Below, one piece after another: positions 1 to 46,942 of a DNA stretch of 46,942 nt. The stretch is from a bacterium (GTDB lineage: Bacteria; Patescibacteriota; Minisyncoccia; Portnoybacterales; JAKAHB01): contig JAKAHB010000003.1 of the NCBI GenBank assembly GCA_021815315.1, positions 1 to 46,942 on the forward strand. Direction: 5' to 3'. Each line of letters opens with the position of its first letter. The first letter of the stretch is position 1. A program made the position numbers and the translations under genes. The notes under the pieces are model-generated. The model had not been told where the DNA came from, made no database searches, and saw only the letters and a program-made list of their open reading frames with translations.

Positions 1-546
<546 letters not shown>

Positions 547-828
547 AAACACGGAGAAAATCTCCATGCTCGCACACGGAGCAACTAAAAACAGTCACTA
601 GATATTTTTAGTCGCTGACTAAATTAAATTGTTAAAGTTCTGGTTGCGGGTTGCGATTTTTCAAATCCGCCCGAGGCGGATTTATGTAAGCCAAGCTTAC
701 ATAAAAATACAACCGTTTGGAGTTCTGTTTGACGATGCAAACGGAAGCCCCAAACGGTCATACTTTCAGTATAAACAATTTATGTTTGTTTATTGCATAT
801 TATGAGTGGCTTCCTTTATTACTCTGCT

Positions 829-856
829 ATTTTACACGATTAAAAAACCATGTCAA
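829..856 (-). promoter_or_regulatory. Putative sigma-70 type rRNA promoter P2 (TTGACA-16 nt-TAAAAT)
   Basis: Minus strand TTGACA (856-851) and TAAAAT (834-829), upstream of the 16S 5' end. Confidence 0.6.
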
Positions 857-893
857 GGTCTTGACTTTGTTCCTAATTGCTTCAAGCCTTTAT

Positions 894-923
894 ATTTTAA
901 CACAAACAAAAAACAAGCGTCAA
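894..923 (-). promoter_or_regulatory. Putative rRNA promoter P1 (TTGACG-18 nt-TAAAAT)
   Basis: Minus strand TTGACG (923-918) and TAAAAT (899-894), in tandem with P2. Confidence 0.45.
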
Positions 924-942
924 CTGTCGCGGGACAAGATTT

Positions 943-1182
943 TTAAAGCCCGGCCTCGGTAATCTTGCTCCGGTCGGCTTTCAATTTCGCAAGCGCTTCC
1001 AGCGCTTTTTTCGCGGCGACGAAGTCGTTTTCTTGTTCCGCCTTTTCCAGCTTTTGTTGCCATAGCAAAGAAGCCTTTTGATTCTCCGCTAGCGCTCGTT
1101 CGCCCGAGCCTCTTTCTTGAATATTTTTTTGCTGTTCCTGCTCTTGCGGGGTCAGCGGTTTTGTTTCGAAAGAATGGAGCAT
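943..1182 (-). CDS. Hypothetical 79-aa charged, coiled-coil-like protein
   Basis: ORF directly downstream of gap on the same strand; K/E/Q/A-rich. Confidence 0.55.
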   Translation of the reverse strand: MLHSFETKPLTPQEQEQQKNIQERGSGERALAENQKASLLWQQKLEKAEQENDFVAAKKALEALAKLKADRSKITEAGL

Positions 1183-1195
1183 ATTTTTAGTTTAA

Positions 1196-2200
1196 TTATA
1201 TCTTCTCGGCTATTAGTTTAGCCATTTCGGCCAGGCGGCTGGAGTATCCCCACTCATTGTCATACCAGGCGATGATTTTTACTAAATTACCGTCAGCCAT
1301 GGTTGAGGGCAGATCAACAATACTGGAGTGGGGGTTTTTCTTGTAGTCGCTGGAAACCAGAGGATTTTCTTCAACAGCCAAGATGCCCGCCAGTTCCTCT
1401 CCCGCTTTTTTAGAAAACAAGGCGTTTAATTCCGGCACACTCGTTTCTTTTTTGAGCACGGCGACAAAATCGGCGATGGAGACAATCGGCGTAGGTACGC
1501 GTAAAGCGAAACCGTCCAAATGCCCGGCCAGTTCTGGGATAACCCGAGCTACCGCTTTGGCGGCGCCGGTAGTGGTGGGGACAATGTTTTCTGCCGCGGC
1601 CCGGGCTCTTCTTAAATCTTTATGAGGCGCGTCTTGAAGGCGTTGGTCGGAAGTATAGGAATGAGCCGTGGTCATGAATCCCTTAACCACTCCAAATTCG
1701 TCATTTAAAACTTTAACCACGGGTGCCAGGCAGTTAGTCGTGCAAGAAGCCATGGAGAGCAGATCGTCTTTTTCCGGATCGTATTTGTCGGCATTAACTC
1801 CCAAGACATACATGGGGATATCCTCTCCCTTACAGGGCGCTGAAATTATCACTTTTTTGGCGCCGGCTTGCAGGTGTTTTGAGGCGCTTTCTCTGTCGGT
1901 AAATAGTCCGGTGCATTCCAGCACAACGTCAATTCCCAGTTCTTTCCAGGGCAGAGCGGCCGGATCTTTTTCGGCCAACACTTTTATTTTTTGGTTACCG
2001 ATAACCAGCAGACCGTCCGACGCTTCCACCTTTTTGTCGTAGCTGCCGTAGGAAGTATCGTATTGTAAAAGATGCGCCAGAGTTTTTGTGTCGGTTAAGT
2101 CGTTGATGGCAACGATTTCCAATTCAGGAAATTTTTCTAAAATTATTTTACAGACCGGTCGGCCGATACGGCCAAAACCGTTGATGGCTATCTTGGGCAT
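1196..2200 (-). CDS. gap: Type I glyceraldehyde-3-phosphate dehydrogenase
   Basis: [12 protein letters not shown]-terminus, SCTTNC catalytic motif, C-terminal [12 protein letters not shown]. Confidence 0.97.
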
Positions 2201-2317
2201 AAAATTTCTGTTTATTTATTCTTTAATTAATTTTAGCTTAAAAAACAATTCTTAACAACTTTATGCTCTCAAATTCCAAGTCTCGCCAGGGTTTGTTATC
2301 GGCATGAGAATAAAAAT

Positions 2318-2343
2318 GCTCCGAAGCCAAGCGGCTTCGGAGC
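2318..2343 (-). terminator. Rho-independent terminator downstream of thyX-like gene
   Basis: GCTCCGAAGCC/GGCTTCGGAGC stem followed by ATTTTTATT on the minus strand. Confidence 0.8.
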
Positions 2344-2358
2344 GGGTCTAGGGGAAGT

Positions 2359-3756
2359 CTAGACTTGCCTCTTGGGGAAATAGTCTCCCTTTTTTCTTTG
2401 AGCGATGTCTCGCCCGCAATAGCGCGCGCCTTCGGCGCATTTGCCGGTGCGGTAGCAAGGCGGCTCAAAGAGCTGAAGCAAGGAAGATTCGTGGCCTCTG
2501 CTTTGTCCGATAGCCAAGCGCAATTGTCGGCTCAGCTCGCTGATTTCTTCTTGGGCGCACCAGCACAGGCGCTTGCTATGTTCGTGGATGAGGGCGTTAA
2601 AATTACCGAAGGTGTCATAGGCGACCATAGCGCCATAAGGTGCCAATACCATGGCCAGGGTTGAAGGGACTGAAGTGGAGATTTTTTGCCAACGAGCCAT
2701 CAGCTCAAGGGCTTTTTGCCCCAGGCCCAGGCCATGAGCAATGGGTGGCAGGTAGAAATTGCCAGTGAAGCTTGGCTGGCTCCGGCTCAAGGTGCGATGG
2801 CGTTGGTTCTGGCCCATGGTTGCCAGGGACAGGATGATGCGGGTGAAGATACCACCGGTTGCGTTGCCCATGAAGGCGGGATCAAAATGGAGGCAGTCAA
2901 GCGGGTTGGTGTCTTCCGGGTTTGGCAGGGTTAGCTTTTTTTCGCCAAAAATCTCGTGCGCAACTAGGAGCGGACTAGTTTTTGTCTCGGGTTCTTTCCC
3001 GGGGACGGACATTGCCCAATCTTGTTTTTTTGTCTTGGGGCCGAAAAGAAATGCTAGCTCCGGGTGTTTTTTAATAACCTCGGTAGCCATTTTCTCGGTC
3101 AAGGCCTTCATCACCGGCGTCCGTGCCGAGCGATACATTGCCGCTAGCGCCGAAAGGTTGACGGTGTAGAGCAAACCGGTGGGAAAGATAAGGGGAATGA
3201 ACATCCGCAGTTGTTCTTGGGCGATTTTGGGCCCGTTTTGCTCCTTGTATTTGTCGTTGGCGAAGGGTCTTTCTTGGCCGATGAGGCGTTGGGCCATCTT
3301 AGTAGCCGGGGCGATATTTTCTTGAAAAACGGTGACGCCAAAGTTGACATAGGCGTCAATCGCCTTGAGCGTCGGCGTGCTCACTTTCGGCCAGAAAATT
3401 TTGATGTAGCGCCTGATTGCCGGAAGATCGGGGCTGGCGAACATCCCGCCGCAAAAACGTCCGCTTCTTTGGCTGGAGTTATAGAAAGGGCTTGCCAAAT
3501 GAAGGCCCAGGGTGACATCACCGACACTGATGCCTTCAATAAAGAAACTCAAGAAGTAGTGCTGAAAAGTGGTGTGGTGCCCCGTCCCCCAAAGTCGGGC
3601 GTCGATATCAATCTCTCTTCCCCACTTTGGCTTCTCAGGGCCATAGCAGGCTAAGGCGGCGTGAGAAATGAGGGGCGTCGGCTGACGGTTGGTACTGGAG
3701 ACCAACTTTACCTTTATGGACATGATTTTTTCCTCAACAAAAGTGTTTATTGGCAA
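2359..3756 (-). CDS. FAD-dependent thymidylate synthase (ThyX)-like protein, apparently two tandem ThyX-type halves
   Basis: First half: GHHTTFQHYFLSFFIEG...SPFYNSSQRSGRF. Second half: GQNQRHRTLSRSQPSFTGNFYLPP...RLCWCAQEEI. Start could be the internal MSIKVKL. Confidence 0.75.
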   Translation of the reverse strand: MPINTFVEEKIMSIKVKLVSSTNRQPTPLISHAALACYGPEKPKWGREIDIDARLWGTGHHTTFQHYFLSFFIEGISVGDVTLGLHLASPFYNSSQRSGRFCGGMFASPDLPAIRRYIKIFWPKVSTPTLKAIDAYVNFGVTVFQENIAPATKMAQRLIGQERPFANDKYKEQNGPKIAQEQLRMFIPLIFPTGLLYTVNLSALAAMYRSARTPVMKALTEKMATEVIKKHPELAFLFGPKTKKQDWAMSVPGKEPETKTSPLLVAHEIFGEKKLTLPNPEDTNPLDCLHFDPAFMGNATGGIFTRIILSLATMGQNQRHRTLSRSQPSFTGNFYLPPIAHGLGLGQKALELMARWQKISTSVPSTLAMVLAPYGAMVAYDTFGNFNALIHEHSKRLCWCAQEEISELSRQLRLAIGQSRGHESSLLQLFEPPCYRTGKCAEGARYCGRDIAQRKKGDYFPKRQV

Positions 3757-3871
3757 GGAGCCAAAGCCCCTCTTTCGGCTGATTGAATATAAACATTAAC
3801 TGGCAAAAAATTCAACGCCTTGGTGCGAGTTTTAAAGTGTAAAGGCCGGGTCCTTACAAGATATTATGAAT

Positions 3872-3903
3872 AAAAAGGCCCCGCGCAAAGATTGCAACGG
3901 GGC
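3872..3903 (-). terminator. Rho-independent terminator
   Basis: GCCCCG/CGGGGC hairpin with T-run on the minus strand, just after ORF end 3928. Confidence 0.65.
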
Positions 3904-3927
3904 GGGACAGGCGCGCGCGGCGGTCAG

Positions 3928-4149
3928 TCAGGGGCAGACCGCAAATGGTATGGGGAAGCGTCCCTTGGCGGTGCAGGCCACGAGGCTCCCCTTCTCAAAC
4001 CTGAGGCAGCCGAAGAGCCGGACAGCGCCGTTTTGGCGCAGGACCCGATGGGCGGCCCCGGCCACCTCTTCCGCGATATCCGGCAGTAACTCGGCGGCCT
4101 GCTCATTGAGCAGGCGTTTGACAGCCTCGGGACTCAGGTTCAAGCTCAT
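3928..4149 (-). CDS. Hypothetical small protein (MSLNLSPEAVKRLLNEQAAELLPDIAEEVAGAAHRVLRQNGAVRLFGCLRFEKG...)
   Basis: Internal Met of the 3928..4302 ORF, preceded by GGGAGGAG SD; upstream TTGACA-17-TAAAAT promoter (4202-4230). Confidence 0.65.
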   Translation of the reverse strand: MSLNLSPEAVKRLLNEQAAELLPDIAEEVAGAAHRVLRQNGAVRLFGCLRFEKGSLVACTAKGRFPIPFAVCP

Positions 4150-4201
4150 AGCGGCTCCTCCCGGCGGGAATTTCCCGCAAAAAAGTTTTTCACTAGAAAC
4201 C

Positions 4202-4230
4202 ATTTTACTGCTATATTTTGGGTTTGTCAA
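4202..4230 (-). promoter_or_regulatory. Putative sigma-70 promoter for small ORF 3928..4149
   Basis: Minus strand TTGACA - 17 nt - TAAAAT. Confidence 0.6.
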
Positions 4231-4248
4231 GGGAAAAATAAAAACACA

Positions 4249-4279
4249 AAGGCCCGGCCTTAAAAAAAGGCCGGGCCTT
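4249..4279 (-). terminator. Rho-independent terminator after glutaredoxin gene
   Basis: Perfect 13-bp stem AAGGCCCGGCCTT/AAGGCCGGGCCTT, 5-nt loop, T-rich tail. Confidence 0.8.
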
Positions 4280-4295
4280 GAGATTTCAAGCGTTT

Positions 4296-4529
4296 TTAGC
4301 ACTCCAGCTTGAGTAACTGGCAGATTTTGTCGCGGTCAAAACCGATGACAATTTCGCCGTCAATATCGGAAACTGGCACCCCCATCTGGCCGGATTTTTC
4401 AACCATCTCGTCGCGAGCGTGCGCGTCCAAAGCGACATCCAAGTCTTCAAAATCAATCCCTTTTTCTTTCAAAAAGTTTTTTAAGGTGACGCAATAGGGG
4501 CAAGTTGGAGTGGAATAAACTTTAATCAT
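4296..4529 (-). CDS. Glutaredoxin / NrdH-like redoxin
   Basis: MIKVYSTPTCPYC...; CPYC active site, GVPV. Confidence 0.9.
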   Translation of the reverse strand: MIKVYSTPTCPYCVTLKNFLKEKGIDFEDLDVALDAHARDEMVEKSGQMGVPVSDIDGEIVIGFDRDKICQLLKLEC

Positions 4530-4595
4530 GGAAGTTGGCACGTAGAAAGTGGTTGGCGGCAAGTGGTTTTTTAACCACGCGCTGCCGGCCGCTCG

Positions 4596-5534
4596 CTACT
4601 TTTTGTTTAATGTTTTTAAATAATCGGCGGCGGACAGGGCGGCAATCGCTCCTTGCCCGACGGCGATAGAAATTTGCTTGTATTTGGTGTCGGCCACGTC
4701 TCCAGCCGCGAATATTCCGGGGACGGAAGTGGCGCCAGTCTGGTGATTAATTTCAATTTCGCCCCACTCGCTGGTCTTTAAACAGCCATTGATAAAATCA
4801 ACCTTGGAAGTGGAGCCAATCTCTACAAAAATTCCCTCAACCTCAACTTCACTCTTCTGATTATTTTGCACATTGGTGTAGATTAAACTTTTAACAAACT
4901 TTTCGCCTTTTATTTCGCTGGGAACGCAATTGGGCAAATACTGAACCTTTCCGTTATTCAGCATTTCTTCTCCCAGTGTTTTGTTTTCACCTTTTATTTC
5001 AGCATATTTATTTAGCCAATAGATTTTGGAGGTATAACTTAGAAGCTGATGAACGGTGTCAATCCCCGAATCTCCGGCTCCCACCACGGCGACTATCTTG
5101 CCGCTAAACATTGGAGCATCGCAGGTGGCGCAATAAGTGATGCCCTTGCCCTCAAACTCTTTGGCGCCTGGAATATCAAGTTTTTTTTCTGATTTCCCGG
5201 TGGCGATAATGACGGTTTTAGTTTTATATTCTTCCCGATCTGTCTCCACAATTTTAACGCTGCTGTCACAGCCGGAAATTTGCTGGACCTTCTCTCCCTC
5301 CTTAATCTCCAGTTCCTTTTTAAAGATATTCAAATGCCAAATGAATTTTTTGGCCAAAGCCGGTCCCGGAGTGCCGTAAGGCCCTAGATAGTTTTCAATC
5401 ACGTAGCCTTCGTTCATTTGACCGCCCAATTGTTTGGCGATAAGAGCTGTTTTTAATTTTCTTCTGGCGGCATAAACCGCGGCGCTCATTGCCGCCGGTC
5501 CCCCGCCGATAATTATCAGGTCGTAAACTTTCAC
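4596..5534 (-). CDS. trxB: Thioredoxin reductase
   Basis: GGGPAAMSAAVYAARR, CATCDAP active site, VVGAGDSGID, GIFAAGDV. Confidence 0.95.
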   Translation of the reverse strand: MKVYDLIIIGGGPAAMSAAVYAARRKLKTALIAKQLGGQMNEGYVIENYLGPYGTPGPALAKKFIWHLNIFKKELEIKEGEKVQQISGCDSSVKIVETDREEYKTKTVIIATGKSEKKLDIPGAKEFEGKGITYCATCDAPMFSGKIVAVVGAGDSGIDTVHQLLSYTSKIYWLNKYAEIKGENKTLGEEMLNNGKVQYLPNCVPSEIKGEKFVKSLIYTNVQNNQKSEVEVEGIFVEIGSTSKVDFINGCLKTSEWGEIEINHQTGATSVPGIFAAGDVADTKYKQISIAVGQGAIAALSAADYLKTLNKK

Positions 5535-5548
5535 AATTTTAAATTTTC

Positions 5549-5655
5549 AATTTTCAATTTTCAAACAATTACCAAAAGGCCAATTTCCAATGAAGCGAAG
5601 TAATCGCTTAAATTGAAACCTTTAGTTTCGAAAAATTGTTTGGGAATTAGAAATT
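5549..5655. repeat. Intergenic imperfect inverted-repeat (MITE-like) hairpin element
   Basis: AATTTTCAATTTTCAAACAATT (5549-5570) versus AATTGTTTGGGAATTAGAAATT (5634-5655), with nested AAGCGA/TCGCTT hairpin. Confidence 0.5.
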
Positions 5656-5668
5656 GGAAATTACTAAC

Positions 5669-5905
5669 TTAGGCGATGCTGATCAACTTCCAATAATTCT
5701 CTCCTATTCTCTTTTTTATCTCAACCCTGCAATCCGGTAATAAAAGGCCGAGGTTGTAGAGCAGGCCTTCGGGGGTTACTTCCTCTTCGTGTTCAACAAT
5801 ACTCCCCAATTCTAACTCAAGACGACTTATTTTTTCAAGTCCGTTCTTGCGGGCATATTCTTGGGCGACCTTGGTTATTTGGTTGGCGAGATGTAAGTCG
5901 TGCAA
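5669..5905 (-). CDS. HypA-like hydrogenase nickel-insertion protein lacking the zinc-ribbon domain
   Basis: MHDLHLANQITKVAQEYA... resembles HypA N-domain (conserved His2); C-terminal GENYWKLISIA resembles the last HypA strand; no CxxC pairs; end of hydrogenase operon. Confidence 0.65.
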   Translation of the reverse strand: MHDLHLANQITKVAQEYARKNGLEKISRLELELGSIVEHEEEVTPEGLLYNLGLLLPDCRVEIKKRIGENYWKLISIA

Positions 5906-5959
5906 TTTGGTAGGTGTTTTATGGCTAGCGGAAAGCGACTATTTTCACCACTTCCCATC

Positions 5960-7234
5960 TTAGTGTGTGGCGCAAGTCAAACAGGGATCGTAAGAGCGGA
6001 TAAGCATTTTTATCATATTTTCTCGTTTTCGGCTGGCTTTTTTTGAGAGATCGGGTAGCCAAGCCTTTAAATCTTCTTCCAGCCGGGCAATGTTTTGAGC
6101 GGTGGGGGTGATAATATTACATTCTTTAATGTCGCCGTTGTCTTTGGTTTCGTAGGAATAGAACAAAAGACCGCGGGGCGCTTCAATGGCGCCATAGCCC
6201 CGACCGATTTGCGGTTGCCACTGAGCGTTTTTTACTTTGCTTAATTTCAACTCTTTTCTTTGTCCAATTAGCGTTACTATTTCCTCAACGCAATGCGCGA
6301 TTTCAACGGCTTGCCCCAAAATGTTGTGGAAGGGGTTTCTGGAGGGAAGCTTAACGCCGGAAAGCTCCAGAATTTTTTTAGCCTCAAGATTAAGCAAAGA
6401 AGCATTATTGTTCAATCTGGCCAAGGCGCCAACGAGATAGGGTTCTTCTTCAAAATGACTGCGTTTTGTTTGGGGGTTGGCTTTGATTTGAAATTCGTTT
6501 ATTAATTTCATAAAAGCGCCTTCGGAAATTATTTGCTCTTCTTCGTTTTTGCCGTTCCATCTGACTTTGCCTTCATAGATCGCGTATTCGTTTTCATTAA
6601 CGAGCGAGGCCCAGTTGAAACTAGTTTGCAAGTCGGGGTATTTTAAGCGGGCGAACAAATTAGCAAGGCGAATCGCCGAAGGCAAAGCGGCTTGGGCCAT
6701 CTTTAATATTTCGTTTAGAGTTTCTTCCGTCGGCCATTTTTTGAAGCCGCCAATTTCGGCAGCCAAGGGGTGGATTGAACGTCCGCCGATTTTATCAATA
6801 AGAAAATTACCCAACTCGCGAATTTGCAAGGCATTTTTTGTATAACTGGGAAATTTTTTAATCAGAGCTAAGTCGTCTTTATCGCCAAAAAAATCCGCCA
6901 GAGAAAAGAAAAAAAGATGCAGGGCGTGACTGTTGATAATCTGCCCCAGCATTAGAAGTTTGCGCAGGTAAATCGTTTCAGACGCGACGGCGACATCCAT
7001 GGCGTCTTCCAGGGCCTTGATACTGGTTAGGGTATGGACTACCGGACAAACGCCGCAAATACGGGCGGCGATTTGCGAGGCCTCCTCGTAATGGCGGTCG
7101 CGCAGAATCCCCTCCAACAAGCGCGCGCCCTCGTTCACCATAAAGATAGCGGCTTTGACATCGCCCTTGACGATTTCGCCGATAAATCCGCCGTGCCCTT
7201 CAATTTTTGCCACGTGATCAATTTTTATTTTCAT
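5960..7234 (-). CDS. hydA: [NiFe] hydrogenase large (alpha) subunit, group 3b/sulfhydrogenase-like
   Basis: IEGHGG, RICGVCPVVHTL (L1), C-terminal DPCLTCATH (L2). Confidence 0.95.
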   Translation of the reverse strand: MKIKIDHVAKIEGHGGFIGEIVKGDVKAAIFMVNEGARLLEGILRDRHYEEASQIAARICGVCPVVHTLTSIKALEDAMDVAVASETIYLRKLLMLGQIINSHALHLFFFSLADFFGDKDDLALIKKFPSYTKNALQIRELGNFLIDKIGGRSIHPLAAEIGGFKKWPTEETLNEILKMAQAALPSAIRLANLFARLKYPDLQTSFNWASLVNENEYAIYEGKVRWNGKNEEEQIISEGAFMKLINEFQIKANPQTKRSHFEEEPYLVGALARLNNNASLLNLEAKKILELSGVKLPSRNPFHNILGQAVEIAHCVEEIVTLIGQRKELKLSKVKNAQWQPQIGRGYGAIEAPRGLLFYSYETKDNGDIKECNIITPTAQNIARLEEDLKAWLPDLSKKASRKRENMIKMLIRSYDPCLTCATH

Positions 7235-8015
7235 TTGTGTTTTGTGGTTTGAGCTTATTTTCTATTTGGTCCCTCCCGCCGAATCTTTCCGTTATCATTT
7301 CTATTTCGCGTTCGTTATAGCCATGATTATTCAAAATCTTTTTCAAGTTATCAAAATTTTTACCCGTTTTTTGCAGCGGGCCGCGACAACCATCGCAGGG
7401 GTATCCGACCGAAGGGCAAGGCGCGCCACAACCGCCCAAAATCACAGGGCCGATGCAGGGCAACCCTTTTTGCAAAAGGCACTCATTTTGTTTTCGCTGG
7501 CACTCATAGCAAATCGGTCTTTGGGGGACCCTAAAGACATCGCCCGCTAAGATTTTTTTAGTGAATTCAAAAAGCTCATCCTTGTTTATGGGGCAACCCG
7601 TCAGTTCAAAATCAACCGGGACATAGGCGCTGATGGGCTTGATATCCGGGTTGGCAATCTGATCCACGTTTTTATAAACATATTGCAGGCAATTTTCTTT
7701 GTCGCCACGGTAATTTTTTATTTCTTGAATACCGCCTAGACAAGCACAAGCGCCGATGGGAACCAACACTTTGCTGCGGCGTCTGATCTCTTTGATTTCT
7801 TCAATTTGTGAAGGCAGAATGGGTGTCCCTTCAATGAAAGTCAAGTCAAATGATTTCTTTTTGGCGTGTTCTTGAATAAATGGAAAATCGCCGACAATTA
7901 TGTGCCCGGCAAGTTTGAGGAATCTTTCACCTAGATCAACGATGGCTACCCGGCAGCCTTCGCAACAGGTCATACCCAAGACGGCGATGATTGGTTTTTT
8001 ATTTCTTAATGGCAT
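7218..8015 (-). CDS. hydD: [NiFe] hydrogenase small (delta) subunit
   Basis: GMTCCEGC, GACACLGG, TGCPINKDEL, multiple Fe-S cysteines. Confidence 0.93.
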   Translation of the reverse strand: MPLRNKKPIIAVLGMTCCEGCRVAIVDLGERFLKLAGHIIVGDFPFIQEHAKKKSFDLTFIEGTPILPSQIEEIKEIRRRSKVLVPIGACACLGGIQEIKNYRGDKENCLQYVYKNVDQIANPDIKPISAYVPVDFELTGCPINKDELFEFTKKILAGDVFRVPQRPICYECQRKQNECLLQKGLPCIGPVILGGCGAPCPSVGYPCDGCRGPLQKTGKNFDNLKKILNNHGYNEREIEMITERFGGRDQIENKLKPQNTNENKN

Positions 8016-8202
8016 TGTTTATCAGACTTAATGTTGTTTCGGCTTCAATCTTGTCCAAGGTGTTGATCACAAAACCGTTCTTGACGAAGGCGTAATCTCC
8101 CACTTTGGCCGGCATTAATTTCAAGTTGGCGCTTTTCCCGTTTCCCAGAAGCGCCTGGCCATTTTTAATCTTTATTATTTTGTGGGGGATGGTCAGACAC
8201 AT
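7999..8202 (-). CDS. hypC: HypC/HupF family hydrogenase assembly chaperone
   Basis: MCLTIPHKIIKIKN... with conserved Cys2 after the initiator Met; VGDYAFVKNGFVI. Confidence 0.88.
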   Translation of the reverse strand: MCLTIPHKIIKIKNGQALLGNGKSANLKLMPAKVGDYAFVKNGFVINTLDKIEAETTLSLINNAIKK

Positions 8203-8210
8203 AGAATAAA

Positions 8211-8993
8211 TCAAAGATTACGGCTCAAGTCCGAATTGGCGATAGAAATGCACAGCTCGGTATATTTCTGCAGATTAGCGGCCTGCCTCTCGGTTAATTT
8301 TTCGCAGGGAGCTCCCCAGTGCAGGGAGACTAAATCGCCTGCTGCTACATTCTTTAAAAGCGGGCTGTTTTCAACTTGATTTAGAATGTTTTTTTCCACG
8401 ATTTCCCCTTCAAAAATTTCTCCCCGGGCGCTTGAATCAAGAGGCCTGGTTTTAAGTTGTAAATAGCCGGATCCGACATGGGTAACCAGCCCCCAGGAAA
8501 TTCGGCAAGCATCAATTGTGGCCAAGGTGTGAAAATCTTCCGTTTTACCGGTGCGACGCCAAATGGAAAAAACGTGGAAATTGTGGTGCGGCAAAGATTT
8601 TTTGCTAAATCCCTTTCCAAAATTGATGAAGTTTTTCATTCCCAGCTTCTTTTTGACGCCCAAGGTGTCGGTCAGGTGAAAATAAAGCGCTGAAAGAGAA
8701 ACTTCTTCCAGGTTTTCATTGCCTAGCCAATAAGCCTCCACGACTTGTTCGTCCAGGGGATTTTTTACTTCATTTGCCCGGGCGATTACTTTTAGATATG
8801 GGTACATGGTTTCAAATTTTTCGAGCAGAGGCTTGATTGATTTTTGGGCGATTTTGTTTTCATTCATGCCCGAATAAAACTCAAGAATGTCGGCTTGATT
8901 TTCCGGACCGCAAAAATGCAACCGGTTAGGCATGAAGGCGTAACGGGTGCAACGAATAATGCCGCTTAATTGTGGGTCAATAATTTGGGCCAT
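8211..8993 (-). CDS. Conserved hydrogenase-operon protein of unknown function (260 aa)
   Basis: Located between hypC and the transporter in the hydrogenase operon with overlapping ORFs; Cys/His-containing, no family confidently recognised. Confidence 0.8.
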   Translation of the reverse strand: MAQIIDPQLSGIIRCTRYAFMPNRLHFCGPENQADILEFYSGMNENKIAQKSIKPLLEKFETMYPYLKVIARANEVKNPLDEQVVEAYWLGNENLEEVSLSALYFHLTDTLGVKKKLGMKNFINFGKGFSKKSLPHHNFHVFSIWRRTGKTEDFHTLATIDACRISWGLVTHVGSGYLQLKTRPLDSSARGEIFEGEIVEKNILNQVENSPLLKNVAAGDLVSLHWGAPCEKLTERQAANLQKYTELCISIANSDLSRNL

Positions 8994-9868
8994 AAATCTT
9001 GTTTTCTGACGAGTGCAATCAGGGAAATAACGGCTCCCAGGACTAAAAATATTCCTAGGATAATCTTGGTCGGGGGTAAAACCATCTCCCAGGCACTAGC
9101 CGTGATGATGGTGATCGGAAAAGCCAAAACTAAAATACTGGTTACCAAATTGGCTGGCGCCAACGACAAAGCGCGATACCAAAAATAAACAAAGCTAAAA
9201 AGAAACAGGCTGACGATTAAAAGTTTCATCCAGTTGGCCGGAGAAATGCCGGAGAACTTTATCGTTTCTTGATGCAAAAAAACAAAGCCGGCAATCAACA
9301 AGGAGCCTCCGAACATTCTGGCGGCGGCCAAAATCTTGAAATCCAGGTTTTGCGCAAACTTTTTTACGAAAATTATTTCCAGCGACCAAAGCCAAGTAGC
9401 CGCCATAATCATAAGCTCTCCCCCGCCCAGAGAGACAGCGTTTAAGCTGCTGGCCAGGGCGACGCCTGCGGTCATCGCGCTCAAAGCCATGATCTGCCAC
9501 TTGCTGATTTTTTCTCCCAAGAATGGCCAGGCGAGCAAGGTCGCCCAAACAAACATGGTCTTATGGATAAAAGAAGCGTTGATGGCGGAAGTCAGCGCCA
9601 AGCCCTTGAAAAAAAGAATAAAAGCGATACTGCCGCCGAAAAGAGACAGGACTAATAATTTCCAGGAATCTTTTATCTGTATTTTTTTTATTTTTTTAAA
9701 AGAAAAAAAAGTGATGGCCAGAAAAGCGGCTCCTACTAAAAAATTTTTAATAAAAACCAAAGAAATCGGGTCAACGCCGGAAATGATGATCTCTTTATTC
9801 AAAAAGTTAGCCAGTCCGCTTAAGAGGGCGGTAATCAAGGCAAATTGTACGCCTTTTTTATAGTGCAT
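8966..9868 (-). CDS. EamA/DMT-superfamily transporter (about 10 TM)
   Basis: Two EamA-like halves with repeated hydrophobic helices; GEKISKWQIMALSAMTAGVAL. Confidence 0.88.
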   Translation of the reverse strand: MHYKKGVQFALITALLSGLANFLNKEIIISGVDPISLVFIKNFLVGAAFLAITFFSFKKIKKIQIKDSWKLLVLSLFGGSIAFILFFKGLALTSAINASFIHKTMFVWATLLAWPFLGEKISKWQIMALSAMTAGVALASSLNAVSLGGGELMIMAATWLWSLEIIFVKKFAQNLDFKILAAARMFGGSLLIAGFVFLHQETIKFSGISPANWMKLLIVSLFLFSFVYFWYRALSLAPANLVTSILVLAFPITIITASAWEMVLPPTKIILGIFLVLGAVISLIALVRKQDLWPKLLTHN

Positions 9869-10721
9869 CTTTGATGTTTTTTATTTCATCATAGCGAAAC
9901 ACCGGGCCGTCTTTACAAGTATAATAGGGGCCAACGGCGCAATGTTGGCAAACTCCAACTCCGCAATGCATTCGGCGCTCTAGCGACATAAAAATATCTT
10001 GGTCTTTGAAACAATGCTTTTCCAACTCTTCCAAAACGAATTTATACATTATCGGCGGACCGACTAAGAAAGCGTTGGCGTTGCCAACACAGACGGCGTA
10101 ATTAAAAAGCTGGGTAACAACTCCAGTGCAACCCTTCCAGTCGGCGCAGACTTGGTCGATGGTAAGCTGGACATCAATCCCCTCTTTTTTCCAGCGGTCA
10201 AATTCGTCTCTAAAGAGCATTTCTTCCGGACTTTTGGCGCCGTAAAAAAGTTGGATTTTTCCGTTGGGCCAAAATTGTTTAGCGCCCTCAATGAAAGTGC
10301 GAGCGGGAATAAGCCCGAGTCCGCCGACAACCACCAGCAAATTTTCTTTAAGCTTTTGGCCGGCCCACCGGTTATCCGTCATTTGCCATTGGCCGTCCGT
10401 CGTCTTAGCCGGCCAACCATGCCCCAGCGGACCTCGGATGCCGACTCGCTCCCCCCTTTTTAATTCGTGCAATTTAGTGGTAATGTGCCCGGCCTGGCGA
10501 ACGCAAAGTTCCAGCAGCGTGTCTTGGGGCCTGTGGCAGGGCGCAAAAGGCGCTTCGCCGTATCCAGGAATCCATAATTCTATTATTTGTCCGGGCTGGC
10601 AGTCTTCCATGATTTGTCGGCCGTCTTTATCGGCAAACTCAAACCAGAAGCGCTTGATGCCGGTGGCTTCTTGTTTGGTTCTGATCAAAATTGCTTCGTG
10701 GGACTGGTATTGATTGCGCAT
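9858..10721 (-). CDS. hydG: Sulfhydrogenase gamma subunit-like FAD/NAD(P)-binding oxidoreductase
   Basis: Ferredoxin-reductase fold motifs (GGLGLIPARTF), C-terminal CGVGVCQHCAVGPYYTCKDGP [2Fe-2S]. Confidence 0.93.
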   Translation of the reverse strand: MRNQYQSHEAILIRTKQEATGIKRFWFEFADKDGRQIMEDCQPGQIIELWIPGYGEAPFAPCHRPQDTLLELCVRQAGHITTKLHELKRGERVGIRGPLGHGWPAKTTDGQWQMTDNRWAGQKLKENLLVVVGGLGLIPARTFIEGAKQFWPNGKIQLFYGAKSPEEMLFRDEFDRWKKEGIDVQLTIDQVCADWKGCTGVVTQLFNYAVCVGNANAFLVGPPIMYKFVLEELEKHCFKDQDIFMSLERRMHCGVGVCQHCAVGPYYTCKDGPVFRYDEIKNIKDAL

Positions 10722-11003
10722 TTACTTTTTTTTGAATTTCTTTTGGCAATTGACTGCCAGCCGGATGCATTCTTCGTGGTCGTATCCTAGGTCGTCACAC
10801 CAACGAATGGTTGAAAAAATGATGTTCCCCAATTCTTTTTTTAACTCCGCGTCGGAGTGGAATTTTTTGTCTTTAGGGGCGCTTCTTTCCCAGCGGCAGA
10901 TATCGCCAAAAACTTTTCCAAGACGAACGATGATTTCGGCCAGATTTAGCTTTTTGTCTCCCCAAATTTCACGGCCGAGTTTTAATAAGTCAGTCGTTTT
11001 CAT
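10722..11003 (-). CDS. MazG-like nucleotide pyrophosphohydrolase-related small protein
   Basis: 93-aa all-helical sequence with ELGNIIFSTIRWCDDLGYDHEECI (MazG-like pattern). Confidence 0.6.
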   Translation of the reverse strand: MKTTDLLKLGREIWGDKKLNLAEIIVRLGKVFGDICRWERSAPKDKKFHSDAELKKELGNIIFSTIRWCDDLGYDHEECIRLAVNCQKKFKKK

Positions 11004-11991
11004 CGATCTCTAGAATTTTCTTTATTACTTCTTGAATGTCAATTCCCGCTGGACAGACGCGGTGGCAACGCTTACAACCCACACAGCCGGTCATGTTAAA
11101 TTCTTTCGGGATACGGGCAAATTTGTGGTAGTACCAGAAATGAATTCTATTTTTAATTTCCGGGTTGAAGTCGTGCCCGCCCGTAACTTCGTGGAATTCG
11201 TCAAAGAAGCAAGAGTCCCAACAACGCTGTCGTTCGCCAGTCCCCTTTTCTAATTCCGGTTTGTCATCAAGTCGGAAGCAAAAACAAGTGGGGCAAGCAA
11301 TGGTGCATTTGCCGCAACGAAGACAGCGCTCGTTCAGTTCTTCCCAGACTTTTTCGTTGTGCGGGAACATCAATCTACGCTGGATCTTGGCCGGAATTTC
11401 TTCCAGCTTTTGGGGCTGGTGCGCTTCTCTCCAGGCTAGGTCTTTGTATTCCAGATTGCATCGTTCTAAAACTTCTTTACCCTTTTTAGAGCCGGCGACA
11501 AACAGAGCGTCTTTTTGGCTGTCTTTGCCAAAAACCAAAAAGACGTCGTAAGAAAAATTCATCAAATCTTCCTCGCCAAATTCCTTATGAGTAAAATTTT
11601 CTTCTGGCGGCGGAACCTGGTTATGGGCAACAATAAAAATATTTTGACGGCGCTGTTGGTAATTACTGTCATTGGCGAAAACCAAATCATAGAGCAAAAC
11701 GTATTTTAGATCTAGCAAGTTAAGACCAACCAGACCGATTTTCTCTTTGTTGGCTGTTTCTTCTTGCTTTGCCCCTTCGTATTTCATCAAAGTTTCGCAG
11801 GCGGGGACAAAAAACTTTTTGAAAGAAAAAAGCGGTTGCCGGTCGCTTGGCCGCCAGGCGGCCAGGTTTTCCAGCTCGGCGATGGCAAAACCGTCCTCAA
11901 TTTCTTGCGGGGCAAACAGTCGGTATTCTTCTGCGATTTTTTCTAGCAGTTTTTTGATTGGTTCCTCCATTTCTTTTTTATATTTTATCAC
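10990..11991 (-). CDS. hydB: Sulfhydrogenase beta subunit-like 4Fe-4S protein
   Basis: CLRCGKCTIACPTCFCF and CVGCKRCHRVCPAGIDI dicluster motifs. Confidence 0.92.
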   Translation of the reverse strand: MIKYKKEMEEPIKKLLEKIAEEYRLFAPQEIEDGFAIAELENLAAWRPSDRQPLFSFKKFFVPACETLMKYEGAKQEETANKEKIGLVGLNLLDLKYVLLYDLVFANDSNYQQRRQNIFIVAHNQVPPPEENFTHKEFGEEDLMNFSYDVFLVFGKDSQKDALFVAGSKKGKEVLERCNLEYKDLAWREAHQPQKLEEIPAKIQRRLMFPHNEKVWEELNERCLRCGKCTIACPTCFCFRLDDKPELEKGTGERQRCWDSCFFDEFHEVTGGHDFNPEIKNRIHFWYYHKFARIPKEFNMTGCVGCKRCHRVCPAGIDIQEVIKKILEIDEND

Positions 11992-12111
11992 AAAGAAGAA
12001 AATTAAAAAACTTTAAAGAGGGCCTTTTCTCTTCTTCTGCCTTTGTGAAGCCCTTGAAGAAAGCAAGAACCGATGTCAGCCTAAAAATAACAACCACTTT
12101 GGAGGATAGCC

Positions 12112-12576
12112 ATGGCGGCAATAAGGCCCGAGAAAAGAAGCGAACTGCTGGTCCAAGACGTTCGTCGGCAACTGGAAGCGATAGCCGACGTCATAAGGGA
12201 AATAGTCTTTCAGGAGGAGATGGCTGCCAGCGTTCTCCTGGACTACAGTCAAAACAACCGGGGAGACTGGGCAATGGTTTTTGCCAGGACCAAGCTTAAC
12301 AGCTGTAAGTCCCAAACCGAGCAACTCTCCAAATTGCTTGCCCAAAGCCTGGAATTCGGGTTTTTCTGCACCTCGGCCGGGGTGGCTACCTGGCCAAAAA
12401 AGGTTATCCCTGGCCTCTTGGGCCGGGGAGGCCAGTGGCTTGGCGGTTTACGGGGCGAGCTCTCGCGCTTTGAGTGCGCTTTCCCCGAGGAAACGCTGGG
12501 CCAGGCCTGTTTCCGGCCGGCACTGGATGCGCTCCGGCATCTGATTTACAGCTTGGATTTCCGGGCCAAGCAGTAA
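12112..12576 (+). CDS. Hypothetical 154-aa protein
   Basis: ORF with TTTGGAGGATAGCC SD upstream and terminator hairpins downstream. Confidence 0.75.
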   Translation: MAAIRPEKRSELLVQDVRRQLEAIADVIREIVFQEEMAASVLLDYSQNNRGDWAMVFARTKLNSCKSQTEQLSKLLAQSLEFGFFCTSAGVATWPKKVIPGLLGRGGQWLGGLRGELSRFECAFPEETLGQACFRPALDALRHLIYSLDFRAKQ

Positions 12577-12595
12577 GCCGGGGTTCGGCTTTTTT
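12576..12595 (+). terminator. Rho-independent terminator
   Basis: AGCCG-gggtt-CGGCT followed by TTTTTT. Confidence 0.7.
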
Positions 12596-12603
12596 GTTCT
12601 TGC

Positions 12604-12626
12604 GCTCCGCTCCGCGGAGCTTTTTT
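12604..12626 (+). terminator. Second rho-independent terminator
   Basis: GCTCCG/CGGAGC followed by TTTTTT. Confidence 0.65.
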
Positions 12627-12657
12627 ATTTTCGGCCTTGAGGTAGTCCAAATAAAAA

Positions 12658-12683
12658 GGCCCGCGCGAGGTGTCGCGCGGGCC
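12658..12683 (-). terminator. Rho-independent terminator after pgsA
   Basis: GGCCCGCGCGA/TCGCGCGGGCC with T-run on the minus strand. Confidence 0.8.
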
Positions 12684-12703
12684 GGATTGGGTGTCGGCCC
12701 GGT

Positions 12704-13306
12704 TCAAGAAGCGTCTTTCAGCAAGTCCCGGCTTTCCATGATCACCGGTATGCCCCTAGCTATGCAAAGAACAGGGGCCAAATAGACCAGGAAGCTGGTG
12801 ATGAAGCCGACAGCCGGTTCGGGAATTAGGCCGAAAATTCCTTCTGTTGGGCGGATTGCCAAGGCGACAAAGGCCGCGGCCTTGGCAAAGCCATAGAGGC
12901 CTCGCATAAAGCGACCGGCGACCAAAAATTTGCCCCAGGGAGAGGCCATCATCCCGAAGGCGGTTTTACCCTTGGATAGAGCAAAGCCCCTGACTCCGTC
13001 AACAAGGAAGCTCCGGATGATGAAGATGACCGGGATCCAGAACGCCACTTCTCCCTTGCAAGCAAAGACCAACCATAGCGTGTTTTCCACCACTCGGTCA
13101 ACGGCGATATCCAAAATGCCGCCGAGTCTGGTCACTTGTCCGTTGGTTCGGGCATAGAACCCGTCAAACCAGTCTAAAAGGACCAGGGCGATGATCAAGA
13201 GGCCATTTACAAACGCTAGCCACTTAGGGCCAGGGTAGTAAACTAGCGCCGCTACCAAAAGAAGAAGCGGCACCCGAGAGATGGTAATCTTATTAGCCGT
13301 AGTCAC
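12704..13306 (-). CDS. pgsA: CDP-alcohol phosphatidyltransferase (PgsA-like)
   Basis: DWFDGFYARTNGQVTRLGGILDIAVD matches DxxDGxxARx8Gx3Dx3D. Confidence 0.9.
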   Translation of the reverse strand: MTTANKITISRVPLLLLVAALVYYPGPKWLAFVNGLLIIALVLLDWFDGFYARTNGQVTRLGGILDIAVDRVVENTLWLVFACKGEVAFWIPVIFIIRSFLVDGVRGFALSKGKTAFGMMASPWGKFLVAGRFMRGLYGFAKAAAFVALAIRPTEGIFGLIPEPAVGFITSFLVYLAPVLCIARGIPVIMESRDLLKDAS

Positions 13307-13362
13307 GGGCCGCTCCCTTCTTGGGTGGTTAGATTCAAAAGAGCAAAAGTTTTTGTAATAAA

Positions 13363-13412
13363 ATCAAGGGTGAAGCTTTCGGTCCAAAAAGACCGAAAGC
13401 TTCACCCTTGAT
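13363..13412 (-). terminator. Long perfect inverted repeat, probable terminator for the DUF11 protein gene
   Basis: 22-bp perfect arms ATCAAGGGTGAAGCTTTCGGTC/GACCGAAAGCTTCACCCTTGAT, 6-nt loop, U-rich TTTTATTA on the minus strand. Confidence 0.6.
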
Positions 13413-13439
13413 ACGATGTCTGGGCCGGGTCCCCAAGAC

Positions 13440-15413
13440 TTAACGGCTTCTCCAGATTTTCCAAGAAAGCTTAAGGTTGTTGGTCAGAGCCAAAATTTGT
13501 TCTTTGCGTTCTGAATAGAGGTAGGCGGCAGCCAAACCGAGCAGAGAGATTAAAGAGGCCAACATGACTTGTTGCGCCAGCCCCCCGCGTCCGGTTCTAG
13601 CGGTAACCGCACCCAAAACTTGACCGACGATAACATTTGTCACAACCTCGTTTGAATCCCTGGAGCCGTTGTCGGTTTGGATAAAAGCGGAATTGCGGAT
13701 TTGGGTATTGCCGGCTGGAACCTGCATAACTTTGACTTGGTAGGAAACGGTTGTTGATTGGCCACTCCCCAAAGAATACAAATTCCAAGCCACCGCGTTG
13801 CTTGAAGAATCATAACTGCCGTTATTGTCAACGGAAACATAAGAAGTATAACTTGGCAAAACGTCAGTTACGCGGACGTTGTTCAGGGTGGAGTTGGAAT
13901 TATTGGTCACGACTAAAGAATATCTCAAGGTCTCTCCTACAAAGGCTTCGTTCTGCGCGTTAGTGCCATTAGGGCGAGAAATATTTTCAACTCTTTTTTC
14001 AAAAGAGTAACCGCCAACATTCTGATTCTGGCCAGAAACATAAACATAGGCATAACTGGAAATTTGAGCCAAATTATCGGCCCAAGCATAACCATAGTTT
14101 GTCAAAGTTCCGTTAGCTCCAGAATTAACAGTAGCCTCAAAAGTTACTTCTCTGGTTTGCCCGTTATAGAGAGTGCCAACATTAAGGCCGTTGCTGTTTG
14201 TCAGAGAAGAATCGCTATAGTAGTTATTGCCATTGTCCAAACGGGTTGACCCATAAACGAAATTAAGAGAGGAAGGCAAAGTGTCCTTGGCAATAACGTT
14301 GTAGAGATAGTTGTTGGTGTTATTGGTAATTTTCAAACTGAAGCGCACTTTCTCCCCTACCTGAGCGTTGGTTGAATTTGAGAAAGATGACTCTCCCTTG
14401 CTAACGTTCAAGACAGTTTTATTGAGATACAAACCGAGATTGTTGGCGTTATTCCGGACATAAACATAAGCGGAAGCTTGTTTTTCCGATACGCCGTCTC
14501 CAGAAACATAGCCGTAATTGGTTAGGGTCCGGGAGGTGTTATCAAAATATGAATCTCGATTAACTCTGGCGCGGAAAATGATTTCTTTATTAACGCCGGA
14601 AAACAGGCTACCCAGAGAGAGGCCGTTATAGTTGTTGTTGATATCGTCGCCATAATAGGTGCCATCAACCCTAGTTGAACCGCTGATATAGGAGAGATAA
14701 GACGGCATGGGGTCTCTAACGCGAACGTTATTAACAGCCGCGCCGTTATTGTTTCTAACATTTAAACGGAACTCAACTTCGTCTCCGGGGCTCGCGTCGG
14801 CGCTATTTTGGAAACTGCCTCCGGTGGTAACATTGCGCGCGTCTTTGGTTATGGTCAGATCACCATTGGCGGTCGGCGTGGAGGTTAGGGTGCCGACAAA
14901 GGTGACGTAGCCCTGATATTCCCAGCAGCCTTGGATGCTGCCGATATTAACTTCCACGTAGCCGTCACCGCTTGAAGAGGCGGAAATATACTGCGCAGTT
15001 TGAGAGCGGTTGGGGTACCAGCGGATGGAGGAAGTGTCAACGGTTAATTTTTGAGAACTGGAACTGTTCACAGTTACGCTGTCGTTGACCGCAGAAGCGT
15101 TATCAGCGCTTAGGGCGACATTGACTCCGATATTATTTTGAACGGAAGTCGGAAAGCTCAACCGAATCTTGGTGTTGGTGGCAGTTGAGTTCACAATGCC
15201 GTTGTGATAATAAACTTGAAAAGCCACACTGTCATTGGTGTTGGCGGAAACGCTGTTGTTTTGCCAGCCGGTATTAGTGGTGCGGTTGGCAACGGTTAGG
15301 GTTTTTAGATCCTGGCTCATAAAGTTAAACTGCGGTGAGGCAGCTAGGGTTGTCTGCGCCAGGGCGGACAAGCCAAGGCCCATAAGGGCCAGAATGGCGG
15401 CAAATTTTTTCAT
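13440..15413 (-). CDS. Secreted cell-surface protein with tandem DUF11-type repeats and C-terminal TM anchor
   Basis: Signal peptide MKKFAAILALMGLGLSALAQTTLA; three related NNxxVxDxLPsxLxYvxGSTRxD repeats; C-terminal hydrophobic helix plus basic tail. Confidence 0.88.
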   Translation of the reverse strand: MKKFAAILALMGLGLSALAQTTLAASPQFNFMSQDLKTLTVANRTTNTGWQNNSVSANTNDSVAFQVYYHNGIVNSTATNTKIRLSFPTSVQNNIGVNVALSADNASAVNDSVTVNSSSSQKLTVDTSSIRWYPNRSQTAQYISASSSGDGYVEVNIGSIQGCWEYQGYVTFVGTLTSTPTANGDLTITKDARNVTTGGSFQNSADASPGDEVEFRLNVRNNNGAAVNNVRVRDPMPSYLSYISGSTRVDGTYYGDDINNNYNGLSLGSLFSGVNKEIIFRARVNRDSYFDNTSRTLTNYGYVSGDGVSEKQASAYVYVRNNANNLGLYLNKTVLNVSKGESSFSNSTNAQVGEKVRFSLKITNNTNNYLYNVIAKDTLPSSLNFVYGSTRLDNGNNYYSDSSLTNSNGLNVGTLYNGQTREVTFEATVNSGANGTLTNYGYAWADNLAQISSYAYVYVSGQNQNVGGYSFEKRVENISRPNGTNAQNEAFVGETLRYSLVVTNNSNSTLNNVRVTDVLPSYTSYVSVDNNGSYDSSSNAVAWNLYSLGSGQSTTVSYQVKVMQVPAGNTQIRNSAFIQTDNGSRDSNEVVTNVIVGQVLGAVTARTGRGGLAQQVMLASLISLLGLAAAYLYSERKEQILALTNNLKLSWKIWRSR

Positions 15414-15462
15414 AAATTTGTTGTTAATTTTTATTTACTAATTATTTCTTTAATTTTAATCC

Positions 15463-15542
15463 TTTCCTTGGTCACAAATTAATTGTGGCCAAGGAAGGGA
15501 TGGCGAGGCGCGGCTGACTTGTTGTCAACGTGCGCCTCGCCA
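15463..15542. repeat. Two consecutive intergenic hairpins between surface-protein genes
   Basis: CCTTGGTCACAA/TTGTGGCCAAGG and TGGCGAGGCGC/GCGCCTCGCCA stems. Confidence 0.55.
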
Positions 15543-15549
15543 GGGAAGA

Positions 15550-16494
15550 TTAAGGAACTGCCGGCCGCGGAGCCGGCCCGCTTCCCGGCCCCGTTGGGCA
15601 GGTTGGTGGAGGCGGCGGTGGCGGAGGAGGTGGTGGAGGCGGCGGCACCGGTGGCGGGACTGGTCCCGGCGGTGGCTTGGGCCCGGGGGGCTTGGGCGGC
15701 TTGGGGCAGGTGGGGCAGTTGGGGCTGCTTCCTCCGCCTCCGGTGCCCTTGCCCAGGTAGTAGCCTCCGGCGAAAGCGGCGACTACCGCTGCTCCGGCCA
15801 GGATGTACAGCCAGGTGTTGTCCTCTTCCAGGTAGATCTCTCTAACCTTTTCGAGGATGAGCACCTTGGCCTGGTAAATCTTGGCGAAGGTGCCCTGGGG
15901 CACCCAGACCAAGATCTCGTTAAAAACGCGGTTGGCGCATCTCTTCACCGCCCCCACCTTGGTGAGCAGGAAGAAGGTGCTCCCTTCTGTCTTGGTAACC
16001 GGCTGGCCGTTTTGCACGGCCAGGTGCACAGCCACCGGTTCGCCCTTGGCGAGCAAGCCGGTGGTTCGGCGTCCCGAACCGCTGTTCACGGTGGCCAAGG
16101 CGTCGTCGGGAAGACCAATCCAGAACCAGCCCGGAGGCAGGTCCTTATCGGTCCAGCCCCCCGCCTTCACGGGATCGGCGCCGACCTTGAGATAGCGATG
16201 CCGGCCATCAATCTTAGGGCCGGTAGCCAGTACCGGTAAAGGCTTTTGGTGGCTCGCCACCTCTTCAATGGGCGCCGGGTTGAACACCCGGCTAAACTTG
16301 GCCAAGGTGGTCAAGTCGCCCTTTTGCAGGGCCTCTTGGACGACCCCTACCGGAATCTTTTCGCCGGAAGGGGTCTCGTAATACTCGCGGGTCTCCCTGA
16401 CCCGCGTTCCTCCGGTGGCGCACCCCCCTGCCAGGCTAACCATAAAGGCTAGGATGGTCAGGAGGGCGACTAGACGCTTAGTCATCGGCATTGT
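15550..16494 (-). CDS. Putative lipoprotein with internal TM helix and polyproline C-terminus
   Basis: MTKRLVALLTILAFMVSLAGGC lipobox; YILAGAAVVAAFAGGYYLG helix; run of 14 prolines. Confidence 0.75.
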   Translation of the reverse strand, partial: TMPMTKRLVALLTILAFMVSLAGGCATGGTRVRETREYYETPSGEKIPVGVVQEALQKGDLTTLAKFSRVFNPAPIEEVASHQKPLPVLATGPKIDGRHRYLKVGADPVKAGGWTDKDLPPGWFWIGLPDDALATVNSGSGRRTTGLLAKGEPVAVHLAVQNGQPVTKTEGSTFFLLTKVGAVKRCANRVFNEILVWVPQGTFAKIYQAKVLILEKVREIYLEEDNTWLYILAGAAVVAAFAGGYYLGKGTGGGGSSPNCPTCPKPPKPPGPKPPPGPVPPPVPPPPPPPPPPPPPPTCPTGPGSGPAPRPAVP

Positions 16495-17239
16495 TTTGCC
16501 CTCCTTCCGGGGTGTCGGAATTACCAAGTCCCTGGGCGAAATTGTAAATCAACAGGGCGGCTCCAGCGCCCAAGGCAACATAGGGGCTAGACATTGCGGC
16601 GCCTCCCAAGGCGACCAGGCCCAACCCTCCGTTGACGTAGACATTGCGTCGCCCCCGGCTGGCTTCGTCCCGCTGCTGCTTTGCCTGGCGGCTGGCCAGG
16701 TTTGCCTGGTCCATCGCCGACAGCGCGGGGGTGGTAACCGTTTCGTCGTCCTCTTCGGCGGTCAGAACTTGTCTGCCCGCCAAGTTGACTTGGCTTGCCA
16801 TCGCCGGTTGAGCCGCGGGGGCGGCAACCGGCGGCGCGACCAAGGCCTGAGGCCGTTGCACCCCGATCTCTCCCAGGATTATTTTTTCACCCTGGGAGTC
16901 GAAGAAACCGGCCAGAATGAGCCGGTGGCTGCCTACCTGGTAAAGGTAGGCGTTGTCCACGGCCGTTTGGGTAGTGAAGCCGTGATCGTAAACGCCATCC
17001 ACGCTCTTGTGGGGCGTCATCACGACGGCCCATAACAGCTTGGTTCCAGCGGCCAGGAACATCTTCTGGTAGTCCCCGCGTTGGGTTTTGGCGCTCATCG
17101 CGTTGGCGGTGGCTTGCCCATCCAGTTGGCCCAAAGAGGCTTGCTGGATGTAGGCGGCCACGCCGGCGGCAAAGGCGATCTGCTGGCCCAAAGAAAGAGC
17201 CAGCAACAACGCCAAAGCCATGATCATTCTCTTTGCCAT
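16478..17239 (-). CDS. Secreted/membrane hypothetical protein
   Basis: N-terminal signal peptide MIMALALLLALSLGQQIAFA; C-terminal hydrophobic segment; overlaps the lipoprotein gene. Confidence 0.7.
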   Translation of the reverse strand: MAKRMIMALALLLALSLGQQIAFAAGVAAYIQQASLGQLDGQATANAMSAKTQRGDYQKMFLAAGTKLLWAVVMTPHKSVDGVYDHGFTTQTAVDNAYLYQVGSHRLILAGFFDSQGEKIILGEIGVQRPQALVAPPVAAPAAQPAMASQVNLAGRQVLTAEEDDETVTTPALSAMDQANLASRQAKQQRDEASRGRRNVYVNGGLGLVALGGAAMSSPYVALGAGAALLIYNFAQGLGNSDTPEGGQNNADD

Positions 17240-17327
17240 TTTGTCCTCGCTTTGCCTTGACGTTAGCGCTTGTTCCTTAATCTTTAACCGCTTAGTTGAG
17301 CGGTTTTTGGTAGAGTACTAGTTTTAT

Positions 17328-17356
17328 ATTCTACACCTTACTTTCAAATTTGTCAA
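17328..17356 (-). promoter_or_regulatory. Putative sigma-70 promoter for the secreted-protein/lipoprotein pair
   Basis: Minus strand TTGACA - 17 nt - TAGAAT. Confidence 0.6.
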
Positions 17357-17363
17357 GAAAAAA

Positions 17364-18572
17364 TCAGTTTTCCAATTTGGCGTCAATAAGTAATCTCTGC
17401 TTGTCTGTCCCTAGCGGCCAGCAGGTCATCAAAGTTAGAGTGTGGCTATTTCCCGGGTTGACCATTTTTACTTCATCGGGGTTGACTATTTGTTTGGCAG
17501 AAACGGTATAGACGTAAGAAAACCCGCCGAGATTAACAGAAATTTTATCCCCTACCTTCAGTTCGTTCAAGCGCGCAAAAACTTTGCCGTAGGGAGTCTT
17601 GTCCCAAAAGTAAACAGAGCTGTGGCCGGTTAAAAACAGATTGCCAAAATCCGGCGGCAAGGAACTGCCGGGATAAACAATAACGCCCTGGTCCAAAGCT
17701 TTATTTATTTCCGCCTCGGTGTTTTTTGTCGGGAAAACCAAAGGAGCATCGAGATTCAGTTTTGCGATCGTCAGGCTGTCCCCTTCTTGGGCGGAGCTTC
17801 TTTTTACCAGAGCCTGGTTTGGCATTTGGTTGGCCGGACTGTCAATCTTGGCCGAAGTTTCAAAAATTGTCGCATAGAACCTATTTTCGGCCAAGGCGAA
17901 ATTGCTAGGGGCAAAAGCCTTAAAAATATCGGATTTTTTCCGCTCATTCTGTTCTGCCGGTTGTTCTTTTTGGGTAATAATTTCTTGGGCGTCAAAGACG
18001 ACAAAGTGATCAACAAAAAGGTTGAAATTCAAAAAAAGCAGAGACGCGATTAACAAAACAACAAACCAAAAAGAGGCAAAGACAATTTTATTTATTTTAA
18101 ACAACGACGGGAAAAAGACGCCAGCTTCTTTTTGGTAGGAAGGATAGTCTTCTTTGAAAGTTTTTGCCAGCCCAATCTCCTCTTCCCCTGCCAGAAATCT
18201 CCAGAAAAAATAAACCGGGACGATGAAGATAATCATCAGCCAGGATCTTAGAATTAACGCCAGGGCCGGGTTTAATAAAAAAATAATAGCGCCATACATG
18301 GGGTGACGAACAAACTTGTAGGGTCCGGATTTTACAAACTCTCTGTCCATTCTGCGCGGCGGGAGAGCCTTGATGCAAAAAATAGAAACAAAGAAATAAA
18401 GACTAAGGAGGAGTAAAAATCCGGAAAATGAAACCCAAAATGGAAGGTTAATCCTGGGACCACCCCAAGCGGCGGTTAAAACAATCGCTAAAACACCCAA
18501 GAGCAAATTCAGCATCACTCCTTTGGGCAAGGCTCCCAAAAAATTTTCTTTTGTTTTTTCTTTCTCAAACAT
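17364..18572 (-). CDS. Fusion: N-terminal isoprenylcysteine/phospholipid methyltransferase-like membrane domain + C-terminal sortase
   Basis: SGPYKFVRHPMYGAI (ICMT/PEMT-type) followed by LTGHSSVYFWD and LTLMTCWPLGTDKQRLLI (sortase His, Cys, Arg). Confidence 0.85.
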   Translation of the reverse strand: MFEKEKTKENFLGALPKGVMLNLLLGVLAIVLTAAWGGPRINLPFWVSFSGFLLLLSLYFFVSIFCIKALPPRRMDREFVKSGPYKFVRHPMYGAIIFLLNPALALILRSWLMIIFIVPVYFFWRFLAGEEEIGLAKTFKEDYPSYQKEAGVFFPSLFKINKIVFASFWFVVLLIASLLFLNFNLFVDHFVVFDAQEIITQKEQPAEQNERKKSDIFKAFAPSNFALAENRFYATIFETSAKIDSPANQMPNQALVKRSSAQEGDSLTIAKLNLDAPLVFPTKNTEAEINKALDQGVIVYPGSSLPPDFGNLFLTGHSSVYFWDKTPYGKVFARLNELKVGDKISVNLGGFSYVYTVSAKQIVNPDEVKMVNPGNSHTLTLMTCWPLGTDKQRLLIDAKLEN

Positions 18573-19605
18573 AAATCATTCCGATATTTAAGATAATTAA
18601 AAGACCTGCCAGAATAAAAGTGGGTAAATGTTGGGCGTTAAATCTGATTAAAGCGTTCAGCGCTAAGGCCATTAAAAGAAAAGTTGAAAAGTAAATGTAG
18701 AGATATTTGATAATTTCGTCAATTTTTGACGTGAAGGCGCCTAACACTCTGGGTCGTGGAAAAATTTTTATCTCGGGAGTCGGTTGATTCCCCAGCCGCT
18801 CTTTGAGATTTTCGGCAACCTGGATTTTTTTCGTTTTATCCACCAGAGTTAAAACCAGTTTTTGGATTTCCTCGTTTTGTTTCAATTTCTCGACTATTTT
18901 TAAGTTTTCTTGTCGGGCCGGTTGTTCCGGCTGATTTTTTTCGGAATTTTGGGCTGGAACGTTGCTTGTTTGTTTTGGTTGAAGCTTCTGGTTTTCTTTC
19001 ACAACTCCCGTTGGCGCCGGCGCTGCTTGTTTTGGGGTTACGGCGACTTTTGTCTCTGCTCCCAGAGACAAAACACAAAAAACGGTTTCGCGATTGTCCA
19101 GCCTCCCGCTTTCAACAGCGACTCCAACTTCCGAAAAATTAGGATTTAAAATGTTTGCTCGGTGGGAAGGGCTATCCATCCAGGCTTTAACGACGGCTGA
19201 CGCGTCGTTGAAATCAACGGCCAGGTTTTCTCCCGCGAATTGATAGTCATACCCGCCTTTTTGGAACCAGAACCAAGGCGAAATACCGGTGGGGCTGGTA
19301 TGGGCGAAGTAGTTGTTAAGCGTCATGTCTTGAGCCTTCATTTGCGCGGTTTGGTCAAGTTTTGCGTTGGCGGAAAGAGGCGCTAGTCCGTTTTTTTGCC
19401 TCTCTGCGTTGACCAGAGTGATGATATCCGGTTTTTCAATAGTGGCGAAAAGCTTGCTTTGTGGGAAATACACTTCAAAATAAACAAAAACCAATTTCAA
19501 AAAAATTGCCATTACCACGTATAAAAACAAGGCCTTTTCGTGAAAAAGCAGACTAAAAACCCTATTGGTGGCGGAATAATTGGAATTGAGTGGCGTTTCG
19601 TTCAT
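18565..19605 (-). CDS. CAP (SCP/PR-1, YkwD-like) domain membrane protein
   Basis: LVNAERQKNGLAPL...FAHTSPTG...GENLA...SPSHRANILNPNFSEVGVAV. Confidence 0.9.
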   Translation of the reverse strand: MNETPLNSNYSATNRVFSLLFHEKALFLYVVMAIFLKLVFVYFEVYFPQSKLFATIEKPDIITLVNAERQKNGLAPLSANAKLDQTAQMKAQDMTLNNYFAHTSPTGISPWFWFQKGGYDYQFAGENLAVDFNDASAVVKAWMDSPSHRANILNPNFSEVGVAVESGRLDNRETVFCVLSLGAETKVAVTPKQAAPAPTGVVKENQKLQPKQTSNVPAQNSEKNQPEQPARQENLKIVEKLKQNEEIQKLVLTLVDKTKKIQVAENLKERLGNQPTPEIKIFPRPRVLGAFTSKIDEIIKYLYIYFSTFLLMALALNALIRFNAQHLPTFILAGLLIILNIGMIYV

Positions 19606-19662
19606 TTCCTTAATTGATTTTTACAATTATATACTAATACTATTTTTTTGTCAATAGCAAAA

Positions 19663-19681
19663 GACACCTTAGAAAGGTGCC
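19663..19681 (-). terminator. Rho-independent terminator overlapping the stop of the small membrane ORF
   Basis: GACACCTT/AAGGTGCC hairpin followed by T-rich tail on the minus strand. Confidence 0.5.
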
Positions 19682-19845
19682 TTTTGGCTGGAAGCGGCCT
19701 CTTTATTTATCTCAAGTTGAGGCGGAACTAGAAATTCTTTTTTGAAAATAAGGAGCAGGGCCAGAAAGACAAAGGCCAACAAAAAAGCGACAGCAAGATA
19801 GCGGTTGACGGGGGTAAGAAATATTTTTTTTAGTTTATGATCCAT
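19669..19845 (-). CDS. Small membrane protein (58 aa, MDHKLKKIFLTPVNRYLAVAFLLAFVFLALLLIFKKEF...)
   Basis: Manual translation of the minus strand; one TM; adjacent to DsbA-like CDS. Confidence 0.5.
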   Translation of the reverse strand: MDHKLKKIFLTPVNRYLAVAFLLAFVFLALLLIFKKEFLVPPQLEINKEAASSQKAPF

Positions 19846-20452
19846 TTAGTTTCTTCTCTATTAAGTCTTTGAAAATTGAATAATCAAAAGATCCCGGGAC
19901 CGCGCTTTTTTCGTCGCCAATGAAAAAAGTCGGGGTGCCGTCAACCCCCTTGGTCTGGCCGTCCGCCAGCCATTCTTGCGCCAAGCTTTCATATTTTTTG
20001 CTGTTTAGACAATCAAGAAACGAAGCCTTGTCAAGGCCGGCCGCCGCGGCAAATTTTCCCAAGTCGTTTTTATCTTTGAATTCTTGCTGGTGTTTGAAAA
20101 AATAATCGTGGAAAGGCATAAACTTACCTTGTTCATTGGCGCAAGCTCCAGCTTCGGCCGTTTCAAACGGGGGGTAAAGAAAAAATTCCATTTTTATTTT
20201 GCCGGTGACCAGATAGTCCACTTCCAAGTTGGGCATTACCCGAAGGGCAAATTGGGCGCAAGCTGGGCAGAGAAAATTCACGTATTCTTGAACTAAAAGA
20301 GGCGCCTTGGGATTGCCGACCACAATTCCTCGCGGGTGCTGTTTTTTGACCGGCTGTTTTATTTTTTGACTGTAATGGGAATACAAAAAACCGGAGACAA
20401 TAAGCAGCAAGCTTAAAGAGGCGGAATAGATGATGAGCTTTTTCCCCGTCAT
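19835..20452 (-). CDS. DsbA-like thiol-disulfide oxidoreductase, membrane anchored
   Basis: N-terminal TM; EYVNFLCPACAQF (CPAC); GTPTFFIGDE. Confidence 0.9.
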   Translation of the reverse strand: MTGKKLIIYSASLSLLLIVSGFLYSHYSQKIKQPVKKQHPRGIVVGNPKAPLLVQEYVNFLCPACAQFALRVMPNLEVDYLVTGKIKMEFFLYPPFETAEAGACANEQGKFMPFHDYFFKHQQEFKDKNDLGKFAAAAGLDKASFLDCLNSKKYESLAQEWLADGQTKGVDGTPTFFIGDEKSAVPGSFDYSIFKDLIEKKLNGS

Positions 20453-20458
20453 AAGGCT

Positions 20459-21001
20459 TTATCTTATTTTTAAATAGTCCAATTTCTTGAAATTGAACAG
20501 CCGGGCGACGAGATTAGTCGGAAACAAATCCTGGGCCTGGTTGAAGTTTTTTGCTTTGATATTATAGAGCCGTTGCGCATCTTCAATTTTATTCTCTGCG
20601 TCAATGATTTCCGCTCGTGTCTCTATAAAGTCGGAGTCGGAAACAAGTTCGGGGTAGTCGCTGGCCAAGCCAAAAAGTCCCTGCAAGGAAGCGGTCAAGT
20701 TAGCTTCGGCTAAAAATTTGTCTCTAGGATTATTCGCCTGCGCGACTTGAGAACGAGCCTGGTCTATGGAGTCAATAATTTGTTGCTCATAGCGAGCATG
20801 AGATCTGACTGCCTGAAGCAAAATCGGAACCAAGTTTTGCCTTTTTTTCATTAGAGAGTCGGTTTCTGGCCAAACTTCGTCTACTTCGTTTTTATATCTG
20901 ATTAGTTTGTGGTAATTGGCAACCAAAAAAAGCGTTGCGACCCCGATAATTATAAGAATGACTATTATAAGAAAAAACGGCATGATTTCGCTTTTCCTCA
21001 A
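20459..21001 (-). CDS. lemA: LemA family protein
   Basis: N-terminal TM, YNxLIRYKNEVDEVWPETDSLMKKRQNLVPILL, ARxxYNxxxxxFNxxxxxFPTNLVA. Confidence 0.9.
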   Translation of the reverse strand: MRKSEIMPFFLIIVILIIIGVATLFLVANYHKLIRYKNEVDEVWPETDSLMKKRQNLVPILLQAVRSHARYEQQIIDSIDQARSQVAQANNPRDKFLAEANLTASLQGLFGLASDYPELVSDSDFIETRAEIIDAENKIEDAQRLYNIKAKNFNQAQDLFPTNLVARLFNFKKLDYLKIR

Positions 21002-21084
21002 TTATGGCAGAAAAAGGAAAACGAGGCAACTTCAGAAATCCGCGCGGGCCTTTTCTCCCAGGCAGTGACTTTTGACCTTAAGGG

Positions 21085-21438
21085 TTAATTTATTTTTTTA
21101 AAGGCGACCGAAAAGGCCGGCTCGTATTTGTTGTCATGCCGGTCTTTAACTTCCACGGTTTTTCCCGCCATCAAGTCGCGCATAGCCAAGTCGTTCATCA
21201 TTTCTTTGTGGGCCTGAATTTCCGATTTTAACTCCTCCAATTTAACATATCTCTCCCCCATTTCCGCTTGGGCGATAGCCTGAACTTCTCGTCGGCGTTC
21301 TTGTAGCTGTTTGATTTTATTCCCGAGCTCGCAATAAACATCATCGTTGGCCAAGGTGTCGCGATACATTTTATTAATTTCTTTCTGCTCTTTTTGTAAC
21401 TCCTGTAATTTACTAAAAACTTCTTGAATGTCTTTCAT
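21085..21438 (-). CDS. Hypothetical coiled-coil protein (start MKDIQEVFSKLQELQKEQ)
   Basis: Charged helical ORF; internal Met is a more plausible start than 21543. Confidence 0.6.
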   Translation of the reverse strand: MKDIQEVFSKLQELQKEQKEINKMYRDTLANDDVYCELGNKIKQLQERRREVQAIAQAEMGERYVKLEELKSEIQAHKEMMNDLAMRDLMAGKTVEVKDRHDNKYEPAFSVAFKKIN

Positions 21439-21573
21439 GCTGGCAAGAAGCACCAATTGTGGCCCGGCGTCAATGCCGGAAGTCCGGTTGATTGGTGTCA
21501 AAATTTTTAAAAATAAAAATAGGCTCGCGCCCTTTAAAGGCATTGTAGCACATTTGCCAAGAAAAATAAAAAA

Positions 21574-21597
21574 GGGCCGCCCGGTGTCGGGCGGTCC
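21574..21597 (-). terminator. Rho-independent terminator after phoH-like gene
   Basis: GGGCCGCCCG-gtgt-CGGGCGGTCC with T-run on the minus strand. Confidence 0.75.
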
Positions 21598-21602
21598 AGG
21601 GC

Positions 21603-22952
21603 CTAGAGTCGTTCTTCGGCCAGTTGGGTTAGTTCTGACCGAACCGAGCCATTGAAGTTGGTGGCCGCCACCAACGGGTGGTCAACCATCTTGGCCATGG
21701 CGTAGGCCAAACCGCTGGAGTTACGATCGAGCTTTCGCCGACGGTCGATTTGCCCCAAATCGCCGGTAAAGATCAACTTTGTTCTCTCGCCGCAGCGAGT
21801 AATAATGGTTTTGATCATGTGGGGCGTGAGGTTCTGAGCTTCGTCTACGATGATGATATAGTGGTGGAAGGTCATGCCCCGGATGTAATCTAGGGGCTGA
21901 ACAATGATTTTGTCCTTTTTCCTTAGCTCCTCCACCAACCCCAGATTTTTGTCCCCCTCCTTCAGAAAAGAGAGACTAGTCCAGATGGGAAGCAACCACG
22001 GCCCCATTTTTTCCTCAACTCCGCCCGGCAGAAAACCCATGCGGTCTTCGTCCTCCAGGGGAATCATCGGGCGGCTGACGATAATTTGGCGGTAACTGCT
22101 GCGCTGGTGAATGGCCGTCGCCAAAGCCAAGAGCGTTTTGCCGGTGCCCGCGCCTCCTTGAAGAAAAACCAGCTTGATGTCCGGATCCAAGAGCTGAGCG
22201 AGGGCGATGTATTGGCTCCAGTTTGGTGCGTTTCCGTTGATAGAGGTGGGCTTGATATCAAGAGCGTTGATGTCGGCCGGTATTATCTCAAAAACGCCTC
22301 CTCGGCGGATGGCGGTGAAGTCTCCACCTTGCCATTTTGCGTTGATGGTTATTTTCGGCTTGGAGGTGACTTCCCAGTCGGGGTGGCAAAGCACCCCTTC
22401 GTTTTCCACTACGGGGCCGTGGTTTTGGGGCGAGTAGCGAAAAAAGCCCTCCTTGGAAATGTCATCTAATGAGACGACTATCTCCTTCAGTTTTTCGGGT
22501 TGTTGGTCCGGCGCGACTTGGTCGCGCCAATAGTCCTCGGTTTCAAGGCCGGCGCTTCTGGCCGCGATCCGAACAGCCGTATCTTTTGTTATCAGCACCA
22601 CTCGACTGTAATCCTTAGCCGCCCCGTTCTGCACCGCCTTGGCGGTGGCGATGACTAGGTGATCCGGCTCGCGGGGGCTTAAATACTTGAGGGTCCTGAA
22701 GCTTGGCTGCGTCTTTATGTCCAGGGTCTTGTCGCCCTGCTTGGTCAGCTCTTCTATTTGCCTCAGTGCCTCTCGGGCGTCAAACCCGATATCGGGAGCG
22801 TTCTTGAGCCGGTTGAGTTCCACGATCACGATGAAGGGGATAAAAACCTTGTTGCCTCCTTCCCGGAGAGAATTGATTGCCTGCGGATCGTGGATAAGGA
22901 CGTTTGTATCCACGATATAAGCCTTAGGCTTGTCGGTGGTCTGGCTTCCCAT
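21603..22952 (-). CDS. PhoH-like ATPase with N-terminal PIN domain
   Basis: YIVDTNVLIHDP (PIN) and LQGGAGTGKTLLALATA, DEAQNLTPHMIKTIITRCGERTKLIFTGDLGQID. Confidence 0.95.
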   Translation of the reverse strand: MGSQTTDKPKAYIVDTNVLIHDPQAINSLREGGNKVFIPFIVIVELNRLKNAPDIGFDAREALRQIEELTKQGDKTLDIKTQPSFRTLKYLSPREPDHLVIATAKAVQNGAAKDYSRVVLITKDTAVRIAARSAGLETEDYWRDQVAPDQQPEKLKEIVVSLDDISKEGFFRYSPQNHGPVVENEGVLCHPDWEVTSKPKITINAKWQGGDFTAIRRGGVFEIIPADINALDIKPTSINGNAPNWSQYIALAQLLDPDIKLVFLQGGAGTGKTLLALATAIHQRSSYRQIIVSRPMIPLEDEDRMGFLPGGVEEKMGPWLLPIWTSLSFLKEGDKNLGLVEELRKKDKIIVQPLDYIRGMTFHHYIIIVDEAQNLTPHMIKTIITRCGERTKLIFTGDLGQIDRRRKLDRNSSGLAYAMAKMVDHPLVAATNFNGSVRSELTQLAEERL

Positions 22953-23113
22953 GGTGTCCCTCCCTTGGTTTTTAGAGAACTAGCCACTACTACCTAGATT
23001 CTATGCTGATAAACAAGTAAAAGTAAAGGGCTTAATCGCAAATTTATTTTTGCTTTGGGCTAGATAATCTTTTTGTGAATTCAATCGCTTTTTCTTTCAA
23101 TTTTTTATGCGGG

Positions 23114-23845
23114 TCAAAGAGCCTTTAAGCTGGATTTATCCTTTGGCGAAAACTTTTCCAAAGAGGCGTGGAAGACAAAGCCGGACAGTTTATTTTTATT
23201 TTTTACTAGCCAGTTAAAGGTAAGGTCGCGCCCGCCCCATTTGGTGATTTCTCTAATTGGCCAGCCGACCGCTTTTTGCGTGTATAAGTTTGGGTCGTTT
23301 CCCAGTCGAGCGCAGATTCCAAGGCAAGATTTTATAAATTTACTTTGGCCGTATAACTTATTTTTTCCCTCAAAGGCGAGGGGGACGATAAAAGACACGA
23401 TGGCGCAACGGCGACGCCAGTAAAATTTGTCTTTGGACCATTTTTCAAGTTCAACGGCAAGTTCGGGGTTTTGCAATAAAATTTTTCCCAAAATAACCCC
23501 GCAAAGTCGGTCGCAATTTTCCCAATTGGTCAGATATTTTATCCAACCGGTGGCGTGATTCCAAAACTTAACGTCTCTCGCCTCTTTGTATTTAGCCGTA
23601 AGCTCAATGGCAAAAATAATTTCTTCGGTAATTTTTTGCTTAAAACACTCGTCGGCCAAAAAAACAGCCTCTTTGAAGGTCGGTTTTTCTTTTTGGTGAA
23701 AGTTAGAAACAAATTTTTTTACAACCGGAACACGGATGCCCAGATTGCTGCCGCCGTTATCAACCGGAGTCATTCGGTCAATCATTAAATTTTTATTTCG
23801 GGGCGCAATTTTGAGAATTTCTCGGTGTAGCGCTTGGTAGTCCAT
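23114..23845 (-). CDS. AlkD-like DNA alkylation repair protein
   Basis: NLGIRVPVVKKF...WRRRCAIVSFIVPLAF...QKAVGWPIREITKWG. Confidence 0.85.
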   Translation of the reverse strand: MDYQALHREILKIAPRNKNLMIDRMTPVDNGGSNLGIRVPVVKKFVSNFHQKEKPTFKEAVFLADECFKQKITEEIIFAIELTAKYKEARDVKFWNHATGWIKYLTNWENCDRLCGVILGKILLQNPELAVELEKWSKDKFYWRRRCAIVSFIVPLAFEGKNKLYGQSKFIKSCLGICARLGNDPNLYTQKAVGWPIREITKWGGRDLTFNWLVKNKNKLSGFVFHASLEKFSPKDKSSLKAL

Positions 23846-24461
23846 AGGATTCTTTGAGATATTTTTTGATGTTCCAATTTTTGATTTCCTGCATTTGCGT
23901 GGCCCAACGTTCTTCTTCGCTCATATCTAAAAAGTGTTTGTGCTTTTCCAGGTTCCAACGAACTGCCGCCAGTGGCATCCCGGGCGGGTAATCTTTGCGA
24001 GGCACTTCGGTAATCAAAAACTCGGTGGTAAAAGTATGCGTTTTCTCCAGGCCGTCGGGGCGAACTAACGCCCAAGAAACTTCCCATTGGGCCGTCCGTT
24101 CGTTATAGGGAACATCATACATCTTTTTTAATAAATATTTAAGCCAGGCTTCGTCGTCTATCAAGCGGTCAAAATGTCCTCCCCACCGTCGAACAAAAAC
24201 TCCCGGCGCTCCTCCCAGAGCGTCGATCTTTAAGCTCAAATCGTCCGCGATGGTCGCTAGCCCCGATTGGGCGCAAAAAAAACGCGCCTTGGTTAGCGCG
24301 TTTTTCGTCGTGTTTGAAGAGGTGGCCCTGGGTTCTTCAACAATGCCGATTTCTTTGGGAGTGACTATTTGAATACTCAAGTCTTGAAGGAGTAACTCAA
24401 AAAGCCGTTTTTTAAGAGGGTGGTTACTGGCCACAAGAATTTTACACTCTCCGTCAGCCAT
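23793..24461 (-). CDS. Non-canonical purine NTP pyrophosphatase (RdgB/HAM1)-like
   Basis: ATIADDLSLKIDALGGAPGVF resembles the RdgB ADDSGLxVDALGGxPGVxS motif. Confidence 0.75.
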   Translation of the reverse strand: MADGECKILVASNHPLKKRLFELLLQDLSIQIVTPKEIGIVEEPRATSSNTTKNALTKARFFCAQSGLATIADDLSLKIDALGGAPGVFVRRWGGHFDRLIDDEAWLKYLLKKMYDVPYNERTAQWEVSWALVRPDGLEKTHTFTTEFLITEVPRKDYPPGMPLAAVRWNLEKHKHFLDMSEEERWATQMQEIKNWNIKKYLKESYGLPSATPRNSQNCAPK

Positions 24462-24536
24462 ATTTCCTCCCTACTATAACATTTTTTAAAAAAATAGGCA
24501 AGAGATTTGTCAATCCGTGTTTCAAGCGGTGCTAGT

Positions 24537-25376
24537 CTATTTTTGGCACGCGGGACAAAAATGGGCTGAACGGCCGCCGATTTTTATCCTGGCTATTAGA
24601 CCCGAACATTTTTTGGGGCATTTTTGGCCTTCCTTGCCATAAACTTTTAATTTTTTGTCATATTCCCCTTTTTTTCCTTTAGCATCCAGATAGTCTTTGG
24701 CTGAAGTGCCGCGGTCCTTGATGGCGTTGGCCAAAACTTTCTTTATATTTTTGTGGAGGCTTTTTATTTCCGCGTCATTTAAATCTCGAGAGGTTCTTAG
24801 CGGATGAACGCGGCTGTAAAATAATATTTCGTCCGAATAGATGTTGCCGATTCCGGCAACCAAATTTTGGTCCATTAGTAATTGCTTAATCTTTCTTTGG
24901 GGCCTCTTTTTAAGAATTGCTCGGAAAGCAGCTAGGGTGAAATTACGCTCCAGCGGTTCCGGCCCTAGGTCCTTTTCTTTGATCTCTCGATCAACCACCA
25001 GACTCTTAATCAGTTTGACGTAGCCGAATTGGCGCAAATCGTTAAAAAGCAAAAAAGAACCATCCTGAAAATGGAAAATAAGATGAGTGTGCTTATTTTT
25101 CATTTCCCTGGCTTTTTTTTCGTCGCCGGCGAAAATAAGTTGGCCGGTCATTTTCAGGTGGATGATCAAGGAAAAACCGTTATTCAGCTCAAAAATAAAA
25201 ATTTTAGCTCGGCGCCGAATCAAATTTATTTTTGCTCCCTTAATCAGCCTTTTAAATTTTAGGGCTTCAGGCTCCACCTTTTTTTCTAGGAGTACGTCAA
25301 CCGAATTGAAGGTTTTACCCTTGATTAGCCGATTGAGCTGGTTTTTGATTGTTTCGACTTCGGGTAGTTCGGGCAT
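24537..25376 (-). CDS. mutM: Formamidopyrimidine-DNA glycosylase
   Basis: MPELPEVETI N-terminus, GIGNIYSDEIL, C-terminal CPKKCSG...FCPACQK zinc finger. Confidence 0.95.
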   Translation of the reverse strand: MPELPEVETIKNQLNRLIKGKTFNSVDVLLEKKVEPEALKFKRLIKGAKINLIRRRAKIFIFELNNGFSLIIHLKMTGQLIFAGDEKKAREMKNKHTHLIFHFQDGSFLLFNDLRQFGYVKLIKSLVVDREIKEKDLGPEPLERNFTLAAFRAILKKRPQRKIKQLLMDQNLVAGIGNIYSDEILFYSRVHPLRTSRDLNDAEIKSLHKNIKKVLANAIKDRGTSAKDYLDAKGKKGEYDKKLKVYGKEGQKCPKKCSGLIARIKIGGRSAHFCPACQK

Positions 25377-26097
25377 GATAGTTTGTTTTAATGAGCTTAT
25401 CGTGAAAGGCCATAAAGATCAGTTGGGCTTGATTGCAAAAAGCTTTCAAAAAAGAATCGTCGGCCTCCAGCACGTCTTTTGTCTTGGGAAAAATTAAAAA
25501 AGTAGCGAAATTTTTTTCTCTTTCGTCGGGAATAACAAAAAAATAGCGAGAGTTCCATTTCTTCGCCCGCATATAATCCACCAGGGCCTTGTTTGAAATA
25601 TTCACAAGCCGGTCTTTTTCCAGGCGATAGCGGAATTCCGTTAACGTGCGGTGGTCTTTTTGGTCTATAAAGCGCATCAATCCCCAATCCGCCTTTATTG
25701 AAGTGGCGGCAGAAGACAAGATATTATTTAAGGCCTGCCTCAACCCGACTTGGGACAAATCTGCTTCGGTGATAGATGATGAATTCACCAAGCCCTTAAT
25801 CATCTCCAACTGGCGGTTTACTTTGCCCATGTGCTTGTAGGTTTCTATAAGCTCGCCAGTAAAAGCCGTTGTTTGTCGCGCGGCGCTCCGCTCTTTTTTT
25901 TGCACGTCAACAAAATTGGCCTGGTTGAAGATCAGCACAAAAATGCCGAAAGAAAACAGAAATAGCAAGAGGATGTAATTGGCAACCAAGAGCAGGTGTT
26001 GATTCTGGATAATCAAGGGGAGGGCGATGGCTGTGACCAGAAGCACAAAATAAAGAAAAAGAAAAATTTTTAAGGAAAAGTTTAATTTCATTAATCT
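25315..26097 (-). CDS. Membrane protein with C-terminal GAF-like domain
   Basis: Two N-terminal TM helices (MKLNFSLKIFLFLYF...), coiled coil, GAF-like C-terminus; 62-nt overlap with mutM. Confidence 0.6.
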   Translation of the reverse strand, partial: RLMKLNFSLKIFLFLYFVLLVTAIALPLIIQNQHLLLVANYILLLFLFSFGIFVLIFNQANFVDVQKKERSAARQTTAFTGELIETYKHMGKVNRQLEMIKGLVNSSSITEADLSQVGLRQALNNILSSAATSIKADWGLMRFIDQKDHRTLTEFRYRLEKDRLVNISNKALVDYMRAKKWNSRYFFVIPDEREKNFATFLIFPKTKDVLEADDSFLKAFCNQAQLIFMAFHDKLIKTNYHARTTRSRNNQKPAQSANQG

Positions 26098-26129
26098 AAG
26101 AGTGGCATATAGACTGAAAAGGTCAAGCC

Positions 26130-27386
26130 TCAAGAGCGTAAAGCTTCTATGGGAGTAAGCCCAGCGGCTTTTTTAGCGGGGTAAATGCCGAAAACTAGTC
26201 CGGTGACGGCGGAGACAAAGAAGCCGAGCAAAACAGAGGAAACGGAGATTGTTAGCGGCCAACTTCCGCCAAGAGCCCGACCAATAAAAAACGATCCGAT
26301 CAAAGAGAGCAGCGCTCCCAAAAAAATCCCAATAATTCCACCAGCCAAAGTCAAAACTACAGCCTCAATCACAAACTGGTAAAGAATATCTTTTTTGGTA
26401 GCGCCGACCGCTTTCCTTAGACCGATTTCTCTTGTTCTTTCTCTGACAGACACTAGCATAATATTCATAATTCCAACCCCCCCGACGATCAAAGACAAAG
26501 CCGCCACCGCTCCTAGCAACAGAGTGATGCCGCCAATCACCGAATCAATGATAGTTTGCGCTTCTTCCATGGTATTAACCGCAAAATCATCTTTGTCCGG
26601 GTTGGTGATTTGGTGTTGCTGCCTCATTACCAGGGCAATATCCTTGGCGGTTTCTTGAGCCAGAGAAACATCTTTCAAGTGGAAAACGATAATCGTCACG
26701 TAATCTATGCCCATAATTTGTTTTTGCATTGTTGTTACCGGTACGTATATTTCTTTGTCTGGGTTAAAAAATCCGGCGTTCCCCTGTTTTTTCATTACCC
26801 CGATAACCTTATAACTTTGGCCCTTTATTTTTATTAACTCTCCAAGCGCCGGCTGGATACCAAAGAGATCGTCTCGCACTTCAGAGCCCAGAACGACAAC
26901 GCGGCGATTGCCGATCTCGTCTTCTTTTGACAAGAAATCTCCTTCTTCAATTCCGCCTTTGGTCATTTTGGCGGCGTTGGCATTGGTTCCGAACAAGAGA
27001 ACTTTTTTAATTTCACTTCTATAGCTGGCTAATTCCTGGCCCATAATCCCGGGATAATACATGTCCGTGTTGGCTACTTGCCTTACCACAGCTTCGGCAT
27101 CTTCTGATTTCAGGGTGATGATGGTGGCGCCCAAAGCTTGAGTGGTGGCGTTGGAGGAAGAAGTTTTTGAAGTGTTAGGGACTTTGGTTTCTACTTGGAT
27201 AATGTCGTTGCCGAAAAATTCAATTTGTTTCAACACAAAAAAGCGAAAACCTTCGCCAATGGAGAGGACGACAATAACGGTAAAGACTCCGATAACAATG
27301 CCTAAAATAGTCAAAATCGAGCGAGCTTTGTTGGCGACCAGAGCTTTTCGGGAAATATTCAATTTGTCCTTGAAGTTGCGAAACAT
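26130..27386 (-). CDS. MacB-like ABC transporter permease
   Basis: RSILTILGIVIGVFTVIVVLSIGEG; C-terminal GIMNIMLVSVRERTREIGLRKAVGA. Confidence 0.93.
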   Translation of the reverse strand: MFRNFKDKLNISRKALVANKARSILTILGIVIGVFTVIVVLSIGEGFRFFVLKQIEFFGNDIIQVETKVPNTSKTSSSNATTQALGATIITLKSEDAEAVVRQVANTDMYYPGIMGQELASYRSEIKKVLLFGTNANAAKMTKGGIEEGDFLSKEDEIGNRRVVVLGSEVRDDLFGIQPALGELIKIKGQSYKVIGVMKKQGNAGFFNPDKEIYVPVTTMQKQIMGIDYVTIIVFHLKDVSLAQETAKDIALVMRQQHQITNPDKDDFAVNTMEEAQTIIDSVIGGITLLLGAVAALSLIVGGVGIMNIMLVSVRERTREIGLRKAVGATKKDILYQFVIEAVVLTLAGGIIGIFLGALLSLIGSFFIGRALGGSWPLTISVSSVLLGFFVSAVTGLVFGIYPAKKAAGLTPIEALRS

Positions 27387-27395
27387 GTTTTTGAT

Positions 27396-28637
27396 TTATT
27401 CGTATCGCAAGGCTTCCATCGGGCTCAACCGGGAAGCTTTTTTAGCGGGGTAGATACCAAAAATTAGACCGATTAAAAAAGAGATTGAAGTAGAAACGGC
27501 TAAAGACTGCCAAGAGATTACCAAGTCCCAATTGTAGCCAAGTTTTTTGGCGATTAAGGCGACCAAGACGGAGATAGACACACCGCCCGCGATTCCAATG
27601 ATACCGCCCACCAGGCTGACAACGGTTGTTTCCAAAACAAACTGGTTTAAGATGTCTCTCTTGGTGGCACCCAGGGCTTGGCGCAAACCGATTTCTTTTA
27701 TCCTTTCGTTTACTACTACTAGCATAATATTCATAATGCCAATTCCGCCCACGACCAAAGACATGGCGGCGATGCTGGCTAGAAAATAACGGATGGCGTC
27801 GGTGATAGTGGTCAAGGCCGCAATGGCTTGGCTGGAGTTTTCAACCGTAAAGTCGTCTTGGTCGGGGCCGGGGATTCTGTGCCGCGCTCTCATTAAAGCC
27901 TCAATATCGTTGATTGACGGCTGAATATTTTTAGTGTCGTCAATTTTTATTCTAGCGACCGTTATGTAATTAATTCCCAGAATCATTTTTTGGGCGGTGG
28001 CCAAAGGCAAAAAAACTTGAGCGTCTTGGTTTTCAAAACCGGCCGAACCCTTTTTCTCCATGACTCCGACTACCTGGAAGCTCACCCCTTTTATTTTAAC
28101 GGTTTCGCCGATCGGGTCCTGCCCCTGGAATAAATCTTCTGCCACTTGGCTGCCCAAGACCAGGGATTTACCCATATTCAAAGCTTCGTTTTCGCTTATA
28201 AACCGGCCTTTGGCCACGGCTACGTTTTGGACGATAATATATTTGTCCGTTACTCCGGAAAAGTTAAAGTAATTGTTATGATTTTTCCAGCTGATTTGTT
28301 CATACCCCCTGACCATGGGAGAAACAGCGACCGCGTGAGGCACATTGTTCTTTTGGGCCAGAGCCTGCGCGTCGCTAAAGGTGAGGGTGGTTATTTTTAT
28401 TCCCATGATTGAAGCGGGCGGAGAATTTTTTTCGCTTTTCCCCGGCAGGACGCCAACCAAGTTGCTACCAACACTTGTAACCTGGTTAACAATCAGACTT
28501 TGCGCGCCGGCACCAACAGAAACAATGACGATAACCGAACCAATACCGACAACTATGCCGAGCATGGTTAAAAAAGACCTCAATTTGTTGGCCTTGAGGT
28601 TTTGCAGTGACATTTTTATAACGGCGCGAATTTTCAC
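27396..28637 (-). CDS. MacB-like ABC transporter permease (paralog)
   Basis: SFLTMLGIVVGIGSVIVIVSVGAG; GIMNIMLVVVNERIKEIGLRQALGA. Confidence 0.93.
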   Translation of the reverse strand: MKIRAVIKMSLQNLKANKLRSFLTMLGIVVGIGSVIVIVSVGAGAQSLIVNQVTSVGSNLVGVLPGKSEKNSPPASIMGIKITTLTFSDAQALAQKNNVPHAVAVSPMVRGYEQISWKNHNNYFNFSGVTDKYIIVQNVAVAKGRFISENEALNMGKSLVLGSQVAEDLFQGQDPIGETVKIKGVSFQVVGVMEKKGSAGFENQDAQVFLPLATAQKMILGINYITVARIKIDDTKNIQPSINDIEALMRARHRIPGPDQDDFTVENSSQAIAALTTITDAIRYFLASIAAMSLVVGGIGIMNIMLVVVNERIKEIGLRQALGATKRDILNQFVLETTVVSLVGGIIGIAGGVSISVLVALIAKKLGYNWDLVISWQSLAVSTSISFLIGLIFGIYPAKKASRLSPMEALRYE

Positions 28638-28707
28638 AGAGGAACGAAAGCAGAAAGCGGAACGTAGAATAAGAATAACTACCGGTCGCCCGCTGCTTCC
28701 AAGTTGT

Positions 28708-29436
28708 TTATTTTCCCAATTCTCCTTCGCGATCCGCCAGGAGGCGATTGATTATCGGTTCATCGCTCAAAATTTTTCCATCGTGGATCTTTATCATTCT
28801 GGTTCCATGTTCCGCCGTCGCGCTTTCGTGCGTTACCAAAACAACGGTATGTCCCTGGTGGTTTAGCTCTTGCAGGATACTCATTACCTGTTGGCCGGAT
28901 TTAGAATCCAGATTTCCGGTCGGTTCATCGGCGAAAATGATTGATGGATTATTAACAAACGCCCTGGCGATAGCCACTCGTTGCTGTTCGCCGCCGGAAA
29001 GTTGGTTGGGCATGTTATTGATGCGATGCTCCATCCCCACGGCTCGGATGACCTTGAGGGCCAGCTCTTCCTCTTTGGCTTGAGACAGGCCGACATAACT
29101 TAAAGGGAGAACGACATTCTCTAAAACAGAAATTCTGGGTAATAGATTAAAGCTCTGGAAAATAAATCCGATTTCTTTATTGCGTAAACGAGCCAGTTGA
29201 TCATCCGATAACTGGCTGGTATCTTCGCCTCGTAAAAAATATTTACCGCTAGTGGGACGATCAAGCAATCCGATAATATGCATTAGGGTTGACTTACCCG
29301 AACCCGACGGTCCCATAATTGAGAGAAACTCCCCTTCTTGGATGGAAAAAGTGACGCCCTTCAGAACGTGGGTCGTAATATCGCTGCCGGGGTTGCCGTA
29401 ATTTTTTGTAATCTGCTCCAATCTGATTAAGTCCAT
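28708..29436 (-). CDS. ABC transporter ATP-binding protein (MacB/LolD type)
   Basis: [10 protein letters not shown] Walker [15 protein letters not shown] signature, [12 protein letters not shown] Walker B. Confidence 0.96.
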
Positions 29437-29439
29437 AGG

Positions 29440-31206
29440 CTATTTTTGGATAAAAGTGATAACCTTATCCCCTTCCACCAGCCCCGACAAAACTTCGGCG
29501 TCTCCACTGCTGCTGCGCAGACCAAGGCTAATTTGCCTTTCCACGTAGGTTTTGTCTCTAGGGATTCTAACAAAGCTCTCTTGACCCCGCTCAATAACGG
29601 CTCTTTGGGGGATGGTCAAAACCTGGTTTTTGGTATCGGTGGTGATTTCCAGGTTGGCGGTCATTCCGGGTTTTATTTCTTTGTCTTGGGAAGAGAAGGC
29701 CACTGTTATTTTATAATAAATGACATCCTGGATGACCGTTTGGGCGGGATCAACCTTGACTACTTTTCCCGACCAGCCTCGGCCATAAGGGAAAGCATCA
29801 AGCGTGATGGTTGCCGGGTCGTTCACTTTAATGTGGGCGATATCAATTTCGGACACGTTGGCTTCAATTTGGTTGTCGCTTAGACTGATCATCTTTACAG
29901 CAATTCCTCCGGGCTGGGTTGTTTCTCCCTTCTTGATGTTCATCGCGGTAATAGTGCCATCAACCGGAGCGATAATTTGCGTGTCTTTTAATTTATTTTC
30001 TAGGGTCGCAAGAGCGGCGGCAGACTGAAAAACCCGAGCTTGGGCGACTTGGATATCAACGGTTCTTGGCCCCGATTTTTTAAGATTCAGTTGGTCAAGA
30101 GTCGTGCCGACTTGAGACTCCGCTTGTTGCGAGCTTGAAGCTGCTTGAGTTTGGGCCACGCTCAATGATTGGGAGGCAGTATCAACGCTTCTCTGGGCGC
30201 TGTTTATATTGTTATCATTGGTGGTTTTTTGGGTGGAGATACTCTGTTTGGCGGTGGTCAAGTTGTAAATTTCCGTGTTCATGGTTGTTATCTCGCCCTC
30301 AACCGTTGTTTTGTCGGTGCTAGTAGCTCCATATGAGGAATCGCTCATGGCGTTACGAACAAGCTGCAACGCGTCTCTTGTTTTTTGAGCGGCGACAATC
30401 ATTTTTTCAGTGGCCAAAATAACGTTGCTCTCGCTGGCATTGATTCTAGCCTGGTTGAGATAATCAACCGCTCCCAGCAATCCATAAGTGGAATTGCCGG
30501 AATAGGCCTGAAGGGCTTCTTGCTCGCTATTGCTGATAAGCACCCCGTTTTGATCCAAACGAGCGAAATAAGTTTCGCGCATGTTTTTCAGTGTTTTCAG
30601 CAAGGCCTTGTTTACTTTGCTGTCTGAAGACTGGACAGTATTTAGGGCCGATTCAACGGCTTGTCTAAGATCCTGATCGGCTTTTTTTCTAACGTCGGCA
30701 AGATTTTTGACGGCGTTGTCGTAAGCCGTTTGGGTGCTGCTGATGGAGGCGGCGTTATTACTTCTAACTACCTCAAGATTAGCTACGGCATTATTATAGT
30801 TGGTTTGGGCAATTTGGATTTCTTCGGGGGTAGAGCCGGCTTTGGCTTGGTTTAGTTGGGCTTGCGCGATGGCGACAGTCGCGCGAGCCTCCCCTATCTG
30901 GCTCGTCAGATCGGTATTTTCTTGCTGAGCGATAATAGCCCCTTCTTTTACTGAATCACCCACTTCCGAATCTATCCCGGAGATTTTGCCGGAATTTTTA
31001 AACTGAAGCTCAAACTCCTCGGCTTTTTTGACCGTGCCGGTGACATTAACCTTGTAGGTCAAGTCTTTGATTGAAGCAGAAGCAGTTTCAAAAGGGGGCT
31101 GTTGTTGTCTGGTTAAACTAAAAACAACCAGTCCGCCAGCGATAAGTAACGGGATGTATAAAAAAGTGATAAATCTCCAAGAAAGAAGCTTGGGCGATAA
31201 GCGCAT
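29440..31206 (-). CDS. MacA/HlyD-type membrane fusion protein
   Basis: N-terminal TM, biotinyl-lipoyl halves (VGDSVKEGAIIAQQE; IIAPVDGTITAMNIKKGE), long coiled coil. Confidence 0.92.
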   Translation of the reverse strand: MRLSPKLLSWRFITFLYIPLLIAGGLVVFSLTRQQQPPFETASASIKDLTYKVNVTGTVKKAEEFELQFKNSGKISGIDSEVGDSVKEGAIIAQQENTDLTSQIGEARATVAIAQAQLNQAKAGSTPEEIQIAQTNYNNAVANLEVVRSNNAASISSTQTAYDNAVKNLADVRKKADQDLRQAVESALNTVQSSDSKVNKALLKTLKNMRETYFARLDQNGVLISNSEQEALQAYSGNSTYGLLGAVDYLNQARINASESNVILATEKMIVAAQKTRDALQLVRNAMSDSSYGATSTDKTTVEGEITTMNTEIYNLTTAKQSISTQKTTNDNNINSAQRSVDTASQSLSVAQTQAASSSQQAESQVGTTLDQLNLKKSGPRTVDIQVAQARVFQSAAALATLENKLKDTQIIAPVDGTITAMNIKKGETTQPGGIAVKMISLSDNQIEANVSEIDIAHIKVNDPATITLDAFPYGRGWSGKVVKVDPAQTVIQDVIYYKITVAFSSQDKEIKPGMTANLEITTDTKNQVLTIPQRAVIERGQESFVRIPRDKTYVERQISLGLRSSSGDAEVLSGLVEGDKVITFIQK

Positions 31207-31207
31207 G

Positions 31208-31441
31208 TTATTTTGGCTGATTAATGATTTTTGTGAATTTGGATATTTCAGTCTCCGCTTTGGCTAGAATGCTTTTCATCGAAACGGCTTTAACCAAAAC
31301 CAGGGCGTCTTTCCCGCGACAAAAAACAAACAGCTTTTCTCCCCTTTTCAGTCCCAGCTTTTTTCGAGCTTCTGCCGGAATGACCACCTGCCCCCTCCCT
31401 CCCAGCTTGGAAATTCCGCAACACTCTAGGTCTATGTGCAT
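31208..31441 (-). CDS. AbrB/SpoVT-type DNA-binding protein
   Basis: KLGGRGQVVIPAEARKKLGLKRGEKLFVF. Confidence 0.9.
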   Translation of the reverse strand: MHIDLECCGISKLGGRGQVVIPAEARKKLGLKRGEKLFVFCRGKDALVLVKAVSMKSILAKAETEISKFTKIINQPK

Positions 31442-31553
31442 AATCAGATAAGTATGAAAAATACGAATAGTCTGACTATAACAAAAATAAGCCCCCTGTC
31501 AACAGGCAAAGGCGGGAAAGAAATAAAAAACACGCAGATGACTTTTCAGTTGG

Positions 31554-31700
31554 CTACTCCGCTTTTGCTTCCCCGTTCTCTATCAGCTGCATATCTTCTC
31601 CGCAACAGACAAGGGTTCCGCCGCCAACCTTGGTAACAACCACTTCATTGCCGCAAACATTGCAGTGGTATTTTTCGTGGACATTTTTTACGGGAGGCAT
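31554..31700 (-). CDS. Desulforedoxin/desulfoferrodoxin N-terminal-like iron protein
   Basis: YHCNVCGNEVVVTKVGGGTLVCCGEDM (CxxC...CC). Confidence 0.8.
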   Translation of the reverse strand: MPPVKNVHEKYHCNVCGNEVVVTKVGGGTLVCCGEDMQLIENGEAKAE

Positions 31701-31706
31701 AGCTTT

Positions 31707-31767
31707 AAATTTCCAATTACCAATTTCCAATTTCAAGCAACGAAGCTGGAAACCGAACCGGAAATTT
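31707..31767. repeat. Intergenic AATTTCCAATT-rich inverted repeat
   Basis: AAATTTCC (31707-31714) and GGAAATTT (31760-31767) flanking AATTxCCAATT words. Confidence 0.4.
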
Positions 31768-31986
31768 TTATTTAATAATTTCTATTATTTTATTGCGGGT
31801 ACTGTGCCCGACCACAATTCTAACGCTGTTTTTTGGGACTTTGAAATGGCCAGCCAACAGCTCAACAACCGCTTTGTTGGCGAGTCCCTTTTCTGGAGCG
31901 GCCGTGGTATAGACTCTGAAGACACCCGCTTCTTCTCTGACCAGATTTTTAGAGGATTTTGGGATGACTTTGATGTTAAGCTTCAA
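31768..31986 (-). CDS. DUF167 (YggU) family protein
   Basis: VIPKSSKNLV...VYTTAAPEKGLANKAVVELLAGHF...VRIVVGHSTRNKII. Confidence 0.88.
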   Translation of the reverse strand: MKLNIKVIPKSSKNLVREEAGVFRVYTTAAPEKGLANKAVVELLAGHFKVPKNSVRIVVGHSTRNKIIEIIK

Positions 31987-31988
31987 AA

Positions 31989-32714
31989 CTATTTTTCAAT
32001 GGTTATACTGGTTATCCCGTCTCTTTCCTGTATTTTTTTGACGACATCCATCCCGGAAACAACCTTCCCAAAGACGGTATGTTTGCCGTTTAGATGGGGC
32101 TGATCTTCGTCGGTGGTTATGAAAAATTGCGAGCCGTTGGTGTTGGGGCCGGAATTGGCCATAGCGAGAGCGCCCACCGTGTTAGGCAAAGAAACCAAGT
32201 CGGTGCGATATTTATAGCCTTGTTTTTCCAGGACGGAAATTTGCTCGTCGCTTAATCCTAGGCTTTTTGGGTTGATCTCGTCTTCAAAAGTATAACCCGG
32301 TCCCCCGGTCCCAATTTTGGAAACATCGCCGCCCTCCTTGGTGTTGGGGTCGCCTCCTTGGATAACAAACCCGGGAACAACCCGATGAAAAGCGGTTCCA
32401 TTGTAAAATCCTTCTTGGGCCAGTTTTTCAAAGTTGGCTACCGTTTTGGGGGCGTTGGCGGGAAATAGTTCCAGTTTAATCTCGCCTTTCAGCGTTTTCA
32501 TCACGGCATATTCGTGTTTTTGAGTATCCACGCCTGTTTGAGCGGCCTTATGTTTAAGCGCGCGCCAACCAAAAACAGCTAACGTCAAGAAGATAACTAT
32601 CCCGGCTATAACATAGATGTTCTTCTTTTTCTTTCCCTTTTTAATTTCTGCTTGAGCCTGCTGCTCAAGCTTTCGTTGTTGTTTTAATTTTTGTTTTTTG
32701 CCCATGATAATCAA
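31989..32714 (-). CDS. Membrane-anchored cyclophilin-type peptidyl-prolyl isomerase
   Basis: N-terminal [41 protein letters not shown]. Confidence 0.95.
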
Positions 32715-32738
32715 AGCGTTAGTTGATAATAATCGCTT

Positions 32739-33482
32739 TTATTCAAATAAAAGCAGTATTGCCATTATCGCAATTCCGCCCAAAAATGCAACCAATTGCG
32801 CCAAAGAATGTTTTGGCCGACATTCCTTGTGAATTTCCGGGATCAAAGCCGCGCAAGCGACATAAAAAAAGCCCCCGATGGTCAAGGCCAAAATAAAGGT
32901 GATAAACAGGCCAGATCCAAAACCAAAGATAATAACAATCAAGGCTCCCAAAAGTGCGAACAAGGCGGTAACAAAATTAAGGAACAAGGCTCTTTTTCTG
33001 CTGAATCCGGCGTGCACTAAAATTCCGAAGTTACCGATTTCTTGAGGGATTTCGTGGAGCACCACCGCCAAAAAAGTGGTTATTCCCAGCGGGACGGAAA
33101 CTAAAAAACTGGCGGCGATAATCATCCCGTCAATGGCGTTGTGCAGGGAGTCGCCGATTAGATTGTTGATCCCCACGGGATGAATATGGGCGCCACTGGT
33201 GGGGACATGACAGTGTCGCCAGCAAACGATTTTTTCCAATAGTAAAAAAATAAAAACACCCCCTAAAATAAAAGCCCCGGTTTTAACCGAAAAGCCGTCG
33301 TTTTTGGCCACTTGAGGAATCAAATGAAAAAAAGCATCGCCCAGAAGAGCTCCCGCGGAGAAGCTGACCAAGAAAAAAATGGTTTTTTCCAGGGTTTCTT
33401 TTTTAAAGCTTAACCAAAAAACACCCAGCAAGGAAAGCAGGCTGACAAAGAGAACGCTGATTAAAATATAAAAGACTGTCAT
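32739..33482 (-). CDS. ZIP family metal transporter
   Basis: GALLGDAFFHLIPQ, GDSLHNAIDGMIIAASF, LHEIPQEIGNFGIL. Confidence 0.93.
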   Translation of the reverse strand: MTVFYILISVLFVSLLSLLGVFWLSFKKETLEKTIFFLVSFSAGALLGDAFFHLIPQVAKNDGFSVKTGAFILGGVFIFLLLEKIVCWRHCHVPTSGAHIHPVGINNLIGDSLHNAIDGMIIAASFLVSVPLGITTFLAVVLHEIPQEIGNFGILVHAGFSRKRALFLNFVTALFALLGALIVIIFGFGSGLFITFILALTIGGFFYVACAALIPEIHKECRPKHSLAQLVAFLGGIAIMAILLLFE

Positions 33483-33521
33483 GATAGTTAAATTATAACA
33501 CAACTTTTGAATTTCTTTTCA

Positions 33522-33550
33522 TTGACATTAAATCGATAAGTTTCTATATT
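33522..33550 (+). promoter_or_regulatory. Sigma-70 promoter for the 146-aa ORF
   Basis: TTGACA - 17 nt - TATATT. Confidence 0.7.
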
Positions 33551-33575
33551 GCGTTTAAGCGGAAAGGAGGGGCCG

Positions 33576-34016
33576 ATGAAATTAAGAGGCGAAATCCCAA
33601 TCGTGGGCTGGGCGGAGGAATTCTTGGCCGTTAACCCCAGGGCATCTTTTTGTCTGGGGCCGGAGATCTACAGCTTTTCTCCAGAAAGATTTTTCTTGCG
33701 GCTAGAGGTTGAGCTGGGCGGCATCTCGTTCTCTTTCCCGCCTTTTGATCCGGCCATGGCGGTTTCCGGGTTGCCCAAAAGAGTTCAAAAGCTCTGCTGG
33801 GTTATTGCTAAAAGCAAAAAGGCGGAAAGCTTTAACCGGCTGGCCGACGCGTTGGCAAAAGATTCTCGCCTGAACATTGAAGAAAACGGCGGGATAATCA
33901 GTTTCGTGCTGATGCTGGACATTATCACCGATTATCTGGTGTTAACCCCGGTGGAAATCCCCGCCTTCCTGTTCTTCCATTCCCAACGGAGGCCATCAGG
34001 TTTGGCCTGTTGCTAA
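33576..34016 (+). CDS. Hypothetical 146-aa protein upstream of the RT locus
   Basis: Start MKLRGEIPIVGW with GAAAGGAGG SD; followed by its own terminator. Confidence 0.75.
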   Translation: MKLRGEIPIVGWAEEFLAVNPRASFCLGPEIYSFSPERFFLRLEVELGGISFSFPPFDPAMAVSGLPKRVQKLCWVIAKSKKAESFNRLADALAKDSRLNIEENGGIISFVLMLDIITDYLVLTPVEIPAFLFFHSQRRPSGLACC

Positions 34017-34040
34017 CCTCGCCACGGCGAGGTTTTTTTG
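34015..34040 (+). terminator. Rho-independent terminator
   Basis: AACCTCGC-CACG-GCGAGGTT followed by T-run. Confidence 0.8.
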
Positions 34041-34097
34041 TTGCCTCTCTTGCGCTCAACAATAAAAAGTTTTGTGCGATAAAAGCCGGCATAGAAC

Positions 34098-34126
34098 TTG
34101 ATTTTTATCTTCTTTGATGCTAAACA
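34098..34126 (+). promoter_or_regulatory. Putative promoter of the structured ncRNA
   Basis: TTGATT - 17 nt - TAAACA with TGC extended -10; would start transcription near 34132-34136. Confidence 0.4.
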
Positions 34127-34132
34127 AAAGGC

Positions 34133-34472
34133 AGTGGGGCTGCTTTGTTTGGTTTAACGCCGTAGCGTTAGGCCGAACGGGTCGTTTGCAACAAACGACT
34201 CAATGAAGAGTTGGCGCCTTAAGAGCCGAGCCGAAGAGTTCTTCCCCCCTGGGCTTTAGTGAAGTCGGAAGAGCGGCCACGCCCTGGCGGTCGCCAGCGG
34301 CTTGTGCCAACGCCTGGGTTTTGGCCCAGCGACGGTAAGCTCTACGGCCAGGAGGGAGACCGGCACAAGTCCGCTTAGGCAAGCGGCCTGCGGCGCTTAG
34401 AGGTTCAAGATTCGTCTCTGGATCGCGGCCTCGTACGAGCCCCTGGGGGGATGAGAGTCCCCCCTTTTTTTT
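34133..34472 (+). ncRNA. Highly structured putative ncRNA upstream of reverse transcriptase (retron msr/msd candidate)
   Basis: 5' GGGGCT (34136-34141) pairs with 3' AGCCCC (34438-34443); hairpins TAACGC/GCGTTA, GTCGTTTG/CAAACGAC, CTGGC/GCCAG, CTTGTGCC/GGCACAAG, CCGCTT/AAGCGG; ends in terminator. Confidence 0.6.
34445..34472 (+). terminator. Rho-independent terminator of the ncRNA
   Basis: GGGGGGA-TGAGAG-TCCCCCC followed by 8 T. Confidence 0.85.
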
Positions 34473-34510
34473 CTTTAACAAACGAATAAACAGAGAAGGA
34501 GTCCCGGCCC

Positions 34511-35608
34511 ATGAAGCAATTAAGTTTTGCTTCTCTTTGGGCGGGATATACTCGCGCTCAAGCAGAAGCCATCGGATTTTTGGCGGAAGAGCTTTCGTTC
34601 AGCGCTTTCCGGTTGGCTGAAGCTCTCCAAAATATTTCCTACCAAAAAAAGGCGGTAGCAAAAAAATCCGGCGGAGTAAGAACGATTTACTCCCCCAATC
34701 AGAAGTTGAAGAGGGTGCAAGAGAAATTAAACATTTTTTTCTACCGCTGGAAAATTGATCAGCGACAATTTGGTTGCCGTCCCGAAGGTTCGCCAGTCAA
34801 AAACGCCAAACACCATGTTTGGTTTACGAGCGAAGAAAGCACCGGACGAGTTCCTCGCTGGACTCTTCAGCTGGATTTGAAGGATGCTTTTCCTTCGGTG
34901 ACCAGCGATCTGTTGCGGGAGATGTTTCTGAAACTTATTTTGGAGGATTCATCGCTGGACAAGCAAGTCGCCGAGGAAGTGGCGACTTTTTTAGTCAAGC
35001 TGACAACCCACAACGCCCGGCTGCCCCAAGGAGCGCCGACTTCCCCATATCTCTTCAACCTGGTATTGGTGCACAGCGGCGTGATTGCCAGAATTGCCCA
35101 GGTTTGCGGCAAAGGAAAAAAGTTTTCAATCTATGTTGACGACCTTACGGTGTCGTCGCTGAAGAAAGAAATAACCTGGAATTTTGCCAATCGCTTAATT
35201 GAAGCCATTGAAGAAGACGGCTGGCTGAAAGTTAACCGCGAAAAGTCACGTCGCAATAACATTCGTTGCGGCGCGCATCGGATAACCGGCGTGTCGTTGG
35301 GCCGAGTTAAAATAACGAGCAACCGCCGGCGTTTCAAGGCGAGTGAGGTCTATCGCTACAAAATAGCCTTGTCCCAAAAAACGTTAAATCGGTATCGCGG
35401 ACTGATCTTCCGCGCCACCAAAATTATGATGTCCGGCCGGCTACCGGATCAGGAAACCGACGGAATGAGCTTGGAGCAAATCCTCGGCTACATCGGCTGG
35501 ATCAAGGAGGCCGGCCAGGAGGAGCAAAAAACCAGCCCCAAGGTTTCCAAAGCCATCCAAGAATTCTTCTGGGCCTTGGAGCTTCAAAGGAGTACCAACG
35601 GTCCCTAG
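34511..35608 (+). CDS. Retron-type reverse transcriptase
   Basis: KKSGGVRTIYSP, GSPVKNAKHHV (NAxxH), LQLDLKDAFPS, LPQGAPTSPYLFNL, FSIYVDDLTVSS, HRITGVSLG. Confidence 0.92.
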   Translation: MKQLSFASLWAGYTRAQAEAIGFLAEELSFSAFRLAEALQNISYQKKAVAKKSGGVRTIYSPNQKLKRVQEKLNIFFYRWKIDQRQFGCRPEGSPVKNAKHHVWFTSEESTGRVPRWTLQLDLKDAFPSVTSDLLREMFLKLILEDSSLDKQVAEEVATFLVKLTTHNARLPQGAPTSPYLFNLVLVHSGVIARIAQVCGKGKKFSIYVDDLTVSSLKKEITWNFANRLIEAIEEDGWLKVNREKSRRNNIRCGAHRITGVSLGRVKITSNRRRFKASEVYRYKIALSQKTLNRYRGLIFRATKIMMSGRLPDQETDGMSLEQILGYIGWIKEAGQEEQKTSPKVSKAIQEFFWALELQRSTNGP

Positions 35609-35609
35609 T

Positions 35610-35634
35610 CCCCGCTTTTTCTAGCGGGGCTTTT
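35610..35634 (+). terminator. Rho-independent terminator after RT
   Basis: CCCCGCT-TTTTCT-AGCGGGG followed by cTTTTTa. Confidence 0.8.
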
Positions 35635-35645
35635 TATTTTTTAGC

Positions 35646-37511
35646 CTAGTTACTTTGTTGTTCGCCTGGCGTGTCGTTCTTTTTTTCTTCAAATTCCCCT
35701 TCTACGGTTTTATTGTCGCCGGCTGGTTGCTCTCCCGGAGCAGCCGGGGGTTCGCTGGCGGTTCCTTGCTGTTTGTAGAGCTCTTCACCTATTTTTTGCG
35801 CCGCTTGGGAAAGTTCCGCGGTGGCTTTTTTTATAGCTTCAAGGTCGTCGCCTTCTTTGAGTTTTTTCAGCTCTTCAATTTTTTCGTTGACCTCTTTTTT
35901 AATTTCCTCGGAAATCTTGGCGTCGTTTTCGCGGATGGTTTTTTCGGCGGTAAAAATCAAAGTATCGGCGATATTTTTGGTTTCAATTTTTTCTTTCTTC
36001 TTTTTGTCTTCTTCGGCGTGGGCTTCCGCTTCTTGCCTCATTTTTTCAATTTCTTCTTTGGAAAGCGCTCCGGAATCCTTGATGGTAATATTCTGTGATT
36101 TTCCGGAGGCCTTGTCTTTGGCGGTGACGTTTAAAATTCCGTTGGCATCAATGTCAAAAATTACTTCAACCTGCGGAATGCCGCGAGGCGCGGGAGGAAT
36201 GCCATCTAGCATAAACCGACCCAACGTTTTGTTGTCCGTGGCCATCGGCCGCTCTCCTTGGAGGACGTGAATCTCAACCGAAGGCTGATTGTCAGCCGCG
36301 GTGGAGAAAATTTGAGACTTGGAGGTGGGGACCGTGGTATTGCGCTCTATTAAAGGAGTCGCGACTCCGCCCAGAGTTTCAATGCCTAGGGTCAGCGGCG
36401 TGACATCAAGAAGCAAGACGTCTTTCATCTCTCCGCCAAGAACCGCTCCTTGAATTGCCGCACCCATGGCCACGCATTCCATCGGGTCAACTCCTCTTTC
36501 AATCTTTTTACCCACGGCGTCTTCCACGAATTTTTGCACAATTGGCATTCGAGTCGGTCCGCCAACCAAAATGATGCGGGTGATGTCGTCAGGCACCAAC
36601 TTGGCGTCTTTTAGAGCTTGGTCAATCGGTCCTTTTAACCGCTCCATAATGGGGTGTACCAATTCTTCCAATTTGGCGCGAGAAATTTTCATTTGCAGGT
36701 GCTGCGGGCCTTGGGCGTTAGCGGTGATAAAAGGTAAATTGATTTCGGTCTCTTGCGTGGTTGAAAGTTCGATTTTGGCTTTTTCAGCCGCTTCGCGGAC
36801 GCGGGTAATGGCCATTTTATCCGCGGATAAATCAACGCCGGTTTGCTTCTTGGATTCGTCCACAATATAATCCATCAATATTTTGTCCATGTCTGTTCCT
36901 CCAAGCTGGGTGTCGCCAGAAGTGGAGACGACTTCAAAAACTCCATCGCCAAAGTCCATAATGGTTACGTCTAGGGTGCCACCGCCGAGATCAAAAACCA
37001 AAATCTTCTCGCTTTTTCCCGATTTATCCAGGCCATAAGCCAAGGCAGCCGCGGTTGGTTCGTTGATAATGCGGACAACTTCCAGCCCGGCAATAGCGCC
37101 GGCATCTTTGGTTGCTTGTCGTTGAGCGTCGTTAAAATAGGCCGGAACCGTGATTACTGCCTTCTCCACTTTGTCGCCCAAAAAAGCCTCTGCGTCTTTC
37201 TTTACTTTTTGCAGGATGTAAGCAGAAATTTGTTGCGGAGTATATTCTTTCCCGTGGATAGTGAATTTATCGCTGGTCCCCATTTTTCTTTTAGCGGCCG
37301 CGATTGTCCCTTCGGGGTTGGTGACGGCTTGTCGACGGGCCGGTTCCCCAACTAGCAGCTCGCCTTCTTTAGTGAAAGCCACCACGGAAGGGAAGGCTTT
37401 TCCTCCGACAGAAGTCCCCTCGGCCGAAGGAATAATTTGCGCCTTGCCACCTTCATAAAAAGCGGCAGCTGAATTTGATGTCCCAAGATCTATTCCGATT
37501 ATTTTTGACAT
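35646..37511 (-). CDS. dnaK: Molecular chaperone DnaK
   Basis: [46 protein letters not shown]. Confidence 0.98.
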
Positions 37512-37532
37512 AGGTTTTAAAATTTTCTTTAA

Positions 37533-38057
37533 TTATTTTTTAATCACTCTCACTTTTGCTGTTCTCACCACTCGCCCATTCAGTTTGTAGCCACAACTGA
37601 TTTCACTTATAGCTTCGACATTTTTTTCGCCATCGGGCGGCTCTTCGCACTCGATCGCTTCATGCTCTTTGGGGTTGAAACAAACCTGTTCGCAATTAAT
37701 CCTCTCCAGTCCGTGCCCCTTTAAGGTGTCTTCCAACTGTTTTTTCACCAAGGAGTAATTTTCTTTTTCTCTATCTTTTGCCGCGCCAATGGCGGCGTCG
37801 AGGGTGTCCAGTACCGGCAAGATCTCCATAATCAAGCCCTCGTTAATCATTTTCTGCCAATCTTGCATTTGCTTCTCTTGCCGCTGGCGGAAATTAATCA
37901 TATCCGCTTGCGCTTTTTGCCAGCCGATTAAATATTCTTTTTTTTCTTTTTCGCAAGCTTTCAGTTTTTCCTTGAGCTGAGCGAGTTTACTATTTTTATT
38001 TTTGCCCAAAGAAGGCTCCTCCTCCGCCTCTGGTTCGTACTGAATTTCATCTTTCAT
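37533..38057 (-). CDS. grpE: Nucleotide exchange factor GrpE
   Basis: N-terminal coiled coil; C-terminal ISCGYKLNGRVVRTAKVRVIK; between hrcA and dnaK. Confidence 0.95.
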   Translation of the reverse strand: MKDEIQYEPEAEEEPSLGKNKNSKLAQLKEKLKACEKEKKEYLIGWQKAQADMINFRQRQEKQMQDWQKMINEGLIMEILPVLDTLDAAIGAAKDREKENYSLVKKQLEDTLKGHGLERINCEQVCFNPKEHEAIECEEPPDGEKNVEAISEISCGYKLNGRVVRTAKVRVIKK

Positions 38058-38142
38058 AAAAAAATGGCGCTAATTTATAAACGGCGCACCGACATCGCTA
38101 ATTTGAGCGCGACATTGGTATCTGCTCGTAACTAAACCAGCG

Positions 38143-38865
38143 TTAAGTTTTGATTCTTTTCTCAAACCACTCGGCTAGTTCGCTGACCAGGCTGTAATTT
38201 TTGGCGTAGTCCATTTTTCTTGGGCCCATAATGCCGATAAAGACCCTTTCGTCTTCACTGACTGGGCTGGAAGCGACGATTAAGCCGCAATTTTTAAATT
38301 CAACAATCGGATTTTCCCCTCCGACAAAAACTTGGATGCCGGTATTCATTTCTTTAAAAACCCGGATTAATTTTTTTTCAGGACTATGCTCTAAGGCATC
38401 AAACATTTGGGTCGCTTCTTCGTAATTTTCCTCGCCCCAACTTTTAAGCAGATCGGCATAGCCGGCACCATAAAAGCTTTGGTCTTCCGGCAAAAGGCCA
38501 AAGCCCAAGTTTCTGGAAACTCGAGCCAGAGCCTTGGCCGCTCCTCTTAATAGTTGGTGCTGTTCGGAAATAAAACGATTGACGTATTCTTGAAAAATTC
38601 TTCGTTCGCGTTCAATTAAAATAACCTTGTCCATTAATTCGTCTACGAAGAAGCGCAGACCTTTGTCGGTAGGCACGCGGCCCGCGGAGGTGTGGGGCTG
38701 GGAAAGATAGCCCTTACGTTCCAGGCGCATCATCTCGCCGCGAATAGTGGCGGTACTAAAATCCAGACCGTATTTTTTCGCCAACATTAAAGAGCTGACG
38801 GGTTCTCCTCTTCGGGAGTATTCTCTGATTACGGCTTTCAAGATGTTTTTCTGTCGGGGTTGCAT
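38143..38865 (-). CDS. hrcA: Heat-inducible transcription repressor HrcA
   Basis: LKAVIREYSRRGEPVSSLMLAKKYGLDFSTATIRGEMMRLERKGYLSQPHTSAGRVPTDKGLRFFVD. Confidence 0.95.
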   Translation of the reverse strand: MQPRQKNILKAVIREYSRRGEPVSSLMLAKKYGLDFSTATIRGEMMRLERKGYLSQPHTSAGRVPTDKGLRFFVDELMDKVILIERERRIFQEYVNRFISEQHQLLRGAAKALARVSRNLGFGLLPEDQSFYGAGYADLLKSWGEENYEEATQMFDALEHSPEKKLIRVFKEMNTGIQVFVGGENPIVEFKNCGLIVASSPVSEDERVFIGIMGPRKMDYAKNYSLVSELAEWFEKRIKT

Positions 38866-38877
38866 GATAAAATTAGT

Positions 38878-38904
38878 TTAGCACTCGCAATTAGTGAGTG
38901 CTAA
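38878..38904. promoter_or_regulatory. CIRCE operator
   Basis: TTAGCACTC-N9-GAGTGCTAA, exact consensus, extended to 16-bp arms. Confidence 0.97.
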
Positions 38905-38908
38905 ACTA

Positions 38909-38936
38909 ATTTTAACGTTTATAAAAACATTGTCAA
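38909..38936 (-). promoter_or_regulatory. Sigma-70 promoter of hrcA-grpE-dnaK
   Basis: Minus strand TTGACA - 16 nt - TAAAAT just upstream of CIRCE. Confidence 0.75.
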
Positions 38937-39061
38937 GCGGCTTATTTTTCTGGTAAGATTAAAACGTTAATCAATATCTTGCCGATCCGCTAATTCGCGC
39001 AAATAACGCCAATTCTAAGACTCGCTTGGGCTTTTGCGTGTTATTTGGGGATTTAATTTCC

Positions 39062-39967
39062 ATGAAGCAAACCACTTTTAATAATGTTACCTGGGTTGAT
39101 ATTTTGGGCCTTTCCGAAAAACAGGCTAACGAGCTCAAACAAGAATTAGGCTTGGCCAGTTCCGTCCATCGAGAATTGCTTACCAAACAAAATCGGTCAA
39201 AGATAGAAGAATACGACAACTATATTTTTATTGTTCTCCATTTCCCCGTTCACAACAAAGAGACTCGCGCCACCAAGCCGGTTGAGCTTGATTTTATCGT
39301 AACTCCTTCAAGAGTTATTACCTTCCAGCAGCAAGCCATTCCGGCGCTAGAAACTTTTTTTGAAACTTGTGACGATCATGATGACATGAAGATAACTTAT
39401 TTTCGGTCGGCCGGCTATCTGCTCTTCAGTTTGTTGGACAAGTTGATTGATTCTTCCATGCCGATGCTTGACCATCTGCATGAAAAAATTGATAAAATTG
39501 AAGATCAAATTTTCAAAGGAATTGAAAAGGACATGCTTTATGAAATCGCTATTGTCAAAAATGATGTCATTGATTTTCGCCGCGCTGTTAAGCCTCAAAA
39601 ATCAATCTATGAAATTTTGACTAAAAAGGCCGGCCGTTTCTTTGGACACGAAGTGGACCATTTAACGCCGGAGATTACGGGCTCCAATATTCGTGTTTGG
39701 AACACGTTGGAAAACTTGAAAGAATTGATAGAATCGCTTGAAGAGACAAATAATTCTCTGCTTTCCTACAAGTTGTCGCACATAATGAAAACCTTGACGA
39801 TCGTTTCTTTTATTACCTTCCCGCTTTCGCTGATTGTCGCTATTTTCAGCATGGATGTCCGGCTTCCATTTTTGAGAAGTCCTTACAATTGGTTTGGCAA
39901 TGTTGCTTTCATCGTTCTGGCGGTAGCCGGGCTGACCAGCTACTTCCGGAAGAAAAAATGGTTCTAA
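39062..39967 (+). CDS. CorA-superfamily divalent cation transporter
   Basis: IMKTLTIVSFITFPLSLIVAIFSMDV...LTSYFRKKKWF; two C-terminal TM helices. Confidence 0.9.
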   Translation: MKQTTFNNVTWVDILGLSEKQANELKQELGLASSVHRELLTKQNRSKIEEYDNYIFIVLHFPVHNKETRATKPVELDFIVTPSRVITFQQQAIPALETFFETCDDHDDMKITYFRSAGYLLFSLLDKLIDSSMPMLDHLHEKIDKIEDQIFKGIEKDMLYEIAIVKNDVIDFRRAVKPQKSIYEILTKKAGRFFGHEVDHLTPEITGSNIRVWNTLENLKELIESLEETNNSLLSYKLSHIMKTLTIVSFITFPLSLIVAIFSMDVRLPFLRSPYNWFGNVAFIVLAVAGLTSYFRKKKWF

Positions 39968-39970
39968 CTT

Positions 39971-40005
39971 TTACGGATTTACAGATCTATTACAAATTTA
40001 CAGAT
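39971..40005. repeat. Left terminal inverted repeat of the GxxExxY unit
   Basis: TTACGGATTTACAGATCTATTACAAATTTACAGAT. Confidence 0.75.
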
Positions 40006-40020
40006 AAAACGTTATAAAAT

Positions 40021-40401
40021 ATGGAGGGAGAGTTAATTCACAAAGATTTAACTTATAAGATTATTGGAATCGTTTATGACGTCTATAATAAATTGGGCTA
40101 TGGCTACCAAGAAAAATTTTATCAAAAGGCTATTTCGCTAGAACTGAAAGAAAAAGGAATTAGCCATAAAATGGAGGTCTTTTCCCCGGTAATTTACAAT
40201 AATGAAACCATTGGTAAATGCTTTTTGGATTTCTTGATAGAAGAGAAAGTGATTTTAGAGCTTAAAAGGGGAAGGAGCATCCGCCGTTCGGATATTGAAC
40301 AAATTTATAACTATCTCAAAATTAGGAACTTAAAACTGGGGTTGTTAATAAGATTCGCGCCTAGCGGTGTAATCGTAAAAAGAATAGTGAATATAAAATA
40401 A
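40021..40401 (+). CDS. GxxExxY protein (PD-(D/E)XK nuclease-like)
   Basis: LGYGYQEKFYQKA (GxxExxY); FLDFLIEEKVILELK. Confidence 0.92.
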   Translation: MEGELIHKDLTYKIIGIVYDVYNKLGYGYQEKFYQKAISLELKEKGISHKMEVFSPVIYNNETIGKCFLDFLIEEKVILELKRGRSIRRSDIEQIYNYLKIRNLKLGLLIRFAPSGVIVKRIVNIK

Positions 40402-40415
40402 ATCAATCAACAACC

Positions 40416-40450
40416 AATCCGTAAATTTGTAGCAATCAGTAAATCCGTAA
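40416..40450. repeat. Right terminal inverted repeat of the GxxExxY unit
   Basis: AATCCGTAAATTTGTAGCAATCAGTAAATCCGTAA; reverse complement matches the left repeat apart from a few substitutions and one indel. Confidence 0.75.
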
Positions 40451-40452
40451 TT

Positions 40453-41853
40453 ATGCGACTTTATAATTCTCTCACGAAAAAAACAGAAGAATTCAAGCCC
40501 TTAAAAGCCGGAAAGGTCGGCTTGTATACTTGCGGGCCGACGGTTTATGACCAGGCCCACATTGGCAATCTGCGCAGCTATGTCTTTGCCGACATTCTCC
40601 TCCGCGCCCTTTTGGTCAATGATTATAAAACAAAATGGGTAATGAACATTACCGACGTTGAAGATAAAACCATCGAAAAATCCCAAAGTAGCTCTTTGGG
40701 CCAAGATCCTCAAAAGGCCTTAAAAGAATACACGAGAAAATACGAAGCTATCTTTTGGAAAGATCTGAAAAATCTGAACGTGAACCTGCCCGATAAGCGG
40801 CCTCGAGCGACGGAGACAATTAAAGAAATGCAAAAACTTATCGTCCGAATTTTAAAACGGGGGTATGCCTACCCCAAGGACGGCGCAATCTACTTTGACG
40901 TTAAAAAATATTCAGAGAACCATCCCTACGGCCAATTGGTTAATATTGACCCCAAGGAATTAAAAGCCGGAACTAGGAGCAATGCCGATGAATACGAGAA
41001 AGAAGATGTCCAAGATTTTGTTTTATGGAAGAACAAAAAAGAGGGCGAACCATTTTGGAATTTTAAAATAAAAGGGAGAAACTTCCCGGGCCGGCCGGGT
41101 TGGCACATTGAATGTTCGGCTATGGCCCACAAATATCTTCCCGTTCCTTTTGACATTCACACTGGTGGAGTTGATTTGAAATTTCCTCACCACGAAAACG
41201 AAATCGCCCAAAGCGTTATTGGCTACCAAGCCGCGGGACTAGCCAGCTTTTTCGTCCACAACGACCACGTTCTGATTGACGGCCAAAGAATGGGCAAGCG
41301 TTTTAAAAACTTTTATACCCTGGCTGATCTTGAAAAAAAGGGCTTTGCCGCCATGGACTTGCGTTATTTTTTTTTAATCGCCCATTATCGTTCCAAGCTG
41401 AATTTTACCTGGGAGGCACTGGAAGCGGCTAGAAACGGACTGAGAAGATTAAACGATTTGGTGCGCGCCCTGTCAAAAGTAAAACCCAACCGGAAATCGG
41501 AAAACTTTAAAATCCACCGCCAGCAATTTTTGGATATTGTTAACCAGGACTTAGATACTCCGCAGGCTTTGGCTTTTATGTGGAAGACAATTGGGAACAA
41601 GTCAATCACTCCGGCCGAAAAAAAAGCTCTTCTTTTTGAGTTTGATAAAGTTTTTGGCTTTGAACTGGCGAGGGTCAAGCCGTTAAAAATTCCGGTGGAA
41701 ATTGTGCAGCTGGCCGAGCAAAGAGAGGAAGCCCGCCGGAGCCAAAATTGGCAAGAAGCCGATAAAATTCGCCGGCAAATAGAACAAGCCGGCTATTCGG
41801 TCCTTGATAACGAAGAAGGGTTTTTGATTAGACAGAGATCTAAAACCGATTAG
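40453..41853 (+). CDS. cysS: Cysteinyl-tRNA synthetase
   Basis: TCGPTVYDQAHIGNLRSYVFADIL, WHIECSAMA, HTGGVDLKFPHHENEIAQS. Confidence 0.97.
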   Translation: MRLYNSLTKKTEEFKPLKAGKVGLYTCGPTVYDQAHIGNLRSYVFADILLRALLVNDYKTKWVMNITDVEDKTIEKSQSSSLGQDPQKALKEYTRKYEAIFWKDLKNLNVNLPDKRPRATETIKEMQKLIVRILKRGYAYPKDGAIYFDVKKYSENHPYGQLVNIDPKELKAGTRSNADEYEKEDVQDFVLWKNKKEGEPFWNFKIKGRNFPGRPGWHIECSAMAHKYLPVPFDIHTGGVDLKFPHHENEIAQSVIGYQAAGLASFFVHNDHVLIDGQRMGKRFKNFYTLADLEKKGFAAMDLRYFFLIAHYRSKLNFTWEALEAARNGLRRLNDLVRALSKVKPNRKSENFKIHRQQFLDIVNQDLDTPQALAFMWKTIGNKSITPAEKKALLFEFDKVFGFELARVKPLKIPVEIVQLAEQREEARRSQNWQEADKIRRQIEQAGYSVLDNEEGFLIRQRSKTD

Positions 41854-41970
41854 TCGCTAGGGAGGCGCAAGAAACAAAAATTAACCGCCTTGACGGCAAG
41901 GGAGATAATTGGAAATTTTATAGAATAAAAACTTGCCCAAAAGCAGGTTTTTATTCTATAATACGATGAT

Positions 41971-43326
41971 ATGTCGGAAAGCTTTAACGACAAAATTCCG
42001 CCGCAAAACATTGAAGCCGAACAGTCGGTGCTGGGGGCCTTGATGATTGACAAAAACGCGGCTTATAGAATTTTAGACATCCTGCAACCAGGCGATTTTT
42101 ATCGTGAGGCGCATAATGTCATTTTCGCTACCATGATTGATCTCTTGGAAAAAAATACCCCCATTGATATTTTAAGCTTGACCAACCGGCTAGAAGAAAC
42201 AAAAAAACTGGAAAAAATCGGCGGATCCGGTTATCTGGCCACCCTAGTTAATTCTGTTTCCACTGCCGCCAATGTTCAGCACTACGCGGAAATCGTGCGA
42301 CGCAAAAAAGTTTTACGGGATTTAATCAACGCGGCCAATCATATTAACGAACTGGGATATGACGAGCAGGGCAACATTGAACAAATATTGGATCAAGCCG
42401 AACAAAAGATTTTCGCCATTTCCCAGCGATCGCTTACTCAAGACTTCACTTCGGTTAAAAAAGGGTTGGAAGAGGCCTATGAACGTTTAGAGAAATTGCA
42501 CGAAGGCAAGGGCAACATGCGCGGCATTCCAACCGGTTATCCGGATCTGGACAATATTATCGGCGGGATGCATAAAGCCGACTTAGTGATTTTAGCCGCG
42601 CGGCCTTCTTTGGGTAAAACATCGTTAGCGCTTAATATCGCCCGCAATATTGCCGCTAAAGAAAAAGTTTGCGTGGGTATTTTTTCCTTGGAAATGTCCA
42701 AACATGACATTGTTGACCGGTTGATCGCCATGGAAGGCAAGATAAATCTTTGGAAAATGAGAACCGGGAAACTATCCAAAGACGGCTCAAACAGCGATTT
42801 CAGCCGGATTGCCGAGGCTTTGGCTTCCCTTTCGGAAATGAAAATATTTATAGACGATTCCCCTTCCCCTTCGGTGATGCAAATGCGTACCATGGCCAGA
42901 CGTCTTCAAGCCGAACACCAGTTAGGATTTTTAGTCGTTGACTACCTACAGCTGATCCAATCCAAAACCAACAACGATAATATGGTTCAGCAAATAACCG
43001 AAATTTCCCGCGGTTTAAAAAGCATTGCTCGAGAGTTGGACATCCCGGTCCTGGCGTTATCGCAGTTGTCTCGCGCCGTTGAACAAAGAGGCGGTCATCC
43101 CCGCTTGGCCGACTTGAGAGAATCGGGTTCAATTGAGCAGGATGCCGACCTGGTGATGTTTATCTATCGTGAAGATAGGGATAGAGGGAAAGAAAATTCC
43201 GGGCGACCCAATGTCGCCAAAATTCTTGTCGCCAAGCATCGAAATGGCCCAATCGGCGACTGCGAATTATTTTTTGACGACCAATACGCTTCTTTCCAAA
43301 GCTTGCAAAAATCAGAATTTAATTAA
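41971..43326 (+). CDS. dnaB: Replicative DNA helicase DnaB
   Basis: PPQNIEAEQSVLGALM, LAARPSLGKTSLAL, VVDYLQLI, LRESGSIEQDADLVMF. Confidence 0.98.
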   Translation: MSESFNDKIPPQNIEAEQSVLGALMIDKNAAYRILDILQPGDFYREAHNVIFATMIDLLEKNTPIDILSLTNRLEETKKLEKIGGSGYLATLVNSVSTAANVQHYAEIVRRKKVLRDLINAANHINELGYDEQGNIEQILDQAEQKIFAISQRSLTQDFTSVKKGLEEAYERLEKLHEGKGNMRGIPTGYPDLDNIIGGMHKADLVILAARPSLGKTSLALNIARNIAAKEKVCVGIFSLEMSKHDIVDRLIAMEGKINLWKMRTGKLSKDGSNSDFSRIAEALASLSEMKIFIDDSPSPSVMQMRTMARRLQAEHQLGFLVVDYLQLIQSKTNNDNMVQQITEISRGLKSIARELDIPVLALSQLSRAVEQRGGHPRLADLRESGSIEQDADLVMFIYREDRDRGKENSGRPNVAKILVAKHRNGPIGDCELFFDDQYASFQSLQKSEFN

Positions 43327-43392
43327 GCAGAAAAAACAAGCCGGGGCCAACGTTGGCTACTCGCTGTTGGCCATTAGCCCGGTTATCGTGTC

Positions 43393-43977
43393 ATGTTACC
43401 CCAACCTCTTGAAAATTTAATCAACAGAATTTCCGATTTGCCGGGCATTGGTCGTCGCCAAGCCGCCAGACTGGCCTTTTTTTTGCTCAACCAGCCGGTT
43501 AAGGAGTTAAGGGGTTTGGCCGAAGCTGTTACCGGCATAAAGAGCATAAAAACCTGCAGCCGTTGTTTTAACTTCACCGAAGAAGACTTATGCGTCTATT
43601 GCCGCAATAAAAATCGCGACCAACAAATTATTTGCGCGGTAGAAGACGCGATGGATATTGCCACCATTGAAAAAACCGGGCAATATAAAGGCGTCTATCA
43701 TGTCTTGGGCGGTTTGATTTCTCCGCTTGATAAAATCACGCCGGATAAACTCAAGATAAAAGAACTGTTTAGCCGTCTCAAAAAAGAACCGGTGAAGGAA
43801 CTGATTATGGCTCTCAATCCGACAACCGAAGGAGATGCTACAATTTTATACATTGAAAGATTACTGAAAGAAGCGCCGATAAAAATAACCAGATTAGCCC
43901 GGGGGCTTTCCACCGGGTCGGACTTGGAATACGCGGATGACAGCACAATGATTAACGCGCTTTTGGGCAGAAAATAA
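43393..43977 (+). CDS. recR: Recombination protein RecR
   Basis: LPGIGRRQAARLAF, C4 zinc finger CSRCFNFTEEDLCVYC, Toprim region, LARGLSTGSDLEYADDSTM. Confidence 0.96.
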   Translation: MLPQPLENLINRISDLPGIGRRQAARLAFFLLNQPVKELRGLAEAVTGIKSIKTCSRCFNFTEEDLCVYCRNKNRDQQIICAVEDAMDIATIEKTGQYKGVYHVLGGLISPLDKITPDKLKIKELFSRLKKEPVKELIMALNPTTEGDATILYIERLLKEAPIKITRLARGLSTGSDLEYADDSTMINALLGRK

Positions 43978-43991
43978 AAATCTGGCTTCTA

Positions 43992-44019
43992 TTGACAAAA
44001 TAAAAAAATCACGTAATAT
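43992..44019 (+). promoter_or_regulatory. Sigma-70 promoter of small membrane ORF
   Basis: TTGACA - 16 nt - TAATAT. Confidence 0.65.
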
Positions 44020-44051
44020 CATAAAAAGCTGGCTAAAACTCTGGAGGTGAT

Positions 44052-44171
44052 ATGATAGAGCTCAGGTCTTTTCTCGTCGGGATCTTGCTTGGCTGCATTA
44101 TGGTTCTAATCCCAGAGGCCCTCTTTATCATCTTGATCCTTTTGGGGGTCAAGATCCTCCGCCTACTCTAG
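44052..44171 (+). CDS. Small membrane peptide, 39 aa (MIELRSFLVGILLGCIMVLIPEALFIILILLGVKILRLL)
   Basis: Manual translation; promoter, CTGGAGGTGAT SD and terminator bracket this ORF, which is absent from the ORF track. Confidence 0.65.
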   Translation: MIELRSFLVGILLGCIMVLIPEALFIILILLGVKILRLL

Positions 44172-44194
44172 CCCCGAACCCGGGGCTTTTTTTT
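44171..44194 (+). terminator. Rho-independent terminator
   Basis: GCCCCG-aacc-CGGGGC followed by 8 T. Confidence 0.85.
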
Positions 44195-44250
44195 CTTCTT
44201 TGTAAACTGCTTGCCTTGGCGAGCTGGAATTTCACCAAAATCGGGTTTTT

Positions 44251-44282
44251 CAAAAGCAGGCCCTTTAAAGGGCCTGCTTTTG
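44251..44282. terminator. Bidirectional terminator-like perfect palindrome
   Basis: CAAAAGCAGGCCCTTTAAAGGGCCTGCTTTTG, 32-bp perfect palindrome between convergent genes. Confidence 0.7.
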
Positions 44283-44302
44283 AACGGTTTTTGATGCTTG
44301 CT

Positions 44303-45085
44303 TTACCTTATCTGATAAGTCAGATTAACGTTAACGGTAATTTCGTTCTCGCCAGTTTGAATTTGAGGAGCAGCAACTTTTGTCACCTCGCCTCCTCCGC
44401 CACCAAGTCCGTAGGAGGGTGGCTGGTTGGCGCTGTTGTCTTCATAGAAATTAGTTATTTTGATCAGCTTAATCCCAAGACTTTTGGCCGTTTCTCGCGC
44501 CTTATCTTCGGCTTGTTTGATCGCCTTGTTGCGCGCTTCTTGGCGATATGCTTCTTGGTCGTCAACCATAAAGTTCAGGCTGCCGACCTCATTTGCTCCC
44601 AAGGAAGTCGCCTTGGCGATAATATCACCCGACTTAGTCAGATCTCTGATTTTTGCCTCAATCGTTTGGCGGACTTCATATCCGGTTAAGTTCCGCTGGC
44701 CGTTGGGCGGATAGCTGTATTGGGGAGCGATGTTATAGGCGGTTGTTTTAATATCTTTTTCTGCCACCCCCAACTCCTTGATGCCGGCGGCAATCTGGTT
44801 CATCTTGCCGGTGTTGTCTTTAGTCGCCTGGTCAACGGTTTTTGCGTTGGAAACCACAGAAATATTGATAGCGCCTGTATCCGGCTTGGCAAAAATTTTG
44901 CCCTCTCCAGAGACAGAAATAGTGTTTGCATAACCCTCACTCGGGTCAATAAACTTGTTCTGTTTTACGCTGTTTACAACCCCGACAGCCGAGCCGACAG
45001 TTGTTACCGCTAAAAATATTGCCAGAGCCGTTAACGCCCAAGAAACCTCTCTTTTATTTTGTGACAAATCCATATTTTTTAACAA
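44303..45085 (-). CDS. SIMPL domain (DUF541) protein
   Basis: ISVSGEGKIFAKPDTGAINISV...YNIAPQYSY...GYEVRQTIEAKIRD. Confidence 0.9.
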   Translation of the reverse strand: MLKNMDLSQNKREVSWALTALAIFLAVTTVGSAVGVVNSVKQNKFIDPSEGYANTISVSGEGKIFAKPDTGAINISVVSNAKTVDQATKDNTGKMNQIAAGIKELGVAEKDIKTTAYNIAPQYSYPPNGQRNLTGYEVRQTIEAKIRDLTKSGDIIAKATSLGANEVGSLNFMVDDQEAYRQEARNKAIKQAEDKARETAKSLGIKLIKITNFYEDNSANQPPSYGLGGGGGEVTKVAAPQIQTGENEITVNVNLTYQIR

Positions 45086-45092
45086 TTAATTT

Positions 45093-46238
45093 TTATTTCG
45101 TTCGCATTTTTTCGTAGGCCAGAAAAGCAATCGCGCCCAAGGTTGCGAGGAAAAGAAGAAGAGTCACAATCCAACCAACAAAAGGAATTAAAGCCACTAA
45201 CCACAAAAGAGTAATTCCTGCCGCGGCGCTTTTCCAGTCAACGACTAGATCCTTGCTTTGATATATCCATTTCCAAAGCAGGGCGCCCAGCAAGACTCCG
45301 GCCATTGCTCCGCCGATAATCATCGCCAGGGCATAAACTAGTGAAATGACAATGGCCGGAAAGATTCCGATCACCGTAATCATCAGCAAGATCGCGGCTA
45401 CCGGGGCGACAACCAAGAATGCCAATCCCCTTAGAATTTCCCAGCCAAAACCCTTATAGGCGCGATTAACTACTTGAGCCGCCCACTTACCAAACAACGC
45501 TATCAAAAGGAGCCCAGTCACAAGTAAGGTGAGAAGTTTGGCAAAAGCCAAAACTCCCAAAATTCCCCAAAGAGTCTTTTGAGCGTCATGGATTCTCTTC
45601 CCGTCCCTGGTTATCGCCGTAAAACTTGTTTCTCCTTTAACGACGGCTCCCGACTCAATTTGGGCCTCAAAAGGAGCAGAATATTCCAGGTTACCTTTGA
45701 TAACGGCGTTTTTGCCGATCTTCAAAGATTTGGCGGCTACGACTTTAACATCGCCAGAAATTATTCCGTTTATTTCTACTTGTTCGCCTTTGATATCCAG
45801 CTTGCCGGCAACATTTCCGTCCATCAGAATCATTCTTCCGGCTAAAACGGCGTCACGACCGATCTCAATGCCAGATAACACTTGGGCGGTCCCGCCAATC
45901 ACAACGACATCTTTTTTAATATTGCCGCCGACTATTATTTGCCCGCCAGCCAAGCGAGCGCTCCCGCCTATTTCGCTTAAAACATTGATTGTCCCGCCAG
46001 CGGCGATTAGCCCTTGGCCAATTTGACCATTTACCAGAACATTAGCGCCGGCAATAATCGCGTCTTCATTCACTTTGCCAGAAACAATCACTTGATTTCC
46101 AGCGGCATACAAGTCGTCGTTAATAACTTGTTTATTGCCCAAGGAATAATTTTGTCCTCCGGCAAAGGTCGCAGCCGAAACGCCTCCAGCCAAAGTTAGG
46201 ACGGCAATCGCCGCCAGACTAAAAAATGTTTTTTTCAT
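45093..46238 (-). CDS. Secreted bactofilin-like (polymer-forming) beta-helix protein with C-terminal TM helices
   Basis: Signal peptide, repeating VxGxVxxDxxxxGxxVxVxGxI turns, then several TM segments. Confidence 0.85.
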   Translation of the reverse strand: MKKTFFSLAAIAVLTLAGGVSAATFAGGQNYSLGNKQVINDDLYAAGNQVIVSGKVNEDAIIAGANVLVNGQIGQGLIAAGGTINVLSEIGGSARLAGGQIIVGGNIKKDVVVIGGTAQVLSGIEIGRDAVLAGRMILMDGNVAGKLDIKGEQVEINGIISGDVKVVAAKSLKIGKNAVIKGNLEYSAPFEAQIESGAVVKGETSFTAITRDGKRIHDAQKTLWGILGVLAFAKLLTLLVTGLLLIALFGKWAAQVVNRAYKGFGWEILRGLAFLVVAPVAAILLMITVIGIFPAIVISLVYALAMIIGGAMAGVLLGALLWKWIYQSKDLVVDWKSAAAGITLLWLVALIPFVGWIVTLLLFLATLGAIAFLAYEKMRTK

Positions 46239-46273
46239 AAGTAGTTTAATTGTTATTTTTTTTTATTGCTAAC

Positions 46274-46726
46274 TTAATTGGGTTGGCAAGAACTGTTTGG
46301 GCTTGAGTTAAGCCATGGTTTTTCAAAAAAATCATAGCCCCGATAATTTAAGTGCTTTGTTCCCGGCATCGCCCCTAGGATCATCATCCCCAAAACCGCC
46401 AAAACAACTAAGGAGACCACCGTCCCGATTAGCGTGGCGACCCAATTGCCCCGGCTTAGCAAAGAAAGGCCGAAAAGAACAATCAGCAAGGGCCAAATAT
46501 AAGCCCAGCTTATATTCAAATTGAAACTTAAAAGACCCAAGGCCCGAGCGAAGAACACAAGGCCAAAGCCGATTAGCAACAAGCCAAAAAGAAGTTTCCC
46601 GAAATTGAAACCGCAACAATGATCTTGGCGATGATGACGGCAACAAGTTTTTGCGCCTGTTTTTTCTTGAAATTCCGCTTGCCCGTCAAAATTATCTTCT
46701 TTGGATTTGCCGTTATTTTCTTTCAT
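46274..46726 (-). CDS. LiaI/LiaF-TM-like membrane protein with Cys/His-rich N-terminus
   Basis: CCRHHRQDHCCGF then LLFGLLLIGFGLVFFARALGL and SWAYIWPLLIVLFGLSLL. Confidence 0.65.
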   Translation of the reverse strand: MKENNGKSKEDNFDGQAEFQEKTGAKTCCRHHRQDHCCGFNFGKLLFGLLLIGFGLVFFARALGLLSFNLNISWAYIWPLLIVLFGLSLLSRGNWVATLIGTVVSLVVLAVLGMMILGAMPGTKHLNYRGYDFFEKPWLNSSPNSSCQPN

Positions 46727-46731
46727 GGTTT

Positions 46732-46942
46732 TTATTTATTGTTTTTTAATAAAACGAAAAGACCAACAATAATCAAGACCGCTGGCCAAAACCACTCCCA
46801 GCGAAACCAATGAATGGGTATAAGTTGATTGAACAAGGCTACCAAGCCGATAATAATGATAATCACGGCTAGAACGTTTCTTCGGCCGCCCAGCCAATGC
46901 TTGTTGGTTTTTGCCTGATGAGCCAGTTTTTGGGCCTCGGCC
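46732..46942 (-). CDS. Partial membrane protein, LiaI/PspC-like C-terminus (truncated by window end)
   Basis: Manual translation AEAQKLAHQAKTNKHWLGGRRNVLAVIIIIIGLVALFNQLIPIHWFRWEWFWPAVLIIVGLFVLLKNNK*. Confidence 0.6.
   Translation of the reverse strand, partial: AEAQKLAHQAKTNKHWLGGRRNVLAVIIIIIGLVALFNQLIPIHWFRWEWFWPAVLIIVGLFVLLKNNK

Follow-up and report, generated by a model that had tools for sequence, protein, structure and literature searches.

What kind of element do a reverse transcriptase (RT) gene and a structured RNA form when they stand together with no recognisable effector beside them? Retrons are described as bacterial defence elements that make DNA and in which a complex of RT, RNA and DNA restrains a toxic effector. 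The locus studied here lies in a stretch of 46,942 nucleotides from a Patescibacteria (CPR) genome of the order Portnoybacterales, which we call the window. At the edge of the contig (window 1–545, −) the 5' third of a gene for 16S rRNA is present, which is useful for placing the host. The original prediction had read the locus either as a divergent retron or as a DRT-type pair of RT and noncoding RNA (ncRNA).

The RT gene and the RNA upstream

The RT is encoded by an intact open reading frame (ORF) of 365 aa at 34511–35608 (+), with an ATG start and the Shine-Dalgarno sequence AGAAGGAG. Every motif named beforehand was found in it (KKSGGVRTIYSP, NAKHH, LDLKDAFPS, LPQGAPTSP, YVDD and ITG), and the catalytic motifs LDLKDAF and YVDD are undamaged. 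NAKHH, at residues 98–102, is the NAxxH of region X, and ITG, at residues 259–261, is the VTG at the start of region Y with a V-to-I change that is also present in Vc81 (PMC6868368). The nearest relative of this RT is L034, encoded in a Ca. Portnoybacteria genome (G006) of the same order and a different family, with 38% identity over the matched region. The features of the locus, some of which draw on L034, are as follows.

34098–34126 (+): possible ncRNA promoter, TTGATT-17-TAAACA with extended −10; read from the sequence, weak
about 34130–34472 (+): structured ncRNA, retron-like msr-msd; fold z −3.1, same anatomy in L034
34136–34141 (+): a1-like arm GGGGCT; two compensatory changes versus L034, not significant alone
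34142 (+): candidate priming G
34147–34178 (+): msr-like hairpin 1, 14 bp; folding and comparison with L034
34179–34201 (+): msr-like hairpin 2, 10 bp; folding and comparison with L034
34202–34437 (+): presumed msd (template) region, placed by its position between the hairpins and a2
34438–34443 (+): a2-like arm AGCCCC; folding and comparison with L034
34445–34472 (+): intrinsic terminator between the ncRNA and the RT; terminator scan
34511–35608 (+): retron-type RT, 365 aa; models, trees and fold matches
35610–35629 (+): terminator behind the RT gene; terminator scan

The segment of about 335 nt before the RT had been described as dense in hairpins, and its folding bears this out: positions 34128–34476 gave a minimum free energy of −159.4 kcal/mol (z −3.1), and none of 100 shuffled sequences was as stable. 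When folding was limited to the 260 nt next to the RT, z was only −1.0, and the full RNA was needed for the signal. The strong terminator expected behind the RNA came first in the region's list of intrinsic terminators (GGGGGGATGAGAGTCCCCCC followed by T8, 34445–34472), and its end lies 38 nt from the RT start codon. The promoter claim stood in part: the boxes can be read and the relatives have better ones (TTGAC-17-TA) at the equivalent place, but those of the window are weak and do not pass a sigma-70 scan of the region. The same is true of the proposed closure of the RNA by an a1/a2-like helix. GGGGCT can pair with AGCCCC and the pairing gains support from comparison with relatives, but these 6 bp are not above chance in the window alone, where the best long-range helix is a different one (p 0.13). 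The G after the a1-like arm sits in UGC in the window, L034 and L035, whereas the priming G of retrons lies in a conserved AGC (PMC6868368). Searches of Rfam at the gathering score and at E ≤ 10 gave no family for the ncRNA, only three weak matches far below gathering and mostly outside the RNA, so that no housekeeping RNA model matches it.

Family of the RT

The PADLOC and NCBIfam profiles pointed to retrons most strongly. RVT_1 was the only Pfam domain above cut-off. Among the PADLOC models those of retrons came top (RT_VI 1.6e-38, II-A 2.6e-32, III-A 2.9e-31), and in NCBIfam the retron St85 model reached 1.3e-32 (113 bits, under the model's curated cut-off of 235), the group II model 3e-11, and the DRT models, far under their cut-offs, 2.7e-4 (Drt3a) and 4e-3 (Drt2). 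Matches at E < 0.001 in a sequence search of the PDB were retron RTs. A moderate-quality AlphaFold model (pLDDT 67.7), compared with the PDB by Foldseek, gave retron RTs at all of ranks 1–11, followed by group II-type RTs; the first DRT structure, DRT9, appeared at rank 31.

It is highly improbable that the gene encodes the RT of a group II intron or of a diversity-generating retroelement (DGR) with an RNA unrelated to it. RVT_1 is a generic domain and the value for the group II model is not negligible, but the window RT and the retrons were set apart from group II and DGR RTs at 100/99 in a tree whose DGR side was one DGR RT, and trees of 37 and 45 RTs split the window RT from group II at 100/100. 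In addition, 16S rRNA was the only Rfam family over the window, no template/variable-like repeat was seen near the RT (within 33400–35700), and the RNA-RT arrangement recurs in relatives. The RT is retron-type, neither group II nor DGR.

The second half of the original prediction, a DRT-type system, found no support in ancestry: the DRT models did no better than 3e-4, where the retron models reached 1e-32 to 1e-38, and the DRT structures ranked far under those of retrons. A separate matter is whether the RT and ncRNA act as DRTs do, making by themselves a non-branched, repetitive or coding DNA as the defence product. DRT9 consists of an RT and an ncRNA without a separate effector (PMC12489045), and since the locus has this same two-component form, DRT stays usable as a working analogy. 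The NAxxH motif and the retron-like closure argue against such an action, as do the profile and structure rankings, and a DRT2-like endless frame was looked for with the result that no stop-free frame runs through the RNA on either strand. We regard DRT-like action as improbable. By contrast, the divergent retron that had been proposed is well supported by the models, trees, fold matches and the conserved upstream RNA.

A set of solo RTs and a recurring RNA plan

Close relatives of the window RT are rare. A single-sequence search of genome contigs with it gave no relative, and with A2 the Portnoybacteria locus was the only close match. No close relative was seen among viral contigs, and phage and plasmid RTs had only about 24–31% identity to the window RT. 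With a six-sequence profile, retron-like RTs were detected in 25/387 genomes of the class, one per genome. L044, L111 and L113 resemble RT-protease retrons of type XI and L112 groups with them, while L040 and L045 were placed among typed retrons.

Seventeen RTs from 17 Patescibacteria genomes, one of which (L048) comes from another part of the phylum, are solo genes, for the most part with housekeeping genes on either side. The flanks identified were radical SAM/glycosyltransferase, RNase HII/L32, SecG/UPF0047, TatD, archease, Mur ligase, MurJ and gyrase B. In these neighbourhoods no gene recurs as an effector would, and no recognisable linked or fused effector was found. The separation of RNA and RT by a terminator, with no effector, holds for the window as had been stated, and it recurs in relatives.

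In the tree of 45 RTs, for which relatives had been gathered with the window's own lineage as query, the 25 other retron RTs (Ec67, St85, I-A, HTH-associated, RT-protease and the typed ones of Patescibacteria itself) formed one clade (99/96; 100% of 200 bootstrap trees). This clade leaves out all 17 solo RTs, that of the window among them, and the tree of 37 RTs agrees (88/95); both are to be read with long branches, an uneven sampling of retron types (not all 13) and no DRT RTs in the data. Monophyly of the 17 solo RTs was neither shown nor rejected (p-AU 0.11).

Several further peculiarities were observed among the RTs collected. The second aspartate of YxDD is replaced in L043 and L023 (YVDG/YIDG), L047 (YADA), L041, L115 and L118 (YVDN/YADN) and L042 (TDN). 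In the trio L114, L116 and L046 (100/100), PQGxPTSP is altered to VQGGNASGD, PVGLPASPD and VVGGPASPE. L119 (G293) is a short divergent RT of 236 aa in a dnaK-grpE-hrcA region; the window RT also adjoins dnaK, possibly by coincidence. A HicA-type toxin gene lies upstream in L043, where HicA/HicB-like toxin-antitoxin genes (716–1211) directly precede the ncRNA-RT unit. The presumed ncRNAs of the Patescibacteria RT-protease retrons L111 and L113 have a TGTxTTCGCG hairpin motif in common.

The RNA of L034 follows that of the window in its order: promoter box, closing arm, two hairpins, variable middle, second arm, terminator hairpin, Shine-Dalgarno sequence and RT. The closing arms differ in sequence (ACTGGCT/AGCCAGT in L034, GGGGCT/AGCCCC in the window). 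Because MAFFT misaligned the 5' halves of the L034, L035 and L036 RNAs, we paired the helices element by element, by hand on the structure, which makes the counts lean towards compensation. Between the window and L034 there were 2 compensatory changes in a1/a2, 4 in hairpin 1, 1 in hairpin 2 and 2 in the hairpin after a2; between L035 and L036 the numbers were 1, 4, 0 and 5. Of the covariation suggested as a check, compensatory changes between relatives are present, though in few sequences. The hairpin directly behind the second arm recurs in L034, L035, L036, L037 and L047.

For 15 solo RTs, the 260 nt upstream, which in some cases take in the end of the preceding gene, had a mean z of −3.16 compared with −0.38 for RT-internal controls (Wilcoxon p=0.0003). 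RNA duplex energy was uninformative as a test of the closing helix, as the duplexes bridged inner hairpins, and a test of uninterrupted helices was used instead. By this test, long end-to-end helices beat shuffles over the solo set (Fisher p=9e-5), with a strong signal in L038, L048, L041, L114 and L116; taken singly, the window and L034 do not exceed their shuffles significantly. The plan is not universal among the solo RTs, because L042 and L046 offer little space upstream for an RNA.

Retrons usually carry an effector (PMC12548924), and the locus might be an ordinary tripartite retron whose effector is encoded elsewhere in the genome or is the neighbouring 146-aa protein (33576–34016, +). 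This ORF, about 80 nt upstream and in the same orientation, has a strong promoter (TTGACA-17-TATATT, 33522–33550) and its own terminator (34015–34034), the latter separating it from the RNA. It has no Pfam match, is single-copy in its own genome and has no relative among the genomes of the order. At the L034 locus it is absent, and there the RNA-RT pair persists between radical SAM and glycosyltransferase genes. AlphaFold gave no confident model of the protein (pLDDT 37). A weak match in G018 (E=0.025) was rejected, as it fell in an unrelated-looking ORF. Near dnaK in the order's other genomes there was no Zip gene and no 146-aa ORF, and no empty site was found. The ORF is a possible partner, without conservation to back it, and we consider the tripartite explanation unlikely. 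The window RT itself carries only RVT_1 in Pfam, with no recognisable fused effector. The best PADLOC model is RT_VI, and type VI-like retrons differ in having an HTH gene: such genes stand before L051 and L060, two type VI-like RTs, and none was seen at the window or its close relatives. Here "no effector", at the window and in relatives, means that none was recognised.

Proposed mechanism and relation to known systems

We consider the locus, with a probability of roughly 70%, to be a divergent solo (effector-less) retron-like element in which the ncRNA and RT make branched RNA-DNA, with a likely function in phage defence. Against this reading stand the closure, which does not reach significance in either the window or L034 by itself, the UGC around the candidate G and the place of the RT outside the sampled-retron clade.

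A discrete ncRNA of about 335 nt would be made from its own promoter and ended at the intrinsic terminator, with its ends closed by the a1/a2-like helix and the two msr-like hairpins just inside. As the terminator and the start codon are so close together, read-through of the terminator is the probable source of RT expression, and the RNA would thereby outnumber the enzyme. With retron biology (PMC6868368) taken as guide, the RT would bind the RNA via the msr-like hairpins, prime from the guanosine directly behind a1 (G34142) and copy the msd backwards, from about 34437 towards 34202, into branched RNA-DNA. The predicted DNA would start near 5'-CGTACGAGG, be complementary to the msd and be joined to G34142. 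Because no linked or fused effector was found here or in relatives, the function would have to lie with the RT-RNA-DNA complex as such or with a protein encoded in trans. Phage defence is the most likely role.

The locus resembles retrons in its RT family, its NAxxH and VTG-like motifs and an ncRNA directly before the RT gene that has msr-like hairpins and a candidate closing helix. It differs from them in having no recognisable effector, a terminator between ncRNA and RT, a candidate priming G in UGC and an RT that does not fall in the clade formed by the 25 sampled retron RTs. Retron-Bth1 is likewise a retron RT without an obvious effector, unclassified among retron RTs (PMC12548924), a likeness drawn from its published description. 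However, Retron-Bth1 is a single case, found on an extrachromosomal assembly, and its RT gene contains a group II intron, whereas the window belongs to a recurring Patescibacteria set. DRT9 and other ncRNA-bearing defence RTs share the two-component form with no separate effector; their RTs belong to a different family by models and fold ranking. Our search of the open literature, outside which the Mestre 2020 census lay, turned up neither a description of effector-less retrons as a recurring set nor one of retrons in Patescibacteria/CPR.

We tentatively suggest that the solo RTs may represent two-component retrons that are specific to Patescibacteria, branch deeply outside every typed retron and act without a toxin, possibly resembling retrons before they had effectors; this is a real possibility that we hold with less confidence than the reading of the locus itself. 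The recurrence of an RT and RNA with no recognisable linked effector, in hosts whose genomes measure about 0.5–1.5 Mb, asks what the DNA product does alone, and it raises the question whether retron effectors were added later. Each solo unit spans only about 1.5 kb and can be tested directly.
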